Origin: Hymenobacter sp. DG25A
GTDB lineage: Bacteria > Bacteroidota > Bacteroidia > Cytophagales > Hymenobacteraceae
Assembly (NCBI RefSeq): GCF_001280305.1
Contig: NZ_CP012623.1
Coordinates: 1,426,001-1,490,000 of the forward strand
DNA length: 64,000 nt
Reading direction: 5' to 3'
The notes under the pieces are model-generated. The model was given only the letters and a program-made list of their open reading frames with translations. It did not search any database and had not been told where the DNA came from. Positions 1 to 64,000 of the stretch are shown piece after piece. Each line of letters begins with the position of its first letter. The stretch's first letter is position 1. Position numbers and translations under genes: made by a program.

Positions 1-360
1 GGCCGGCGCTTTTTCCACGCGGCCCTCCACGCGAACCTGCCGCTCCAGGCCGGGCCAGAAAAAGGTAATGGCGGCCAGGGGCTGCGCGGCCAGGTCCTGC
101 CCTTTCCGGCTGTCGTAGTTGGTAAAGAAAAGAAAACCGGCATCGTCGGGGAGGCCTTTCAGCAGAACCACCCGGCCGGCCGGCTGCCCTTCAGCATTTA
201 CCGTAGAGAGTAGCATGGCTGTTGGCTCATCCAGACGGGCATCTATGGCCTCCTGCAGCCACGTGCGAAACTGCTGTACGGCATTGGGGTGTACCTCCGC
301 TTCCGTAAGCGTATGCTGCGCGTAGGTCTTGCGCAAATCAGCCAGCTGCTGGTCATTCAT
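1..360 (-). CDS. pdxH: Pyridoxamine 5'-phosphate oxidase (partial, C-terminus outside window)
   Basis: FMN-dependent oxidase that makes pyridoxal 5'-phosphate from pyridoxine or pyridoxamine 5'-phosphate, the last step of vitamin B6 synthesis and salvage. Reading the minus strand from the ATG at 360 gives 120 residues running off the window edge. Family motifs are clear: RVVLLKG at residues 63-69, FFTNYDSRKG at 78-87 (FMN contact) and ERQVRVEG at 106-113. The family is usually about 210-220 residues, so roughly 90 C-terminal residues lie outside. It is divergent from the YqgE gene that starts at 591, so the 230-bp gap should hold both promoters. Confidence 0.93.
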   Translation of the reverse strand, partial: MNDQQLADLRKTYAQHTLTEAEVHPNAVQQFRTWLQEAIDARLDEPTAMLLSTVNAEGQPAGRVVLLKGLPDDAGFLFFTNYDSRKGQDLAAQPLAAITFFWPGLERQVRVEGRVEKAPA

Positions 361-590
361 AACTCAAAAGGGAATGGTGGAGGTATTTGTCAGGCGCCGG
401 CACGGGGCTTTTGACGAATACGGCTGCAAGGTAATAGAATGCGGGCATGGCGGGAACCCGCAGGCGTAGCTCACACGTACTGCACATGGGAAACAACCAT
501 ATCTTTTCCTGAATATTGATGCGAATCTGTGCATCTTTCGGCCCCGGTGGTGTTGCTGTCCGCGGGGCGTCTTTCACAAGCCTTTTGTGT

Positions 591-1148
591 ATGAAATCCG
601 GTAGCTTACTTATCTCGCAGCCCTTCCTGGGCGACCCCAACTTCGAGCGTACAGTACTGCTGCTGTGCCAGGATTCGCCGGAAGATGGCTCTTTTGGTTT
701 AGTGTTAAACCGTCCCTCCGTATTAATGCTGGGCGATGTCATGGAGCTGCCCGGTGGCGACGACTCCGCGGCTGCCCAACTGCCCTTAGGTATTGGCGGG
801 CCCGTGCAGGCCGATACCCTGCACTACCTGCACCGCCGCCCCGATGTGCCTGGCGCCGAGCTCATTGGGCAGGACGTGTACTGGGGCGGAGACTTTTCCG
901 TGCTGCTGGGCCTGATAGAAAGTGGCAGCATTGCCCCCGACGCGGTGCGCCTATATGCCGGCTATTCCGGCTGGACAAATGGTCAGTTGGCCGAAGAAGT
1001 CCGGGAAAATGTTTGGATAGTGCATCCCAATGCTGCCGGGAAAGTATTTACTTTGGAAAGTGATGCATTCTGGCAAGCTATTTTGCGTGAGAAAGGCGGA
1101 CGCTACCGCATGCTGTCCAATTACCCTGTAGACCCCCGGCTTAACTAA
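591..1148 (+). CDS. YqgE/AlgH family protein (UPF0301)
   Basis: A 185-residue cytoplasmic protein of the YqgE/AlgH (DUF179) family, whose biochemical role is not settled. The N-terminus reads SLLISQPFLGDPNFERTVLL (residues 5-24), the family signature, followed by GSFGLVLNRP and, near the C-terminus, YAGYSGWTNGQL. I chose the ATG at 591 because homologues begin just before the LLIS motif; an in-frame ATG at 516 would add 25 residues with no family similarity. The DUF349 gene follows 57 bp downstream on the same strand and may be co-transcribed. Confidence 0.92.
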   Translation: MKSGSLLISQPFLGDPNFERTVLLLCQDSPEDGSFGLVLNRPSVLMLGDVMELPGGDDSAAAQLPLGIGGPVQADTLHYLHRRPDVPGAELIGQDVYWGGDFSVLLGLIESGSIAPDAVRLYAGYSGWTNGQLAEEVRENVWIVHPNAAGKVFTLESDAFWQAILREKGGRYRMLSNYPVDPRLN

Positions 1149-1205
1149 TACCCCTGCCGGCCGCCTCCCATTCCCTGTACACCACAGGGCTTTTCTGCTG
1201 AAGTT

Positions 1206-3497
1206 ATGGTACCTGAAAACGAACAAACTACCCCTGTCAATCCAACCAACGGCACCGCCCCTGAGTCTGATTCTCCTATGAGCATACTGGAGCGCCGTCT
1301 GGCGGAGATTAGTGCCCAGGGCCAGCCAGAGCAGTCTGCTGCCCCGGAGCAAGCCCCAGCCTCTACACCTACCCAAGAAATTCAGGAGCAGCCCGCGTTG
1401 GGAGCCACTGCCCCGCCGGCTACCGAGCCAGCTGGTGCTGGTACCGCCGAAGCACCGGCTCCATCAGAAGAAGTAAAAACCGAGGACCCAGCCGCGGAAG
1501 AGCCTATTTCGGCATCCCAGGCTCGGTCCCTGGACCACCCCGGCGCGCAAAACAAGGAAGCGTTTATAACGGATGAAATGGCTGCTGCGCCGGTTCCCGC
1601 CACGGAAACCAAGCCTACCATTGCCGCTATTACCGATGACGCCGTAAGCCCCGCGCCACCGGCTCCGTACGCCACCTTGGGCACGCCGGATTCGCCTCCC
1701 GTAATTTCCTCGGCTGAGGTGCCCCCCGGCGAAGAAGCCAGCGAGGAAGAAGAAGAGTACGTGCCTGAAACCCCGGCGCCGGATTTCGCCACGCTGGATC
1801 TGGCAGGGCAGGGCGCCCATTTGCTCACGCTGCTGCGCCGGGCCGATGCCCGCCAGAACCGCAAGCAAATCTTCGATCTGCACCGTCTGTATGAAACGGC
1901 CGTCACCACCGACCGGAACGCCGCCCGCCAGCGCTTCATAGAAGCCGGCAATGATTCCGATGACTTTTCCTATGCCGGCCCCGAAGGCTACCAGGAAGTA
2001 GGCAAAGCCATGCAGGAGTTCCGGGAAAGCCGGGCCCGCGACGTACGCGCCGAGGAAGAGCAGCGCACCAAAAATCTGGCTCACAAGCAATACCTCCTTT
2101 CCCAGCTCCGCCAATTGGTGGAATCAGCGGAAACCAAGGATAGCTCGGCCCGCATTAAAGCCCTGCAGAACGACTGGAAAGCCACCGGCCCCGTGCCGCA
2201 GAAAGACGCCCAGGACCTGTGGAACAGCTACCACGCCCTGCTCGATATCTTCTATAATAACCGCGGCCTCTTCTTTGAGATGAAGGAGCTGGACCGTCGG
2301 CGCAACCTGGAAGCCAAGGAAGCGCTTATCCTCCGGGCCGAAGGTTTGCAGCAGCATACCAGCATCAACAAGGCGCTGCAGGAGCTGCGCCAGCTGCACG
2401 AGGAGTGGAAGCACATTGGTCCCGTACCGCAGGAGCAGCGGGATGCCATCTGGACCCGTTTTCTGGCGGCCTCCGAGAAAGTACACGACCGCAAAAAGGA
2501 ATTCCTGGATGCGCGCTCCGCCCAGGAAAACGCCAACCTCACGCGCAAAATGGCACTGCTGGAGCAAATCAAGCCCTATGCAGAGTTTCAGACGGACCGC
2601 GTAAACGAGTGGCGCAGCAAAACCGATGAGCTGCAGAAGCTGAAAGAAGAGTGGGATGCCGCCGGCCTGGTGCCGCGCGACAAGGCCGAGCAGATGAACA
2701 AACAGTTCTGGTCTTCCTACAAAGGCTTCTTCCAGCGCAAAAATCAGTTCTTTAAGGCCCTCGACGAGGAAAAGAATGCCAACCTGAAGCGCAAGCTGGA
2801 GCTGTGCGAACAGGCCGAGGCTGCCCTGCAAAACCCCAATTGGGAAGAAGGCCGGGAAATTGTGATTCGCCTGCAGAAAGACTGGAAAACCATTGGCCGG
2901 GTGCCGGAAAAGCAGTCTGATAAGGTATGGAACCGTTTCCGCACCGCCTGCGACGCCTTCTTTGAGCGTAAGCACGAGGAAAGCCGCCAGCGGGAGCAGC
3001 AGGCCCAGCAGGTAACCAAGGAGCAGGCCGCTTACCTGGATCGGGTGGCTGACACCGTAGCTGCCCTCACGGTAGACGAGCCCGGTACCCTGGAAGGTTT
3101 CCGCCAGCTGACCACGGAATGGCAGGCGTTTGCCGGCACCGGTGGGCGCGCGGAGTCTGAGCGGGCTGATGCCCGGTTCCAGGCCCTCATGTCGAAATAC
3201 CTGGATATGGTGCCGGCTCTTTCCTATGCCGAGCGTGCCGATCTGTTATTCCAGCTGCAGATAGACCGCCTCAAGTCTTCCCCCGATTCTCAGCAGCAGC
3301 TCTACAAAAAGGAGCAGACCCTGCGTCGGGAAATCAATGAGCTGGAAAACGATATTTCCACTTTGAAAACCAACCTCGAGTTCTTTGCCCGTTCCAAAAA
3401 TGCCGGGCAGCTGCGTGAGGAATATCAGGGCCGCATCGATGAAGCCCAACAGCGCATTGAAGCCTTGAAAAAGCAGCTGAAGATTGTGCGCAGCTAG
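1206..3497 (+). CDS. DUF349 repeat protein with long disordered N-terminus
   Basis: A 763-residue protein. About 190 N-terminal residues are rich in Pro, Ala, Glu and Thr and look disordered. The rest is helical and charged, with about five DUF349-type units, each containing a W-K-x-(T/H)-G-x-V-P core: WKATGPVP, WKHIGPVP, WDAAGLVP, WKTIGRVP and a degenerate last copy near WQAFAGTG. The final 70 residues are a predicted coiled coil (LRREINELENDISTLKTN). No signal peptide or membrane segment is visible, so it should be cytoplasmic. DUF349 is found in Bacteroidota and Actinobacteria, and its function is unknown to me. A strong terminator follows at 3523. Confidence 0.9.
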   Translation: MVPENEQTTPVNPTNGTAPESDSPMSILERRLAEISAQGQPEQSAAPEQAPASTPTQEIQEQPALGATAPPATEPAGAGTAEAPAPSEEVKTEDPAAEEPISASQARSLDHPGAQNKEAFITDEMAAAPVPATETKPTIAAITDDAVSPAPPAPYATLGTPDSPPVISSAEVPPGEEASEEEEEYVPETPAPDFATLDLAGQGAHLLTLLRRADARQNRKQIFDLHRLYETAVTTDRNAARQRFIEAGNDSDDFSYAGPEGYQEVGKAMQEFRESRARDVRAEEEQRTKNLAHKQYLLSQLRQLVESAETKDSSARIKALQNDWKATGPVPQKDAQDLWNSYHALLDIFYNNRGLFFEMKELDRRRNLEAKEALILRAEGLQQHTSINKALQELRQLHEEWKHIGPVPQEQRDAIWTRFLAASEKVHDRKKEFLDARSAQENANLTRKMALLEQIKPYAEFQTDRVNEWRSKTDELQKLKEEWDAAGLVPRDKAEQMNKQFWSSYKGFFQRKNQFFKALDEEKNANLKRKLELCEQAEAALQNPNWEEGREIVIRLQKDWKTIGRVPEKQSDKVWNRFRTACDAFFERKHEESRQREQQAQQVTKEQAAYLDRVADTVAALTVDEPGTLEGFRQLTTEWQAFAGTGGRAESERADARFQALMSKYLDMVPALSYAERADLLFQLQIDRLKSSPDSQQQLYKKEQTLRREINELENDISTLKTNLEFFARSKNAGQLREEYQGRIDEAQQRIEALKKQLKIVRS

Positions 3498-3522
3498 CGC
3501 AAGCAATTAGGTTGAGTTGAAA

Positions 3523-3557
3523 AGAGAGCCTTGGCGGAAGCTGAGGCTCTCTTTTTT
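3523..3557 (+). terminator. Rho-independent terminator after DUF349 gene
   Basis: A perfect 9-bp stem (AGAGAGCCT at 3523-3531 with AGGCTCTCT at 3544-3552) is followed directly by a T run to 3557. It lies 26 bp after the stop codon. Confidence 0.85.
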
Positions 3558-3585
3558 CATAGCGACTTAATAGCGACACGCACAA

Positions 3586-3630
3586 AGAAAAACGGCCCGA
3601 AAATTCGCGTTTGCAAATTTTCGGGCCGTT
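3586..3630 (-). terminator. Terminator of the tRNA-Thr transcript
   Basis: A near-perfect long hairpin occupies 3591-3630 (arms AACGGCCCGAAAATT and AATTTTCGGGCCGTT, seen on either strand). On the minus strand it is followed by TTTTTCTTTG at 3590 and below. It lies 19 nt beyond the 3' end of the tRNA, so it is the natural end of that transcript. Confidence 0.8.
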
Positions 3631-3648
3631 AAACCAATGTAGTAAGTG

Positions 3649-3721
<73 letters not shown>

Positions 3722-4109
3722 CTGAATTGTGGGACAAACCTACGCCATTCGCTGCAAAGGGCCAAATATTGAGTTGAAATTTCCGCGACAAATAATATTA
3801 CTTCACCATAATGGATTGAATAGGCGGCATCAACCCAAAAATAATAATGCAACGGGGCTAGTGGAGCCCAAGCCGATGCTCACACATGAAATGCTTCGCT
3901 TTCTGTCTGACAGAACCCCTGAGTTTCAGTGCCGCCCCGTCATTTGACTGAGAAAAGACGAAAGTAGGGAGGAGTTTCACATTCTGAAGAAAATTGGCCT
4001 TTTGGCAGGAGGGAGGCAAGCTTGTGCCGGTAGATTCGTTGTTTTGTGAATGCGCAGCGTTGAGATTCTGCTTTCCGCCGCCTCTTCCATTTGTTTAGGT
4101 TCTCTGTCC
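3722..4109. other. Intergenic stretch without a gene
   Basis: Apart from the tRNA promoter I see no gene here. The sequence is more AT-rich than the flanks. Short open frames (for example one at 3729-3947) have no recognisable start context or protein pattern. Confidence 0.6.
3763..3792 (-). promoter_or_regulatory. Probable promoter of tRNA-Thr
   Basis: On the minus strand TTTG (3792-3789) is followed after 18 nt by AATATTTG (3770-3763). This matches the Bacteroidota TTTG / TAnnTTTG arrangement at seven of eight positions of the -7 element. The predicted start site is about 35 nt before the tRNA. Confidence 0.45.
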
Positions 4110-4796
4110 GTGAATAACTCCGATATCATTGCCCATACCGCCGCCTTCGTGCGGGAAAAATTCCTGAACGAAGGCTCCGGCCACGACTGGGAACATATCC
4201 GCCGGGTGTGGCAAACCGCCCGAACGCTGGCCCATAATACACCTTCTGCCCAGGTAGAGGTAGTAGAGCTGGGTGCCCTGCTGCATGATGTGGCCGACTG
4301 GAAATTCCACGGCGGCGATGAGGAGGCCGGTCCGCTTGCTGCCCGGCAGTGGCTCGTCAGCCTGCAGGTAGCGGAAGCAACTATCCAGCACGTGGAGGCC
4401 ATAATCCGGGAAATCAGCTTTAAGGGGTTGGGCGTTCCTACGCCCATGAGCACGCTGGAAGGTGAATTGGTGCAGGATGCCGACCGGCTGGATGCCATTG
4501 GCGCCATCGGCGTGGCGCGGGCTTTTGCCTATGGCGGCCATAAAGGCCGCCCCTTGCACGACCCCACCGTGCTGCCGGTAGAGCACGATTCGTTCGAGAG
4601 CTACAAAAAGAACACCGGGCCCACCATCAACCATTTCTACGAGAAGCTGCTGCACCTGCGCGAGCGGCTGCACACGCCGGCCGCCCGCGCAGTGGCGGAT
4701 GAGCGCCATGCCTTTATGGAACAGTTTCTGGCCCAATTCCTGCGCGAGTGGGAGAGTGCCGATGTCGGCGCGGCCTCTATACAGGCTTCCGAATAG
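4110..4796 (+). CDS. HD-domain phosphohydrolase (YedJ-like)
   Basis: A 228-residue metal-dependent HD-superfamily hydrolase; the substrate is not known. Counting from the GTG at 4110, H25-D26 lies in GHDWEHIRRVW, the paired H-D in LLHDVADWKF (residues 59-60), and the last metal ligand D125 in VQDADRLDAIGAIG. These match the E. coli YedJ subgroup. An ATG at 4050 is also in frame but adds 20 residues unlike the family, while the GTG product begins (M)NNSDIIAHTAAFVREK as homologues do. A small lipoprotein gene follows 17 bp downstream. Confidence 0.85.
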   Translation: MNNSDIIAHTAAFVREKFLNEGSGHDWEHIRRVWQTARTLAHNTPSAQVEVVELGALLHDVADWKFHGGDEEAGPLAARQWLVSLQVAEATIQHVEAIIREISFKGLGVPTPMSTLEGELVQDADRLDAIGAIGVARAFAYGGHKGRPLHDPTVLPVEHDSFESYKKNTGPTINHFYEKLLHLRERLHTPAARAVADERHAFMEQFLAQFLREWESADVGAASIQASE

Positions 4797-4813
4797 AATC
4801 GTACATTTGACCA

Positions 4814-5056
4814 ATGACCACTCGTACCATTGTGCTTCGGCTTCTCGTGCCACTCTTTGTGCTACTGGGCGCCAGTTCCTGCCGCACGTGCCCCATGTTA
4901 TCGTGCCATACCCGTAAGGTGCATTACCACAATGGAGCCCGTTACCGCGGTCAGCCGCTCTGGAAAAAACAGAACCCCGCTATTGGTGAAAAAATAAAGG
5001 TACACCAACAGCAAAAGGGCAAGAATAAAGCGGATAAAAGCAAGTCGAAAACCTAG
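4814..5056 (+). CDS. Small putative lipoprotein
   Basis: An 80-residue product with a hydrophobic N-terminal helix ending in a lipobox (LLGASSC, Cys23), so it is probably lipidated. The mature part is basic, starts with a Cys-Pro motif (CPMLSC), contains HYHNGARYRGQPLWKKQNP and ends in a Lys-rich tail. Short lipoproteins of this form are common and uncharacterised in Bacteroidota. It lies close behind the HD hydrolase gene and is probably co-transcribed. A short hairpin (CCTAGC/GCTAGG, 5053-5067) overlaps its stop codon, with a T run about 15 nt later. Confidence 0.72.
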   Translation: MTTRTIVLRLLVPLFVLLGASSCRTCPMLSCHTRKVHYHNGARYRGQPLWKKQNPAIGEKIKVHQQQKGKNKADKSKSKT

Positions 5057-5160
5057 CGGAGCTAGGCTATAAGGCCGTTTTTTTGTATCTTGCAGGCTTA
5101 ATACTGTAACCACCAACTAGCCACCAACCCGCAGGGTTTGGATGGCTTTTCCGACCTCTT

Positions 5161-7722
5161 ATGGCAGAAGCAGAAGGCGAGAAAATCATCCCAATTAACA
5201 TTGAAGATGAAATGCGCGGCGCCTACATCGACTACTCGATGTCGGTTATCATCTCCCGGGCTCTACCCGATGTGCGCGACGGCCTGAAACCTGTGCATCG
5301 GCGCGTGCTCTACGGCATGAGCGAGCTGGGCGTCTCCTACAACAAATCCTACAAGAAAAGCGCCCGTATCGTGGGCGAGGTATTGGGTAAGTACCACCCG
5401 CACGGCGACTCCTCCGTGTACGATACCATGGTGCGCATGGCCCAGGACTGGAGCCTGCGCTACCCGCTGGTAGACGGCCAGGGTAACTTTGGCTCCGTGG
5501 ACGGCGACTCGCCGGCGGCCATGCGTTACACCGAAGCCCGCCTCAAGCGTTTGGCCGATGAGCTGCTGAGCGACCTGGACAAAGAAACGGTTGACTTCCA
5601 GCCCAACTTTGACGACTCCCTGGAGGAGCCTTCCGTATTCCCGGCCAAGTTCCCCAACCTGCTGGTAAACGGCACCTCCGGTATTGCCGTGGGTATGGCT
5701 ACCAACATGGCGCCCCACAACCTCACGGAGGTAGTGAGCGGCATCATTGCTTACTTGGATAACACCGAAATTACCATTGCCGAGCTGATGGAGCACATTG
5801 TGGCTCCCGACTTCCCCACCGGTGGTACCATTTATGGCTACGAAGGCGTAAAGCAAGCATTTGAAACCGGCCGCGGCCGCGTGGTAGTGCGGGCCAAAGC
5901 CAGCGTAGAAGTGCAGCCATCCGGCCGTGAGCAAATCGTGATAACCGAAATTCCCTATATGGTGAATAAGGCATCCATGATTGAGAAAACGGCGGCGCTC
6001 ATCAATGAAAAGAAAATCGAAGGCATTTCCGACCTGCGCGACGAGTCTGACCGTGACGGTATGCGCATCGTGTATGAGCTGAAGCGAGACGCCATGCCCA
6101 ACGTGGTGCTCAACAACCTGTATAAGTACACGCAGCTGCAGTCTTCCTTCGGGGTAAACAATGTGGCGCTGGTGAAAGGCCGGCCGCTCACGCTCAACCT
6201 GAAGGATCTGATTGTATACTTTGTAGAGCACCGCGCCGAGGTGGTAATTCGCCGCACGCGCTATGAACTGGCCGAAGCCCAAAAGCGGGCCCACATCCTA
6301 GAAGGTCTGCTGATTGCGCTTGACCACCTGGACGAGGTAATTGCCCTGATTCGCGGCTCGCGCGACCCGGAGGTGGCTCGGGGAGAGTTGATTGAGCGCT
6401 TTAAGCTGAGCGAAGTACAGGCCCGCGCCATCCTGGATATGCGTCTGCAGCGCCTCACCGGCCTGGAGCGCGACAAGATTGTGAAGGAGTACGATGAGCT
6501 GATGCGCCTGATTGACCACCTGAATGCCGTGCTGGCGTCGGATGAGATGCAGCGCCAGATCATTAAGGACGAGCTCATTGATATCCGGGAGCGGTATGGG
6601 GATGCCCGCCGCACTACCATTGAGTACGCCGGTGGCGACTTCTCGATGGAGGATATGATTGCCGATGAGAGCATGGTAATTACCATCTCCCGCGAAGGCT
6701 ATATCAAGCGCACAGCGCTGGACGAGTACCGGGCACAAGGTCGGGGAGGGGTTGGCGCCCGCGGGGCTGCCTCCAAGAACGACGACTTCACCGAGCACCT
6801 GTTCGTGGCTACCACCCATGAATACCTCCTGTTCTTTACCGAGCTGGGCCGCGTATTCTGGCTGAAAGTGTACGAAGTGCCAGAAGGAGGGAAGAACACC
6901 AAAGGCCGTCCGATTCAGAACCTGATTGAGATTCCGCGCGAAGACTCTGTCCGTTCGGTATTGAACGTGCGCGGCCTGCGCGACCCCGACTATCTGGAAA
7001 ATACCTTCCTGATGTTCTGCACCGAGCAGGGCACTGTGAAGAAAACCCCGCTGGAGGCGTACTCACGTCCCCGCACCGCCGGTATCAACGCCATTTCCAT
7101 CAACGAGGGCGACCGACTGCTGGACGTACAGCTCACCACGGGCAATAGCGAAGTTATTGTTGCTCTGAATACGGGCCGCGCGGTTCGTTTCCACGAAGGC
7201 AAAGTGCGCTCCATGGGCCGTAATGCGGCTGGTGTGCGCGGTATCACTCTGGTGGGCGCCGAAGACCGGGTAGTAGGCATGGTATGTGTATCGGACCCCA
7301 CGCAGGAGCTGCTGGTAGTTTCTGAAAAGGGCTATGGCAAGCGTAGCGAGCTGGAAGAATACCGTATCACCAACCGCGGTGGTAAAGGGGTTCGGGCTAT
7401 GAAAATCACTGATAAGACGGGTGCGTTGGTTGCCATTAAGGCAGTGAACGACTCCGATGATCTGATGATTATCAACCGCTCCGGCATCACTATTCGTCTG
7501 CGCGTTGCTGATCTGCGTACCATTGGTCGGGCAACGCAGGGCGTGCGACTGCTCAAGATTTCGGAAGGAGATGCTATTTCTTCGGTGGCTAAAGTGGAAG
7601 CCGAAGACAAAGTAGAGGAGGTCCTGGAGGAAGCAGCTACCGTGGAGGTGGCCGACACCGATTCGGCGGCCGAATCTGATCTGGGCACGCTCACTGATCC
7701 TGACGCGCTTAGCTCCAACTAA
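5161..7722 (+). CDS. gyrA: DNA gyrase subunit A
   Basis: An 853-residue type II topoisomerase subunit that introduces negative supercoils together with GyrB. The breakage-reunion domain opens with [16 protein letters not shown]. The catalytic tyrosine is Y123 in [10 protein letters not shown]. The quinolone region reads [15 protein letters not shown] with Ser84 and Asp88 both present, equivalent to the drug-sensitive residues S83 and D87 of E. coli. The C-terminal half carries the six-bladed wrapping domain, including the GyrA-box-like stretch [10 protein letters not shown], and ends in an acidic tail. gyrB is not adjacent. A strong terminator follows. Confidence 0.98.
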
Positions 7723-7732
7723 CCGCAAATTC

Positions 7733-7760
7733 AAAAGCCCGGGCCTGAACCCGGGCTTTT
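7733..7760 (+). terminator. Terminator of gyrA
   Basis: A perfect 11-bp stem, AAAAGCCCGGG (7733-7743) with CCCGGGCTTTT (7750-7760), encloses a 6-nt loop. It starts 10 bp after the gyrA stop. Confidence 0.9.
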
Positions 7761-7817
7761 GTGCTTTCGTTTGTCAAGTAATTCCCATTCTCTCACTCGT
7801 TATTCTTCGACAACTCT

Positions 7818-8960
7818 ATGAAGAAGGTCATTTTAACCTGCCTGGCTGCTTTATCAATGCAAGTAGCCATGGCTCAGAACTCTGCGGTAACGAATGCCGT
7901 GCTGTATCAGCGTCAGGGCACGCTGGATAAAGCCCGCTCAGAAATCGATAAAGCAGTTCAGAATCCCAAAACCTCTGATAAAGCTAAAACCTGGTATACC
8001 CGTGGCGAAGTCTATGATGCCATGGCCGCAAGCCCCATCTATGGCAAGACGCTGGCACCCGGCGAAGGCGCCAAAATTGCTTTCGAATCGTATCAGAAAG
8101 CCATTCAGCTGGACGGCAAAGATGGTGAGTACGGCAAGCTGGCCACGGCTAAAATGGACAACCTGTTTGGCGCAGCTCTGAATGCCGGGGTAGAAAGCTA
8201 CAACGCGCAGAAGTACGATGATGCCATTAACTCGTACAAAATGGCCCAGCAGATCCGTCCGCAGGATACCACGGCGTATTTGTATGCTGCATATGCCGCC
8301 GAAGCCAAGCAGGATTTTGCTTCGGCCAAGGAGAGCTACAACAAGCTGATGGGCATTAACTACAAGTCGCCGCAGATGTACAACCGTTTGCTGCAGATTG
8401 CCCGTCAGGAGAAAGATGAGAAAGCAGCTATGGATGTCATTCAGCAGGCGCTGAAAGCATATCCCAACAACAAAGGCTTCATGCTGGAGGAGTTGAACAT
8501 GCTGCTCAGCGCGGGCCAGGGTGCCCAGGCCATGGATAAGATTGACAAAGCCATTGCGGCCGATCCGACCAATGCCAACCTGTATGCCGTGAAAGGCTCG
8601 ATTCTGGACCAGAATAAGCAGCCGGAGCAAGCCCTGGCAGCTTATAAGAAGGCGGTTGAGATTGACCCGAACAACTTTGATGCTCAGTTTAACTTGGGCG
8701 TTTACAACTACAACAAAGCCGCTGACCTGTATACCAAAGCCAGCCGCATGAGCCTGGCAACGTATCAGAAGTCGGGCAAGAAGATGGAAGCTGACGGCAA
8801 GAAGTATTTCGAGGTGTCGTTGCCGTACTTTGAGAAAGCCCTGCAGCTGCAGCCCAATGATCGGGCGGTGATTTCTTCGTTGCAGAAGGTGTATGTACGG
8901 CTCGGTCGGAATGCTGATGCCGAGCGCATGAACGCAAAATTGGAAGCCCTGAAGAAGTAA
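7818..8960 (+). CDS. Secreted/periplasmic TPR protein
   Basis: A 380-residue protein. It begins with a Sec signal peptide (MKKVILTCLAALSMQVAMAQ, cleavage after Ala-Gln). The rest is made of tetratricopeptide repeats, the clearest being PEQALAAYKKAVEIDPNNFDAQFNLG in the C-terminal half and a final YFEKALQLQPNDRAV unit. It is probably a periplasmic or outer-membrane-associated scaffold; no catalytic motif is visible. It is transcribed alone, between two terminators. Confidence 0.88.
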   Translation: MKKVILTCLAALSMQVAMAQNSAVTNAVLYQRQGTLDKARSEIDKAVQNPKTSDKAKTWYTRGEVYDAMAASPIYGKTLAPGEGAKIAFESYQKAIQLDGKDGEYGKLATAKMDNLFGAALNAGVESYNAQKYDDAINSYKMAQQIRPQDTTAYLYAAYAAEAKQDFASAKESYNKLMGINYKSPQMYNRLLQIARQEKDEKAAMDVIQQALKAYPNNKGFMLEELNMLLSAGQGAQAMDKIDKAIAADPTNANLYAVKGSILDQNKQPEQALAAYKKAVEIDPNNFDAQFNLGVYNYNKAADLYTKASRMSLATYQKSGKKMEADGKKYFEVSLPYFEKALQLQPNDRAVISSLQKVYVRLGRNADAERMNAKLEALKK

Positions 8961-8973
8961 GGGGAGGTAAGTT

Positions 8974-9004
8974 AAAGCGGCCCGATAGAACATCGGGCCG
9001 CTTT
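8974..9004 (+). terminator. Terminator of the TPR gene
   Basis: A perfect 13-bp stem, AAAGCGGCCCGAT (8974-8986) with ATCGGGCCGCTTT (8992-9004), with a 5-nt loop, begins 13 bp after the stop. Confidence 0.88.
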
Positions 9005-9068
9005 TATAAAGCATTACTTAACATAATATAAATTATAAGACAAAAAAAAGCTCCTAAGATCAGGCAAT

Positions 9069-9092
9069 GATTGAGGCGTAGATTGAGGCGTA
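9069..9092. repeat. 12-bp tandem duplication
   Basis: GATTGAGGCGTA occurs twice in direct succession (9069-9080 and 9081-9092). Confidence 0.9.
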
Positions 9093-9680
9093 AACTGCTC
9101 GGATTAGAGGCTACTGTATATAGATAAAGATAGTGTATAAGGCGCAGCTGGAATTATATGTATTGTTATGAGATGCACAGCATTATAGGCAGAGAATATA
9201 GATTGAGATAATGGATTGACTGACTGCCCTACGTACGGGTCATTATGCTTCCTAATTAGCGACCTGAACTCAGCTTTTTCTATTGATGCTACTCTGGCCA
9301 GATATACCGGCAGTACAGATTTCATTTGAAACTTATAGGTAGATTGGTTGAACCCTTTATCCGGCGGGCCCAGTCAACCGGATTAATCGAATCAGCTCAG
9401 GCATAATATTACTTATATAGAGTGCCGTTTGCTGAAGCCACATGCAATTGGAATGCATTGTGAGAAGTTAATAAGGGAGCATCTTTAATTTGATTCTACT
9501 GGTAAGAATCTGAATTATAGTCGTGGATGTAGTAATACTGGTGATAAAGATTAAAACCAGGTGTCTCTCCTCCTTGCGCTTCTCCGCTTACTTAGCCACT
9601 AGTTATGTTAAGTAACCACGACTTGGGAAGTGATGCAGTTTGTTGATTGTTATCCCACTTCATGAAAAACATGCTATAAA

Positions 9681-9734
9681 CGAGGTAGGCTGTACGCTAA
9701 TCTTCATCTACCTTAGATGAAGGCCTCGCCTTTT
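9681..9734 (+). other. Nested hairpin (terminator or structured RNA)
   Basis: A perfect 9-bp hairpin (CTTCATCTA 9702-9710, loop CCT, TAGATGAAG 9714-9722) sits inside an outer stem CGAGG (9681-9685) / CCTCG (9724-9728), followed by CCTTTTATG. It could be the 3' end of a small RNA or a terminator for transcription entering from the left. No gene upstream explains it. Confidence 0.45.
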
Positions 9735-9822
9735 ATGTAGCGCTGCCTAGGCCTTTATAGCCTTATTAGCCGCCCTCCTCTCCTTCCCCGCCCTTGCCGC
9801 CTGGCCCCTATGTTAGTATGGT

Positions 9823-9839
9823 ATATATTAATAATATAT
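9823..9839. repeat. AT palindrome
   Basis: ATATATTA, a central A, then TAATATAT form a perfect 8-bp inverted repeat about 160 bp before the next gene. Confidence 0.7.
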
Positions 9840-9902
9840 GTATTGATAATCTATAGTTTAGTAAAATTAAGTGTATAATAGCATAAAAAAGTAATAAATA
9901 GT

Positions 9903-9948
9903 TATACTATTCTATACTGTTTTATACTTAATACTACTTTCATATACT
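9903..9948. repeat. Phased TATACT repeats
   Basis: TATACT starts at 9903, 9913, 9923 and 9943, with a degenerate AATACT near 9930. The copies are exactly 10 bp apart or a multiple of it, placing them on one face of the helix, 50-95 bp before the ATG of the orphan gene. This is compatible with operator half-sites, iterons or intrinsic curvature. Confidence 0.6.
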
Positions 9949-9997
9949 GTTTCTTTTTACTATTCTTGTATCTCTCTTTATTCTTCCACTTTGCCTC

Positions 9998-11032
9998 ATG
10001 CCAAAAACCATTGATTATCCCCGTACTTCTTATGATAGTTCTTGGGAAGTTGCTGAGATTGTAGATGACACTGGTGGTAAGTGTGCCATTGAAATGGCTG
10101 CTCGTAAGCTTAATCGTAAGGTTAGTGGCTCCTTTAAAGCTATTATTGGTTCGGCCGTTAAATTTGGTCTGCTTACCAGTAAGCGGGAGATACTGACTAC
10201 TACTAATCTCTTCCGCCGAATTAAGCACGCCTATGATAAGCGGGAAGAGAAAATCTATCATCGGGAAGCTTTCTTGCATCCACCGCTCTTCACGCAGATA
10301 TGCCGCAAGTTCCGGAACCGGGAATTGCCAGTACATATGCTGGATGTAATGCTTATCCGGGAATTCAATGTAGAGGAAATCAATGCCCAGGGCGTAGCAA
10401 AGGCTTTCCTGGATGGTGCCCGTATGGTTGATATCCTCGATGAGCGAAACGTTGTGGCCGATATCGACCAGCTGGCCGCCCAGCAAGGCCCACGACGGGA
10501 GTTATCGGCAGGGGAAATGCCCATGAACCTGTTTAAGGCAGAAAGTACTACTCAGTCGTCTACCGGTATATCATCTCCTGCTCTGTCTTATACCTCTCCG
10601 GTATCCCTTATCAACAGTTCTCCATCAGGCAATAAAGAACAACCTTCCTTTGTACCTCAACACATTGCCGGAGGTGATGCCATTTCGCAGTTGTTCGGCT
10701 TAGATACCGACGACCTCGATATACACTCCGTAGCGCCTCCCCTGGAGCGGAGTTCCTCAACTCCGGAAAATGTGCCCAAGCCCATTGATGAATATCAGGC
10801 GCCGGCCCGGGAAGCTCCGATTACTCCAACCGCGCCGGTGGAACCAAGCACATCCGTTTTTACAAATGCAAAAGTGGTAGCACCGCCCCTGCCTTCCCCA
10901 ACCATAGATTCCGGATTCCGAATCCTTATTTCCGGGCCTGGAATCCATACGGAGTTAAGCATTCAGGATGCTGATGACCTGCTTATCGTGAATAGCCTGC
11001 TTGAAAAAATCCGGCGCCAGGTAAGCCGGTAA
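9998..11032 (+). CDS. Uncharacterised protein: winged-helix-like N-domain, disordered linker, small C-domain
   Basis: A 344-residue product that I cannot assign to a named family. Residues 1-150 look like one or two winged-helix modules (KCAIEMAARKLNRKVSGSFK, then AFLHPPLFTQICRKF and a VEEINAQGVAKAFLDGARMV helix pair), resembling DUF5343-type proteins. Residues 160-300 are Pro/Ser/Thr-rich and probably disordered. Residues 306-343 form a compact beta-beta-alpha unit (FRILISGPGIHTELSIQDAD, then a helix). Early codons favour A or T at third positions, unlike neighbours, and become GC-richer later. It follows an AT-rich region, which suggests acquisition. A weak -7-like TATTCTTG lies at 9961-9968. 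DNA binding is inference only. Confidence 0.72.
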   Translation: MPKTIDYPRTSYDSSWEVAEIVDDTGGKCAIEMAARKLNRKVSGSFKAIIGSAVKFGLLTSKREILTTTNLFRRIKHAYDKREEKIYHREAFLHPPLFTQICRKFRNRELPVHMLDVMLIREFNVEEINAQGVAKAFLDGARMVDILDERNVVADIDQLAAQQGPRRELSAGEMPMNLFKAESTTQSSTGISSPALSYTSPVSLINSSPSGNKEQPSFVPQHIAGGDAISQLFGLDTDDLDIHSVAPPLERSSSTPENVPKPIDEYQAPAREAPITPTAPVEPSTSVFTNAKVVAPPLPSPTIDSGFRILISGPGIHTELSIQDADDLLIVNSLLEKIRRQVSR

Positions 11033-11043
11033 GCCCCCGCAAA

Positions 11044-11090
11044 AGAAAAGGCCATTCGGAACTGCTTAGATGCTCCGGATGGCCTTTTCT
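11044..11090. terminator. Bidirectional terminator between convergent genes
   Basis: A 17-bp stem with one G-T wobble (AGAAAAGGCCATTCGGA 11044-11060 with TCCGGATGGCCTTTTCT 11074-11090) has T-rich tracts on both strands. It serves the orphan gene on the left and the GT39 gene on the right. Confidence 0.85.
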
Positions 11091-11119
11091 TTTTGCATCT
11101 GGTTGTCAGGTTTTTATAT

Positions 11120-12802
11120 TCAATCTGCATGTTTAATCAACTCGACATACCACTGACCAAACCTCCGGTCCTTCCCCAAAAAGAAACTATCAACTACCTG
11201 TACATCAAACATGTCGGTTTTCAAACCGATTTCTTTTTCACTAACCGGCGCTGATGAAAAAAGCAGAAAAGGAGTTTGTGGCAGGGACTGCTCCTGCCCA
11301 TTCAAAAGCGGGATGGATTTACTCGCGGCCCATACCTGCTTGATTTGTATTTCGCTGAGGCTGCGCCATGGATAGGGTTTCCAACGAGCGTCGTGCCGGA
11401 TATCCGCCATACGTCGGAGGCCGGCATCCGCTTTGCGGTTTTCCCACAAAGGATAGGCAGGCATCAGAATAGCCATACCGGCCGCCATCAGAACGAACGA
11501 AGCAAGTACCAACCGAAGCGGCCTGGGCGACTGTTGGGTACCCATCCCTTTGAAAATACTATAGCTAAGCAGGCAACCCAGGACCAGAACGGCCCAGAAC
11601 CGCGGGGTTCCGAACCCAAACCCGGGTAGCCCGATTACCGCCATAGCCCCGGCCAGGCCTACTCCTACTACCGTAACTATGATGGCCCAGGCCCACAATA
11701 ACCGGTTATCATTGCGGGTCAGGCGTTGTTCCTGAGCGGCGGTTTCCCAGGCCCGCAGCAAGCCCGTCAGAAGCATGACCAGGGGAAATATCAAGGGAAG
11801 CATATAGCGCTCCTTTTTCTCCGGCACGGCACTGAGCAGCACGAAGGAAACCAGCAACCAGACAAAACCCAGGGCATAGGGCACATACCTGGCCGCACGG
11901 TGCCGGGCATAAGGCACTGCCAGAGCCGCCAATGCTACCAGGGCCCACACCCCGGTAAACACGGGGAAGTTGAAGTAGTACCAAAACGGCTGCACATGGC
12001 GCCCTTGCCACGATGATACTTCCGTACGGGCCACGGTGAGTGCAGTGGGCGCCACATGCTGCCACACATACCAGGGCCAGGCAGCACCCACTACCAACGC
12101 TACCAGAACCAGAAAAAGAAGGCCTCTCCACTCCTGCCGCAGCCGGCCAGCCGCCCCCCACAGGCGGGGTTGATAAAAGCAGATAAGAAAAGGCAGCCAC
12201 ACGCCGTACAGCGCCACCGGACCTTTACTTAGGATAGATAAACCCAACAGCAGGCCCGCAGCGCACCAGAGCACACCCCGGTCAGCGGTTCGGCTGGCCC
12301 TTGCCAGCAGCCATAGAGAGCCCATCATGAAGCTATGGGAGAAGATGTCCCACTGCGCATCGCGCCCTACGGTAATCATCAGCAGGCTGCTGGCCAGCAC
12401 CAGGGCCCCCAGCCAGGCTGTGCGGCCCGATTCTTCTGCTTCGCCAGGGCAAGCCCGGGTTAACTCCCGCAACAGGCCCCAGAAAAACAGCACGAGCAGC
12501 GTGGACATAATAGCCGCCGGCAGGCGCAGCCAGAAAAGCTGATCATGCTGCGGATAGTTGATCAGGCGCATCATACCAGCCACGGCCCAGGTGGGTAAGG
12601 GCGGTTTAGCCAGACGCAGCTCTCCGTTCATAGTAGGCAGCAGCCAGGAACCTCCCGCGGCCATTTCCCGGGCAGCCACAAAGTTTCGGCTTTCCATCAG
12701 CCCCACCTCCTGCACACCCAAATGCAGGAAGAAGTAGAAGAAACACGCCACCAACACCATCAACAACTGCCCCCGCCCCGACTGAATAAACGGAATTCGC
12801 AT
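11120..12802 (-). CDS. GT39-family membrane glycosyltransferase (ArnT-like)
   Basis: An integral membrane glycosyltransferase of about 560 residues that should move a sugar from a polyprenyl-phosphate donor onto an envelope acceptor. The first periplasmic loop has the family pattern SRNFVAAREMAAGGSWLLPT followed by NGELRLAKPPLPTW, with the acidic residue and the K-P-P motif. At least ten hydrophobic segments follow, then a soluble C-terminal region. I prefer the ATG at 12802; a GTG at 12847 would add 15 residues. It follows the glycerophosphodiesterase gene on the same strand. A GT2 gene that could supply the polyprenyl donor lies 3 kb away. Confidence 0.85.
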   Translation of the reverse strand: MRIPFIQSGRGQLLMVLVACFFYFFLHLGVQEVGLMESRNFVAAREMAAGGSWLLPTMNGELRLAKPPLPTWAVAGMMRLINYPQHDQLFWLRLPAAIMSTLLVLFFWGLLRELTRACPGEAEESGRTAWLGALVLASSLLMITVGRDAQWDIFSHSFMMGSLWLLARASRTADRGVLWCAAGLLLGLSILSKGPVALYGVWLPFLICFYQPRLWGAAGRLRQEWRGLLFLVLVALVVGAAWPWYVWQHVAPTALTVARTEVSSWQGRHVQPFWYYFNFPVFTGVWALVALAALAVPYARHRAARYVPYALGFVWLLVSFVLLSAVPEKKERYMLPLIFPLVMLLTGLLRAWETAAQEQRLTRNDNRLLWAWAIIVTVVGVGLAGAMAVIGLPGFGFGTPRFWAVLVLGCLLSYSIFKGMGTQQSPRPLRLVLASFVLMAAGMAILMPAYPLWENRKADAGLRRMADIRHDARWKPYPWRSLSEIQIKQVWAASKSIPLLNGQEQSLPQTPFLLFSSAPVSEKEIGLKTDMFDVQVVDSFFLGKDRRFGQWYVELIKHAD

Positions 12803-12860
12803 GCGCTCTAATCGCCTGAAATGGCCCGAAAGACCTGTGAAAGACACTTTGTTAAGAGCC

Positions 12861-13769
12861 TTACGCTCCCAATGCTTTGCTTCGCATCCGAAGCAGTTGC
12901 CGCAGGTTATCTACTTCTATGGCATCGGGCTGGCAGCGTAACAACCGGCGAATAGCCCGGGGTGAGCGGCCTCCGAAGATAACGACTTTCATTCCGGTGC
13001 TATGCACCCGGGCACTACGCTCCGGGGTAGCTACGTACTTGGACATCACCACCACCTGTACCCCGGCAGACCGGGCCTGCTGCAGCCCGGCCGCAAAATC
13101 CTGCGTTACTTCCAGGCCCCGGGCTACCAAAGGCATTTGCTGTTGAATATACTGTAGGGTGGCGGGCTGGTTGGTCAGAATCAGTACCCGCTCCGCCGGC
13201 ACCTGATACTGGTTAAACAGCGTTGCCAGCGCCCGTACCAGGGCCAGGGAACGACCACCATCACCATAACCGGTACAGGCATCTTCTTCGTGCAGATCCA
13301 GGTGCAGATAAGGGAACGTGGGGCGTTTGATCAGGCGGGCCAATAGGGTATCCAGGCGTTGGGGACGCTCCTGCTGGAACCAATCGTAGGGCCAGCCGGC
13401 CCGATAGCTCAGGCTGGTGATAAAAGCGGCCGAACGGGTGCTGATGCAGCCTTCCCGGGCATTGGTGAGCGTGGCCAGCTCCGTGTTATGATAGAGCATC
13501 GGCACACTGTCCTGACTGAGCTGAATATCAATTTCTACCCCATCAGCCCCCCGCTCCAAAGCCCGCTCAATACCGCGCAGGCTGCTGGGCGGCAAGGCAT
13601 TAAAGGGGTTGATGGGCGTTAAAAAGCCTGAGCCGGCATGGCCCAGCACCTGTAACTGGCGCAGCGGCACGGCAGCTACCGGTGCCATGGCCACCGACTG
13701 GGCATTGGCGACGGTAAGCAGCAGCCAGGCCCCACATAGCAGGAGCACCTGGCGGATAGGTTGTTTCAT
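12861..13769 (-). CDS. Glycerophosphodiester phosphodiesterase family protein (exported)
   Basis: A 302-residue TIM-barrel phosphodiesterase that hydrolyses glycerophosphodiesters to glycerol 3-phosphate and an alcohol. A signal peptide (cleavage after VANA) indicates export. Catalytic residues are visible: H44 in LGHAGSG, the metal ligands E79 and D81 in GVEIDIQLSQD, and H94 in LYHN. Later motifs include YLHLDLHEED. The usual H-R-G motif is H-A-G here, as seen in some family members, so the exact substrate is uncertain. It is transcribed just ahead of the GT39 gene and divergently from the epimerase gene. Confidence 0.85.
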   Translation of the reverse strand: MKQPIRQVLLLCGAWLLLTVANAQSVAMAPVAAVPLRQLQVLGHAGSGFLTPINPFNALPPSSLRGIERALERGADGVEIDIQLSQDSVPMLYHNTELATLTNAREGCISTRSAAFITSLSYRAGWPYDWFQQERPQRLDTLLARLIKRPTFPYLHLDLHEEDACTGYGDGGRSLALVRALATLFNQYQVPAERVLILTNQPATLQYIQQQMPLVARGLEVTQDFAAGLQQARSAGVQVVVMSKYVATPERSARVHSTGMKVVIFGGRSPRAIRRLLRCQPDAIEVDNLRQLLRMRSKALGA

Positions 13770-13817
13770 AGATCGACAAGCTACGCAGAAAGGCCGCTCA
13801 GGGTATCAAATTCAGAT

Positions 13818-13825
13818 TACCTTTG
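13818..13825 (+). promoter_or_regulatory. -7 promoter element of the epimerase gene
   Basis: TACCTTTG is an exact match to the Bacteroidota TAnnTTTG element, about 50 bp before the chosen ATG. No clear -33 TTTG is present. Confidence 0.5.
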
Positions 13826-13875
13826 CCAGCCTGCCGGGTTTCTGACCAGTGGCTCTCTCCTATTCTATTGTGCAT

Positions 13876-14847
13876 ATGGCGTCTATTCTGGTTACGGGTT
13901 GTGCGGGTTTTATTGGCTCCCACCTTTGTGACAGGCTACTACAGCAGGGCCACCGCGTGGTGGGTCTGGACAACTTCGACCCATTTTACCCGCGGGCCAT
14001 TAAGCAGGCTAACATGGCCAACCTGCTTACCCAGGAAAGGTTCAGCTTTCATGAAGCCGACCTGCAGGATGGCATCGATGCCTTGGTGGACGCCCTGCCC
14101 GCCGACCCAATTGAAATAGTAGTGCACCTGGCCGCCAAGGCCGGCGTGGGGCCTTCCGTGAAAGAGCCGGCCGCCTATCTGCAGAATAACGTCATCGGGA
14201 CCACCCACCTGCTGGAATGGATGCGCCTGCGCGACATTCAGAAGCTGTTCTTTGCTTCCTCCTCATCGGTATACGGCAACACCCGGGAGCTGCCCTTCCG
14301 GGAGGATATGAACCTGCAGGCCACCTGCATTTCGCCCTACGCGGCCTCCAAGCTTTCCGGCGAGCAGCTGACCTATACCTACCACCACCTCTACGGGCTT
14401 GATGTGCTCAATGCCCGGTTTTTCACGGTGTATGGCCCCCGCCAGCGCCCCGATCTGGCCATTCATAAGTTTGTGCGCCGCCTGCGGGCCGGGGAAGCCA
14501 TTCCGGTATTCGGCGACGGCAGCACGGCCCGCGACTACACCTTTGTGCTGGATACCGTGGATGGCATTGCCCGCGGGGTTGACTACCTGCTGAGCCATTC
14601 CGGCGTGTATGAAACCATCAACCTGGGCAACCATCGGCCGGTAGCCCTGCTGGAGCTGATTCAGGCCGTAGGCGAAGCCGTGGGCTGCGAGCCGCAGCTG
14701 GAGTTCCAGCCCATGCAGGCCGGCGACGTAGACGTGACCTACGCCGATATCTCCAAAGCCAAACAACTGCTGGGCTACTCCCCCCAAACTACCCTGCAGG
14801 ACGGCCTGAGGGACTTCGTGCAGTGGATGGATCAGCAGGAGGAATAA
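13876..14847 (+). CDS. NAD-dependent epimerase/dehydratase (UDP-glucuronate 4-epimerase-like)
   Basis: A 323-residue short-chain dehydrogenase-fold sugar-nucleotide epimerase. The NAD site is VTGCAGFIGSH (residues 6-16) with D32 ending strand 2. The catalytic serine region is FASSSSVYGN, and the YxxxK motif is YAASK. The mid-region DNFDPFYPRAIK and the YGPRQRPD motif resemble UDP-glucuronate 4-epimerases, but UDP-glucose 4-epimerase or a dehydratase cannot be excluded. The ATG at 13876 starts directly before strand 1; a GTG at 13849 adds nine unlikely residues. It is convergent with the LAB_N gene and separated from it by a shared terminator. Confidence 0.88.
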   Translation: MASILVTGCAGFIGSHLCDRLLQQGHRVVGLDNFDPFYPRAIKQANMANLLTQERFSFHEADLQDGIDALVDALPADPIEIVVHLAAKAGVGPSVKEPAAYLQNNVIGTTHLLEWMRLRDIQKLFFASSSSVYGNTRELPFREDMNLQATCISPYAASKLSGEQLTYTYHHLYGLDVLNARFFTVYGPRQRPDLAIHKFVRRLRAGEAIPVFGDGSTARDYTFVLDTVDGIARGVDYLLSHSGVYETINLGNHRPVALLELIQAVGEAVGCEPQLEFQPMQAGDVDVTYADISKAKQLLGYSPQTTLQDGLRDFVQWMDQQEE

Positions 14848-14864
14848 CGAACCAAAGCCCTACA

Positions 14865-14901
14865 AAAAAGGCCTGGCAGACTGTATCTGCCAGGCCTTTT
14901 T
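14865..14901. terminator. Bidirectional terminator
   Basis: A perfect 16-bp stem (AAAAAGGCCTGGCAGA 14865-14880 with TCTGCCAGGCCTTTTT 14886-14901) with a 5-nt loop and T tracts on both strands lies between convergent genes. Confidence 0.92.
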
Positions 14902-14928
14902 GATGTTGTATGTAAGAATTAACCCCGG

Positions 14929-15588
14929 CTAAACCACGGACGTTTCGGGTTGCTGCTGCAGGCGGGCCTGCTCACGGCGCAGCAGCACAATATTGCGGGC
15001 ATACACCACCGTGCCGAACACATTGCCAATGATAAGCACCACATCCTGGCGCAGCAGCGCATAAACCAGAATGAGCGCGGAGCCCAGCAGGCTAATTACC
15101 CAGAAACTCAACGGCAGCGTCGATTCGCCCTTGCGCTCCGAGTACAGCCACTGATACACAAAGCGTAGCAGGAAAATGGTTTGCCCAATAGCCCCCAACA
15201 GCAGCACCCCGCCGGGAATACGGTTATCCAGCATGGTACGCAGACTGAAGTGCTGATTACCGGCTACAAACCAGGCCAGCATAGCCACCGGAAACACATA
15301 CGCCCCCGCCCGAAACCAGGGGTTCAGCTTGCGCCACTCGCCCAGCAGCTGTAGGTTGCGGATGTATATACCGTAGCTGATGATTTGTGCCGCCAGGATA
15401 ATAGGGTCGTGGCGCAGAATGCCGTATACTATCATCAGAAACGATGATATCAGGCTGATCTGCCAGAACAGCGTGGGCACCAGCACCCGCTTGGCCCGCT
15501 CGCTCTGTATCCATTGCAGCACAATACGGCTGGAAAACAAGAGCTGCGAAACCAGTCCAATGCCCAGCGCTACGGTCTGTGTGGTCAT
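14929..15588 (-). CDS. LAB_N-domain membrane protein (lipid-A-disaccharide synthase N-terminal-like)
   Basis: A 219-residue membrane protein with six or more hydrophobic segments and two copies of the LAB_N pattern: SRIVLQWIQSERAKR...FWQISLISSFLMIVYGILR near the N-terminus, and LRFVYQWLYSERKGES...FWVISLLGSALILVYALLR in the second half. LAB_N occurs at the N-terminus of some LpxB proteins and as stand-alone small membrane proteins beside GT2 polyprenyl-phosphate glycosyltransferases. Here it follows such a GT2 gene by 14 bp, so the two are very probably co-translated. A role in handling lipid-linked sugars is inference. Confidence 0.85.
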   Translation of the reverse strand: MTTQTVALGIGLVSQLLFSSRIVLQWIQSERAKRVLVPTLFWQISLISSFLMIVYGILRHDPIILAAQIISYGIYIRNLQLLGEWRKLNPWFRAGAYVFPVAMLAWFVAGNQHFSLRTMLDNRIPGGVLLLGAIGQTIFLLRFVYQWLYSERKGESTLPLSFWVISLLGSALILVYALLRQDVVLIIGNVFGTVVYARNIVLLRREQARLQQQPETSVV

Positions 15589-15602
15589 AGTTTCCGGCTG
15601 AA

Positions 15603-16364
15603 TTAGCGCCCCGTGGTTTCTGCGCGGTGATGCTCGCCAATTTCGTAGTTTTTCCAGCGGGAGCGTATCCAGCGGAAGCCAAAAGTATCAACCAGGGGCT
15701 TCCAGGCGCGGTTCCAGAGGTTGTACTTGGCCGTGCCGGCAAAGCGCGGGAAGTGCTGCACCGGAATCTGCTTTACGCGGCCGCCCTGCAGCTGCACCAA
15801 AGCCCCCAGAAAGCGGTGCATGCCATGAAAAAGGGGAAGCCGGCGGGCATACTCCATCTTCATAATCTTGAGCGGGCAGCCCGTATCCTGTATGCCGTCG
15901 TTGATGAGGGTCCGGCGCACCGTGTTGGCCACCTTGGAGGAAAGCTTCTTCACCACGGTATCCTGCCGCTTGGCCCGGATGCCGTTTACCATATCATACT
16001 CCGGGAAGAACGCGAAGAACTTCAGGAAGTCCATGGGCGAGGTCTGGATATCGGAGTCGATGTAGCCGATGAGCGTGGTGCGGCAATGGTCTACCCCGGC
16101 TTTAATGGCCGTGCTCAGGCCCCGGTTCTGGCTCAGGGATATGTATTCGTAGCGGGAATCATGCCGGCAGATGTCGCGCAGAATGGGCAGGGAGTTGTCC
16201 GTAGAGCCATCATTCACAAACAGGACGGTGGTAGCTACCGGCGTTTTTTCCAGAAACTTATTCATCTCCACCACAAACTGCTGCAGGCTCTCTTCTTCGT
16301 TGTACACGGGAACCAGAACGGTCAGGGTTTGCAGGGTCAGGTAAGCGGAGGCGTGGTTGGGCAT
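15603..16364 (-). CDS. Family 2 glycosyltransferase (polyprenyl-phosphate sugar synthase type)
   Basis: A 253-residue GT-A glycosyltransferase. The N-terminus TLTVLVPVYNEEESL and VNDGSTDNS are the nucleotide-sugar binding motifs. The metal-binding D-x-D-like motif is IGYIDSDIQTSP. The middle matches dolichyl/undecaprenyl-phosphate mannose or ArnC-like synthases (NRGLSTAIKAGVDHC). No C-terminal membrane helices are present; the partner LAB_N protein could supply the membrane anchor. It follows the last his gene by 82 bp on the same strand with no strong terminator, so read-through from the his operon is possible. Confidence 0.87.
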   Translation of the reverse strand: MPNHASAYLTLQTLTVLVPVYNEEESLQQFVVEMNKFLEKTPVATTVLFVNDGSTDNSLPILRDICRHDSRYEYISLSQNRGLSTAIKAGVDHCRTTLIGYIDSDIQTSPMDFLKFFAFFPEYDMVNGIRAKRQDTVVKKLSSKVANTVRRTLINDGIQDTGCPLKIMKMEYARRLPLFHGMHRFLGALVQLQGGRVKQIPVQHFPRFAGTAKYNLWNRAWKPLVDTFGFRWIRSRWKNYEIGEHHRAETTGR

Positions 16365-16446
16365 AATAAAACGATGAAACGGCGAGCAAGGTAAGCAGGT
16401 TTTGGCGGCGCAGGCTGCTTATTGAAGCTGGAACAGCCTTCCGCGG

Positions 16447-17088
16447 CTATTCTTCCCGGCGCACGCCCCCGGAAATAGTGGAATGGCGCTGCCGCAGCAC
16501 GGCCACCACATCTTCCAAGGATAACCCCGAGGCAGTAAGCAATACCAGCAAATGATACAGCAGATCAGCCGCTTCGCCTTTCAGCCCTTCCACGTTGCCC
16601 GCTACAGCATCAATAACTGTTTCTACGGCCTCCTCTCCCACTTTCTGTGCAATTTTGGGCATTCCCTTCCGGAACAGTGAAGCCGTGTATGACTTCGAGT
16701 CTTCCTCCGGAAACTGCTGCCGGCGCTGCACCAGCCGTTCCAGCTCGGCAATAAAGCTCACTGCCGGCGCCGGGTAAGCCGTCTGATCCAGTTGCTCAAA
16801 GCAGCTGGTGGTGCCGCGGTGGCAGGTTGGCCCATCGGGAATGGCCCGGATAAGCAGCGCATCCTGGTCACAGTCGGGGTGCTGGCTGACCACGGTGAGG
16901 TAGTTACCCGAGGTTTCGCCCTTGGTCCAGAGGCGTTGTTTGGAGCGGGAATAGAACGTTACGCGGCCGGTTTCCTGGGTTACGCGCTGCGCTTCCTCAT
17001 TCTGATAGCCCAGCATCAGCACCTGCCCGGTGTGGGCATCCTGCACGATAACGGGAATAAGCCCATCGGGCATTTTAGCAAAGTCCAT
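16447..17088 (-). CDS. hisIE: Bifunctional phosphoribosyl-AMP cyclohydrolase / phosphoribosyl-ATP pyrophosphohydrolase
   Basis: A 213-residue two-domain enzyme for steps 2 and 3 of histidine synthesis. The HisI half (about 1-110) has the zinc motifs HPDCDQDALLIRA and TCHRGTTSCF. The HisE half (about 112-213) has SYTASLFRKG, QKVGEEAVETVIDAV and EAADLLYHLLVLL, the MazG-like acidic helices. It is the last gene of the his operon, separated from hisF by 150 bp that contain a dispersed inverted repeat. Confidence 0.97.
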   Translation of the reverse strand: MDFAKMPDGLIPVIVQDAHTGQVLMLGYQNEEAQRVTQETGRVTFYSRSKQRLWTKGETSGNYLTVVSQHPDCDQDALLIRAIPDGPTCHRGTTSCFEQLDQTAYPAPAVSFIAELERLVQRRQQFPEEDSKSYTASLFRKGMPKIAQKVGEEAVETVIDAVAGNVEGLKGEAADLLYHLLVLLTASGLSLEDVVAVLRQRHSTISGGVRREE

Positions 17089-17113
17089 GGTGGGTAGTTA
17101 ATGAATGAAAACG

Positions 17114-17202
17114 GTCATCCTGCTGAGCATACCCGAAGTATCCAGTTTCGTGTGATAAGCCTCAACGAACCGGTAGAGATGCTTCGACAAGCTCAGCATG
17201 AC
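17114..17202. repeat. Dispersed inverted repeat, copy 1 (between hisF and hisIE)
   Basis: The left arm 17114-17142 (GTCATCCTGCTGAGCATACC...) is imperfectly complementary to the right arm 17176-17202 (GAGATGCTTCGACAAGCTCA...GCATGAC). The 40 bases at 17163-17202 recur at 46461-46500 with a single difference, so this is a family of dispersed elements, not a chance hairpin. Confidence 0.85.
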
Positions 17203-17238
17203 ACGTTCTTTATGAGTCATGGGCCTATTGTTCTGATC

Positions 17239-17997
17239 CTACAGCCGGACGGGAATACCATCCTGGCGCAGGTGCTCCTTCAATTCCCGGATACCAATTT
17301 CCCCGAAGTGGAAAATACTAGCGGCCAGTCCGGCATCGGCGTGGGCCTGCAGGAATACGTTGGTGAAGTCCTGCTTGGAGCCCGCCCCGCCGGACGCCAC
17401 CACCGGCACCGACACAGCCCGGCTTACGGCACCGGTAATATCCAGGGCAAATCCATCCTTGGTGCCGTCGTTGCTCATGGAGGTCAGCAGAATTTCGCCG
17501 GCGCCCCGGTCGGCGGCTTCGCGGCACCATTGCACGGCATCGCGGCCGGTGTTGTTGGTGCCGGCCCGGGTGTAGACCTGCCAGCCGGCGGCATCGTTAT
17601 AGCGCGTATCGGCGGCCACCACAATGCACTGGCTTCCGAAGCGGGCTGCCAGCTCATCAATCAGCTCCGGGCGCGCCAGAGCGGCCGAATTGATGCTTAC
17701 CTTATCGGCTCCGTTCATCAGCAGTACCTCTACATCCGCCACGGTGCCAATGCCGCCACCTACGGTGAATGGAATATCCAGCTCGCGGGCCACATCACGC
17801 ACCAGCGCTATCAGCGTGGCGCGCTTTTGGTTGGTAGCTGTAATATCGAGGAATACCAGCTCGTCGGCGCCTTCGCGGGCATAGCGCGATGCCAGCGCCA
17901 CCGGGTCGCCGGCATCGCGCAGGCCCTCAAAACGCACGCCTTTTACGGTGCGGCCATCTTTTATATCCAGGCAGGGAATGATTCGTTTGGTCAGCAT
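17239..17997 (-). CDS. hisF: Imidazole glycerol phosphate synthase, cyclase subunit
   Basis: A 252-residue TIM barrel that uses ammonia from HisH to close the imidazole ring, giving IGP and AICAR. The catalytic acids are in canonical positions: D11 in [11 protein letters not shown] and D130 in [10 protein letters not shown]. Phosphate-binding GGGI and ASGGAGS loops are present. It lies in the operon between hisA and hisIE. Confidence 0.97.
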
Positions 17998-18067
17998 GCT
18001 GCTAGTGCTTGAAGCGTTTCGGGCCTCTTCTGATGTTTAGAGGCCTGATACTGATAGTAGACTCGGG

Positions 18068-18784
18068 CTATAGCCACGGCTGTAATTCCTGCAGGGTGAT
18101 GGTGCCCTCGTAGATGGCCTTGCCAATGATAGCGCCGTGCATGCCAACGGCAGCCAGGGCTTCCACATCGGCAATGGTGGTAACGCCACCACTGGCCACC
18201 AGCCTGGCCGCGGGCACTTGTTCCCGCAGCAACTGGTACGTGCCGAGCGAAGGGCCCAGCAGCTTACCGTCCTTGCTTACATCGGTACAGATAAAAGTGG
18301 TGGCGCCCACCGTCAGATAATTCTCTACGAATTCCCGCAGCGTCCGCTCGCTCTGCTCGGCCCAGGCGTTAATGGAAATGTAGTTGTCGCGGAAGTCGGC
18401 TCCTATAATGATGCTATCCGCCCCGAAGGTGCGCAGCCAGCCGCTCACCGTTTCCGGTTCCCGTACGGCAATGCTGCCGGCGGTTATCTGCCGGGCCCCT
18501 GCATCGAAAGCCTGCCGCACGGCCTCCTCGCTCTGCAGTCCGCCCCCAAAGTCAATCACCAGGTTGGTGTGGCGGGCAATGCGTTCCAGCACCGGCAGGT
18601 TTACGGGCTGCTTGGCGCGGGCACCATCCAGGTCTACCAGGTGCAGGCGCTTTACGCCGTGCTGCTCAAAGCGCTGGGCTACGGCTACGGGGTCGGCATC
18701 ATAGGTGGTTTGCTGCGCGAAGTCTCCCTCCGTCAGGCGCACGCACTGGCCGTTTATGAGGTCAATAGCTGGAATGATTTCCAT
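18068..18784 (-). CDS. hisA: ProFAR isomerase
   Basis: A 238-residue TIM-barrel isomerase (1-(5-phosphoribosyl)-5-[(5-phosphoribosylamino)methylideneamino]imidazole-4-carboxamide isomerase). The ATG at 18784 starts MEIIPAIDLINGQCVRL with catalytic D8. The second acid is D130 in IIIGADFRDN. A TTG 18 bp upstream is in frame but adds only six residues. Gaps of about 70 bp separate it from hisH and hisF. Confidence 0.96.
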   Translation of the reverse strand: MEIIPAIDLINGQCVRLTEGDFAQQTTYDADPVAVAQRFEQHGVKRLHLVDLDGARAKQPVNLPVLERIARHTNLVIDFGGGLQSEEAVRQAFDAGARQITAGSIAVREPETVSGWLRTFGADSIIIGADFRDNYISINAWAEQSERTLREFVENYLTVGATTFICTDVSKDGKLLGPSLGTYQLLREQVPAARLVASGGVTTIADVEALAAVGMHGAIIGKAIYEGTITLQELQPWL

Positions 18785-18856
18785 AGAAGTTGTCAAAGGC
18801 AATAAGCTGGCCGGGCTCCATTTCCCGTCTTCCGGGCAGCGGTGCCACAGAGGCTG

Positions 18857-19450
18857 TTAGAGTTTCAGAAAGTTCTCCAGAATGCGGGTGCCCACCGAAC
18901 CACTCTTTTCCGTGTGGAATTGCACCGCGTAGAAGTTGCGGTGCTGCACAGCGGCACTGAACGCAGCGGTGGGGTATTCCGTCTGGGCAATGGTGTAGTC
19001 GCCTACGGGTGCATAGTAGCTATGCACGAAGTAAACATGGTCTTCCTGCTGCAGGCCATCAAACAGCGGACTGCGGAGGGCTTGCAGCGTGTTCCAACCC
19101 ATGTGGGGCACCTTGTAGTCCGGCGAACCTTCAAAGCGCACTACATCGAAAGGAAGAATGCCGAGCATGTCGGTACCGCCGCCTTCTTGGGTATGGCGCC
19201 CCAGCAGCTGCATGCCCAGGCAAATCCCCAGGAAAGGCTGCGTCAGGGTGGGCAGGAATTCATCCAGACCCTGGGCCCGCAGCTCCCGCATAGCCGAGGC
19301 CGCTTCGCCCTCACCGGGGAACAATACTTTATCTGCTCCTCGGATTACCTCATGGTCAGCGGTCAGCATAGCTTGTACCCCCAGGCGCTCCAGCGCAAAC
19401 AACACCGACTGCACATTGCCGCCTTTGTAATCAATTACCGCTATTTCCAT
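18857..19450 (-). CDS. hisH: Imidazole glycerol phosphate synthase, glutamine amidotransferase subunit
   Basis: A 197-residue class I glutaminase that feeds ammonia to HisF. The nucleophile C77 is in GICLGMQLL, and the triad partners H179 and E181 are in VQFHTEKSG. The oxyanion region FPGEGEA differs slightly from the usual PGVG. It begins 38 bp after a 117-nt inverted-repeat element that separates it from hisB. Confidence 0.96.
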   Translation of the reverse strand: MEIAVIDYKGGNVQSVLFALERLGVQAMLTADHEVIRGADKVLFPGEGEAASAMRELRAQGLDEFLPTLTQPFLGICLGMQLLGRHTQEGGGTDMLGILPFDVVRFEGSPDYKVPHMGWNTLQALRSPLFDGLQQEDHVYFVHSYYAPVGDYTIAQTEYPTAAFSAAVQHRNFYAVQFHTEKSGSVGTRILENFLKL

Positions 19451-19488
19451 TTGTTAAAATACAGGGTAAAGCACTCAAAAACCAGTCG

Positions 19489-19605
19489 ATAAACATTTGG
19501 GTAATATCAAGGACAATGTGCTTTTCGCCTTTAATCATTGATGACAATGAAATCAATTTAAGAAGTTGAAAGACAGCTACATATCTACATTACCCAAATG
19601 TTTAT
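19489..19605. repeat. AT-rich element with 17-bp terminal inverted repeats (hisB-hisH gap)
   Basis: ATAAACATTTGGGTAAT (19489-19505) and ATTACCCAAATGTTTAT (19589-19605) are perfect 17-bp inverted repeats around 83 bp of AT-rich sequence with smaller internal symmetry (ATTGAT...ATCAAT). The rest of the operon is GC-rich. It fits a miniature inserted element or a large intercistronic hairpin. I see no obvious target duplication. Confidence 0.8.
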
Positions 19606-19618
19606 ACAAATGAATAAC

Positions 19619-20731
19619 CTATAAAATACCCTTCGTGCTGGGGATTTCCATACGGCCGGCATCACGCACCAGCGCCATCTTAATAGACTTAGCCACGGCT
19701 TTGAAAATGGCTTCAATCTTATGGTGCTCGTTTTGTCCTTCGGCTTTTATGTTGAGGTTGCAGCGGGCCGCATCAGAGAAGCTCTTGAAGAAATGGTAAA
19801 ACATTTCCGTTGGCATATCCCCTATTTTCTCCCGCTTAAACTCGGCGTCCCATACTATCCAAGGACGGCCGGAGAAATCAATAGCCGCTTGCGCCAGTAC
19901 ATCATCCATAGGTAATAGAAAACCATAACGAGCCAGACCACGCTTATCCCCCAGGGCCTGGGTGAAGGCTTCGCCCAGGGCAATGGCGGTGTCTTCTATG
20001 GTGTGGTGCTCATCAATGTGAAGGTCGCCCTGCACCGTGATTTTCATATCCACGCCGGAGTGTTTGCTGAGCTGATCCAGCATGTGGTCGAAGAAACCCA
20101 GGCCGGTGTGCATCTCTGGTCGGCCGCTACCATCCAGATTCAGCTCGATGCTGATTTTGGTTTCGTTGGTATCACGCTGCACCACGGCGGTGCGGGCGGG
20201 CAGCCGCAGGAACTGGTATATTTTTTCCCAGCTGGTAGTCGTAAGGGCAGCACGCTCGTCGCCCTCCCCTTCCGGCCGCATCAGGATAGACTGGCACCCC
20301 AGGTTCTCGGCCAGCTCCACATCCGTCAGCCGGTCGCCGATGACGAACGAATGCGGCAGGTCATATTGGCTGGCATCGCCCATGTATTCTTCCAGCATGC
20401 CAATGCCGGGCTTACGCGTAGGCAGGTTCTCATGCGGGAAGCTCCGGTCAATGTGCTCCCGGGCAAACTCTACGCCTTCGGAGCGCAGAATATCCAGCAT
20501 CATCTGGTGGGCAGGCCAAAAGGTATGTTCAGGGAAGCTGTCGGTGCCCAGGCCATCCTGGTTGCTTACCAGCACCAGCTCATAGTCCAGCTCCCGGGCA
20601 ATGCGTGCCAGCCCCGTAATGGCGCCGGGTACAAATTGAAATTTTTCCCGACTCAGGGAATCCACTTGAAAATCCGTCGGCGGCTCGATGAGAATAGTCC
20701 CGTCGCGGTCAATGAAGAGTACTTTTTTCAT
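19619..20731 (-). CDS. hisB: Bifunctional histidinol-phosphatase / imidazoleglycerol-phosphate dehydratase
   Basis: A 370-residue fusion. The N-terminal HAD phosphatase (about 1-165) starts [18 protein letters not shown] with D8 and D10 as nucleophile and general acid. The C-terminal IGPD domain (about 180-370) has the two metal-binding His clusters, in [15 protein letters not shown] and [18 protein letters not shown], and a late [13 protein letters not shown] segment. The fused form is typical of enterobacteria and Bacteroidota. Confidence 0.97.
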
Positions 20732-20833
20732 GATTTGATTTATAACTCCGTGTTCAGGCGTTGCGCTAGGTTAAATCTTTTGCTCGAAGATGTTGTCAAG
20801 ATGAATGCAACAAATCGGCAGATAAGCTTTGGC

Positions 20834-20855
20834 AAACGCCGCACAACCGGCGTTT
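20834..20855 (-). other. Small hairpin just after the hisC stop codon
   Basis: AAACGCC (20834-20840) and GGCGTTT (20849-20855) form a 7-bp stem four bases past the hisC stop, within the 128-bp hisC-hisB gap. No T run follows on the minus strand, so it is more likely an mRNA-stabilising or processing hairpin than a terminator. Confidence 0.4.
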
Positions 20856-20859
20856 TGAT

Positions 20860-21936
20860 TTACTTATACTCCTGCAGTGCCTGCAGCAACTGCTTGTTTT
20901 CTTCGGGGGTTCCTACAGTCAGGCGGAGCGTGCCGGCACAGCCGGGCTGCGTGGTGCGGTTGCGCACTACAATGCCGCGGCCCAGCAGAAAATCATACAC
21001 GGCGGTAGCATCGGGGCGGAAACGCACCAGCAGGAAATTGGCATCGGAAGGAAAAACCTGCTCTACGATATCCACCGCCGGCAAACGCTCCTGGAGCCAG
21101 TCGCGGCCTATTAGCAGCTCCCGGCGCATCTGCTCAAAACGGGCCGCATCGCGCAGGGCTTGCAGCGCATGCTGCTGCGTGGCCTCCGATACATTATAAG
21201 GAGGCTTGATTTTATTTAGATAACCAATGACCTCCGGTGAGGCGAATGCCATACCCAGGCGCAGACCCGCCAAGCCCCAGGCTTTGGAAAACGTCTGCAG
21301 CACCACCAGATTCGGAAACTCATCCAGGTGGGAGGTCCAGCTGGGAGCAGCGGCGAAATCGGCGTAGGCTTCGTCTACTACTACCAGACCACGGAAGCCG
21401 CGCAGTATTTCCTCTATGGCATTGGCATGAAGAAGGTTACCGGTGGGGTTATTGGGGGAGCACAGGAATACCAGCTTGGCTTCAGAAGCCAGCACGCCGG
21501 CCACCGTTTCGGCGGAAAGCTGAAAGTCGGCCGTGAGCGGCAGGCGCTCAATGCGAACATCGTTCAAATTGGCGGCAACCTCATACATGCCATAAGTAGG
21601 TGGCAGGATCAGGATGCTGTCCTGCCCGGGCGTGCACGTGAGGCGAACCAGCAAGTCAATGGCTTCATCAGAGCCGTTACCCAGGAAAATCTGCTCGGGG
21701 CGCACGCCTTTCAGCAGGGCCAGCTCGGCCTTTACGGCGCGCTGCATTGGATCTGGGTAGCGGTTGAACCGCTCGGGGCCAGCGCTGCCCAGGCTGTTCT
21801 CGTTGGCATCGAGCATCACATGCGCTTCTCCCTGAAATTCGTCGCGAGCTGAAGAGTAAGGCTTCATGGTCCGGATATTGGGCCGCACCAAGCTATCTAG
21901 GTTGAACATCACAAAGGTTGAGGATGGGGCGTTCAT
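20860..21936 (-). CDS. hisC: Histidinol-phosphate aminotransferase
   Basis: A 358-residue PLP enzyme (fold type I) that transaminates imidazole-acetol phosphate with glutamate. Key features are LDANENSLG (43-51), D188 in VVVDEAYADF, and the Schiff-base lysine K218 in TFSKAWGLAGLRLG. It starts 6 bp after hisD, so the two are translationally linked. A second possible start, ATG at residue 10, cannot be excluded. Confidence 0.96.
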   Translation of the reverse strand: MNAPSSTFVMFNLDSLVRPNIRTMKPYSSARDEFQGEAHVMLDANENSLGSAGPERFNRYPDPMQRAVKAELALLKGVRPEQIFLGNGSDEAIDLLVRLTCTPGQDSILILPPTYGMYEVAANLNDVRIERLPLTADFQLSAETVAGVLASEAKLVFLCSPNNPTGNLLHANAIEEILRGFRGLVVVDEAYADFAAAPSWTSHLDEFPNLVVLQTFSKAWGLAGLRLGMAFASPEVIGYLNKIKPPYNVSEATQQHALQALRDAARFEQMRRELLIGRDWLQERLPAVDIVEQVFPSDANFLLVRFRPDATAVYDFLLGRGIVVRNRTTQPGCAGTLRLTVGTPEENKQLLQALQEYK

Positions 21937-21942
21937 GACGCT

Positions 21943-23250
21943 TTAATTATTGACTTCGCCGGCGGCCAACGCTTCCAGCCGTAACGTAATGGCCCGGGCG
22001 TGGGCCCGCAGGCCTTCGGCTTCCGCCATGGTTTCTACAACGGGCCCTACATTCAGCAGGCCTTCGGCCGTGAGCCGCTGGAAGGTAATTTTCTTGAAGA
22101 AGGAATCCAGCGACACGCCACTGTAGTTTCGGGCGTAGCCGTTGGTAGGCAGGGTGTGATTAGTACCGGAGGCGTAGTCGCCGGCCGCTTCCGGAGTGAG
22201 ATGCCCAAGGAATACGGAACCCGCACTGGTCACTCCTTCGGCCAGCTGCTCGGGGTTGCGCACAGCCAGGATCAAATGCTCAGGCGCATACTGATTGGAG
22301 AAGTACAGCATTTCCTCCGGTGTGCGGAGCAAAATAGCGCGGCTTTCGGCCAGCGCCTGGGCGGCCACATCGGCCCGAGGCAGCTCGCGCAGCTGGCGCG
22401 CCACTTCGGCCTTCGTTCCCTCCAGCACCGTCATGGAGTCAGAGAGCAGAATCACCTGCGAGTCTGGGCCGTGCTCAGCTTGACTCAGCAAATCAGCCGC
22501 CACGAAGGCGGGGTTAGCCGACTCATCGGCAATAACCAAAACTTCTGAAGGGCCGGCCGGCATATCAATAGCCACGCCGTAGCGGGTTGCCAGCTGTTTG
22601 GCTGCCGTAACGTAGCGGTTTCCGGGGCCAAAAATCTTATCAACGGCGGGCACCGACTCCGTGCCCCCGCTTAAAGCGGCAATGGCCTGGGCTCCGCCGG
22701 CTTTTACTATAGTGGATATACCCAGCAGCTGAGCCGTGAACAGGATAATGGGGTTCACAGATCCATCCCGCTGGGGCGGCGTGCACAGCACAATTTCCGG
22801 ACACGCGGCCAGGCGGGCGGGCACGCCCAGCATAAGCAAGGTGCTAAAAAGAGGCGCCGTACCGCCCGGAATATACAGGCCTACCCGCTGCACCGGCACC
22901 GCCCGGCGCCAGCATAGCACGCCCGGCATGGTTTCTACCCGCTCTTCTTGGGGCACCTGGGCCTGGTGGAAGCGCAGAATGTTGGCATGGGCAAGGCGAA
23001 TGGCAGTTTGTAAATCAGCGGGCACCTGGGCGGCCGCGGCGGCCAGCTCTTCCGGGCTGACCCGCAAACCATTGGTCAGCTCTGCGCCATCAAACTGTTG
23101 GGCGTATTCCAGCAGGGCCGCGTCGCCACGTTGGCGGACGTCGGTAAAGATTTGCTGCACGCGCTGCTCCACGTCCTGGGCCTGCTGCTGGGCGGCGCGT
23201 AGCTGCAACGCGCCCCACTCGGCCTGGCTGGGATATTGAAAAATCTGCAT
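21943..23250 (-). CDS. hisD: Histidinol dehydrogenase
   Basis: A 435-residue zinc enzyme that oxidises histidinol to histidine with two NAD+. Zinc and catalytic motifs are present: LLSQAEHGPDSQ, GDYASGTNHTLPT and the late AEGLRAHARAI. The N-terminal helical part (DVEQRVQQIFTDVRQRGDAA) is normal for the family. It is separated from hisG by 108 bp containing a large stem-loop. Confidence 0.97.
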   Translation of the reverse strand: MQIFQYPSQAEWGALQLRAAQQQAQDVEQRVQQIFTDVRQRGDAALLEYAQQFDGAELTNGLRVSPEELAAAAAQVPADLQTAIRLAHANILRFHQAQVPQEERVETMPGVLCWRRAVPVQRVGLYIPGGTAPLFSTLLMLGVPARLAACPEIVLCTPPQRDGSVNPIILFTAQLLGISTIVKAGGAQAIAALSGGTESVPAVDKIFGPGNRYVTAAKQLATRYGVAIDMPAGPSEVLVIADESANPAFVAADLLSQAEHGPDSQVILLSDSMTVLEGTKAEVARQLRELPRADVAAQALAESRAILLRTPEEMLYFSNQYAPEHLILAVRNPEQLAEGVTSAGSVFLGHLTPEAAGDYASGTNHTLPTNGYARNYSGVSLDSFFKKITFQRLTAEGLLNVGPVVETMAEAEGLRAHARAITLRLEALAAGEVNN

Positions 23251-23272
23251 GGGTTGGTTGCTACGGACTATT

Positions 23273-23352
23273 GATTGGGTTCTGCTGCAGGATAACTGCA
23301 GGACCGGCGGGTTAGCACCGGCCCTTACAGGATAGAACAGCGAAACCCAATC
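23273..23352. repeat. Branched stem-loop between hisG and hisD
   Basis: GATTGGGTT (23273-23281) pairs with AACCCAATC (23344-23352). After a 2-nt internal loop on each side, GCTG (23284-23287) pairs with CAGC (23338-23341). Inside are CTGCAG-gataa-CTGCAG and a CCGG/CCGG pair, giving a multi-arm fold that fills most of the 108-bp gap. This could be a processing site or an inserted element. Confidence 0.65.
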
Positions 23353-23358
23353 CTCGAT

Positions 23359-24210
23359 TTAGGCAATCATCTTTTCAATGGGGAGCACCAGAATGCCTTC
23401 GGCACCCACCGCTTTCAGCTGGCCCGTGATGTGCCAGAAGTCGTCCTCATTCACCACCGACTGCACCGACACCCAGCCTTCTTCAGCCAGCGGCGTAACC
23501 GTGGGCGACTTAATACCGGGCAACAGCTGCTTCACAGCTTCCAGGGAAGCAACCGGGGCATTCAGCAGAATGTACTTGTTGCGACGGGCGCGGCGCACGG
23601 CCTGCATGCGAAACAGCAACTGCTCCAGCAATTCCTTTTTCTCCGCGTTCAGGCTTTGGTTGGCAATCAGCACCGCCTCCGAGCGAAACACCGTTTCTAC
23701 CTCGCGCAGCCCATTGCCCAGCAGCGTAGAGCCACTGCTCACAATATCACAAATAGCCTCGGCCAGCCCAATGCTGGGGGCAATTTCCACGGAGCCGCTG
23801 ATGGTGTGCAGGTCGGCTTTCACGCCCCGCTCGGCCAGGTAGCTGCCCAGAATCAGAGGATATGAGGTGGCGATGCTCCGGCCCTGCAGATCCTGCACCG
23901 AGTCGTAAGCGGCGGCGCGGGGAACGGCCAGGCTCAGGCGGCATTTGCTAAAGCCCAGGCCTTCTATTTCGAGCTCCGGAAAACCGGCTTCTACCAGTAC
24001 GTTCTGCCCCACAATGCCCAGATCGGCCACGCCATCCTTCACGTAGCCGGGAATATCGTCGTCGCGCAGATACAGGATTTCGAGGGGAAAGTTGGTGGCT
24101 TCGGTCTTGAGCTTGTAGGACGAGGTGAGGAAGCTGATGCCGCACTCCCGAATCAGATTCAGGGAGTCTTCGCTGAGGCGGCCCGATTTCTGGATGGCCA
24201 GACGGAGCAT
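23359..24210 (-). CDS. hisG: ATP phosphoribosyltransferase (long form)
   Basis: A 283-residue enzyme for the committed first step of histidine synthesis (ATP + PRPP). It starts MLRLAIQKSGRLSEDSLNLI. The catalytic domain has DDIPGYVKDGVADLGIVGQN and the PRPP loop SSGSTLLGNGLREV. The C-terminal region of about 75 residues (SPTVTPLAEEGWVSVQSVV to the end) is the ACT-like regulatory domain of the hexameric HisG-L form, so feedback inhibition by histidine is expected and no HisZ is needed. It is the first gene of the operon. Confidence 0.97.
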   Translation of the reverse strand: MLRLAIQKSGRLSEDSLNLIRECGISFLTSSYKLKTEATNFPLEILYLRDDDIPGYVKDGVADLGIVGQNVLVEAGFPELEIEGLGFSKCRLSLAVPRAAAYDSVQDLQGRSIATSYPLILGSYLAERGVKADLHTISGSVEIAPSIGLAEAICDIVSSGSTLLGNGLREVETVFRSEAVLIANQSLNAEKKELLEQLLFRMQAVRRARRNKYILLNAPVASLEAVKQLLPGIKSPTVTPLAEEGWVSVQSVVNEDDFWHITGQLKAVGAEGILVLPIEKMIA

Positions 24211-24279
24211 ATCGTTGAATTAAAAAGGATGATCGGTAAGAAGGTTCTGGCTCATGCCGGATGCCTGCCTGCCAATCGA

Positions 24280-24411
24280 AGAGTTTGAAAAGAAACGGGG
24301 AGCAGGACCCTTTCGTTGGAATACGGCAACAGCTTGCCGGGGCCACCTGTTTCGGGGGCCGGGGAACCTGAAGCGGTTCGCCCAACGGGTCAATATGATT
24401 CGTTCATTCCT
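24280..24411 (-). promoter_or_regulatory. Candidate transcription attenuator of the his operon
   Basis: Between the leader ORF and hisG, GGTGGCC (minus strand, plus 24341-24347) can pair in two ways. One is with GGCCACC inside the His codons of the leader (24426-24432). The other is with the nearer GGCCCCC just upstream of it, in a hairpin with loop GAAACA. A further hairpin AACG...GGG/CCC...CGTT followed by TTCTTTTC lies near 24280-24315. Two mutually exclusive folds linked to ribosome position is the hallmark of attenuation. The terminator is weak by eye. Confidence 0.45.
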
Positions 24412-24528
24412 CTAGAAAGAGGAATGGTGGCCATGCAGATGATGGTGCGCCGCGCGCAGCCAGCCGGCGGCCGCAGGGGCGGCAGCAAGGGGGCTGATGG
24501 AGCAAATAAAAGGCGCGGCGAGCGGCAT
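24412..24528 (-). CDS. Putative histidine leader peptide
   Basis: A 38-codon frame on the minus strand, from ATG at 24528 to TAG at 24412, lies 200 bp before hisG. Its product is unremarkable until the end, where it reads AAHHHLHGHHSSF, with five His in eight residues and stop five residues later. His-rich runs just before the stop are the signature of leader peptides that sense charged tRNA-His by ribosome stalling. An overlapping frame with a TTG start (24404-24634) has only scattered His. The assignment rests on the His run and position; no ribosome-binding site is evident, which is usual in this phylum. Confidence 0.6.
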   Translation of the reverse strand: MPLAAPFICSISPLAAAPAAAGWLRAAHHHLHGHHSSF

Positions 24529-24701
24529 GGAGTAGGCTTTGGTGGTGCAATACTACGGTAGAAGAGCCAGATAAAATCTTTTTCTTGAAAAAATCTTCAA
24601 AAATCTGACCTTTGAAATGCTTTATTCTCCCCAAACTCTATAAATGGCACTATTGTTTCGGGTAGCAACCGAAACGTTTACATAGTATTTAGTTCTTGAG
24701 T

Positions 24702-25607
24702 ATGCATAGCACTTTTCATACTGTTCTGGCCGGATGTGTTGGTTTTATGGTAGCTATGGGGGTTGTGGCTCCCGACGCGCAAGCGCAGCAGGCCAGCAAG
24801 CCCGCCGTGCAGCTGCCCCTGCCCCAGGTCAGCCCCCACGCTCTGGTACAACAAACCATTGGCCTGACGGATATTACCGTTGACTATCATGCCCCCGGGG
24901 TGAAAGGCCGCACCGTGTGGGGGCAGTTGGTGCCCTACAATCAGATATGGCGGGCGGGAGCCAATGAAAATACGGTGGTTAAGTTTTCGGCGCCGGTGCG
25001 CATCAATGGGCAAGCGGTACCTACCGGGAGCTATTCCCTGTATGTATTGCCCGTTTCTGACCAGGACTGGCAGTTTGTGCTGAACCGGGTAACCACGCAC
25101 TGGGGCGCTGAGGGCTACGACGAGAAAGATGACCTGGTCCGCATCCCCATTGTGCCGGAGGCCTCGCCCTTCCGCGAAACGCTGCTTTACTGGTTTTCCG
25201 ATGCGAAAAACGGCACGGCCCGCCTGAACCTGAGCTGGGAAAAGCTAACCGGCTCAGTCTACATCACCACCGACGTGCACGCCCAGGCGCTGGCGGGCAT
25301 TGAGCAAACGCTGGCCAAACAGCCGCACAACTGGCAGCTACTTGCCCAGGCCGCCGAGTATCTGATTCAGAATAACATTCAGGCCGAGCTGGCGCTGCGC
25401 TACATCAACGAGTCCATCCGCCTCAACGACACTTACCTCAACAACTGGCTGAAAGCCCGCTTGCTGGCTTCCAAGGATGATTACAGCACGGCCATTGTAT
25501 ACGCACGCAAAGCCCTCAAGCTCGGCGACAAAGACGACAACACCTTCAAGTCGCAGCAGCCCACCATGCGCATTGCCCTCACGGAGTGGCAGGCCAAGGC
25601 ATATTAG
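24702..25607 (+). CDS. DUF2911 domain exported protein
   Basis: A 301-residue protein with a signal peptide ending around APDAQAQQ. Residues 40-180 match the DUF2911 pattern: ITVDYHAPGVKGRTVWGQLV, WRAGANENTVVKFSAPVRIN and GSYSLYVLP, then the YWFSDAKNGTARLNLSWEKL strand pair. The C-terminal third is helical and TPR-like (AQAAEYLIQNNIQAELALRY). Function is unknown; the DUF2911 fold is beta-rich and probably periplasmic. The ATG at 24702 is preferred over a TTG at 24696. It is divergent from the his operon, and a 7-bp hairpin (24655-24675) sits in the shared upstream region. Confidence 0.87.
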   Translation: MHSTFHTVLAGCVGFMVAMGVVAPDAQAQQASKPAVQLPLPQVSPHALVQQTIGLTDITVDYHAPGVKGRTVWGQLVPYNQIWRAGANENTVVKFSAPVRINGQAVPTGSYSLYVLPVSDQDWQFVLNRVTTHWGAEGYDEKDDLVRIPIVPEASPFRETLLYWFSDAKNGTARLNLSWEKLTGSVYITTDVHAQALAGIEQTLAKQPHNWQLLAQAAEYLIQNNIQAELALRYINESIRLNDTYLNNWLKARLLASKDDYSTAIVYARKALKLGDKDDNTFKSQQPTMRIALTEWQAKAY

Positions 25608-25629
25608 TTTCTCTAAGCTTCCTTATAAA

Positions 25630-25666
25630 CAGCAAAGCCGCTCCTATTGGGGCGGCTTTGCTGTTT
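25630..25666 (+). terminator. Terminator of the DUF2911 gene
   Basis: A perfect 12-bp stem, CAGCAAAGCCGC (25630-25641) with GCGGCTTTGCTG (25652-25663), then TTT. Because it lies here, the Crp/Fnr gene cannot sensibly start at the in-frame TTG at 25647. Confidence 0.85.
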
Positions 25667-25673
25667 CAATAAT

Positions 25674-25695
25674 TTGCCGGTTAACTTGCCGGCAA
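25674..25695. promoter_or_regulatory. Inverted repeat over the Crp/Fnr start codon
   Basis: TTGCCGG (25674-25680) and CCGGCAA (25689-25695) are inverted repeats 8 bp apart. The right half is itself part of the 10-bp palindrome TTGCCGGCAA (25686-25695), whose last A is the first base of the ATG. It could be an autoregulatory operator or an mRNA hairpin masking initiation. Confidence 0.45.
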
Positions 25696-26264
25696 TGGAA
25701 GCTTTTCTTTCTATATGTGAGGCCATACAACCCCTATCAGCCCCCTTACGGACAGCGCTGGGGCAGCAGGTAAAGCGGGAAGATGTAGGTGCCCGCGAGT
25801 ATCTGTTGCAGCCGGGGCAAACGGCCAACCGCCTCTATTTTCTGGAGCAAGGCCTGGTACGGGGCTTTCATTTAAAAGATGGCAAAGAGGTTACCGCCTG
25901 GTTTATGCAGGAAGGCGACTTCGTGATTTCCATCCACAGCTTTTTTGCGCGGCAGCCCTCGCACGAGTACTTGCAGGCACTATCGGAATGCAGGCTCTGG
26001 TCTTTAAGCTATGAGCACTTGCAGCGGCTTTACCGGGAGTTTCCGGAGTTTAATTTTATCGGCCGCACGCTCACGGAGAAGTATTATGTACTCAGTGAGC
26101 AGCGGGCCCTGCATCTACGCATGTATTCCGCCACCGAGCGGTATGAAAAGCTACTGGCTGATTTCCCCGGCATATTTCAGCAGGTGCCGCTCAAGCTGCT
26201 GGCTTCCCATTTGGGCCTCACTCCGGAAACCCTCAGCCGCCTGCGGGCCCGCCGCAGTACCTAA
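25695..26264 (+). CDS. Crp/Fnr family transcriptional regulator
   Basis: A 189-residue regulator. The N-terminal cyclic-nucleotide-binding-type beta roll runs from about residue 20 to 115 (REYLLQPGQTANRLYFLEQG, VTAWFMQEGDFV). A dimerisation helix follows, then a short C-terminal helix-turn-helix (VPLKLLASHLGLTPETLSRL). There is no N-terminal cysteine cluster, so it is not an iron-sulfur Fnr, and the cAMP-contact residues are not conserved. The ligand is unknown. A palindromic operator lies 9 bp after its stop. Confidence 0.9.
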   Translation: MEAFLSICEAIQPLSAPLRTALGQQVKREDVGAREYLLQPGQTANRLYFLEQGLVRGFHLKDGKEVTAWFMQEGDFVISIHSFFARQPSHEYLQALSECRLWSLSYEHLQRLYREFPEFNFIGRTLTEKYYVLSEQRALHLRMYSATERYEKLLADFPGIFQQVPLKLLASHLGLTPETLSRLRARRST

Positions 26265-26272
26265 ATACCGTT

Positions 26273-26288
26273 CTTGACATATATCAAG
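26273..26288. promoter_or_regulatory. Crp/Fnr-type operator palindrome
   Basis: CTTGACATATATCAAG is a 16-bp palindrome with one mismatched pair, containing TTGA-N6-TCAA, the Fnr/Crp half-site arrangement. It sits between the regulator gene and a small membrane protein gene whose ATG is 64 bp downstream. Confidence 0.55.
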
Positions 26289-26351
26289 CGGAATGGCGGG
26301 GGCATACCTGACTTTTGGAGCATCATTTCAACCTTCGATGAATGCTCTTTT

Positions 26352-26777
26352 ATGAAACTTATCGGTGCTACTGCTCTTTGTTTAGTTCTTGTCATTGGCA
26401 ACGTATTGCTGGGCTACTACTGTGCTCCGCTTGAAATACTGCTTACTCCGTTAGTAGTGATAGGAACTATGTGGCTATTGCTCGCAGCCGGACCATACGC
26501 CTCGCCTTGGCTTACTTCCCTGCTCTCGGCCGTGCTCATCTGTGGCCATGATGCGGGCGTGAAACTATATGGAGGGGGCACCCACGACTCAGCGGGCCAG
26601 GGCTTCATCCATGCTTTTTTATTTTTTGGCCTTATTCCAGCCTATCTGCTTTTGCTTGCCCGGCTAGATCAGCGGCCGAACCTTCCCGCATCAGCCAGGT
26701 TAGTCGCCAACCTGCTGTTTCCTTTGTTGGTGGGGGGCTACCTATCTATGTTTGGCTGGTTGGGAGTCGAAATGTAA
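26352..26777 (+). CDS. Small integral membrane protein of unknown function
   Basis: A 141-residue protein with four predicted membrane helices: residues about 3-23, 30-48, 85-103 and 118-136. The loop between helices 2 and 3 holds ICGHDAGVKLYGGGTHDSAG, with conserved-looking His, Asp and Gly. I do not recognise a family. The ATG at 26352 begins with the first helix; the upstream extension in the same frame would cover the operator and has no membrane character. It is likely controlled by the adjacent Crp/Fnr protein through that palindrome (inference). Confidence 0.7.
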   Translation: MKLIGATALCLVLVIGNVLLGYYCAPLEILLTPLVVIGTMWLLLAAGPYASPWLTSLLSAVLICGHDAGVKLYGGGTHDSAGQGFIHAFLFFGLIPAYLLLLARLDQRPNLPASARLVANLLFPLLVGGYLSMFGWLGVEM

Positions 26778-26838
26778 ATCCGGCTGCCTCCTGTTTCCAT
26801 GGATAAGGCCAGGAACGCTGCCCCATTGACTGGCTTAA

Positions 26839-29391
26839 TCAAAACCGCGCAATAACCCGCACATTAATCACGCGCCGGGAAAGGTAATTCGGCACCGAAT
26901 ACGTGCGGCCGTTAAGGTCCTGGATGTAGTTGTACCCTCCTACATTATTGGCATCAATAATATTGAGGACCTCCAGGCCCAGCCACAGGCTTTCCAGCTG
27001 GCCCACGCGGCGGGTGCCTTCGCCCACATGCATAGTAATGGCTTTGGAGAACCCCAGATCAACCCGCTGGTAGGCGCGCGTAAGCTTGGTGGTTCCGCGA
27101 AGTTCGGGTAAGCCGGGCGGGCTGAAGGGCAAGCCGGAACCAAATACCAGGTTCACGTAGCCTTTCACCGAAGGGTTATTCGGCAAATGATCCTGGAAGA
27201 ATATCCCCAGGTTTACGCGCTGGTCGCTGGGGCGGCGGATGTAGCCTTTTGCATCGCGGCCCAGTATTTTTCCATCGGCATCGTAGCGCGTGATGGAGTC
27301 GCCCTCCAGGTTTTCTTTGGTAGTTAGAATGCCCAGGCTGAACCACGACTCCGCTCCTTTTACAAACTCTCCGCTCACGCGGGCATCAATTCCGGCGGCG
27401 TAGGCAGTGGCATTGTTGCGGGCAAAGTAGCGCAGCCGCACATTGTCTACATCATAAGGCACCACATCCGTCAGGTATTTATAGTACACCTCACCGGAGA
27501 AGCGGAACGGACGCCCCCACTGCTCAAACTTCAGGTCGGAGCCGGCAATGAAATGCAGGGAGCGTTGCGCGCGCAGCTCCGGGTTCAGTACCCCGGTGTA
27601 TACCAGTACGCCATTGGCGTCGCGCTGGCTTTGTTGGTCGCGCAGCTCGCGGTAGAACGGCGGCTGGTAGTACACGCCCGTCCCAAACTTGAAGGATAGA
27701 TTGGGGTTGCGGCGGGTAATCATGGAATACTGCACCCGGGGACTGATGGTAAGCTGATTATTTACCGTCCAGTAGTTGGTGCGGAGCCCGTAGGTGAGTG
27801 TGCGCAGCGAGTCCAGGGTGATGGTGTGCTGGGCATAACCCTGGTAACGGAAACTGGTCAGGCCCAGATCAGCCTGCAGCCGGGTGCGGCGGTAGTCGGG
27901 CACAAAGTCGGCGGAGTCTACAAAGCTGTATTCGCTCAGCTCATCGTTTATCTTTTCGCGGCCTGCCTTTACGCCCGCCAGGATGGTATGGCGCGTGCCG
28001 GGCGTCCAGCTGCCACGGGTTTCCAGGCTGCCGATGCGGGCCTGCAGCGTATTGCGGGAATGATCGAAGCGGGAACCCAGGTTGCGCTGACGCACTTCCT
28101 TGTTAAAATCCGGGGAGTTGGGGTCCCGGTCAATATCCGCTAGCGAATAGCTGGCTTCAACGTCGCGGTACTCCAGCTCCCGGGAAAGCAATACACCCGC
28201 CAGCACTTCGGCCTGCAATTCCCGCGTGAAGCGGTGGCGCAGGTTCAGGCCCGTCTGGTAGGTATCGTACTGCATCCGCTCGTGGCCACCGTAGGTAATA
28301 GAAAGGCGCTGAAACTGCGCCGTACCGGTGCTGAAGGTTGACTCGCCACTCTCCGGAGCAAACACAAAATCGTTGTGGGCCACGGTGGTGAGCAGCCCAA
28401 TGGTAGTGCGGTCCAGGTCGGTGGTATCGCGGCCCAGCGTGGCCGTTACGTACAGCTGCGCATCATAAAACGTGGGGTTGTAATTTCCCTGGGCACTGCG
28501 CAACGAGTTAAAAACGTACGTCGGGTTCTTGTAGCGCACCCCAGCCAGGTAGCTGACGCGCTTATTGGGCGAAACGGCCTCTACGTGCGCCGTGGCACCT
28601 GTGAGGCTGGCCGATGCGGAAGCGGCAAAGCGCTGGGGCACTTTGTACACCACATTCAGTACTGAGGAAAGCTTATCACCATATTTCGGCTGCCAGCCGC
28701 CACTGGAGAAGTCCACCTTATCTACCAGGTCGGGGTTAACGAAGCTGAGGCCTTCCTGCTGGGCCGAGGTAACCAGAAACGGCCGGTATACCTCAAAGCC
28801 ATTCACATACACCAGGTTTTCCTCGTAGTTGCCGCCGCGCACCGAGTAGGTACTGGTCAGCTCATTATTGGCCACCACGCCCGGCAGCGTCGTCAGGATT
28901 TTGTTGAAGTCGCCGAAGGCGGAAGGCAGCTCTTTGGCCGTGCGGGGATCCAGCGGGGTAATACTGACCTGCTCCCGGGGGTCGGCATTATCCGAGCGGC
29001 CCCGCACGGTTACGTTGCGAAGGGAGCGGGAATCGGTTTTCAGGGTCAGGGTTAGTTCCTGGGTGTAGGCCAGGTTCAGAGGCTGGCGCAGGGTCTGGTA
29101 GCCCAGCCGGCGCGCCACCAGCATCAGGGTCCGGCTTTCGGAGGGAGCCGTAACTTTCAGCTGAAAGTGCCCCTGCTCGTTGGTGGTACTGGCACCGGGC
29201 AGGCCTTCAATGCCTACCACCACCAGCTCCAGGGGCTGCCCCGCGGCATCACGCACGGTGCCGGAAATCTGCGTAGGACCGGCTTGCTGCGCTACCGCGG
29301 CGGGCGTATTCCACCCAATCAGCAGCATCAGCAGTAAAACTACCGGCCACGGAAACCTGCCCCCAATACCCCTTACCTGAATCCCCCGCAT
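26839..29391 (-). CDS. TonB-dependent outer-membrane receptor with carboxypeptidase-like N-domain
   Basis: An 850-residue outer-membrane transporter. After a signal peptide (ending AAVAQQ) comes a carboxypeptidase-regulatory-like beta-sandwich (ISGTVRDAAGQPLELVVVGI, about 42-125). A plug domain (about 135-260) includes LTTLPGVVANNELTSTYSVR and GGNYEENLVYVNG. A 22-strand barrel ends in the aromatic strand VINVRVIARF. No SusD partner follows, so it is not a classic Sus pair and the substrate is unknown. Its ATG overlaps the rpe stop (TAATG), so it is translationally coupled to rpe. Confidence 0.92.
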   Translation of the reverse strand: MRGIQVRGIGGRFPWPVVLLLMLLIGWNTPAAVAQQAGPTQISGTVRDAAGQPLELVVVGIEGLPGASTTNEQGHFQLKVTAPSESRTLMLVARRLGYQTLRQPLNLAYTQELTLTLKTDSRSLRNVTVRGRSDNADPREQVSITPLDPRTAKELPSAFGDFNKILTTLPGVVANNELTSTYSVRGGNYEENLVYVNGFEVYRPFLVTSAQQEGLSFVNPDLVDKVDFSSGGWQPKYGDKLSSVLNVVYKVPQRFAASASASLTGATAHVEAVSPNKRVSYLAGVRYKNPTYVFNSLRSAQGNYNPTFYDAQLYVTATLGRDTTDLDRTTIGLLTTVAHNDFVFAPESGESTFSTGTAQFQRLSITYGGHERMQYDTYQTGLNLRHRFTRELQAEVLAGVLLSRELEYRDVEASYSLADIDRDPNSPDFNKEVRQRNLGSRFDHSRNTLQARIGSLETRGSWTPGTRHTILAGVKAGREKINDELSEYSFVDSADFVPDYRRTRLQADLGLTSFRYQGYAQHTITLDSLRTLTYGLRTNYWTVNNQLTISPRVQYSMITRRNPNLSFKFGTGVYYQPPFYRELRDQQSQRDANGVLVYTGVLNPELRAQRSLHFIAGSDLKFEQWGRPFRFSGEVYYKYLTDVVPYDVDNVRLRYFARNNATAYAAGIDARVSGEFVKGAESWFSLGILTTKENLEGDSITRYDADGKILGRDAKGYIRRPSDQRVNLGIFFQDHLPNNPSVKGYVNLVFGSGLPFSPPGLPELRGTTKLTRAYQRVDLGFSKAITMHVGEGTRRVGQLESLWLGLEVLNIIDANNVGGYNYIQDLNGRTYSVPNYLSRRVINVRVIARF

Positions 29392-30089
29392 TAGTCGAGG
29401 TCGGAAGTCAGGGCAGTAGTCAGCATCTCGCGCATCTCGGCCAGCGTGGCTATGGGGTCAGGGGAGTTGAATACGAAGCTGCCGGCAACCAGCACATCGG
29501 CGCCGGCTTGCACCAGGGCCGTGGCATTCTCGGTCGTTACGCCGCCATCAATTTCAATCAGGGCGCGGCTGCCGCAATCTACCAGCAGCTCTTTCAGGGC
29601 CGCTACTTTGCGCAGCGTATTGGGGATGAAGCTCTGTCCGCCAAAGCCAGGGTTTACCGACATAATGCACACCAGATCCAGATCGGCAGCAATATCTTCC
29701 AGCACCCACACCGGCGTGTGGGGATTAAGCGCTACGCCGGCCCGGCAGCCCAGGCTTTTGATTTGCTGAATAACCCGGTTCAGGTGGGTGCAGGCCTCAT
29801 AATGCACCGTCAGGTTGGCGGCGCCGGCATCCCGAAAAGCCGCCAGATAGTGCTGGGGCTCTTCTATCATGAGATGCACATCCAGGGGCTGTTGGGCATG
29901 CCGATGAATAGCCTGCAGGACAGGAATGCCGAAGGAGATATTCGGGACGAAACGACCGTCCATCACGTCGCAGTGCAGCCAGTCGGCGGCACTGTGCGCC
30001 AGGCGTTCGGTTTCAGCCTGCAGATTAGCAAAATCTGAAGCGAGTAATGAAGGGGCCAGCAGCGGTGCCGGGCGGTGCGAATGGTTCAT
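29391..30089 (-). CDS. rpe: Ribulose-phosphate 3-epimerase
   Basis: A 232-residue TIM-barrel metalloenzyme that interconverts ribulose 5-phosphate and xylulose 5-phosphate in the pentose phosphate pathway. Metal and catalytic residues are visible: H39 and D41 in LHCDVMDGRFVPNISFG, H72 in DVHLMIEEP, and the late Asp in LIEIDGGV. MSVNPGFGGQSF is the flexible loop. A -7-like TACCTTCG lies at 30094-30101, only a few bases before the ATG, so the mRNA leader may be very short. It overlaps the receptor gene by one base. Confidence 0.96.
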   Translation of the reverse strand: MNHSHRPAPLLAPSLLASDFANLQAETERLAHSAADWLHCDVMDGRFVPNISFGIPVLQAIHRHAQQPLDVHLMIEEPQHYLAAFRDAGAANLTVHYEACTHLNRVIQQIKSLGCRAGVALNPHTPVWVLEDIAADLDLVCIMSVNPGFGGQSFIPNTLRKVAALKELLVDCGSRALIEIDGGVTTENATALVQAGADVLVAGSFVFNSPDPIATLAEMREMLTTALTSDLD

Positions 30090-30155
30090 GCTACGAAGGT
30101 AGGAGTTGCCTGGAATTCTGAACAGTAGCTCCGGCGCCTTCCCGGGAAAAAAGAG

Positions 30156-31814
30156 TTACAGCCGCACAAAGCGCACGGTGCGCTGCACGGAATCTGCGCT
30201 GACCGTACAGGTATAGGTGCCGCGGGCCAGCACGCCGGTGCGCACGCGCATTTCGGCGCCGGCGCCGGGCATGCTGCGGTCCAGCACCAGGGCACCCCGC
30301 GCATCATAAACCCGCACACGCAGGGTTTTCTGAAGGAGCTCTTCGGGAATGTTGAGAAACAGCTCGTTGCTGGCCGTGGGGTTGGGATACACCATCAGGC
30401 CGGTGGCTTTGCTTGGCAATCTTTTGCCCGGGTTGGCCAGCTGATAGGCGCGCACAAAGCTGGGAACCCCGTAGCCCCGCTCATTGTCGGGATTAGCGGC
30501 CTGGGTGCCCGAGCGCTTCAGCGTTTCAATTACCTGCTGCGCACTCAGGGCCGGGCTTGACTGCCACAACCCGGCTACCATGCCCGCCAGTACCGGACAG
30601 GCGTAGGACGTGCCATTGCCGCGCACGGCCACCCCGCTGGGCCGGATAATAGCCGTCAGGTAGCCCATAGCCATTAAATCAGGCTTGATGCGACCATCGG
30701 AAGTAGGCCCCACGGAGCTAAAGCCCGCCCGGGCACCCAGGGAATCCACGGCTCCCACGGCAATAACGGAATCGGCATCCGCCGGCACATCAATGTAGCG
30801 CCAGGGCTTGTCACCGTCGTTGCCGGCGCTGTTCAGCACTACCATACCCACGCGGGCCGCCAGGGTGGCGGCGCGGGTGCCAATGGCCGTGCGGCCGTTC
30901 AAATCAGTATAGGTATGGTCTACTGAGGGCGCATCGAAAGTGGTGTAGCCCAGCGAGGAGCTGATGATGTCTACCCCTACGGAATCGGCATATTCGGCTG
31001 CAATCAGCCAGTTCATTTCCTCTACGGGATGCTCGGAGCTGGCATCTTCGGTGATGAAGAGATGATAAGTGGCCTTGGGCGCGGTGCCCACATAAAAGCC
31101 GGGCGTATTGGCGGCCAGCGCGGAAAGAACACTGGTGCCGTGGATGTCGCGCTGAAAAACAGCGGTGCTTTTATCCACGAAGTTGAAGGTGCTGCCGAGG
31201 CGCTTTTCCGTGAAAAGCAGCTTGAAAGCCTCCAGCTGATCTACGCTGGGGAAGCCGGCATCGAAAACCGCTATCTGCATGCCCTCGCCCTTATAACCGG
31301 CCTCATGCATGGTAACGGCATCCAGCTGGGCGGCCTGCGCATACGCCAGGCCATACTCGGCGCGGCGGCTTTGGGTGGCTTGTTTGGTTGAAACTACCGG
31401 GGTGAGTACAGGCCGGGCGCCGGCCTGGGGTTTACGGTTGAGGGTTTCGGCCTTGTTAATAAACGGCAAGGCCTGCACCCGCGCCAGGGTAGCCGAGTCG
31501 CAGCTGATCATGGCCGCGTTAAACCACCGCGAAGTGTACCAGAGCTGCACACCCGGCACGGCCCGCACCTGGGCTACGTAGTTGGGAGCTACGGGCAGGT
31601 CGCGCGGGGCAATGGCAATTTGCTGCTTGCTGCGCCGCTGCAGGGCCCGGGCCGAGAGAAAGGCTTCCGGCCGAGCGGTGGTAAAGGGCGTACCGGCTTT
31701 GTCCCGGAAATACACCAGATGCTTGCGCACCGTACCGCCTGCCACCGCCGGAGGATTACCCAGGGCCACGACATTACACCCAAAAGTCAGAAGCAGCAGA
31801 AGCCACGCGCGCAT
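30156..31814 (-). CDS. S8 subtilisin-like serine protease with type IX secretion sorting domain
   Basis: A 552-residue secreted protease. A signal peptide starts at the ATG 31814 (MRAWLLLLLTFGCNVVALG); a TTG seven codons upstream is less likely. The triad is Asp in IAVFDAGFPS, His in IHGTSVLSALAA and Ser in GNGTSYACPVLAG, with the oxyanion Asn in VLNSAGNDG. A propeptide-like region precedes the catalytic domain. The C-terminal 80 residues are a Por-type sorting domain: VYPNPTASNELFLNI, VRVYDARGALV, GTYTCTVSADS. Export through T9SS to the surface or medium follows from that domain. It lies downstream of a lipoprotein gene and probably in one transcript with mnmA. Confidence 0.92.
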   Translation of the reverse strand: MRAWLLLLLTFGCNVVALGNPPAVAGGTVRKHLVYFRDKAGTPFTTARPEAFLSARALQRRSKQQIAIAPRDLPVAPNYVAQVRAVPGVQLWYTSRWFNAAMISCDSATLARVQALPFINKAETLNRKPQAGARPVLTPVVSTKQATQSRRAEYGLAYAQAAQLDAVTMHEAGYKGEGMQIAVFDAGFPSVDQLEAFKLLFTEKRLGSTFNFVDKSTAVFQRDIHGTSVLSALAANTPGFYVGTAPKATYHLFITEDASSEHPVEEMNWLIAAEYADSVGVDIISSSLGYTTFDAPSVDHTYTDLNGRTAIGTRAATLAARVGMVVLNSAGNDGDKPWRYIDVPADADSVIAVGAVDSLGARAGFSSVGPTSDGRIKPDLMAMGYLTAIIRPSGVAVRGNGTSYACPVLAGMVAGLWQSSPALSAQQVIETLKRSGTQAANPDNERGYGVPSFVRAYQLANPGKRLPSKATGLMVYPNPTASNELFLNIPEELLQKTLRVRVYDARGALVLDRSMPGAGAEMRVRTGVLARGTYTCTVSADSVQRTVRFVRL

Positions 31815-31883
31815 AAACCGGCTTAAAAAGATCAACAGCTACTCAATCAACACCAACCCCGCAAAAAGGCTGCAGACCGGGGC

Positions 31884-32596
31884 CTACAACTTACCCGATT
31901 CCAGCAGGGTTTCGCGGTGCTCGCGCCCGGCCAGAATATAGCCGGATCCTACCTGACAGCCCTGCCCTGTGGTGCTGCCGTCGCAGTAAATAAACCGCCT
32001 GGTTTCCCGGAATACGGGGCCTTCGTTGCGGGCATATACCTGTTTGCGCTGGGTGAGGTAGTACAGGTTATTCTCCACGTCGTCCAGCGTAGTGAGGGTT
32101 TCGGCGTATTCCTTGTCGCCAGCCTTGAAGGGCTTACCCACGTTTTGGTATTGACGACCCACAGTATCCAGAGCGGCAAAGGCGTAGGGGTTCCAACGCC
32201 TGCCTTCGCGCACCGGGAATACCAGCTCTACCGTGCGGCGGTTGCCGCGCAGCAGCTGCAGGCTCTGGCTGGTGGGCGTGAGCACAAACACGCTGTCATC
32301 GGCCCACTCTTCAGCAGCTTTTTCCCGGCGGGAGCGCACAATTCGGTAGCTCAGCAGGCCCGCGGCATCGGTAAAGGTGTCCTCAATTCGTTCGCGCAGC
32401 TGGTACTGGGTGGTGGTGGCTACGTTATCATCCCAGATAACATCTTCAGCGGCAAAGGTGCGGTAGGTGCCGGTGGCCACCGGGTAATATTCCTTACCCA
32501 GTGGCGCCGGGGCCTCCGTTTCCTTTTTGCAACTGACGACCACTCCAACCAACAGCACTGCCCAGCGGGCGCGCCGCTGCATACTTACGAATTGAG

Positions 32597-32600
<4 letters not shown>
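31884..32600 (-). CDS. Putative lipoprotein of unknown function
   Basis: A 238-residue protein with a short hydrophobic segment ending in VGVVVSCKKE (Cys24), a probable lipobox. The mature part is beta-rich with patterns such as YYPVATGTYRTFAAEDVIW and YCDGSTTGQGCQ, with no recognised domain. Its ATG overlaps the mnmA stop in an ATGA arrangement, so its translation is coupled to mnmA although their functions look unrelated. Confidence 0.8.
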
Positions 32601-33745
<1,145 letters not shown>

Positions 33746-33793
33746 ACGTGAATCAAATTGCGCCCGAAGCGTGAAAGGTTCCGGCCGAATAAA

Positions 33794-33801
33794 CAAAGGT
33801 A
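33794..33801 (-). promoter_or_regulatory. -7 promoter element of mnmA
   Basis: The minus strand reads TACCTTTG, an exact TAnnTTTG match, about 50 bp before the mnmA ATG. Confidence 0.5.
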
Positions 33802-33985
33802 CGGACTTCCCCTGTACGTACCTCTGCTTCCGGTAAAGCCTGCTGTATAGAGGAGCTTAAATTATCATTGGCCCGAATTTGTTGGACTATCACCCAAACC
33901 AATTTCACCAGGTTTCGGATATTGCAGCGGCAAACCCGCTATTTGGCTTCTGCCGCTTCCTCTCTGCTCTGCTAGTTTCTTCCTT

Positions 33986-34606
33986 ATGTCTCTGATTACG
34001 TCCGTGCTGGTGCGCGGTATCAATAACCTGTCTGATGCGCGCTACTGCGCCGGAATGGGTGCCGATTACCTGACTTTTAACCTCGACCCTGCATTGCCCG
34101 CTCACCTTGCCCCGGAGACGGTGAAAGAGCTTAGTGGCTGGGTGGCTGGCATTAAGCTGGTGGGCGAATTCAGCACTCTGCCCGTACCGGAAATCAATGC
34201 CATAGCCCGGGAATGCGGCCTGAGCTATGTGCTGCTCACCCGCATACGCTCCACCGAGGAGCTGGCCGGGCTGGAGCTGCCCGTGTTGCAGGTGATGAAC
34301 TGGATACCGGATATGGTACCCGAAGATGTGGATATGCGCTTTAAGCAGCTAAAAGGGCAAGTGGCGGGGTATGTACTGCCCACTATCCCACCCCAGCCGC
34401 TCACCGCAAACCAGCTGGCGCATCTGACTGAGCAGGCCCGCACCTACCCTATCTGGCTGGCCGCGGGCTTTGCCACCGGCAACCTGCGCGAGCTGCTGAA
34501 CACCATACATCCGGCCGGCATTGTGCTGCAAGGCGGCGACGAAATAAAGCCCGGCCTGCGCGACTTCTCCGAAATGGAAGCCGTGTTTGAAGAGCTGGAA
34601 GACTAA
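33986..34606 (+). CDS. TrpF-like (phosphoribosylanthranilate isomerase fold) protein lacking catalytic residues
   Basis: A 206-residue (beta/alpha)8-barrel protein related to TrpF. The N-terminus VLVRGINNLSDARYCAGMGA aligns with the TrpF motif K-x-C-G-I-x-x-x-x-D-A, but Arg10 replaces the catalytic Cys. The usual L-L-D motif reads YVLPTI, so the general-acid Asp seems absent as well. The C-terminus keeps the family outline (AAGFATGNLRELL, GDEIKPGLRDF). It is alone, away from any trp genes. Isomerase activity is doubtful, and it may have another ligand. It is divergent from mnmA and convergent with the MDMPI-like gene 10 bp away. Confidence 0.8.
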   Translation: MSLITSVLVRGINNLSDARYCAGMGADYLTFNLDPALPAHLAPETVKELSGWVAGIKLVGEFSTLPVPEINAIARECGLSYVLLTRIRSTEELAGLELPVLQVMNWIPDMVPEDVDMRFKQLKGQVAGYVLPTIPPQPLTANQLAHLTEQARTYPIWLAAGFATGNLRELLNTIHPAGIVLQGGDEIKPGLRDFSEMEAVFEELED

Positions 34607-34616
34607 CCCAGCCGCC

Positions 34617-35447
34617 TTAGGCCATAACCGTTAACAGGCTAAAGAGCGGCTCGGCCAGGCGTGCCTCGCCGGAGGTGTGCACGTGCGACTCAGCAAGAGT
34701 GCGCGGCAGACTATTGGTAAAGAGCCGCCAGGCCACGGCGCCAGCCAGCGTAATGTGCGTGGTAGGCGGCTGGGCATTGCCAGGTGCTTCCAGCTTCCAC
34801 GCTTGGGACAGCCGGCGCAGCTGCCAGTGCCCGCCGCCTTCTCCCGTTACCGTAATCAAGACGGTAGCACCTTCTCCCGCTTCTGTATTGCGGTAATGAT
34901 GCGGTAGCGCCCGCAGGCAGGTATCCAGAAAAGGATAGTATAATTCAGCGGTGAGTAAGGCAGCCTCCTGCCCCACGGCCTGCCGTATTTGCTGCTGATG
35001 ATGCCACTTCTCGGTGTACTCGCGCGCCGTGTGAAACCAGTTGGCCGACTGCTCTTCCCCGGCCCAGGCCACGGAAAATACCGCTGGCGCCTGGGGATCC
35101 AGCGAGGCTAGGTACTGATTGTACTCGGGGCCGGAAAGCGCCAGCAGCCAGGTAATAACCGCCGGACTCAGGCGCTGGCCGGCGGCCACCCAGTCGGCGT
35201 TCAGCTGATTCAGAAAAGTAACTACATCGGCATAGCTCCCACTGGCCGGCGCCTGCCCGAAATAGCCGTCGCGCAGCATGGAGAGCGTGCGCAGGTTGCC
35301 ATCCAGCAGGTGCAGCGCCACGTCGCGCACGCGCCAGGCCGGGGCCAAGGTAGGCCGTTCCCAGTCCTCGGGCTTCAGACTGCGCAGCAGCGTGAGCAGC
35401 TTTTCGTCGAGCAGGGGCAGCAAGTGCACGGTGTGGAGGGGAGCCAT
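34617..35447 (-). CDS. MDMPI/DinB-superfamily protein (maleylpyruvate isomerase N-terminal-like)
   Basis: A 276-residue protein of the DinB/YfiT-like four-helix superfamily, maleylpyruvate-isomerase type. The N-terminal half has LRSLKPEDWERPTLAPAWRVRDVALHLLDG, whose W...DVALHL supplies the metal His, with a second His in WFHTAREYTEKWHHQQQIR. The C-terminal part is a small alpha/beta domain typical of the MDMPI group. Such enzymes use mycothiol in actinobacteria. In a bacillithiol-making organism (BshB1 is at 55 kb) a bacillithiol-linked reaction is possible, which is inference. It lies 12 bp after trmB. Confidence 0.82.
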   Translation of the reverse strand: MAPLHTVHLLPLLDEKLLTLLRSLKPEDWERPTLAPAWRVRDVALHLLDGNLRTLSMLRDGYFGQAPASGSYADVVTFLNQLNADWVAAGQRLSPAVITWLLALSGPEYNQYLASLDPQAPAVFSVAWAGEEQSANWFHTAREYTEKWHHQQQIRQAVGQEAALLTAELYYPFLDTCLRALPHHYRNTEAGEGATVLITVTGEGGGHWQLRRLSQAWKLEAPGNAQPPTTHITLAGAVAWRLFTNSLPRTLAESHVHTSGEARLAEPLFSLLTVMA

Positions 35448-35459
35448 TAGCAGCAGAAG

Positions 35460-36122
35460 TTAGCTAAGCCGGAATTGCAGGTATTTGATGGGGATATTGC
35501 TGGCACGGTACCGGCCTTCAAAGTGCGTCTGAATATCCTCCGCGTGCGGCAGAAGCTCGGGCGTGGCATACAGGTCCTTGGTTTGGGCCAGGATGGTAGC
35601 CCCGGGGCGGGCCAGCACGGTTTCCAGAGTGTAATCATACAAGGCCTCGCTGTCCGTTTTAAGGTGCACCAGGCCACCCGGGCGCAGCACCTCCTGATAC
35701 AGATTCAGGTAGCGCGGGGCGGTAAGCCGGCGCTTAATATCCCGGTCGCGCGGCCGCGGGTCAGGAAACGTTATCCATATTTCACTTAGCTCGCCGGGCG
35801 CAAAATGCTCGGTCAGGGTTTGGGCCTGGGTGCGCAGGAAGCCCACGTTCGTCAGGCCCAGGTCGCGGGCGCGGGTGCTGCCGCGCCATATTCTTTCTCC
35901 CTTTATATCGAGCCCCAGAAAATTGCGCTCCGGGTAGCGCTGGGCCAGGCCAACGGTGTACTCGCCTTTGCCGCAACCCATTTCCAGGGTAATAGGTTGG
36001 CTGGCGGGGAAAAAGGCCTCGTTCCACTGGCCGGCCAGTTGCAGGTAGGTTTCCTTCCCCGGCTCCACAATTTCGGCGCGGGTAGCATTTTCAGCGAAGC
36101 GTACTAGTTTGATTCTACTCAC
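35460..36122 (-). CDS. trmB: tRNA (guanine-N7-)-methyltransferase
   Basis: A 220-residue SAM-dependent methyltransferase for G46 of tRNA. The SAM site is LEMGCGKGEYTVGLA. The catalytic segment is IWITFPDPRPRDRDIKRRLT, and the C-terminus is Y-R-A-S-N-I-P-I-K-Y-L-Q-F. I use the GTG at 36122, giving (M)SRIKLVRFAENATRA, because homologues in this phylum start exactly there. The ATG at 36203 would overlap folC and add 27 alien residues. A small GC hairpin (36140-36152) with T-rich tails lies in the folC-trmB gap and may attenuate. Confidence 0.93.
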   Translation of the reverse strand: MSRIKLVRFAENATRAEIVEPGKETYLQLAGQWNEAFFPASQPITLEMGCGKGEYTVGLAQRYPERNFLGLDIKGERIWRGSTRARDLGLTNVGFLRTQAQTLTEHFAPGELSEIWITFPDPRPRDRDIKRRLTAPRYLNLYQEVLRPGGLVHLKTDSEALYDYTLETVLARPGATILAQTKDLYATPELLPHAEDIQTHFEGRYRASNIPIKYLQFRLS

Positions 36123-36183
36123 AAAAACTAAAAAGAGTGGCGCCCAGGGCGCAGTTGAAGTTAGAGGTGAAAGGGGCTTCTGC

Positions 36184-37488
36184 TCAGGCAAACAAGTCGT
36201 CAATCTCCGCTACCACAAAGGTACTGCCGCCAATAAAGACCACATCATCGGGCCCGGCCGCAGCGCGCGCAGCCTGCACCGCCTGCATCACCGATCCAAA
36301 TACTCCCCCTGAAAGCCCCACTCCCGCAGCCAGCGTGGAAAGCTCGGCGGCTGGCAAAGCTCGGGGAATGGCCGCCTGGCAAAAATAGTAGATAGCCTCC
36401 TTGGGCAATAATGCCAGCATGGCAGCTACATCTTTATCCGCTACCGTGCCCAGTACTATGTGCAGCCGGTGGTAGCTTAAGCGGCGCAGCTGAGCCACTA
36501 CTGAGCGAATGCCGGCTTCGTTATGGCCCGTATCACAGACCACCAGCGGGCGTTGTCCCAGAATCTGCCAGCGGCCCCGGAACCCGGTCAGGCGCCGTAC
36601 ATTACGCAGCCCTTCCTGCAGCGCCTCCTCAGTAATCTGAAAACCTTGTTCCCGCAGTTGGTCCACGACGGCCAACACGCCGGGCAGGTTGTAACGCTGG
36701 TAGTCGCCAACCAGACCTATGGTTAACTCCCGGGCTGGCTCACCCATCTTTTGTACCCGCACCAGTTGTTCTTCCGCATCGGCCGGCGTTTCACCTATTG
36801 TCTCCACCCGATAAACTTCATCGGCAAAAACCAGGGGCGCCTGCACGGCCGAGGCGTATTGCTCAAACACGGCCCGCACTTCCGGCTGGGTCTGGCTGAT
36901 AACCACCGGTACCCCTGGCTTGATGATGCCGGCCTTTTCGGCCGCAATTTCCGGCAGGGTATTGCCCAGCAGTGCCTGGTGGTCGAAGCTGATATTGGTA
37001 ATGAGCGACACCAGCGGCGTGATGATATTTGTAGAGTCTAGCCGGCCACCCAGCCCTACTTCGATGATGGCAATATCTACCTGCTCATCGGCAAAATACT
37101 CGTAGGCCAATGCTACCGTCATTTCAAAGAACGACGGCTTAATGTGCTCAAACAGCGGCTTCCAACGGGCCACCCATTGCACCAGGTACTCCGGCGTAAG
37201 GTCCTGCCCGTTGATTTTGATGCGCTCCGTAAACTCACGCAAATGCGGCGAGGTGTACAGGCCCACCTTGTAGCCTGCGGCCTGCAGCACGGCCGCCAGC
37301 CAGTTAGAGGAGCTGCCCTTGCCATTGGTACCAGCCACATGCACCGAGCGAAATTTCCGCTCCGGGTTGCCCAAGGCGGCGGCCAGCGCCTCAGTGTTAG
37401 CCAGATTTTTGGTGATGGCCGCGGCGCCTACCCGCTGAAACATGGGTAACTGAGCGTATAAATAGGCCAGCGTTTCCTGATAATCCAT
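36184..37488 (-). CDS. folC: Bifunctional folylpolyglutamate synthase / dihydrofolate synthase
   Basis: A 434-residue Mur-ligase-fold enzyme that adds glutamate to dihydropteroate and to folates. The P-loop is VAGTNGKGSSSNWL (from residue 51). YTSPHLREFTERIKING is the omega-loop region, with D-x-T in GGRLDSTN. The C-terminal domain has VVCDTGHNEAGIRSVV. The ATG at 37488 matches the family start. It follows the tonB gene by 132 bp, with a terminator between them. Confidence 0.95.
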   Translation of the reverse strand: MDYQETLAYLYAQLPMFQRVGAAAITKNLANTEALAAALGNPERKFRSVHVAGTNGKGSSSNWLAAVLQAAGYKVGLYTSPHLREFTERIKINGQDLTPEYLVQWVARWKPLFEHIKPSFFEMTVALAYEYFADEQVDIAIIEVGLGGRLDSTNIITPLVSLITNISFDHQALLGNTLPEIAAEKAGIIKPGVPVVISQTQPEVRAVFEQYASAVQAPLVFADEVYRVETIGETPADAEEQLVRVQKMGEPARELTIGLVGDYQRYNLPGVLAVVDQLREQGFQITEEALQEGLRNVRRLTGFRGRWQILGQRPLVVCDTGHNEAGIRSVVAQLRRLSYHRLHIVLGTVADKDVAAMLALLPKEAIYYFCQAAIPRALPAAELSTLAAGVGLSGGVFGSVMQAVQAARAAAGPDDVVFIGGSTFVVAEIDDLFA

Positions 37489-37564
37489 ACGCGTTGGGTT
37501 TGCCCTCACCCCGGGTAGCAAAAGCTACAGCCTTGGGTAGCGGCGAAATATTCTGCAAAAGAAA

Positions 37565-37592
37565 GCCGCCGGCAGGAATATCCCGCCGGCGG
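37565..37592 (-). terminator. Terminator of the tonB gene
   Basis: A 9-bp GC-rich stem (GCCGCCGGC 37565-37573 with GCCGGCGGC 37584-37592) is followed on the minus strand by TTTCTTTTG. It lies 28 bp after the tonB stop. Confidence 0.75.
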
Positions 37593-37620
37593 CTCGTTTA
37601 TTTATATTAAGGCAGTAATA

Positions 37621-38496
37621 TTATTTTACAGTGAAGCGGAATGTGGCAAAACCAGTAGCGCCACCAACAGCGGAAGTTGTCCGGCGGAAAGTTGATTTAA
37701 ACAGGGCATCGCGGCAAATTTTTTCCTGAGTTGGCGAGACGTTTCCCGAAACTTTAGTTACTGATTCTACCTCCCCATCTTCATTGATTTTTATTTTAAA
37801 TCGGATACTGCCCGAGCTGTTGTCTATAAGTGGAACTGAAGGCCGGTCTTCTAAAGCCCATCCAGCCATATCTACTCCAATTCCGCCACCACTGCCACCA
37901 CCACTACCGGGCGTGCCATACAGCGCTTTGGCATCCAGGGAGCCATTCGGGTCGCCCTGGTCACCTACTGAGCCGGGCTTGTCGCCGTTGTTGTTGCCGG
38001 TGGGCGTATTGCTGGTGCCGTTCTGGCCGTTGCCACCACCGGCAGTACTGCCTTTGGGGGTGTAGAGCGTACGGGGCTTTTCTGCGGGCTTCGGCGTTTC
38101 GCGCACGGGCTCCGGACGGGAAGGAGCAGGGTTTTCCACCGGTGGTATTTTCACCGGGCTTTCCTCGGCTTCGCTGGTTACAATCTTTTCCTGAGCCGCG
38201 GGCTGCGGCTCGGGTTCGGCGGCCGTGCGGGCCGGCTGCGGCGTAGGGTCCGGACGGGCTGCCGGTGGGCGGCTGTCCTCGCGGTTTTTCGATTCGTTGG
38301 CCGGGGCCATGCTCTGGATGTCGCCGGAGCCAGCTTCATCAATACCGTAGTTCAGCTCTACGCCGCCACCGCCAATTTCAGTGAGAGGCGGATCAGGACC
38401 TTTAAAGATGGTAAAGATGAAGAACGCCCCTAACAGGGCATGAAATACCACCGTGCCAATGAGCGCCTCGCGCTTATGTTCCTCGCGGTATTCCAT
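37621..38496 (-). CDS. TonB-like energy transducer
   Basis: A 291-residue protein with one N-terminal membrane helix (ALIGTVVFHALLGAFFIFTI, residues 11-30). A long Pro/Glu/Asn/Gly-rich periplasmic spacer follows, then a C-terminal TonB-like domain (SIRFKIKINEDGEVESVTKV, FRRTTSAVGGATGFATFRFT). It should couple the proton gradient, through ExbB and ExbD, to outer-membrane transport or another envelope task. It follows exbD by 155 bp in the same operon. The Gly-Asn-rich section (GGGNGQNGTSNTPTGNNNGD) is unusually long and flexible. Confidence 0.88.
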   Translation of the reverse strand: MEYREEHKREALIGTVVFHALLGAFFIFTIFKGPDPPLTEIGGGGVELNYGIDEAGSGDIQSMAPANESKNREDSRPPAARPDPTPQPARTAAEPEPQPAAQEKIVTSEAEESPVKIPPVENPAPSRPEPVRETPKPAEKPRTLYTPKGSTAGGGNGQNGTSNTPTGNNNGDKPGSVGDQGDPNGSLDAKALYGTPGSGGGSGGGIGVDMAGWALEDRPSVPLIDNSSGSIRFKIKINEDGEVESVTKVSGNVSPTQEKICRDALFKSTFRRTTSAVGGATGFATFRFTVK

Positions 38497-38651
38497 GGTT
38501 CGTTTCTTTTGTTGGCGTTGACTGATGATGGGCCAAGCCGTATTATTTGGTGCCTATTGTTCGGTTAACAGTCCCGGTTGGATTCGGGGTTCGGCGGTGG
38601 ACATTTTTATCATGCCTGCCTTCCGAAAGTCTTTACCAAAAACCAACCCAA

Positions 38652-39071
38652 TTACTTGCCGCCACTTTGCTGGGCTTGGGTGGCCATCACCATTTTCACT
38701 TTAAGTCGATTCCCGATTTCCAGAATATCGACCAGCTTCTGCACATTCAGGGAAGAATCCACACGCAGAACAACGGTGGGCTCAATGCTTTTATCGAGGC
38801 CGGCAATGCGCTGGGCCAGGGCCTGCTCCAGGGTGGCTGAAGTAACGGGCTGGCGGTCCAGGAAATACTGGCCCTGGGCATCCACCGAAATGTTGATGGT
38901 CTGCTTCATTACTGCCTTGCCGGAGCGGGCATTGGGCAGCATCAGCTTAATCACATTGGGGTTCACCATGGTGCTCACAATCAAAAAGAACAGCATCAGG
39001 AAGAACATGATGTCGTTCATCGAGCTGGTCTCGACGTGCGAGGAAAGCTTACGGCGCCGGCTTAAATCCAT
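38652..39071 (-). CDS. ExbD/TolR biopolymer transport protein
   Basis: A 139-residue inner-membrane protein with one helix near residues 15-38 (SMNDIMFFLMLFFLIVSTMV) that includes the essential membrane Asp in MNDIMFFLML. The periplasmic domain has the ExbD fold (INISVDAQGQYFLDRQPVT, VVLRVDSSLNVQKLVDILEI). It acts with the ExbB gene just upstream. Confidence 0.93.
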   Translation of the reverse strand: MDLSRRRKLSSHVETSSMNDIMFFLMLFFLIVSTMVNPNVIKLMLPNARSGKAVMKQTINISVDAQGQYFLDRQPVTSATLEQALAQRIAGLDKSIEPTVVLRVDSSLNVQKLVDILEIGNRLKVKMVMATQAQQSGGK

Positions 39072-39166
39072 TTCAGTTACCAGTTGCCAGTTACCAGTTG
39101 TCAGCCGTGAGTTGCCGTGGAGTTAATTACCCCAACCGCAATTCACCGCTGACAACCGGTTTCTGA

Positions 39167-39856
39167 TTAATTATCCTGCAGAATGTCCATGAACTCGATG
39201 GCCGAGTTCTCCATGCGGAACACCAGCCGCTCTACCATGATGCTCAGCCAGTGGTAGCCTACGTGGGCAATGATACCCACAATAAGGCCCGCCGCGGAGG
39301 TTACCATTTTGGTGTACAGACCGCCCGAAATCTGGGCGATACCAAAGTCGCCGGTGGCGCTGATGGCGTAGAAAATCTTGATTACGCCGATGATAGTACC
39401 TACGAAACCCAGCATGGGCGCGATACCGGCAATAATGCCCAGGATGCTGATGTTCTTCTCCAGGCGGGCAATTTCAATTTTGCCTACGTTTTCTACGCTG
39501 GCTTCAATGTCTTTCAGGGGCAGACCAATGCGGCGGATACCCTTTTCAATCATGCGGGCCAGTGGCGAAGGGTTCTGGGCACAGAGCATTTTAGCGCCCT
39601 GCAGATCCCCTTTCACCATCAGATTACGGATGCCATTCATGAACGACTCCGGGTTAACGGCGGCCCGACGAATGGTGATGTACCGCTCGATGATGATGTA
39701 CACCGAAATAACCGACAGGATAAACAACGGAATCATGATCCAGCCCCCTTTCAGGATCAGATCAATCAGCGAGAGGTCGGAATCAGCAGCGGTGGTGGGT
39801 AGCGCGGTAGCGGTATCAGCAGCGGTGGTGGTAATCTGCAGGAGGAATGGCGTCAT
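39167..39856 (-). CDS. MotA/TolQ/ExbB proton channel family protein
   Basis: A 229-residue membrane protein with three helices: about residues 28-55 (LILKGGWIMIPLFILSVISV), 135-160 (GIIAGIAPMLGFVGTIIGVI) and 175-205 (GGLYTKMVTSAAGLIVGIIA). The G-x-x-G-T-x-x-G motif is in the second helix. With ExbD it forms the proton-driven motor. Its ATG is one base after the stop of the SPOR gene, so the two are tightly coupled. Confidence 0.94.
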   Translation of the reverse strand: MTPFLLQITTTAADTATALPTTAADSDLSLIDLILKGGWIMIPLFILSVISVYIIIERYITIRRAAVNPESFMNGIRNLMVKGDLQGAKMLCAQNPSPLARMIEKGIRRIGLPLKDIEASVENVGKIEIARLEKNISILGIIAGIAPMLGFVGTIIGVIKIFYAISATGDFGIAQISGGLYTKMVTSAAGLIVGIIAHVGYHWLSIMVERLVFRMENSAIEFMDILQDN

Positions 39857-39857
39857 G

Positions 39858-41009
39858 CTAATAGTTGGTGGCCAGAATGTCGTTGCCGAATTTCTTACGC
39901 AGCGTGGGTAGGCTGCTCTTTGCCGAAGCCTTATCGGCGAAATCGGCTACGGAAATGCGGTAGTAACGGGTACCCTGCACGAAGCGGTTGCCGCGGCGGG
40001 GCGTCAGCAGCTTCACGGTAATGCCTTTGCTCACGTACTGCTTGCGGAGCTGCTCGGCAGCCTTGGCGTTGGTTAGCGCAGCCGTCACCACGTACCAACG
40101 GTTGGTGATGGTGGAAATTGTGGCGGAGCTAACTGGTTGGGCTGCTTTTGCAACCGACACGGGCTTTACTGTAGAAGTTGCAGCAACAGGAGCTGGAGCT
40201 TTAGCCGGTGCAGGAGTCACTTCCGGTTTTGCTGCGGGCAGTGCCACCTCTGCTACGGGCTCGGTCACCTGCTGGTCATCCCAACTGGTTTGGGCCAGCG
40301 CAGCCTGTTGGCGCAGCACAGGAGCCGGAGTTTCCACGGGAACCTGCGCTACTGCCTCCGTAGAGAACTGCAGGCTGGCGGGCAGATAATCGAAGCGCTG
40401 GGCCAGCATGTAGTTAGCCGACAGCACCAGGCCGGAAACCACCACGGCAGCCAACGTATTGAACACGCGCTTGCCCATCCGGCGGCGCGTGGCGGCCAGC
40501 ATAGGCACCACCTCGGTGGGTCGCTCCCGGGCAATCAGGGCATCGGTAGCGCGCACGGGGCGCGAGAGCAGCTCCGGCAGGCCGTAGCTGGCCGACAGCA
40601 GATTTTGCGTGCCGGTGTATTCGAAATCTAGACCACGGCCGGCAGCGTACCGGAAAATTCCGATACCGGGAAGCTCAGTCCGGTGGTTTTCGGCCAGCTC
40701 GCTCTGCAAACGGGCTACGGCGTCGCGCACCATCTGGCGGGCCTGGGCTGATGAGATGTTGAGCGTGTTGCTCAGGGCATCTACCAGCAAACCATCGTTG
40801 CGGGTAAGGGCCTGGTTAAAGGCTACCCTCTTGTCCGGCGGAGCCAGCGTGTGGCGCACCGGGTGAATGTGGGCAGGAGAATAGTCGGAAATGAGTCCCC
40901 CGAAATCGGGAATGATAACGCAGTCGTGCTCGCGCAACAAGGCGCGGATGTGGTCGGATAGCTGCAAGGGACGGTGGCTTGGTGCGGGTAGCAAAAGGTT
41001 AAAACTCAT
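39858..41009 (-). CDS. HU-CCDC81-like and SPOR domain protein
   Basis: A 383-residue protein. Residues 16-150 match the bacterial HU-CCDC81 type domains (LLREHDCVIIPDFGGLISDY, then VDALSNTLNISSAQARQMV and GIGIFRYAAGRGLDFEYTG). One membrane helix is at about 185-205 (TLAAVVVSGLVLSANYMLA). A Pro/Ala/Val-rich linker leads to a C-terminal SPOR domain (about 305-383: WYVVTAALTNAKAAEQLRKQ, FVQGTRYYRISVADF), which binds denuded peptidoglycan glycans. The HU-like part would be cytoplasmic and SPOR periplasmic, a link between cell interior and septal wall (inference). It overlaps the preceding beta-barrel gene by 11 bp. Confidence 0.9.
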   Translation of the reverse strand: MSFNLLLPAPSHRPLQLSDHIRALLREHDCVIIPDFGGLISDYSPAHIHPVRHTLAPPDKRVAFNQALTRNDGLLVDALSNTLNISSAQARQMVRDAVARLQSELAENHRTELPGIGIFRYAAGRGLDFEYTGTQNLLSASYGLPELLSRPVRATDALIARERPTEVVPMLAATRRRMGKRVFNTLAAVVVSGLVLSANYMLAQRFDYLPASLQFSTEAVAQVPVETPAPVLRQQAALAQTSWDDQQVTEPVAEVALPAAKPEVTPAPAKAPAPVAATSTVKPVSVAKAAQPVSSATISTITNRWYVVTAALTNAKAAEQLRKQYVSKGITVKLLTPRRGNRFVQGTRYYRISVADFADKASAKSSLPTLRKKFGNDILATNY

Positions 41010-42696
41010 AGGTAACCCCCGCCAGCACGTTCACGCCTTTCACCGGATAGTACAGGAAACGCTCATATTTACGTCCCAGCAGGTTGTTGCCTAAAGCAAA
41101 TATTGACAGATTTTCCGAAAAACGGTAATCCGCCCGCAGATTAAGGTCAATTACACTGTCCGTGGCCTTGGGAGCCAGATGGTCTGCCGTTGCACCGGGG
41201 TCGAAGGTTCCGGGGATGAATTCTGAGCCAAAACTGGAGCTGAGCGTGTAGAGTTGGGCGCCCAGCAACAGCTTCTCATCCATGTTATAGGTTCCGAAAA
41301 CCGAGCCCTGAAAGGCAGGCCGGTGGTAGGCTTTCTCCAGGGAGTGCACCTTGTAGCCATTATAGTCGCCTTTGAAGCCCAGGCGGAAACGTTCGGCGGC
41401 ATTATACAGCACCTCGCCGTGCACGTTCAGCAGCTGCGTCGATTTCCGGTCGTACACCAGATCAAAGCGGCTTTGGTCGCGCAGGGAGTTGTTGTAGAAA
41501 TAGAGGTTCTGATCCTGAGCTACCGTTACTTTGGCATTCACTTCCAGCGCGCGCACCGGCGAGGCGTTGAAGCCAAAGAACAGCGAGGGGCCGCGGTGCG
41601 TGTCGGCTACGCGCTGGTTGCGGCCCAGCCAGGGGTTTTCGGTGCTCAGGTCGTACATGGTTACGCGCTGCAGCCCGCCGCCCAGGCCGGCATACACCAC
41701 AAACTTGTCTTCGGCTACGGTGTAGCCCAGGCGCACGGCCGGGTTCACGCTAAGCTGCTTCACTGTGCCAATAGTGTCGCCGGTGTAGCCGATGGTAGCG
41801 CCCAGGGAAATATCCAGCCGGTCCAGGTCTACCTCAAAGGCGGGCGTTACCTGCACATAAGGGCGGCTTACCGTCAGAGAGTCTTTGTAAGAGATAAACG
41901 AGGCGTCGCCGTTGATGGCTACGCGGGTGTTTTCCGAGAGGTAGTACTTGGATTGCAGGCCCACCAGGAAGTTGCTTTCGCGGGCTTCCAGGTTGTCTTT
42001 CCAGAAATTGAAGCCGGCGCTCAGGTCATACTGAAACTGGGCATCGGCCGCCCGGTTGCGCAGGTACACTTTGGCCGCGGCGCGGTTGAAGGCGTGCTTG
42101 AGCGAGTCGGCATCGGGGCGGTCATTCTGAGCTTTATAGCCGTAGAAATTGTAACGCTCATGACCCAGATCCAGGCTGCCGCCCAGGGTAAGCGGGCCGC
42201 TGTAGGTTTCCCCATTCAGCCCTAAGCTACTTTGGCTGCTGCCCGAGTTTTTGCCGTCTACCGGGCCCTTGGCCGAGGAAATATGACTCAGGTTTACCCC
42301 GTAGGAAGCGGCGTTATCCCGGGTGTTGTGCAGGTAAAGCTTGCCGTACAGTGAGCCGTAGTTGCCAAGGGCTGCCTTGGCATAGTTACCCAGCAGCGGG
42401 GCCAGTTCTTCCTGCTTAATGGTGAGCACCCGCACCGATGGGTTCAGGTTGTTGGAAGGCAGCTGGAAGTCCTGGAAGGAGTACTTCACCTGCTGGTCGC
42501 CTTTCGCCGGCGGCTCAATTTTGATCTTATCGAAATTCCGGGTGGCCTCGGGCAGCTGATTTACCCGCTCCTTCACGATTTCAATTTCTGCGTCTTCAAT
42601 CTTGCCGCGGGTGGTCTGCGCCCACAGGGTACGGGGCGCGGCACTGGCCGCCAGCACGGCAGCAAGGGCAAGAATCTGAGGAGAGCGAAGCGTCAT
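40999..42696 (-). CDS. Outer-membrane beta-barrel protein (TonB-receptor-like barrel, no plug)
   Basis: A 565-residue protein with a signal peptide at the ATG 42696 (MTLRSPQILALAAVLAASAA...LWAQ). A short region (KIEDAEIEIVKERVNQLPEA) follows, then repeated amphipathic beta strands of outer-membrane barrel type (YGVNLSHISS, FNFWKDNLEARESNFLVGLQ, FALGNNLLGRKYERFLYYPV) ending in the terminal strand NVLAGVTYEF. I see no plug domain, so it may not be a gated transporter although TonB genes are in the operon. It lies 75 bp after the TPR gene. Confidence 0.82.
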   Translation of the reverse strand: MTLRSPQILALAAVLAASAAPRTLWAQTTRGKIEDAEIEIVKERVNQLPEATRNFDKIKIEPPAKGDQQVKYSFQDFQLPSNNLNPSVRVLTIKQEELAPLLGNYAKAALGNYGSLYGKLYLHNTRDNAASYGVNLSHISSAKGPVDGKNSGSSQSSLGLNGETYSGPLTLGGSLDLGHERYNFYGYKAQNDRPDADSLKHAFNRAAAKVYLRNRAADAQFQYDLSAGFNFWKDNLEARESNFLVGLQSKYYLSENTRVAINGDASFISYKDSLTVSRPYVQVTPAFEVDLDRLDISLGATIGYTGDTIGTVKQLSVNPAVRLGYTVAEDKFVVYAGLGGGLQRVTMYDLSTENPWLGRNQRVADTHRGPSLFFGFNASPVRALEVNAKVTVAQDQNLYFYNNSLRDQSRFDLVYDRKSTQLLNVHGEVLYNAAERFRLGFKGDYNGYKVHSLEKAYHRPAFQGSVFGTYNMDEKLLLGAQLYTLSSSFGSEFIPGTFDPGATADHLAPKATDSVIDLNLRADYRFSENLSIFALGNNLLGRKYERFLYYPVKGVNVLAGVTYEF

Positions 42697-42771
42697 ATAG
42701 TTGGGGTTGATGCAGACAGAAGCCGTACTCCGCTCCTGCCGAACCATGGGTAATGCGTTTGAATAACCGGC

Positions 42772-45700
42772 TTACTGTTCATCGGAATTGGCGGGCGTGG
42801 CCGTGGAGTCCGTGGGCGTCTCGGTCAGGGAGTTTTTCAGCGGTGTGCGTTTGCCCGTTGTGGCTGGCTTGCTGGTGGCGGGGGTTTTACCGGTGCTGGC
42901 CTTGGCTGGAGGGGTTTTGGCGGGCGCAGCCGGAGCGGTACCACTGTCCAGTGCAGCAAGCCGTTGTTTAGCTCCTTCAATGATTTCCGGCACCGGGAAT
43001 TTATTGTCGATGATGGAGTTCAGCGTAGCTTTTGCCTGGAAGGTTTCGCCCTGCGCCGTGTAGATATCGGCAATCAGCAGGAACGAGCGGCCCTGCCACA
43101 GCTCATAGTTGGAGAAGCTGGAGTTGCTCTTGTAGGCAGCATCCAAAGCGGCATCATACTTCTGTTGCTTGAACAGCACTTCCGCCAGCAGGTACTGTGC
43201 TTCGGCCCCAATTTCATCGGTGGCAGTGCCGGCGGCTTTGCCCAGCTCCGTTACGGCCTGGTCCAGGTTGCCGGCTTTGTAGCTGGCTTTGCCCAGATAC
43301 AGCAGCGCCGAGTTGGTAGCATTCAGCGAGGCATTGCCCATGGCCTGCAGCTCTTCAGCAGTGCGGCGCGTGGCAGCGTAGTCACCGCTCTCGTAGTAGC
43401 TCTTCATCAGCCCCAGCGCAGCATTGGCAATTTCGCGCTTGCTCTGCGACACTTCCCGCAGCCGTGCGTAGTACTTGATGGCCTCAGAGTAGTTCTTGTT
43501 CTCGAACTCCAGCTCGGCTACCCGGCCAATGGCGCGGTTCAGAAACTCTGATTTTCCTTCTTCCACCACCGCACGCAGTCGGGGCAACGCCAGGTCCTTC
43601 TTGCCGGTCTTCAGGTAAGAGTCGGCCAGGAAGTAGCGCCCATCCGCCGACAGCGCATTGCCGGGGTATTGCTTCAGATAAGCATCCAGCTTGGGAATGG
43701 CCAGCTCGTACTTTTCAGCGAGGTACAAAGACTTTGCCGCCTCAAACTCCACGCTTTCCACTGCGGCGTCATTGGGGTTTTGCTGCTTGTAGCGGGCCAG
43801 GTAGCTGTCAAACTCCTCCGACTGCCCCAGCGCCGTGAGCGACTGCTGCAGGGAATAGATGGCGCTGCTGGCGGCTTTGCTGCGCGGATACTGGTCCAGC
43901 ACCCGTTTGAAATCGGCTACGGCTTTATCATGCTGGTCCAGGTTGGCGTAGGCTACTCCGCGCTTTTGCAACGTGGTAGGTACCAGCGGGCTGTTGGGGC
44001 GGTTGTCCAGCAGGCGCGTGAAGCCGGCCACCGCCGCCTGGTAGTTACCACCCTGGAATTCTAAATCAGCCTGCTGATACACCGCGTCATCGGCGTAGCG
44101 GGAGCTGGGTGCGGTTTTCAGGAGCGTGGCCAGCGTGCTGGCGGCCTCGTCGCGGCGGCCCATCAGCCCCAGCGTTACGCTCTTTTGGTAGTAGGCGTAG
44201 TCCTTATCAGCCGCGTTGGCATTGATGACCTTATTATAGCCATCCAGCGCCTGCTGGTAGCTTTTGGCTATGTAGTTAATGTCGGCAAGGCGCAGTACTA
44301 CGTCGTAGAAATTGGGGTCAGAAGGCTTAGCCTGCGCATCGCTCAGGTAGGCCTGAAACTGCGGGCGAGCGCGCTCATACTGTTTGGTGTTGTAGTAGGC
44401 GTAGCCCAGGCCGTAGCGGGCCTGCTGGTCGAGGGTGGTTTTGGCGGCGGGGCCGCTGGCGGCAGTGCGCAGCGCGGCGGTGTAGCTGGTAATGGCCGGC
44501 TGATACTGCTGTCCCACGCTGTACAAATCTCCCTGCAACACCTGCGCGGCAGCCTGCAAGGCATCGTCCTGCGGGTATTTCAGGGACTTTTCTACCAAGG
44601 GCAGGGCCTCGTTGTAGCGGGTGTTGTTGTAGAGCGTGGCCGCCTGGTAATAGGCCACGCGCTGGTAGGTGGCGTTCAGCTTGCTACTGCGGTTGTCCAG
44701 CCCCTCCAGGTAGTTCAGGGCCTGCGCGTAGTCGTTGGAGTTCAGGAAACTCTCGCTCAGGATATCATCGGCCGCCGGGGCATTCTTGGAGCGGGGGAAT
44801 TTCTTGTTGAAATCCTTCAGCGCCGCAATAACCTCCGCCGAGTTGCCTAGCTCGTAATTCAGCTGCGCATATTTCAGCGTGGCATTTTCGGTGATGTTCT
44901 TATCGAAATTCTGCTTGCGCGCAGCATCAAAAGAGTTTAGGGCCAGCTGCTTCTGGTTGGTTTGCATGTAGCTCAAACCAAGGTGGTAGGCGGCATTCTG
45001 ACCGAGGGAGTCGCGGCGGGCGGCCACGCCTTTCAGGCTGCCAATGGCGCCTTTGTAGTCGCCCATCTTGTAGTTGGCAAAGCCCACTTTGTACTGCACT
45101 TCTGGCTCAATGCGCTTACGTCCGTTAGCGTAGCGGTCAAAGTACTCAGCAGCCTGCTTGTAATCCTTCTTTTGATAGTAGGCATCCCCTACCAGCAGCT
45201 GAATTTCATCGGCGCTTTGTGGCAGTGGCGTTTGGGCCAGGGCTTTGGTACCGTAGCTGATGAGGCCATCCAGGTCGCCTTCTTTGTAGTAAATCTGCGT
45301 CATCACGGCCGGCACCACGGGGCGGTAGGCGTCGTTTTCCTCGGCCACGGCCAGGTCTTTGCGTGCGCCGGCAAAGTCGTTGTTCAGGTAGGCCAGGTAG
45401 CCGGCGTAGTAGCTGCTGGCGTAGCGGTACTGGTGGTTGCCCTGCTTGTTGCGGTCAAAGAGCAGGCGGGCTTTATCAAACTGCTTCTGGGCAAAATAGC
45501 TGTATCCCAGTTTAAACTCCGACTCGGCGCGCTGGTCCGCCGATAGGTTATCCGGCCCTACCTTCTGCAGGTACTCAATGGCCTTGGGGTAGTTTTTCTT
45601 ATCGAAGTAGAATTTGCCCAGCTCAAAAAATGCTACGGCCGCCTTTGGGTGGGCTGGATTGCGGGCGGCAAAGGCCAGAATGCGGCCTTCAGCATCAGGA

Positions 45701-45966
45701 TGCAGCAGATACAGGCCCGACACGGCGTAGTAGTACTCGGCATCGGTGGTGCGGTCCTGCTGGTCGCCGGTGCGGCGCTGAGTCAGCTCCAGGTAATGCT
45801 GGAAAGCAACCTGGGCGGCGCCATACTTGGCGCGGTCGAAAAGCTCCAGGCCTTCCTGAAAGTAGCGTTCATCGTTGGCGAAAACCTGCGTCTGCTGGGC
45901 CTGAGCCGCTAGCGGGGCCGCCGTGCCAAGGGCAGCAGCCAGTACAATCCGGTTTATAAACTTCAT
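42772..45966 (-). CDS. Large TPR protein (periplasmic)
   Basis: A 1064-residue protein with a signal peptide (MKFINRIVLAAALGTAAPLA, cleaved near AQAQQ). About 25 tetratricopeptide-like helix pairs run to residue 1000, e.g. FFELGKFYFDKKNYPKAIEY, YAYYNTKQYERARPQFQAYL, YLLAEVLFKQQKYDAALDAA. A Pro/Ala/Thr/Lys-rich disordered tail ends it. It is probably a periplasmic scaffold for the envelope proteins encoded next. It is the first gene of the TPR-barrel-SPOR-ExbB-ExbD-TonB run, and an exact TACTTTTG promoter element lies 45 bp upstream. Confidence 0.9.
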   Translation of the reverse strand: MKFINRIVLAAALGTAAPLAAQAQQTQVFANDERYFQEGLELFDRAKYGAAQVAFQHYLELTQRRTGDQQDRTTDAEYYYAVSGLYLLHPDAEGRILAFAARNPAHPKAAVAFFELGKFYFDKKNYPKAIEYLQKVGPDNLSADQRAESEFKLGYSYFAQKQFDKARLLFDRNKQGNHQYRYASSYYAGYLAYLNNDFAGARKDLAVAEENDAYRPVVPAVMTQIYYKEGDLDGLISYGTKALAQTPLPQSADEIQLLVGDAYYQKKDYKQAAEYFDRYANGRKRIEPEVQYKVGFANYKMGDYKGAIGSLKGVAARRDSLGQNAAYHLGLSYMQTNQKQLALNSFDAARKQNFDKNITENATLKYAQLNYELGNSAEVIAALKDFNKKFPRSKNAPAADDILSESFLNSNDYAQALNYLEGLDNRSSKLNATYQRVAYYQAATLYNNTRYNEALPLVEKSLKYPQDDALQAAAQVLQGDLYSVGQQYQPAITSYTAALRTAASGPAAKTTLDQQARYGLGYAYYNTKQYERARPQFQAYLSDAQAKPSDPNFYDVVLRLADINYIAKSYQQALDGYNKVINANAADKDYAYYQKSVTLGLMGRRDEAASTLATLLKTAPSSRYADDAVYQQADLEFQGGNYQAAVAGFTRLLDNRPNSPLVPTTLQKRGVAYANLDQHDKAVADFKRVLDQYPRSKAASSAIYSLQQSLTALGQSEEFDSYLARYKQQNPNDAAVESVEFEAAKSLYLAEKYELAIPKLDAYLKQYPGNALSADGRYFLADSYLKTGKKDLALPRLRAVVEEGKSEFLNRAIGRVAELEFENKNYSEAIKYYARLREVSQSKREIANAALGLMKSYYESGDYAATRRTAEELQAMGNASLNATNSALLYLGKASYKAGNLDQAVTELGKAAGTATDEIGAEAQYLLAEVLFKQQKYDAALDAAYKSNSSFSNYELWQGRSFLLIADIYTAQGETFQAKATLNSIIDNKFPVPEIIEGAKQRLAALDSGTAPAAPAKTPPAKASTGKTPATSKPATTGKRTPLKNSLTETPTDSTATPANSDEQ

Positions 45967-46009
45967 TGCGGGTCGTTACGGGAGACGGCCTCCAAAGGCC
46001 GCATATGGC

Positions 46010-46017
46010 CAAAAGTA
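46010..46017 (-). promoter_or_regulatory. -7 promoter element of the envelope operon
   Basis: The minus strand reads TACTTTTG, an exact TAnnTTTG match, about 45 bp before the ATG of the TPR gene. Confidence 0.5.
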
Positions 46018-46116
46018 GCGAAAAGTTTACGGCGGGTTGCCGCTAAAACGCCCTTTTTTGCCGTTTGTAACGTGCTGCAGAGAAGTTTTGGTGTGCCAGC
46101 CAGCCGTTGCTCCGCT

Positions 46117-46377
46117 TTACATCTTCTCCATCGTCACCTCGTCCCGGGTGAAATCAAAGCGGCTTTTATCTACCTGGCCTTTGCAAACCACTACCCGCGG
46201 CGGCACCAGCTTACCTTTTGAGCTGCCTTGTATCTGCGCCTCGCCCATGGCTTCCAGTGTGGCCACCGCCTCACCATTCAGCCGCAACTCCCACGAGCCC
46301 GGCTTCACGGCACCCTCCAGATTGCCCACGATGAACACTTCTTTCGGAGACATTTGAATGATATCGAGGACTTGCAT
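46117..46377 (-). CDS. Small hypothetical protein
   Basis: An 86-residue product with a mixed alpha/beta composition (VLDIIQMSPKEVFIVGNLEG, WELRLNGEAVATLEAMGEAQ) and a single Cys (VVVCKGQVDK). I recognise no domain. Composition and codon usage fit a real gene. It is separated from the RES toxin gene by 187 bp of dispersed repeats. Confidence 0.6.
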   Translation of the reverse strand: MQVLDIIQMSPKEVFIVGNLEGAVKPGSWELRLNGEAVATLEAMGEAQIQGSSKGKLVPPRVVVCKGQVDKSRFDFTRDEVTMEKM

Positions 46378-46413
46378 AGAGAGGTTGAGTTTAGATCTTA
46401 TTCAATTATTAGT

Positions 46414-46500
46414 GTCATGCTGACTGAGCTTGTCGAAGCATCTTGGTAGTATGGTAAACCCAACGAAGCGGTAGAGATGCTTCGACAAGCTCAGCATGAC
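46414..46500. repeat. Dispersed inverted repeat, copy 2
   Basis: The left arm starts GTCATGCTGACTGAGCTTGT (46414 on) and the right arm ends ACAAGCTCAGCATGAC at 46500. The left arm carries a 4-base ACTG insertion relative to the right. The stretch 46461-46500 equals 17163-17202 except for one base. Confidence 0.88.
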
Positions 46501-46525
46501 GGTTACTTTGGCTACATCAGCATGC

Positions 46526-46552
46526 GAGATGCTTCGCTTTGCTCTGCATGAC
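46526..46552. repeat. Dispersed repeat, variant half-copy
   Basis: A 27-base unit, GAGATGCTTCG...GCATGAC, has the same length and ends as the right arm of copy 2, with CTTT in place of ACAA in the centre and one further change. It is a single arm without a partner. Confidence 0.7.
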
Positions 46553-46564
46553 AGACGGTTCGGT

Positions 46565-47029
46565 TTAGCCTTCCGGTTCTTCTGCCTTGATACGGTTATC
46601 AAAGCTAAACTCCTCCCAGGCCACAATGCGGATGCGTTTGAAATCCAGGTGGCGGGTGTGCAGGACGTAGTTGCTTTCCTGGGGGATGATGGACGAGGGC
46701 ACGCGTAGCACCGCGGCTTTGCGGTGCTCATACCAGGCATCACCCAACGGCTGACAGATGGAGTAGCTACTGGCCTTTTCCCAGCCGACGGGCAGTTGAG
46801 CCGGCTTTATTTCTTCGATGGGCAGATCATCGGGAATATCGATGACCAATACCCGGAACTGGTCGTTCAGGCCTTCGCCGCTCCGGTGCACTACGTTTTC
46901 CAGGCAGGCCAGGGCGCGCGTGGCGGCGGTGTACACTACAAATCTATCCTTACTGTTCCAGCGGGCCCGGCGGCCGGAGGCAAACAGGTCTTCAGCGTAT
47001 TTGGCCAGGCAGATGCGGTAGACGAGCAT
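46565..47029 (-). CDS. RES-domain toxin (NAD+-degrading family)
   Basis: A 154-residue RES-family protein, the toxin of RES/Xre type II systems. Known members degrade NAD+. Characteristic residues are visible: R5 in VYRICLAKYA, R23-W24-N25 in RARWNSKDRFVVYTA, Y33, E44 in ALACLENVVH, and Ser in the RVPSSIIPQESNYVL strand. It follows the antitoxin gene by two bases, the standard antitoxin-first order for this class. Confidence 0.88.
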   Translation of the reverse strand: MLVYRICLAKYAEDLFASGRRARWNSKDRFVVYTAATRALACLENVVHRSGEGLNDQFRVLVIDIPDDLPIEEIKPAQLPVGWEKASSYSICQPLGDAWYEHRKAAVLRVPSSIIPQESNYVLHTRHLDFKRIRIVAWEEFSFDNRIKAEEPEG

Positions 47030-47031
47030 CG

Positions 47032-47475
47032 TTAGGCCAGGTCGCCGTAGGCAATGCGGCTCAGCTCCTCCTCTACCAGATCAATGCCGCCGCTGGTTTC
47101 CAGCAGGCGCAACGGCACTTCGCCGTCCAGACCGTGGGCAGGTTTGCCCAGCCAGCGCAGAAACGCATCGGCTTCGCCAAACACTTCCACGCCCAGGTTA
47201 TAGAGAGCAATAATTTTGAGGGTTTTCTCGCTGCTGGCCGCGTTCAGCAGCTTTTTATCCTGCAGGTAGCTGCGCAGCGTTTTGGTAGAGAGGTCATAAA
47301 TGGCCTCCAGCTGGCTGGGCTGCAGGTGAAGAGCCTCGGCTACTTCAAAGGCCGTAGCCGCCGGAATGCCCTTGCGTGCCGCCATTACCAGGGCAAACGA
47401 ATCCTGCCCGGTGCGGCCCCATTGGGCCCACATATTCTGCGGTGCGGCTTTAACTCGGGTTGCGGGGCTGGCCAT
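47032..47475 (-). CDS. Xre/MbcA/ParS-type antitoxin
   Basis: A 147-residue antitoxin. The central part is an Xre-like helix-turn-helix (GIPAATAFEVAEALHLQPSQ, LEAIYDLSTKTLRSYLQ). The C-terminal toxin-binding domain (DUF2384) has ALYNLGVEVFGEADAFLRWL and ends LLETSGGIDLVEEELSRIAY. I chose the ATG at 47475, just before the conserved part. Longer in-frame starts reach 47682 but would overlap the GyrI-like gene. It probably represses its own operon. Confidence 0.87.
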   Translation of the reverse strand: MASPATRVKAAPQNMWAQWGRTGQDSFALVMAARKGIPAATAFEVAEALHLQPSQLEAIYDLSTKTLRSYLQDKKLLNAASSEKTLKIIALYNLGVEVFGEADAFLRWLGKPAHGLDGEVPLRLLETSGGIDLVEEELSRIAYGDLA

Positions 47476-47584
47476 GGTTTCTGGTATTGACGTTGACGAA
47501 GCTAGGGAAATTTTTCCATATAACGCGGAAATTTTTCCTTTGGTTTCTTCTTCCCGTTTACGGTCTTTACTAGCTCGCTCCTTT

Positions 47585-48067
47585 CTAAGCCTTCCGGCTA
47601 ACGGGAATCCAGATTTCCTCTTCCGATGCCGGATCATTGTTCCTGTACTTCGGCCCCAGGATTTCAAAATGCGGCCGGTCATCTAACACATAATCGGAAG
47701 CCGGCAGCCAGGTAGTGAATATGTACTGGAAGATGCTGGTATCTGTATTGAGTCCTCGATAGAAGAAAACGGCGTACTGGCCGCCGGGGATTAGCACGGC
47801 TTCCATATCCGGCGGCACTGTGGCAAAGTCCGTCACTTCCAAGCCGGCCCACTTTTCAAATTCTGCCGCCGGGTTAAAGTCGGTAAAAAAGCCCGGGGCA
47901 TACTGCTGCATGGAGTACAGGTCCGCTCCTATTGCCTGATGAATTTCGTGGCGCCGGGGCATAAAGCTCTTCCACAACTCCCCCGTGCGGTTATTAGCAA
48001 AAGACATCGGCAGCCGTTTGCCGATTAATTTTTTCTCAGCAATTACCTCTATTCTGGGTTGCAGCAT
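47585..48067 (-). CDS. GyrI-like / AraC effector-binding domain protein
   Basis: A 160-residue stand-alone GyrI-like small-molecule-binding domain (AraC E-bind fold). The pattern includes IEVIAEKKLIGKRLPMSF, ADLYSMQQYAPGFFTDFNPA, VPPDMEAVLIPGGQYAVFFY, the YIFTTWLPASDYVLDDRPHF helix-strand and the final Glu-rich EEEIWIPVSRKA. There is no DNA-binding domain. It precedes the toxin-antitoxin pair by 109 bp on the same strand. Related proteins bind hydrophobic ligands or hydrolyse reactive compounds; the ligand here is unknown. Confidence 0.85.
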   Translation of the reverse strand: MLQPRIEVIAEKKLIGKRLPMSFANNRTGELWKSFMPRRHEIHQAIGADLYSMQQYAPGFFTDFNPAAEFEKWAGLEVTDFATVPPDMEAVLIPGGQYAVFFYRGLNTDTSIFQYIFTTWLPASDYVLDDRPHFEILGPKYRNNDPASEEEIWIPVSRKA

Positions 48068-48102
48068 GCAAGTCAGATTTTGCCACTTTCACCATAAAGC
48101 CC

Positions 48103-48201
48103 GTCATGTCGAGCGCAGTCGAGACATCTCGCGTGCTGATGGTGTGGTGCTAATCACTATTTACCACACTAGCGAGATGTCTCAACTGCGCTCGACATGA
48201 C
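48103..48201. repeat. Dispersed inverted repeat, GTCATGTCGAG class
   Basis: The left arm 48103-48132 (GTCATGTCGAGCGCAGTCGA...) and right arm 48172-48201 (...AACTGCGCTCGACATGAC) are complementary over 30 bases with few mismatches. Inner GTGTGGT/ACCACAC pairing extends the stem. It lies in the holA to GyrI gap. Confidence 0.85.
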
Positions 48202-48233
48202 CCAATAATAATTAACGGATAAATAATTAACCG

Positions 48234-49310
48234 TTACGCCCCAATGGCGTGCAGGGGCACGGGGTGCAGAATCAGGAAAATCAGCTCGCGCAGGATTTCA
48301 CCGTCGGTCATGGAGCCGCTGTCGATGCCTTTGCTTTGCAGGTCGGCGCGCCGGATGAGGTGCACGATGTCGCGGGTGCGCTCAAAGCTGAAGGCCTTCA
48401 GGCCAGTCTGGTAGTCGCGGCGCTGCACGGGGAAGCGCAGGCCAAATTTCAGCCAGTCGCCTTCCGAAATGTTGGAAATCTGATGCAGGGCCAGCAGGCG
48501 GGAGAAATAGTTGAACAGCAGGGTGAGGTTCGGAATGAGCGGATTGGCCTTGGGGTTTGCCTCGAAGTAGAGCAGAATACGGTTGGCCTTCAGCACGTCG
48601 CGGCGCACCAGGGCGCTTTGCAGCTCGAAGATGTTGTACTCCTTGCTGATGCCCACCATGCGCTGCACCAGGTCCTCATCAATGGGCTGCCCGGCCTGCA
48701 GGTTAATCAGCATCTTATCTACCTCATTGGTGAGGCGGCCCAGTTCCGTACCAATGTATTCGGAGAGAATAACGGTGGCCTGGGGCGTAATCTGCTGGCC
48801 TTTGCTGCGCACGTAGGCTGTGAGCCAGGCGGGTACCTGGTTATCGTAAATCTTATTGCTGGTCATGAGCACCACGCCGGCGGGCGGGGGCGTTTTTTTG
48901 TCGCCGGTAAGCAGCTTGCCCAGCTTTTTGCGGGCATCCAGGGTTTTGTGCTTGTAGCAGAACACCAGCACGGTGCTTTGCAGCGGGTTTTTCAGGTAGG
49001 CTTCCAGAAACGGCCACGATTTGTCGTTTTCCAGATCCAGAATAGTCTGGGCTTCCTTGATGATGACCACCGAGCGCTCCGCCATCATGGGGAAGCGCTT
49101 GGCCTGGTTCAGAATAGTGGCTACATCCGCATCCTTGCCATACAGCACCACCTGGTTAAAACCCTTCTCATGCTCCTGCAGCACGGTTTTTTCCAGCATA
49201 TCGGCCACCAGGTCCACGTAGTACGGCTCTTCGCCCTGCAGAAAATACACGGGCGCAAACTGGCGCTGGCGCAGCTGGTTCAGAAGTTCATCGGCGGAAA
49301 CGGCGGGCAT
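48234..49310 (-). CDS. holA: DNA polymerase III delta subunit
   Basis: A 358-residue clamp-loader subunit that opens the sliding clamp. The N-terminus is VSADELLNQLRQRQFAPVYF followed by LQGEEPYYVD. Mid-motifs are MAERSVVIIKEAQTI and LSEYIGTELGRLTNEVDKM, the collar domain starts at RMVGISKEYNIFELQSALVR, and the C-terminus has DLQSKGIDSGSMTDGEILRE. The ATG at 49310 is preferred over a TTG at 49376. It is divergent from tyrS with facing promoters. Confidence 0.93.
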   Translation of the reverse strand: MPAVSADELLNQLRQRQFAPVYFLQGEEPYYVDLVADMLEKTVLQEHEKGFNQVVLYGKDADVATILNQAKRFPMMAERSVVIIKEAQTILDLENDKSWPFLEAYLKNPLQSTVLVFCYKHKTLDARKKLGKLLTGDKKTPPPAGVVLMTSNKIYDNQVPAWLTAYVRSKGQQITPQATVILSEYIGTELGRLTNEVDKMLINLQAGQPIDEDLVQRMVGISKEYNIFELQSALVRRDVLKANRILLYFEANPKANPLIPNLTLLFNYFSRLLALHQISNISEGDWLKFGLRFPVQRRDYQTGLKAFSFERTRDIVHLIRRADLQSKGIDSGSMTDGEILRELIFLILHPVPLHAIGA

Positions 49311-49385
49311 GGCGGGGTAGTCAGTGGCGGATGGAGGAAAGGCAGGATTCAGGCCGAATCCACTATGGTCCTTCAAAACGAAGCA

Positions 49386-49393
49386 TAAAGGTA
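49386..49393 (-). promoter_or_regulatory. -7-like element for holA
   Basis: The minus strand reads TACCTTTA, seven of eight with TAnnTTTG, about 75 bp before the holA ATG. Confidence 0.35.
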
Positions 49394-49407
49394 CCGTTCC
49401 GGCACGT

Positions 49408-49415
49408 TACCTTTG
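49408..49415 (+). promoter_or_regulatory. -7 promoter element of tyrS
   Basis: TACCTTTG, an exact TAnnTTTG match, lies 64 bp before the tyrS ATG and only 14 bp from the opposing holA element. Confidence 0.5.
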
Positions 49416-49478
49416 CTGTTCGGCCGGTGGATTTCCGCGGCCAATGGCAACGACTCTCTGACAACCAATACTTCCTGA

Positions 49479-50777
49479 ATGGACCTGATTTCCGAACTGC
49501 GCTGGCGTGGGATGTTCCACGATATGATGCCCGGCACCGATGAGCACCTGCGCACCAACGCCCCCATTTCCGGCTACATCGGCTTCGACCCCACGGCCGC
49601 GTCCCTGCACATCGGCAATCTGGCCACCATTATGCTGCTGGTGCACCTGCAGCGCGCCGGCCACCGCCCCCTGGCCCTGGTAGGCGGCGCCACCGGCATG
49701 ATTGGCGACCCCTCCGGCAAATCAGCCGAGCGCAACCTGCTGGACGAGGAAACCCTACGGGCCAACCAGTCCGGCATCAAGGCCCAGCTGGAGAAGTTCC
49801 TGGATTTCACGGAAGGCCCCACCGGCGCGCTGGTGGTGAACAACTACGACTGGTTTAAGGACTTCGGCTTTCTGCAGTTTCTGCGCGAAGTAGGCAAGCA
49901 CCTCACGGTGAACTACATGATGGCCAAAGACTCAGTAAAGCGCCGCATCAGCGGCAACGAGGACACCGGCGCGGAAGGCATCAGCTACACCGAGTTCAGC
50001 TACCAGTTGCTGCAGGGCTACGACTTCTTCCACCTCTACAAAAACCTGGGCTGTACCCTGCAAATGGGCGCTTCTGACCAGTGGGGCAACATTACCACCG
50101 GCACGGAGCTTATCCGGCGCATGACCGGCGGCGAGGGCAAAGCCTACGCCCTCACCGGCCAGCTCATCACCAAGGCCGATGGCACCAAGTACGGCAAGAG
50201 CGAAACCGGCACCGTGTGGCTAGACCCCACCATGACCTCGCCCTACCAGTTCTACCAGTTCTTCCTGAACGCCGCCGATGCCGACGTACCGCGCCTCATC
50301 CGGGTGTTCACGCTGATGAGCCAGGAGGAAATTGAAGCGCTGGAAGCTGAGCATGCCCAGGCCCCGCATCTGCGCGTGCTGCAGAAGGCGCTGGCCAAAG
50401 ACGTAACTACCCGCGTGCACTCTGCTGAGGCCTATGAAGCGGCCCTGGCGGCCTCGCAGGTGCTGTTTGGCGGTGGTGCCCTCTCCAGCCTGGATGAGGC
50501 TACGCTGCTGGATGTATTTGCCGGCGTACCCCATATGGAAGTGCCGCGCGCCCAGCTCTCCGAGCTGAATGCCGTAACGCTGCTGAGCGAGGCTACCAAT
50601 TCGGTCATCTTCCCTTCTAAAGGCGAAGCTAAGAAGATGATTCAGGCCGGCGGCGTGAGTTTGAACCGGGAGAAAGCCGGGCTGGAGCAGCAAGCATCGG
50701 AAGTACCTCTGCTGCTGGACAAGTACATGGTGGCCCAGAAAGGCAAGAAGAACTACTACCTGATTAAAGTAGTGTAG
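49479..50777 (+). CDS. tyrS: Tyrosyl-tRNA synthetase
   Basis: A 432-residue class I aminoacyl-tRNA synthetase. HIGN at residues 44-47 ([12 protein letters not shown]) is the HIGH motif. The KMSKS equivalent is [30 protein letters not shown] and DQWGNITTG form the tyrosine pocket. The C-terminal S4-like RNA-binding domain begins near [20 protein letters not shown]. It is followed by a strong terminator. Confidence 0.97.
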
Positions 50778-50800
50778 TAAGCCTCAACGGGCCGGAAAGC

Positions 50801-50834
50801 AAAAGGGAGTCCGTCGAATGACGGACTCCCTTTT
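50801..50834. terminator. Bidirectional terminator between tyrS and the histone-like gene
   Basis: A perfect 14-bp stem (AAAAGGGAGTCCGT 50801-50814 with ACGGACTCCCTTTT 50821-50834) has T tracts on both sides and serves two convergent genes. Confidence 0.92.
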
Positions 50835-50871
50835 GTTTGTAAGCGGATGCGGCAACGAAGGCCGCCCGGCA

Positions 50872-51138
50872 TTACTTCTTCTTTGCAGGAGCAGCTTTCT
50901 TAGCAGCAGCAGGAGCGGCTTTCTTAGCAGGAGCAGCTTTTGCACCAGCACCGGCCGAGCCAGCAGCATCGTTCTTCATGTTCTGCACTTCCGAGCGGAT
51001 TTGCTGAGCCATGTTCTTCAGCTCCTGCATGCCTTTACGCACGCGAGTGCCGGCTGCCGAGTTGCTCTTGTCGTAGAACTTCTCGAAGTCGCCTTCCATA
51101 GCCATTACGAGGTCACGCAGTTTGCCAAAATTGTTCAT
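50872..51138 (-). CDS. Histone H1-like (Hc1-type) DNA-binding protein
   Basis: An 88-residue protein. The N-terminal 55 residues form two helices (FGKLRDLVMAMEGDFEKFYD, RVRKGMQELKNMAQQIRSEV). The rest is an Ala/Pro/Lys tail with repeated KKAAP units, like eukaryotic H1 tails and chlamydial Hc1. It probably coats DNA and affects chromosome compaction. It is monocistronic, with a good promoter match upstream and a strong terminator downstream. Confidence 0.88.
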   Translation of the reverse strand: MNNFGKLRDLVMAMEGDFEKFYDKSNSAAGTRVRKGMQELKNMAQQIRSEVQNMKNDAAGSAGAGAKAAPAKKAAPAAAKKAAPAKKK

Positions 51139-51182
51139 GAGGGGGAGGGTTATGAGATGTGGAATAATGGGTTTGACCGGGC

Positions 51183-51214
51183 CTAATATACAGGGATTTC
51201 AAATACAAGCAATA
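51183..51214 (-). promoter_or_regulatory. Promoter of the histone-like gene
   Basis: On the minus strand TATTG (51214-51210) is followed after 19 bp by TATATTAG (51190-51183), seven of eight with TAnnTTTG. The -33/-7 spacing is normal for this phylum. The start site would be about 40 bp before the ATG. Confidence 0.42.
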
Positions 51215-51330
51215 GTTCAACTTTTTTTAAAAACCCCCTTTTCAGACGCTATTCCCATATTCGACCTCTAATTTGTCTAGTTAGCCCGTCCGGCTTGCCA
51301 AATCAATTCCATAAAAAGTCCTATAAAGCA

Positions 51331-51364
51331 CAAGCGCCGGAACCCTTGCGGGCTCCGGCGCTTG
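51331..51364 (-). terminator. Terminator-like hairpin after spt
   Basis: A perfect 11-bp GC-rich stem (CAAGCGCCGGA 51331-51341 with TCCGGCGCTTG 51354-51364) lies 18 bp after the spt stop. The T run beyond it on the minus strand is weak. Confidence 0.6.
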
Positions 51365-51382
51365 CTCCATTGTGCCTGCTGC

Positions 51383-52621
51383 TTATACAGTCACCTGGGT
51401 TTTGGAGTACAAGCCCTTGTCAAGCTTGGCTGCAACGGCCTCAAAGGCCGTTATGGTCTCTTTTACGTCTTCCAGGGAGTGTACTGCCGTTGGAATCAGA
51501 CGAAGCATAATTACCCCCTTCGGTACCACCGGATAAACCACGATAGAGCAGAAAATAGCGTGATTCTCACGTAGATCGAAGATTAGCTGGGTGGCGTCAC
51601 TGATTTCGCCGGCCAGCAGCACAGGCGTTACGGGCGAGGTTGTGGTGCCAATGTTGAAGCCTTTTTCGCGCAGGCTGCTTTGCAGGGCATGTACCACGGT
51701 CCAGAGGTTATCCTTCAGCTCGGGTTGCGTGCGCAGCAGCTCCAAACGCTTCAAAGCGCCTACTACAAGCACCATGGGCAAGGATTTGGCGAAAATCTGG
51801 CTGCGCATGTTGTAGCGCAAATATTCAATTACGTTCTCGGGGCCGGCCACGAAGGCACCAATGCTGGCCATGCTCTTCGCAAACGTCGAAAAATAAAGGT
51901 CAATGCCATCCTGCACGCCTTGTTCTTCGCCCGTTCCGGCGCCGGTAGCGCCCATTGTGCCGAAGCCATGGGCATCATCCACGAACAAACGGAACTCAAA
52001 TTTCTCCTTCATGGCCACCACGCCGCGCAGGTCGCCCTGGTTGCCCGACATGCCGAATACACCTTCCGTAATCACGAGGATACCACCGCCGGTTTCGTCC
52101 GTAATCCGCTTGGCACGCTCCAGCTGCTTTTCCAGGCTGGCCATGTCGTTGTGGGTATACACAAAGCGCTTGCCCTGGTGCAGACGCACGCCATCAATAA
52201 TGCAGGCATGCGACTCCGCATCATAGACAATCACGTCGTGGCGGTTAACCATGGCGTCGATGATGGATACCACGCCCTGGTAGCCGAAGTTCAGGAGCAT
52301 GCAGTCGGGCTTCTTTATGAAGTCGGCCAGCTCGCTCTCCAGCTGCTCGTGCAGGTTGGAGTTGCCGGACATCATGCGCGCGCCCATGGGCAAGGCCATA
52401 CCGTACTCCGCCGCCGCCTCGGCATCAGCCTTGCGCACTTCAGGGTGGTTAGCCAGGCCCAGATAGTTATTCAGGCTCCAGGTGAGCACCTCTTTACCGC
52501 GAAAAATCATGCGGGGCTTGATTTCGCCTTCCAGTTTAGGGAATGAGAAATAACCATGTGCATAATGCGCGTGGCTGCCCAGCGGGCCGCGGTTGGCGGC
52601 AATCTTCTCAAATAGATCCAC
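51383..52621 (-). CDS. spt: Serine palmitoyltransferase-type alpha-oxoamine synthase
   Basis: A 412-residue PLP enzyme that condenses L-serine with an acyl-CoA, the first step of sphingolipid synthesis. H138 in DAESHACIIDG stacks on PLP, D215 and H218 are in LFVDDAHGFGTMG, and K249 in YFSTFAKSMASIGAF forms the Schiff base. The K-S-M-A-S-I-G-A-F sequence after the lysine is typical of Bacteroidota sphingolipid enzymes, not BioF or Kbl, though a BioF-like activity is the main alternative. It is monocistronic and divergent from accC. Confidence 0.87.
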   Translation of the reverse strand: MDLFEKIAANRGPLGSHAHYAHGYFSFPKLEGEIKPRMIFRGKEVLTWSLNNYLGLANHPEVRKADAEAAAEYGMALPMGARMMSGNSNLHEQLESELADFIKKPDCMLLNFGYQGVVSIIDAMVNRHDVIVYDAESHACIIDGVRLHQGKRFVYTHNDMASLEKQLERAKRITDETGGGILVITEGVFGMSGNQGDLRGVVAMKEKFEFRLFVDDAHGFGTMGATGAGTGEEQGVQDGIDLYFSTFAKSMASIGAFVAGPENVIEYLRYNMRSQIFAKSLPMVLVVGALKRLELLRTQPELKDNLWTVVHALQSSLREKGFNIGTTTSPVTPVLLAGEISDATQLIFDLRENHAIFCSIVVYPVVPKGVIMLRLIPTAVHSLEDVKETITAFEAVAAKLDKGLYSKTQVTV

Positions 52622-52965
52622 GAAGGAACAGGGTTAGATGTGAAAAGAAATCAGGGAGTTATGGACAAAGTACCAAGACCCCAGAAGTACAAAGTTATGG
52701 CAATCCGCAAAGGTAACCTTCCCTTGCGAGGCATCCAACTGCCCAGCGGCAGGCTTGAATTTCCGCAGGGAGTTTTATGGAGCCGGCAGAATGGCGTTTC
52801 TTTGGTGATGGAAACCTCAGACTCCCGGTCTTAGCAAGCTGTTGCCAAACCTTTCAACCCGCAGAGCAAGGCGTTGTTTTAACCTTGTTTCTTCCATGAA
52901 AGGCCTGCTACAGGCTTACTACATAGACCTGGCCGTTGCCTTACTCCCACCCGCTTCTCTCCCGC
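52622..52965. other. Divergent promoter region, no gene
   Basis: The 344 bp between spt and accC hold an exact -7 element for spt and AGTTATGG twice (52657-52664 and 52693-52700, 36 bp apart). Towards accC there is a weak TAACCTTG near 52879. Small open frames here show no protein signature. Confidence 0.55.
52690..52697 (-). promoter_or_regulatory. -7 promoter element of spt
   Basis: The minus strand reads TAACTTTG, an exact TAnnTTTG match, 69 bp before the spt ATG. It overlaps the second AGTTATGG direct repeat. Confidence 0.45.
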
Positions 52966-54474
52966 ATGAAAAAAATCTCCAAACTACTCGTTGCCAACCG
53001 GGGCGAAATTGCGCTGCGCGTGCTGCGCTCAGCCAAAGAAATGGGCCTGAAAACCGTGGCTATCTACAGTGAAGCCGACCGCAACGCTCTGCACGTGCGC
53101 TACGCCGATGAGGCCGTGTGCGTGGGCCCGCCCGCCTCGGCCCAAAGCTACCTGCGCGGCGACAAAATTCTGGAGATATGCCACCAACTGGGCGTTGATG
53201 CTATTCACCCGGGCTATGGTTTTCTGAGTGAAAACGCCTCATTTGCCCGCATGGTGAAGGAAGCCGGGCTGATTTTCGTGGGGCCTTCCCCGGAAGCTAT
53301 GGAGCTGATGGGCTCGAAGCTGGCGGCCAAGCAGGCCGTTTCTAAATACGGCATTCCCATGGTGCCCGGCACCGAGGAAGCCATTTCGGATGTAGAAGCC
53401 GCCAAAAAGATTGCCCGCGAGGTAGGCTTCCCCATCCTGATTAAAGCCTCGGCCGGCGGTGGCGGCAAAGGCATGCGCATTGTAAACGCCGAAGCCGACT
53501 TTGAGGAGCAGATGCAGCTGGCCGTAAACGAAGCGGTTTCGGCCTTTGGCGATGGGGCCGTATTCATTGAGAAATACATCGGCTCGCCGCGCCACATCGA
53601 AATTCAGGTACTGGGTGATGAGCACGGCAACATTGTGCACCTTTTTGAGCGGGAATGCAGCATCCAGCGCCGCCACCAGAAAGTAATCGAGGAAGCGCCC
53701 TCTTCGGTGCTTACGCCCCAGCTGCGGGCCCGCATGGGCCAGTGCGCCGTAGATGTGGCCCGCGCCTGCGACTACACCGGGGCGGGCACCGTGGAGTTTC
53801 TGCTGGATGAAAACCACGACTTCTACTTCCTGGAGATGAACACCCGCCTGCAGGTAGAGCACCCGGTAACGGAGCAAATCACGGGCCTCGACCTGGTAAA
53901 GGAGCAGATCCGCGTGGCCGAGGGCCAGCCCCTGCCCTTCACCCAGGAAGACCTCACCATTACGGGCCACGCCCTGGAGCTGCGCGTGTACGCCGAAGAC
54001 CCGCAGAACAACTTCCTGCCCGATATCGGAACGCTGACCACCTACGTGCGCCCCCAGGGCCCCGGCGTGCGCGTGGATGATGGCTTTGAGCAGGGCATGG
54101 ACATCCCGATTTACTACGACCCCATGATTGCCAAGCTCGTTACCTTCGGCAAGGACCGCCAGGAGGCTATTGAGCGTATGCTACGCGCCATTGACGAGTA
54201 CCAGATAACCGGCATTGAAACTACCCTGGGCTTCGGCCGCTACGTGCTGCAGCACCCGGCTTTTGTAAGCGGCAACTTCGATACCAACTTCATCCGCGAC
54301 CATTTCACGGCGGATTCCCTCAAGCCCGCCGCAGCCGATGAGGCATTAGATAAGCTGGCCGCAGTATTGGGCGCTATGCTGCTGTCAGAAAAGAAAGCTA
54401 CTGCCGTAGCACCGGCCGATGCGCCGGCGGCCACGGGCTCCGCGTGGAAGCGGAACCGGCTGGGCGGGCGGTAA
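52966..54474 (+). CDS. accC: Biotin carboxylase (acetyl-CoA or acyl-CoA carboxylase subunit)
   Basis: A 502-residue ATP-grasp biotin carboxylase. The N-terminus is KLLVANRGEIALRVLRSAKE, with IHPGYGFLSENASFA, the glycine loop SAGGGGKGMRIV and the catalytic core FYFLEMNTRLQVEHPVTEQ. The final 35 residues are an Ala/Pro-rich tail ending KRNRLGGR, beyond the usual 450-residue AccC. No biotin carrier gene is adjacent, so it could serve acetyl-CoA carboxylase or a propionyl-type carboxylase. The ATG at 52966 is directly before the conserved start. Confidence 0.92.
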   Translation: MKKISKLLVANRGEIALRVLRSAKEMGLKTVAIYSEADRNALHVRYADEAVCVGPPASAQSYLRGDKILEICHQLGVDAIHPGYGFLSENASFARMVKEAGLIFVGPSPEAMELMGSKLAAKQAVSKYGIPMVPGTEEAISDVEAAKKIAREVGFPILIKASAGGGGKGMRIVNAEADFEEQMQLAVNEAVSAFGDGAVFIEKYIGSPRHIEIQVLGDEHGNIVHLFERECSIQRRHQKVIEEAPSSVLTPQLRARMGQCAVDVARACDYTGAGTVEFLLDENHDFYFLEMNTRLQVEHPVTEQITGLDLVKEQIRVAEGQPLPFTQEDLTITGHALELRVYAEDPQNNFLPDIGTLTTYVRPQGPGVRVDDGFEQGMDIPIYYDPMIAKLVTFGKDRQEAIERMLRAIDEYQITGIETTLGFGRYVLQHPAFVSGNFDTNFIRDHFTADSLKPAAADEALDKLAAVLGAMLLSEKKATAVAPADAPAATGSAWKRNRLGGR

Positions 54475-54493
54475 CATCATTGCACTGGCAATA

Positions 54494-54527
54494 AAAAAGG
54501 CGGCTCCTACGCAGGAGTTGCCTTTTT
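54494..54527. terminator. Bidirectional terminator after accC
   Basis: A 15-bp stem with two G-T wobbles (AAAAAGGCGGCTCCT 54494-54508 with AGGAGTTGCCTTTTT 54513-54527) and a 4-nt loop has T runs on both strands. It lies between convergent genes. Confidence 0.85.
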
Positions 54528-54595
54528 ATTTTTAAATCCGGAAGGCTCATTAAGATATTTCAGGCGGTAGAATATCTAAGGCCTTATAATATGGC

Positions 54596-55036
54596 TTACG
54601 AAAGCAGCCTGGCCTGATGCGCTACATTAATCAGCCCTGGTGCATTCTTCAGCGTGGCCAGTACTAGCTCTTTGGCGGCTTGCTGTAGCTCATCTTTGCT
54701 GATGTCACGGGCTTCTTCGCGCACCAACTCAGTGAGAGCCTGAAAGGCAAAGGTCAGCGCCTGACGCTTAGGCCGCTCCGCGCGAATTTCTGTGTACACT
54801 TCAGCAAAATGGCCCTGGATTTTCTTCCGACGCAGGTGAAATACCGAATCACTCGTGACGTGGGGCTGAATGGTGTCGAGCAATTTCAGCAGCGGGCTCA
54901 ACTGCACAGCTGAAGTCACCACCACTTCAACCAGCCGTTGCCGTTTGGAACCGGCTATATCTTCTGACACTTCATCAGTTCCGGGTTGTGAGGATTTAGG
55001 ATGGCTGCTAAACATCATAAAGGGCATACCGTGCAA
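54596..55036 (-). CDS. Hypothetical protein, helical
   Basis: A 146-residue product with no recognised domain. The first 35 residues look disordered. The rest is predicted helical and charged (LLKLLDTIQPHVTSDSVFHL, ALTFAFQALTELVREEARDI, ELQQAAKELVLATLKNAPGL). The start is uncertain because Met codons occur at residues 1, 4, 7 and 8. It stands alone between accC and bshB1. Codon usage is somewhat more AT-rich than its neighbours. Confidence 0.55.
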   Translation of the reverse strand: MHGMPFMMFSSHPKSSQPGTDEVSEDIAGSKRQRLVEVVVTSAVQLSPLLKLLDTIQPHVTSDSVFHLRRKKIQGHFAEVYTEIRAERPKRQALTFAFQALTELVREEARDISKDELQQAAKELVLATLKNAPGLINVAHQARLLS

Positions 55037-55092
55037 TAGATCTGAAGTCTATACTTCCCCTAAAAATAGCACCCGCGCTTTCATTTTAGTAT

Positions 55093-55812
55093 TTAAATCA
55101 GCTCCGTTACATCCCGCACCCCCAGCGGCCGTTCCCGCGTAAAGCCTTCCCCGAACTCCGCTCCTATCATGTGGCCAAACTCGCGGGCGCGGGCTTCCAT
55201 GAAATTGGAGAATACGGGGGTAGAAAGATACGTGGTAGGCTCGGTGCTTTCCGGGTCGTGGAACTGCGTGCGGTAGGCTTTGATGGACTCCCACTTCTTC
55301 GGCCAGAACTCAGTGATATCCACTACAAAGTCGGGGTCAATCTGGCGGTCCTGGATGTAGTGGTACACCACGCGGGGGCGCCAGGGCTGCTGGGGCAGGC
55401 CATTGTCGCCGAGAGTTTCAATCATGCGCAGGCCGGCCAGGAAGCAGGCTTCCGATGCCAGCTGGGATCCGCGCCCATGATCGGGGTGGCGGTCATGGAT
55501 GGCGTTGCAGAGCACCACCTCGGGCCGGTAGCGGCGAATAGCGGCTATAACGGGCAGCTGGTGCTCCCGGTCGTTGCGGAAGAAGCCATCGGGCAGGCCA
55601 AGGTTTTCGCGCACGCTCAGGCCTAGAATACGGCTGGCTACCTCGGCCTCGGCGGCGCGGGTAGCGGGCGTACCCCTCGTACCCAGCTCTCCCCGGGTGA
55701 AATCAACAATACCGATTTTCTTGCCGGCTGCGGCAGCCGCCAGCATGGTGCCCGAACAGGACATTTCTACATCATCGGGATGGGCACCGAAAGCCAGTAT
55801 ATCTAACTTCAT
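55093..55812 (-). CDS. bshB1: Bacillithiol biosynthesis deacetylase BshB1
   Basis: A 239-residue zinc-dependent LmbE-fold deacetylase that removes acetyl from N-acetylglucosaminyl-malate during bacillithiol synthesis. Zinc ligands are H11, D13 and D14 in AFGAHPDDVEMSCSG, and the later His in NAIHDRHPDHGRGSQL. FTRGELGTRGT and YHYIQDRQIDPDFVVDIT are typical of BshB1. The ATG at 55812 is chosen; a longer in-frame start at 55899 would translate through an inverted repeat. bshA and bshC are not in the window. Confidence 0.93.
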   Translation of the reverse strand: MKLDILAFGAHPDDVEMSCSGTMLAAAAAGKKIGIVDFTRGELGTRGTPATRAAEAEVASRILGLSVRENLGLPDGFFRNDREHQLPVIAAIRRYRPEVVLCNAIHDRHPDHGRGSQLASEACFLAGLRMIETLGDNGLPQQPWRPRVVYHYIQDRQIDPDFVVDITEFWPKKWESIKAYRTQFHDPESTEPTTYLSTPVFSNFMEARAREFGHMIGAEFGEGFTRERPLGVRDVTELI

Positions 55813-55846
55813 AGAAGGCAAAGAATGGAATGAGAATAAAAGCAGA

Positions 55847-55895
55847 CATCCTGTGATGCTTTCCGGCAGCCGGGGCCGGGCAGCATCACAGGATG
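55847..55895. repeat. Inverted repeat in the bshB1 leader
   Basis: CATCCTGTGATGCT (55847-55860) and AGCATCACAGGATG (55882-55895) are perfect 14-bp inverted repeats around a GC-rich 21-bp centre. The minus-strand end is GTCATCC, like the dispersed elements at 17 kb and 46 kb. It would form a strong hairpin in the 5' leader of bshB1. Confidence 0.82.
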
Positions 55896-55896
55896 A

Positions 55897-55904
55897 CAAA
55901 TGTA
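55897..55904 (-). promoter_or_regulatory. -7 promoter element of bshB1
   Basis: The minus strand reads TACATTTG, an exact TAnnTTTG match, immediately before the inverted repeat, so the repeat would be at the start of the bshB1 transcript. Confidence 0.45.
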
Positions 55905-55916
55905 ACTTTCCGCTGC

Positions 55917-57017
55917 TTACTTAATGCGCAGCGTACGGCCCAGCTTCAGCGTGGAGGTGCCTTTGTTGAGGCGCTTGATCTGACTGACGGATACGCCGTA
56001 TTTCTGGGCAATTTCCGACAGCGTATCGCCGGAGCGGATGCGGTGCGTTACTACCCGCCGGGCGGCCGACGGCGCACCCGAGCGGTGCGACGATGAGCGG
56101 GCCCGCAGGGCCCGGCTGTAGTAGTTAAAAAGCGCTGAGGTAACCTGGAAGTTGTCGCCGCGCAGCTTGTAGTCCGGGAAGTCGTACATGCGCTCCGGAT
56201 CAATGGGGTTGCCCTCGTAGCGCACTTCAAAGTGCAGGTGCGAGCCGGTGCTGCGGCCGGTGCTGCCCCCTTTACCAATCAGTTGGCCGGCTTTTACAAA
56301 GGTACCCGGCGCTACCAGCGCCTTTTGCAAATGGCCGTACAGCGTTTCTATGCCGTTGTAGTGGCGCACCAGCAGATAGTTGCCATAGCCGGAACCATCC
56401 CACTTGGAAATGCGCACCACTCCATCAAAAGCCGCTTTCACGGAGTCGCCGGTTTCCAGGTCCAGATCCACGCCATAGTGCCAGCGGGAACCCCGGAAGC
56501 CGAAGTCGGAGGTGAGCGGAGTGGTCAGCAGGGGCATTTTAGCGTAGCGCTGCCGGGGCGGGTCAATCAGGCGCAGGTTGAGCGTGTCTTTGAGGCGGCG
56601 GCCATCTACCCGGTAAGGGTTGATGTTGTGCGTGTCCCAGATAGCATAATACCCGGCCACCTTAATCCAGGAGCTATCAATCAGCACCTGCTCCGAAACC
56701 TCCACAATGTGCTGCCCGCCTTCATTAAGCGAAGACGTATCCTCACTCACGATGGAAAGCTTCTTAGCCGGGTTGAAGTAGATGGATTTTGCGGCTTCCG
56801 AGTCGTCGTCGGGCAAATCCTCCGTCTTAATCAGCACGGTGGTATCGGGCCGCACATATTTGATAACTGGCGATTTAAACCGAAAAAAGTCCTTCCGGTT
56901 TCCGCTGGAGCTGCCTTTGGCCTTGGTGGGGGCTGGCTTGCGGCGTTGGGCCTGCGTGGCAGTAGGATCAGCTAGCATGAGCACCACTAAAAGCAGCGGC
57001 ACCAGCCAGTATTTCAC
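55917..57017 (-). CDS. M23 family metallopeptidase with LysM domain
   Basis: A 366-residue secreted peptidoglycan hydrolase or regulator. The N-terminus is a signal peptide (VPLLLVVLMLADPTATQAQ). The LytM/M23 domain has the zinc His and Asp in WHYGVDLDLETG and the second His motif in TGSHLHFEVRYEG, so it looks catalytically intact. A C-terminal LysM unit (THRIRSGDTLSEIAQKYGVS to the end) binds glycan. There is no ATG at the start; GTG at 57017 or TTG at 57035 must be used, and I prefer GTG because it begins the signal peptide cleanly. Confidence 0.9.
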   Translation of the reverse strand: MKYWLVPLLLVVLMLADPTATQAQRRKPAPTKAKGSSSGNRKDFFRFKSPVIKYVRPDTTVLIKTEDLPDDDSEAAKSIYFNPAKKLSIVSEDTSSLNEGGQHIVEVSEQVLIDSSWIKVAGYYAIWDTHNINPYRVDGRRLKDTLNLRLIDPPRQRYAKMPLLTTPLTSDFGFRGSRWHYGVDLDLETGDSVKAAFDGVVRISKWDGSGYGNYLLVRHYNGIETLYGHLQKALVAPGTFVKAGQLIGKGGSTGRSTGSHLHFEVRYEGNPIDPERMYDFPDYKLRGDNFQVTSALFNYYSRALRARSSSHRSGAPSAARRVVTHRIRSGDTLSEIAQKYGVSVSQIKRLNKGTSTLKLGRTLRIK

Positions 57018-57148
57018 AAAGTTCAGCAACTGCAATAGGGTTAGAATTCAGGAAAGCCGCCGCGCAAAAGGCTATAGGCTTTCAGCAAAGTACGCAACCA
57101 ACGCACAACCAGGCCCGACTGGTATACCGGGCCTGATTGTGCCGGTTA

Positions 57149-58096
57149 CTAGTGTACGCCCAGGGCGGCCAGATACCGCTCTGCATCCAGCGCGGCCATG
57201 CAGCCGGAGCCGGCCGCCGTTACGGCCTGCCGGTAGGTAAAATCCTGCACGTCGCCGCAGGCAAACACGCCGTCCACGTTGGTTTTGGCGGTACCCGGAA
57301 TAGTTTTCAGGTAGCCCATTTCGTCGTGGTGCAGGTAGGGCTGGAATATTTTGGAGTTAGGATCGTGGCCAATGGCCACAAAGAAGCCTTTTACATCCAG
57401 CACGCGGGTTTCGTGGGTCAGCACATTTTTCACGCGCACGCCTTCTACGGCCTGCTCGCCCAGAATTTCATCGGTAGAGGTGTTGTATAGCACCTCAATT
57501 TTGGGGTTGTCAGCTACCCGCTTCTGCATGATTTTAGAAGCGCGCATCTCCCCTTTCCGCACCAGCATATACACCTTGTTGCAAAGGTTAGCCAGGTAAG
57601 TGGCTTCCTCCGCGGCCGTGTCACCGGCGCCTACAATAGCCACGTCTAGGCCACGGTAGAAGAAACCATCACACACGGCACAGGCCGATACACCCGAGCC
57701 ATTCAGGCGCGCTTCCGACTCCAGACCCAGCCATTTGGCCGAAGCCCCGGTAGCAATGATGACGGCATCCGCAGTAATTTCCTTGCTTTCGTCAATGGTT
57801 ACCTTGTGCGGGTGCCCGGAGAAGTCAACGGCAGTAGCCAGACCATAGCGGATGTCGGTACCAAAGCGGGCAGCCTGTTTTTTCAGGTCTTCCATCATCT
57901 CCGGGCCCATCACACCATCAGGGTAGCCGGGGAAATTCTCTACATCATTGGTAATAGTCAGCTGGCCACCAGGCTGCAGGCCCTGGTACATAACGGGCGC
58001 CATGTTGGCGCGGGCAGCATAAATAGCAGCCGTATAGCCGGCCGGGCCGGAGCCAATAATCAGACACTTTACGTGTTCCGGGGTAGTATTCTCCAT
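57149..58096 (-). CDS. trxB: Thioredoxin-disulfide reductase
   Basis: A 315-residue FAD flavoprotein that reduces thioredoxin with NADPH. The FAD site is CLIIGSGPAGYTAAIYAARA (11-30). The redox pair C139-A-V-C142 is in SACAVCDGFFYRG. The NADPH motif is VAIVGAGDTAAEEATYLA, and the late FAD motif is GVFACGDVQD. An exact TACCTTTG promoter element is 55 bp upstream. Confidence 0.97.
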   Translation of the reverse strand: MENTTPEHVKCLIIGSGPAGYTAAIYAARANMAPVMYQGLQPGGQLTITNDVENFPGYPDGVMGPEMMEDLKKQAARFGTDIRYGLATAVDFSGHPHKVTIDESKEITADAVIIATGASAKWLGLESEARLNGSGVSACAVCDGFFYRGLDVAIVGAGDTAAEEATYLANLCNKVYMLVRKGEMRASKIMQKRVADNPKIEVLYNTSTDEILGEQAVEGVRVKNVLTHETRVLDVKGFFVAIGHDPNSKIFQPYLHHDEMGYLKTIPGTAKTNVDGVFACGDVQDFTYRQAVTAAGSGCMAALDAERYLAALGVH

Positions 58097-58150
58097 GAGA
58101 AGGCAGTAGCAAAGGGGCCCGGAAAGGCCAGAAAGTTAGGGTTGGGAGTA

Positions 58151-58158
58151 CAAAGGTA
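58151..58158 (-). promoter_or_regulatory. -7 promoter element of trxB
   Basis: The minus strand reads TACCTTTG, an exact TAnnTTTG match, 55 bp before the trxB ATG. Confidence 0.5.
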
Positions 58159-58272
58159 ACCAGTAACATCAAGCTCAGCAGCCTGCTGCGGCTAATTGCC
58201 TTTTCCGAAGCCGCCCGCCAGGCTGGAATTGGCCCTGGAAACAGAAAAAAGCCGGCGGCTAAGTACTACAAC

Positions 58273-58304
58273 AAAAAACCCCAACCGGTGGGTCAGGGTT
58301 TTTT
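58273..58304 (-). terminator. Terminator of rpoD
   Basis: AAAAAACCC and GGGTTTTTT (58273-58281 and 58296-58304) form the stem of a hairpin with a GGTT/AACC core. The minus strand continues with a T run. It lies 17 bp after the rpoD stop. Confidence 0.75.
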
Positions 58305-58320
58305 AAAGTGAGTAGAGCGC

Positions 58321-59184
58321 TTACCCCAGGTAAGGCTTTAGCGCTTTGCTGCGCGAGGTATGACGCAGGCGGCGGATGGCTTTTTCCTTGATCTGGCGAA
58401 CCCGCTCCCGGGTGAGGTTGAACTTCTCGCCGATTTCTTCCAGCGTGAGGGAGTGCTCCCCGTTCAGGCCAAAATACAGCGTGATAACATCGGCTTCGCG
58501 CTTGGTGAGCGTGCTCAGGGCGCGCTGCACTTCCTTGCGGAGCGAGTCGTTCATCAGGCCCATGTCCGGGCTTTCCTCGTCCTCATTCTCGAGCACGTCC
58601 AGCAGGCGGTTTTCTTCGCCCTGCACAAACGGGGCATCCACGGATACGTGGCGGCCCGAGATTTTCAGGGTGTCCACTACCTCAGAGGTAGTGAGCTCCA
58701 GAACTTCGGCAATTTCTTCGGGCGAGGGCTCCCGCTCAAATTTCTGCTCCAGCTCGGAGAAGGACTTGCTGATTTTATTCAACGAGCCTACGCGGTTCAG
58801 CGGCAGACGCACAATGCGCGACTGCTCGGCCAAAGCCTGCAGAATCGACTGACGAATCCACCATACGGCGTAGGAGATAAACTTAAAGCCACGGGTTTCA
58901 TCGAAACGCTTGGCCGCTTTAATCAGACCAAGGTTACCCTCGTTGATCAGGTCGCCCAGCGAAAGACCCTGGTTCTGGTACTGCTTGGCCACCGACACCA
59001 CGAAGCGGAGGTTGGCCTTGGTCAGCTTTTCCAGCGCTTGCTGGTCGCCTTCTTTAATGCGTTGCGCCAGCGTCACCTCCTCATCGGGAGTGAGCAGATC
59101 CACTTTACCAATCTCCTGGAGGTATTTATCCAGCGACTGGCTTTCGCGGTTGGTTATCTGCTTGCTGATTTTTAACTGTCTCAT
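58321..59184 (-). CDS. rpoD: RNA polymerase primary sigma factor
   Basis: A 287-residue sigma-70 in the short form of Bacteroidota, lacking region 1.1. It starts [20 protein letters not shown] and goes straight into region 1.2. Region 2 contains [20 protein letters not shown] and [20 protein letters not shown], with [20 protein letters not shown] for -10 recognition. Region 4.2 is [20 protein letters not shown] and [11 protein letters not shown]. Its divergence in region 4 fits the unusual TTTG/TAnnTTTG promoters seen here. The ATG at 59184 is chosen; a frame from 59256 adds 24 alien residues. Confidence 0.97.
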
Positions 59185-59281
59185 TGCGGGCGCGGAAGTG
59201 AAGTGTGTTTGGTTACGAAGAACATCCGGATGGGTACGGGCGTCGGTGAGAATCAACCCGCCGACGCCCGATTAAGTTCAG

Positions 59282-61450
59282 CTAGCTTGGCTGCTCCTCC
59301 CCATTGCTGGCGGCGGCCTTTTCAGGCTTTGGCAGCAATACCTTGCGCGACAAGCGGTACTTACCGGTCTTCTTGTCGATATCGAGCAGTTTCACATCAA
59401 TTTCCTGCCCTACTTCCAGTACGCCTTCCAGCGTAGCCAGACGCTCGTGGGCTACTTCCGAAATGTGCAGCAGACCATCCTTACCTGGCATGATTTCTAC
59501 GAAAGCACCGTATGGCTGGATGCTGCGAACTTTACCTTTGTAGGTTTCGCCTACTTCCGGCGTAGCCGCAATAGCCCGGATCCGGTCAATAGCCGCCTGC
59601 ATGTCTTCCTGGTTGGAAGCGTAGATGCTTACGTGGCCTTTCTCGTCCTTCTCCTCAATGATAACTGTAGCGTTGGTGTCCTTCTGGATCTGCTGAATGA
59701 CTTTACCGCCGGGTCCGATAACCGCACCGATATACTCTTTATCGATGAGCATCTTGTGCGAGCGAGGCGTATGAGGCTTCAGCTCAGCTGCGGGCTCCGA
59801 AATGGTCTTAGCCATCTCACGCAGAATGTGTAGGCGGCCTTCGCGGGCCTGGTGCAAGGCAGCCGTCATGATTTCGCTGCTCAGGCCCTGGATTTTGATG
59901 TCCATCTGGCAAGCCACGATACCTTTCTCGGTGCCGGTTACTTTAAAGTCCATGTCGCCGAGGTGGTCCTCATCGCCCAGGATGTCGGAAAGCACGGCGT
60001 ATTCGCCGGTTTCTTTGTCCTGCACCAGGCCCATGGCAATACCCGAAACGGCGGCGCGCACTTTAATGCCCGCATCCATCAGGGCCATCGAGCCAGCACA
60101 TACGGTAGCCATCGACGAAGAGCCGTTCGACTCCAGGATGTCCGACACGATACGGATGGTGTATGGATTCTCGTCATCGGAAGGCAAAACCTTCTTCAAG
60201 GAGCGCATAGCCAGGTTGCCGTGGCCAATTTCCCGGCGGCCGGGGCCGCGGTTAGGCTTCACTTCACCCGTAGAGAAAGCGGGGAAGTTGTAGTGCAACA
60301 TGAACTTGCTGTAACCCGAAGTCATGGCCGTATCGATGATCTGCTCATCGAGCTTGGTGCCGAGGGCAACCGTGGTCAGCGACTGGGTTTCGCCGCGGGT
60401 GAACAGGGCCGAGCCGTGGGCACCGGGCAGGTAGTTCACCTCGCTCCAGATGGGGCGAATTTCGGTCAGAGCGCGGCCATCAAGGCGGGTGCGCTCCTTA
60501 ATCATCATGTCGCGGATGGCTTTCTTCTCTGCTGAAGAGTAGTAGCGGCCGAACATCTTCATGTCCAGCTCCGGCTGATCTTCGAGGATTTTCTCGCTCA
60601 AGGACTTCTTCACCTCACCAAAAGCCTCCTTGCGGCCGGCTTTGCTGGTGTTGCCCGACTGCGCGATTTTGTAGGCGTGCTGGTACACACCTTCGTGAAT
60701 GCGCTGCTTCAGGTCTTCGTTCTCATCGTACTTCGGATACTCGCGCTTCACGTGGGATTTCTCCACGGCGGCGGCCAGCTCCTGCTGCACCCGTACCTGC
60801 TCTTTAATGGCTTCGTGGGCGTAGGCAATGGCTTCTACCATTTCCTCTTCGCTCACTTCGTCCATTTCACCTTCCACCATGGCCACTGAGTCGGCGGTAG
60901 CACCTACAATCAGGTCCATGTCGGCGCGGGCAATGTCGGCGGTGAGGGGGTTGATCTGCAGCTTGCCGTCGATACGGGCTACGCGTACTTCCGAAATCGG
61001 ACCAGCGAAGGGAATATCGGAAATCGACAGGGCAGCGGAAGCAGCCAGGGCAGCCAGAGCATCCGGCTGCACGGTTTTATCGGCTGAAATCAGCGTAATC
61101 ATCACCTGCACCTCGTAGTGATAGTCCTTGGGGAACATGGGGCGCAGGATGCGGTCTACAAGGCGGCAAACCAGGATTTCCTGGTCCGACAGGCGGCCTT
61201 CGCGACGCTGGAATGAGCCGGGAATGTTGCCGGCACCGCCGAATTTCTCCTGATAGTCTACCGACAGGGGCAGGAAATCCACGCCTTCGCGCTGGCTGGG
61301 CTGGGAAACAACCGTAGCCAGCAGCATGGCATCGCCCAGGCGCACCACTACGGCGCCATCAGCGAATTTGGCCAGCTTGCCGGTTTCAATGGAAATCTGC
61401 CGACCATCGGGCAGGGTAATGTGTTTGGTAACCGCGTTGTAGTTGGGCAT
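59282..61450 (-). CDS. pnp: Polyribonucleotide nucleotidyltransferase
   Basis: A 722-residue PNPase, the phosphorolytic 3'-5' exoribonuclease of mRNA decay. Two RNase PH-like halves are present: an N-terminal [20 protein letters not shown] region and a C-terminal core with [16 protein letters not shown] and the catalytic Asp region [20 protein letters not shown] domain ([20 protein letters not shown]) and an S1 domain ([20 protein letters not shown]) follow. It lies downstream of rpsO with a terminator hairpin between them, the same rpsO-pnp order as in E. coli. Confidence 0.97.
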
Positions 61451-61592
61451 CGTGTGGGTTTGCTTGAAAAAGCGACAGCGGGCGAGCAGCCGTAAAATCA
61501 GGGCTACAGTAGCTCTGATTTGCTCTGAAGAAAGTTCTTTGGAAAGCTAACAGCCCGAGACGCTTAAAAAGTGACCGGGCTGCACAAAAAAA

Positions 61593-61626
61593 GAGCAGGG
61601 AACCTTCGTTGAAAGGCTCCCTGCTC
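61593..61626 (-). terminator. Terminator after rpsO
   Basis: A 14-bp stem with one mismatch (GAGCAGGGAACCTT 61593-61606 with AAGGCTCCCTGCTC 61613-61626) is followed on the minus strand by seven Ts. It starts 12 bp after the rpsO stop and precedes pnp. Confidence 0.88.
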
Positions 61627-61638
61627 CGGCGGGGCGGG

Positions 61639-61914
61639 TTACTTGCGGATACCCAGCTCCTTAATGATAGCGCGGTAGCGGTTGATTTCGCGGTGCTGCA
61701 GATAATCCAGCATGCGACGACGCTTACCAACCAGCTTCAGCAGACCCAGGCGGGTCGAGAAGTCCTTCTTGTTCACCTTCAGGTGCTCGGTCAGGTGGGT
61801 AATGCGGTGCGTGAACAGCGCAATCTGGGCTTCAGCAGAACCGGTATCGGTGGCTACTTTTTGCAGGCTGTTCTTTTCAAAGATGGCCTGTTTTACTTCG
61901 GTAGTAAGTTTCAT
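61639..61914 (-). CDS. rpsO: 30S ribosomal protein S15
   Basis: A 91-residue ribosomal protein that binds the central domain of 16S rRNA. The sequence has the conserved four-helix pattern: [20 protein letters not shown], then [20 protein letters not shown] and [20 protein letters not shown]. The ATG at 61914 gives the standard length; a frame from 61971 adds 19 residues. It has a short structured leader with a promoter element upstream. Confidence 0.97.
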
Positions 61915-61961
61915 CGGCAGATAGGTTTCCCCGTCTTGGATTAAAAGTGAGAAAGAAATTT

Positions 61962-61980
61962 CACCCCGCACCTCGGGGTG
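61962..61980 (-). promoter_or_regulatory. Stem-loop at the 5' end of the rpsO mRNA
   Basis: CACCCCG (61962-61968) and CGGGGTG (61974-61980) form a perfect 7-bp GC stem with a 5-nt loop. It lies a few bases after the predicted -7 element, so it would form the very 5' end of the transcript, about 50 bp before the ATG. Confidence 0.5.
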
Positions 61981-61984
61981 GCCG

Positions 61985-61992
61985 CAAAGGTA
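61985..61992 (-). promoter_or_regulatory. -7 promoter element of rpsO
   Basis: The minus strand reads TACCTTTG followed by CGGCC, an exact TAnnTTTG match, 71 bp before the rpsO ATG. Confidence 0.5.
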
Positions 61993-62086
61993 AGCTTTTT
62001 TGCTTGGGATTCACAGGAAAAAGCCCAGAGAATTTTAGAAGCAAGCCATACGCTAGCAGCAGCCCGCTACCCCGGGGCTGGCAGCG

Positions 62087-63523
62087 TTACAGCGCTTTCT
62101 TGTACCCACGAAAAGGCCAGCGGATTTTGGCCGGCAGCCGGCGCCAGAACTCTACGTCCAGCAGGCCGGAGTCGTGGCGGGCCTGGTAGAGGAAAAACAG
62201 GCCGATGGGCAGCAGAATGGCATTGGCCATCCACATCCCCGCCCCTACCGGCAGCACATCCTCCCGTCCGTACTTCTCGCCTATAATGGACAGCACGTAG
62301 TACACAATGAAGAATAGGATGGAGATAAGCACCGGCACACCCAGGCCGCCTTTCTTGATAATTGCACCCAGCGGAGCGCCAATCAGAAACATAATGAGCA
62401 CGGCAATAGACTGGGTGTATTTCCGGTAAATCTCAATCCGGTAGTTGTTCGTGTCGCGCTGCAGATTGGTGAGGCTTTCGGCGGAGCTGGCGGCAAAGGA
62501 GCGTACGTTGCGGGCCCGGTCGGTGGCGCTGCCTACCGTCAAATCAGTAATTGGGGCCAAAAAGGATTGGGGAATGGGCTTCCACTTCCGTACCCGCTGC
62601 CGGGTTTTCTGCCCCACGGTATCAAAGCGCAGGTAGGTGTAGTACACGCTCAGCTCCCGGCCCAGCCGCGTGCGCTGCGTATTCAGCTGGTCGTGCAGCG
62701 AATCGGTGTAGGCGTGCAGTTGCGGAATGTTCTTCATCATCTTGTTTTCCGAAAACAGCTCTTCCTTGGTGCGGTCCAGGGAGAAGGAGGCCAGCGAAAA
62801 CGTGATGGTATTCTTGTCAAAAGCCTGGCGGGCAAAGCCGGTTTCGTTCTGGCCCCGGGCTTCGGGCTGCTCCAGATACATGGTACCCCGGAAAAGCTCC
62901 AGGCTGAGATATTGCCCGCCGTAGCGGGTAAACATGCGGCCAGAATCGGCCAGAATCACGGCCGCGCTACCATTATTGCGGGTATGATCATAAATGATGA
63001 CCCCTTTCAGCAGGTCGCCATTCTCCCCTTCTTTTTTGTCTACTTTGATGGTGTAGCCCGGAATGCCATTGTAGAAAATACCTTCCCGGATATCCAGGGC
63101 CAATTTTTGCTGGCGCACGTCCCAGAGCAGGCTAAAGGCCTTCAGATTGGCGGTGGGCACAATATTGTTATTGAACCAGAAAGCCAGCCCGGCCAGCACC
63201 AGGCTTACCAGAAATACGGGCCGCAGAATGCGGGTGAGTGAAATGCCGGACGTTTTAATGGCCGTAAGCTCTTGGTGCTCGCCCAGGTTGCCATAGGTCA
63301 TCAGCGACGACAGTAGCACCGCCAGCGGCAGGGAAATTGGCACAATCAGCACGCTGAAATAAAATAACAGCTGCAGAAGAACGCCCGCACCCAGGTCCTT
63401 GCCGATGATATCATCCAGATACTTCAGCATGTATTGCGTGAGCAGGATAAATTCTACCACGGCGAAGGTGAGCACAAAAGGCCCCACAAAAGCCTGTAAA
63501 ATCAGTTTATCCAGTTTCTTCAT
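62087..63523 (-). CDS. LptF/LptG family permease (lipopolysaccharide export)
   Basis: A 478-residue inner-membrane permease of the LptBFG ABC transporter, which extracts LPS for delivery to the outer membrane. Three N-terminal helices are seen (FVGPFVLTFAVVEFILLTQY, LFYFSVLIVPISLPLAVLLS and IKTSGISLTRILRPVFLVSL). A periplasmic beta-jellyroll follows, then three C-terminal helices (SIAVLIMFLIGAPLGAIIKK, VPVLISILFFIVYYVLSIIG). KKGGLGVPVLIS is the family coupling signature. The assignment to F or G is not possible by eye. The partner permease is not nearby, as is usual. Confidence 0.93.
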   Translation of the reverse strand: MKKLDKLILQAFVGPFVLTFAVVEFILLTQYMLKYLDDIIGKDLGAGVLLQLLFYFSVLIVPISLPLAVLLSSLMTYGNLGEHQELTAIKTSGISLTRILRPVFLVSLVLAGLAFWFNNNIVPTANLKAFSLLWDVRQQKLALDIREGIFYNGIPGYTIKVDKKEGENGDLLKGVIIYDHTRNNGSAAVILADSGRMFTRYGGQYLSLELFRGTMYLEQPEARGQNETGFARQAFDKNTITFSLASFSLDRTKEELFSENKMMKNIPQLHAYTDSLHDQLNTQRTRLGRELSVYYTYLRFDTVGQKTRQRVRKWKPIPQSFLAPITDLTVGSATDRARNVRSFAASSAESLTNLQRDTNNYRIEIYRKYTQSIAVLIMFLIGAPLGAIIKKGGLGVPVLISILFFIVYYVLSIIGEKYGREDVLPVGAGMWMANAILLPIGLFFLYQARHDSGLLDVEFWRRLPAKIRWPFRGYKKAL

Positions 63524-63557
63524 AAAGCAAAAGGGCAGGCTGCCCGGGTAAGCAAAG

Positions 63558-63600
63558 GAGGGAAAGCCACACGAAGGTACTACTCGTGTGGCTTTCCCTC
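63558..63600 (-). terminator. Terminator of the START-like gene
   Basis: A perfect 17-bp stem (GAGGGAAAGCCACACGA 63558-63574 with TCGTGTGGCTTTCCCTC 63584-63600) lies 22 bp after the stop of the gene at 63623. The T run beyond it is short. Confidence 0.75.
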
Positions 63601-63622
63601 CCGGGGTAAAAATGGGTATAGG

Positions 63623-64000
63623 CTAGCCGCCTACTTGTTGGCGCAGGTTCTGCATGAGGGTTTCCCACATTTCGTGCAGCTCAATCTCGTCGGTTTCTTC
63701 GGAGTAGTCTACCACCCGCAGGAACACTTCCTGAGTCAGTTCCGATGACTCAATGGAGAAGTCCAGATAGTTAGCATCCGGCATGTGGCGGTGGTTTTTA
63801 TCCAGGAACACAAACCGCACCGAGCGGTTGGTCCGGTGCGAGTTCATTTCCGCAAAGTGGTCCTGGTTGTCCCAAGTGAAAATGAACTGATGATTATCAA
63901 TGGTGCGGACGCGCTGGCAGAACCACTGACTAAGCCCCGTAGCGGAGGCTAAGTAAGGATAGAGGATCTTAGGCGAGGCATTAATGGGATATTCTACCGT
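63623..64000 (-). CDS. START-like (SRPBCC fold) protein, partial
   Basis: The frame is open to the window edge; 125 residues are visible and only a few N-terminal ones should be missing. It reads TVEYPINASPKILYPYLASA, then ATGLSQWFCQRVRTIDNHQF and TWDNQDHFAEMNSHRTNRSV, and ends in a long helix (LHEMWETLMQNLRQQV). This is the small START-like domain protein found across Bacteroidota, with a hydrophobic-ligand-binding helix-grip fold. The ligand is unknown. Confidence 0.87.
   Translation of the reverse strand, partial: TVEYPINASPKILYPYLASATGLSQWFCQRVRTIDNHQFIFTWDNQDHFAEMNSHRTNRSVRFVFLDKNHRHMPDANYLDFSIESSELTQEVFLRVVDYSEETDEIELHEMWETLMQNLRQQVGG

Follow-up and report, generated by a model that had tools for sequence, protein, structure and literature searches.

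It is likely that the sequence upstream of hisG in Hymenobacter sp. DG25A is a histidine leader-peptide attenuator serving the whole his operon. The element falls outside the classic U-tract terminator type and is a variant of an already published kind. The window analysed here is a 64,000-nt stretch, positions 1426001-1490000 of a 3.78 Mb single-contig genome, and the features discussed are collected in Table 1. A complete his operon, hisG and seven further genes, lies behind the leader on the same strand. The leader peptide ends HHHLHGHHSSF, directly followed by the stop codon, and 201 nt of the minus strand separate this stop from the hisG ATG (24210). This bears out the original prediction of a 38-codon frame ending HHHLHGHH-SSF-stop about 200 bp before hisG. 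A short ORF with a His run upstream of a biosynthetic operon is the cognate-codon arrangement of a his-type attenuator. A divergent gene (24696-25607, plus strand) lies at the far end of the 485-nt intergenic region ahead of hisG, and its product has a weak TPR-type NCBIfam match, below the cut-off.

Table 1. Features of the his leader region and operon in the window.
Feature	Position	Strand	Basis or remark
Predicted -7 box TAGTATTG, one mismatch to TAnnTTTG	24548-24555	-	motif; predicted start ~24543
His leader ORF	24412-24528	-	38 codons + TAG; peptide MPLAAPFICSISPLAAAPAAAGWLRAAHHHLHGHHSSF, then stop
Regulatory codons (putative) HHHLHGHH (six His, one Leu, one Gly)	24424-24447	-	His run kept, flanks vary
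Hairpin P1 ATTCCTC(T)/(A)GAGGAAT	24406-24425	-	near-invariance
CATATTG motif, possible RNA polymerase pause site	24391-24397	-	near-fixed spacing after P1
Hairpin P3 GGCGAACC/GGTTCCCC	24361-24382	-	covariation
Hairpin P4 GGCCCCC/GGTGGCC, the nearer pair of the original prediction	24341-24360	-	covariation
Small hairpin P5 CGGCAA/TTGCCG, then TATTCC	24324-24339	-	weakly terminator-like, some relatives only
hisG, first operon gene	23359-24210	-	TIGR00070
hisD, hisC, bifunctional hisB, hisH, hisA, hisF, hisIE	16447-23250	-	NCBIfam matches, ORF lists

Conservation of the His run carries most of the argument. We detected hisG in 119/120 genus, 97/100 family, 91/118 order and 128/148 phylum genomes (overlapping sets); genomes without hisG offer no leader to read. 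The genus sample consisted of 30 loci and 40 regions upstream of hisG, and the wider sample of up to 30 best loci each from the family, order and phylum sets with 40 further regions. Also included were the best 80 of 502 named loci with a related hisG, which came from Hymenobacter, Pontibacter, Rufibacter, Adhaeribacter and Solirubrum. Removal of identical 300-mers left 217 upstream regions, 152 from Hymenobacteraceae and 65 from other Bacteroidota. At two loci (L150, L258) the hisG start was unrecognised. Two genomes (G061, G062) have hisG in three pieces, one of the G062 pieces with internal stops, and a third (G111) has it in two; each is a broken gene or a sequencing error.

The regions were scored for an ORF with a His-rich 10-codon stretch that ends 20-260 nt before hisG, with the reverse strand and dinucleotide shuffles as controls. 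All 152 Hymenobacteraceae regions have such an ORF with at least 3 His in 10 codons (reverse strand 12; shuffle mean 13.8). With at least 4 His the count is 151/152 (reverse strand 0; shuffle mean 1.6), and with at least 5 it is 136/152 (0 and 0.0). Among the 65 regions from other Bacteroidota, 30, 21 and 17 reach these three levels, against 2, 0 and 0 on the reverse strand and means of 3.6, 0.6 and 0.0 in shuffles. The His leader is universal in the Hymenobacteraceae sample; outside the family it is frequent, not universal, and 33 upstream regions are listed as without a His-rich leader.

What follows the His run differs from lineage to lineage. By peptide ending, the sampled Hymenobacter leaders form group A (HHSS(F), 61 distinct leaders including the window), group B (W(G/E)AG..GC, 20 distinct leaders) and group C (short after the His run, 15 distinct leaders). 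The downstream RNA changes along with the peptide ending, giving three different architectures inside one genus, all with the His run, and the run and its position before hisG stay constant. A His run that is kept while the later residues and the RNA differ between lineages indicates a leader peptide. The original prediction, that the logic of His leader peptides operates here, is therefore supported by the conserved run, by its divergent flanks and by its place in front of a complete his operon. The proposed comparison of hisG upstream regions in relatives gave the expected picture of conserved His runs with divergent flanking residues, and the absence of a His-rich frame from close relatives, which would have spoken against a leader, was seen in none of the 152 family regions.

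We trained a covariance model on 43 leaders from group A, Pontibacter and Rufibacter. It matches 82/120 family genomes, with one match per genome, and 42/291 order genomes, including 17 of family f19 and one of family f9; many of the matched sequences belong to the training set or are close to it. Among the misses listed are Hymenobacter of groups B and C and one genome without hisG. The hisG coordinates are known for 72 of the 82 family matches and 4 of 18 others, and all 76 matches sit 48-201 nt upstream of hisG on the same strand.

The predicted promoter places the start of transcription very close to the leader. In Flavobacterium psychrophilum a TAnnTTTG box is described at -12 to -5, with a median 5′ UTR of 24 bp and 5.5% of mRNAs leaderless (PMC9723704). 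A scan for an exact TAnnTTTG at most 40 nt upstream of an in-frame start found the box in 58/61 group A leaders (gap 16-22 nt), 20/20 of group B (6-8) and 15/15 of group C (7-8). It is likewise present in 9/9 Solirubrum-like (19-25), 20/32 Pontibacter (8-11), 7/7 Adhaeribacter (8-10) and 8/8 Rufibacter leaders (9-10), in 7/11 from other Cytophagales (3-24) and in 12/21 of the phylum draw (4-35). Provided that the F. psychrophilum spacing applies, the 5′ UTR equals the gap from box to ATG minus 4. The predicted 5′ UTR is then 12-18 nt in group A (15 in the window), about 2-4 nt in groups B and C, and 4-7 nt for the box-bearing Pontibacter, Adhaeribacter and Rufibacter leaders. Predicted 5′ UTRs as short as 2-7 nt, which many leaders have, point to a route to early translation without a Shine-Dalgarno sequence. 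The original prediction had remarked that initiation without this sequence changes how a leader is translated, a remark that gains weight from such short predicted 5′ UTRs. No exact TAnnTTTG occurs between leader and hisG in the window, so by this motif transcription does not appear to start downstream of the leader.

Some relatives depart from this promoter layout. Past the leader stop and ahead of hisG, a second exact TAnnTTTG occurs in 6/8 Rufibacter (L134-L139 and named loci) and 4/7 Adhaeribacter sequences (L129-L133, L209 and named loci), and in 1/96 of Hymenobacter groups A-C. This second box might serve as a basal promoter independent of the leader. Two order-level loci (L101, L103) have the ATG of a short peptide, MISQRATHSPFRHRRHH, just 4 nt past the box, and with the usual start spacing this leader would be leaderless.

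The RNA between the leader and hisG begins with P1, whose loop and the start of whose 3′ arm are overlapped by the leader stop codon TAG. P1 is near-invariant in the 61 group A sequences and in 43 sequences of three genera; it barely varies in the family, so its pairing draws no covariation support there. In group A its 5′ arm begins 16-28 nt past the first His codon, which is the geometry of the post-His complementary segment in the phylum-draw leaders described below. Other complementary arms stand around the stop codon in distant lineages (ATCTCTC/GAGAGAT, GGCTCTC/GAGAGCC) and in group B (GGGTGCTA/TAGCACC). An ATATNG-like motif follows P1 by 9 nt in 57/61 group A sequences (8 nt in the other 4), 8/8 Rufibacter, 27/32 Pontibacter (10 nt in 5) and 9/17 of family f19 (8 nt in 2, absent from 6). 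The near-fixed spacing and the E. coli trp case make a polymerase pause at CATATTG possible.

Hairpins P3 and P4 vary in a way that preserves pairing. In the 61-sequence group A alignment, both-side changes occur at 5/7 pairs of P3 and 3/7 pairs of P4, 8/14 in all. Over the whole group A structure, both-side cells number 58; shuffles gave 15.1, with none of 500 as high, and slid controls gave 5-18. We relied on this count because an earlier swap test of the hairpins was biased, the hairpins having been picked for pairing. Fold z-scores are modest in group A (mean -1.73), weak in group B (-0.71) and absent in group C (0.51). The conserved part stops well short of hisG, and the stretch adjoining the hisG start is variable.

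The original prediction had also proposed that GGCCACC, within the His codons, competes with the nearer GGCCCCC for a downstream GGTGGCC. All three heptamers are present in the window (24426-24432, 24354-24360 and 24341-24347, respectively), so the complementarities exist in the window sequence alone. As a conserved feature the long-range pair did not hold up: GGCCACC/GGTGGCC is fully paired in 9/61 group A sequences and at 6/7 positions or more in 39/61. Nor did the compensatory change expected of it appear at the middle position: in 18 sequences the shared strand carries C there, yet the His-codon base stays A. The nearer pair is the supported one, with at least 6/7 positions paired in 59/61 sequences and the near partner changed to G in 18/18 of the C variants. 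One reservation is that in 30/61 sequences, including the window, the middle of the near helix is a C/T mismatch, where A/T would pair in the long-range helix.

Two further pairings were considered and rejected. The C-run that follows CATATTG seemed by eye to pair well with the 5′ arm of P3, but this pairing failed a swap test (57/118 with the own partner against a fraction of 0.435 swapped), a crude test that used automatic hairpin picking. A long-range helix in group A, GACCCCGTTGG/CCAACG..GGGTC, was scarcely above shuffles (C-run:CCAACG 6.0 against 5.5 nt).

At the threshold applied, no intrinsic terminator was found in the stretch from leader to hisG of the window. Terminator-like matches exceed shuffles in group A (25/61 against 13.2), with scattered positions and the window not among them, and stay near shuffle level in groups B (7/20 against 8.0) and C (9/15 against 7.0). 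They are above shuffles in Pontibacter (13/32 against 1.0) and Rufibacter (5/8 against 0.6); Solirubrum-like leaders gave 5/9 against 3.4, Adhaeribacter 1/7 against 0.4 and other Cytophagales 1/10 against 0.4. The terminator part had been called weak by eye, and Hymenobacter indeed has no conserved U-tract terminator. This supports the accompanying guess that the form differs from that of the classic attenuator.

The phylum draw looks quite different. It comprises 21 leaders, about 18 of which come from beyond the order (L245 and L248 belong to the order, in family f19), and 20 were tested, L250 lying too far from hisG. A strong hairpin with a T-tract is present in 20/20 (shuffled mean 1.4), at +53 to +64 relative to the stop codon of the leader. 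In 19/20 leaders, all but L257, the 5′ arm of this terminator is complementary to the codons that directly follow the His run, more so than in shuffles (p≤0.05, with p≤0.01 reached in 15). The complementary segment starts at least 16 nt past the first His codon and ends at most 6 nt from the start of the stop codon. It would thus be free when the ribosome stalls on the first His codon and covered when the ribosome has reached the stop, which is classic attenuator wiring. We infer that this terminator-type wiring is the ancestral form, and the comparison suggests that one His sensor is carried by different RNA switches across the Bacteroidota sampled. In two Adhaeribacter leaders (L129, L209) the 3′ arm of P1 complements a strand further downstream that leads into a T-run (GGAATAAT/ATTATTCC); these leaders may be intermediate between the terminator layout and that of Hymenobacter.

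Folding under ribosome masks does not support the attenuator model, and this result lowers our confidence in it. The calculation is an equilibrium one and ignores timing. Among the leaders listed, the terminator formed at 0.96-1.00 in both states for L261, L252, L246, L243 and L248, and it also formed in both states for L025, L018 and L047. Two others had a sign opposite to that expected (L050, 0.96 stalled and 0.35 at the stop; L129, 0.89 and 0.26).

The attenuator would work through the fate of the segment directly after the His run. Transcription would begin between a few and about 18 nt upstream of the leader ATG, as the promoter motifs indicate, and a very short 5′ UTR would let a ribosome load as the RNA emerges. 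If charged His-tRNA is scarce, the ribosome should stall at the first His codons, which in group A lie 16-28 nt before the 5′ arm of P1; if the ribosome covers about 12 nt, P1 would remain free to fold. If histidine is plentiful, the ribosome would reach the stop codon inside P1 and keep P1 open. In group A the post-His segment would pair with the segment just past the stop, forming P1, rather than with a terminator arm. P1 would be followed by the possible pause site and then by P3 and P4. The candidate step that ends transcription in Hymenobacter is a GC hairpin with a poor U-tract, or Rho. As a tentative model, Hymenobacter and its kin may have kept the His sensor of the phylum and replaced its terminator: the ribosome on a near-leaderless ORF without a Shine-Dalgarno sequence would melt the stop-codon hairpin, and release or Rho at a programmed pause would decide his expression.

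Other readings differ mainly in the output. The same His sensor could have a Rho-dependent output, with the C-rich RNA past the leader acting as a Rho site that the ribosome, depending on its position, would mask or expose. Hymenobacter has no conserved terminator of the U-tract type, groups B and C have a conserved C-rich strand, and the RNA from the leader stop to hisG has more C than G (skew 0.21 in group A, 0.13 in group B and 0.05 in group C), all of which fit. The skew is weak, however, and also reaches 0.15-0.18 in Solirubrum-like, Rufibacter and Pontibacter leaders. Naked RNA past a stalled ribosome would itself favour Rho, which is the wrong sign unless structure masks the site, and we regard this output as possible though doubtful. 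Control of translation, in which stalling alters folding at the hisG start and leaves transcription alone, is improbable. About 200 nt of partly structured RNA lie ahead of hisG, and Shine-Dalgarno sequences are described as absent from Flavobacterium, a genus in this phylum (PMC9723704), but the conserved part ends well before hisG, the hisG-proximal stretch is variable, and terminators are present in 20/20 of the phylum-draw leaders tested.

The remaining readings set the His sensor aside. A functional His-rich microprotein, for example a metal-binding one, might precede hisG by coincidence, and the recurrence of the HHSS-type ending in several genera counts in its favour. Its length, N-terminus and post-His residues nevertheless vary by lineage, down to MFINQLHHHHFHYCSQAMC or ...HHHHL, the covariance model matches once per genome and before hisG in 76/76 checked, and the post-His codons fit RNA pairing in 19/20 phylum-draw leaders, which makes a microprotein very unlikely. 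A His run arising by chance might be considered in a GC-rich region such as this. The reverse-strand and dinucleotide-shuffle controls fall so far below 152/152 that they exclude this origin, and we give it practically no weight. The attenuator reading of the window element is the one retained.

At the gathering cut-off, an Rfam 15 scan of the window returned a tRNA only, and at a relaxed threshold the leader region gave six matches, all far below the cut-offs. The same scan of 17 relatives gave no leader family. A literature search that reached few subscription papers returned no report of such a leader in Hymenobacteraceae. Attenuation in many bacteria is the subject of a 2010 paper (Lopatovskaya 2010). 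When controlled by a ribosome, attenuation requires ribosome and RNA polymerase to keep pace. Leaders are frequent in the sampled Bacteroidota, which mostly initiate without Shine-Dalgarno sequences, and this makes coupling testable at a defined site.

Related elements have been proposed in the phylum. A structured 5′ element before hisG is described in F. psychrophilum and other Flavobacteriaceae, where leader-peptide attenuation is proposed for amino-acid operons (PMC9723704). It shares gene and phylum with the present leader, and the phylum-draw loci fit it; the text consulted names Flavobacteriaceae, not Hymenobacteraceae, and the likeness is one of description. In Bacteroides thetaiotaomicron, short ORFs located in long 5′ UTRs have been compared to the leader peptides of attenuation (PMC7366714), the same idea in the same phylum, with no his leader named in the text consulted. 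The Bacteroid-trp RNA motif (RF01692), a candidate cis-regulatory RNA of Bacteroidetes whose trp link comes from its name in the source (PMC2864571), has no match in the Hymenobacter sp. DG25A genome.

The closest parallels are in enterobacteria. The his attenuator of E. coli and Salmonella is described as folding in dependence on ribosome stalling, with one more hairpin set between the pause hairpin and the terminator (PMC1183508), and its leader, hisL, stands before hisG (PMC8305728). The Hymenobacter element resembles hisL in having a His-codon leader before hisG and, as proposed here, stall-dependent folding; the additional hairpin of hisL is a further likeness. The Hymenobacter element differs from hisL in having no conserved U-tract terminator, a stop codon within a hairpin and a predicted very short 5′ UTR.

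The trp leader stop codon sits in the loop of 1:2. In E. coli trp the ribosome is described as melting hairpin I:II, which frees the polymerase, and a pause site follows (PMC1183508). Known pause hairpins are placed 11-12 nt from the RNA end (PMC12288461). The corresponding distance in Hymenobacter, from P1 to the base before the G of the motif, is 13-14 nt, which speaks somewhat against a pause at CATATTG. A hairpin that the ribosome would melt and behind which a possible pause site lies, together with a stop codon in that hairpin, likens the Hymenobacter leader to trp, from which it differs in sensing histidine.
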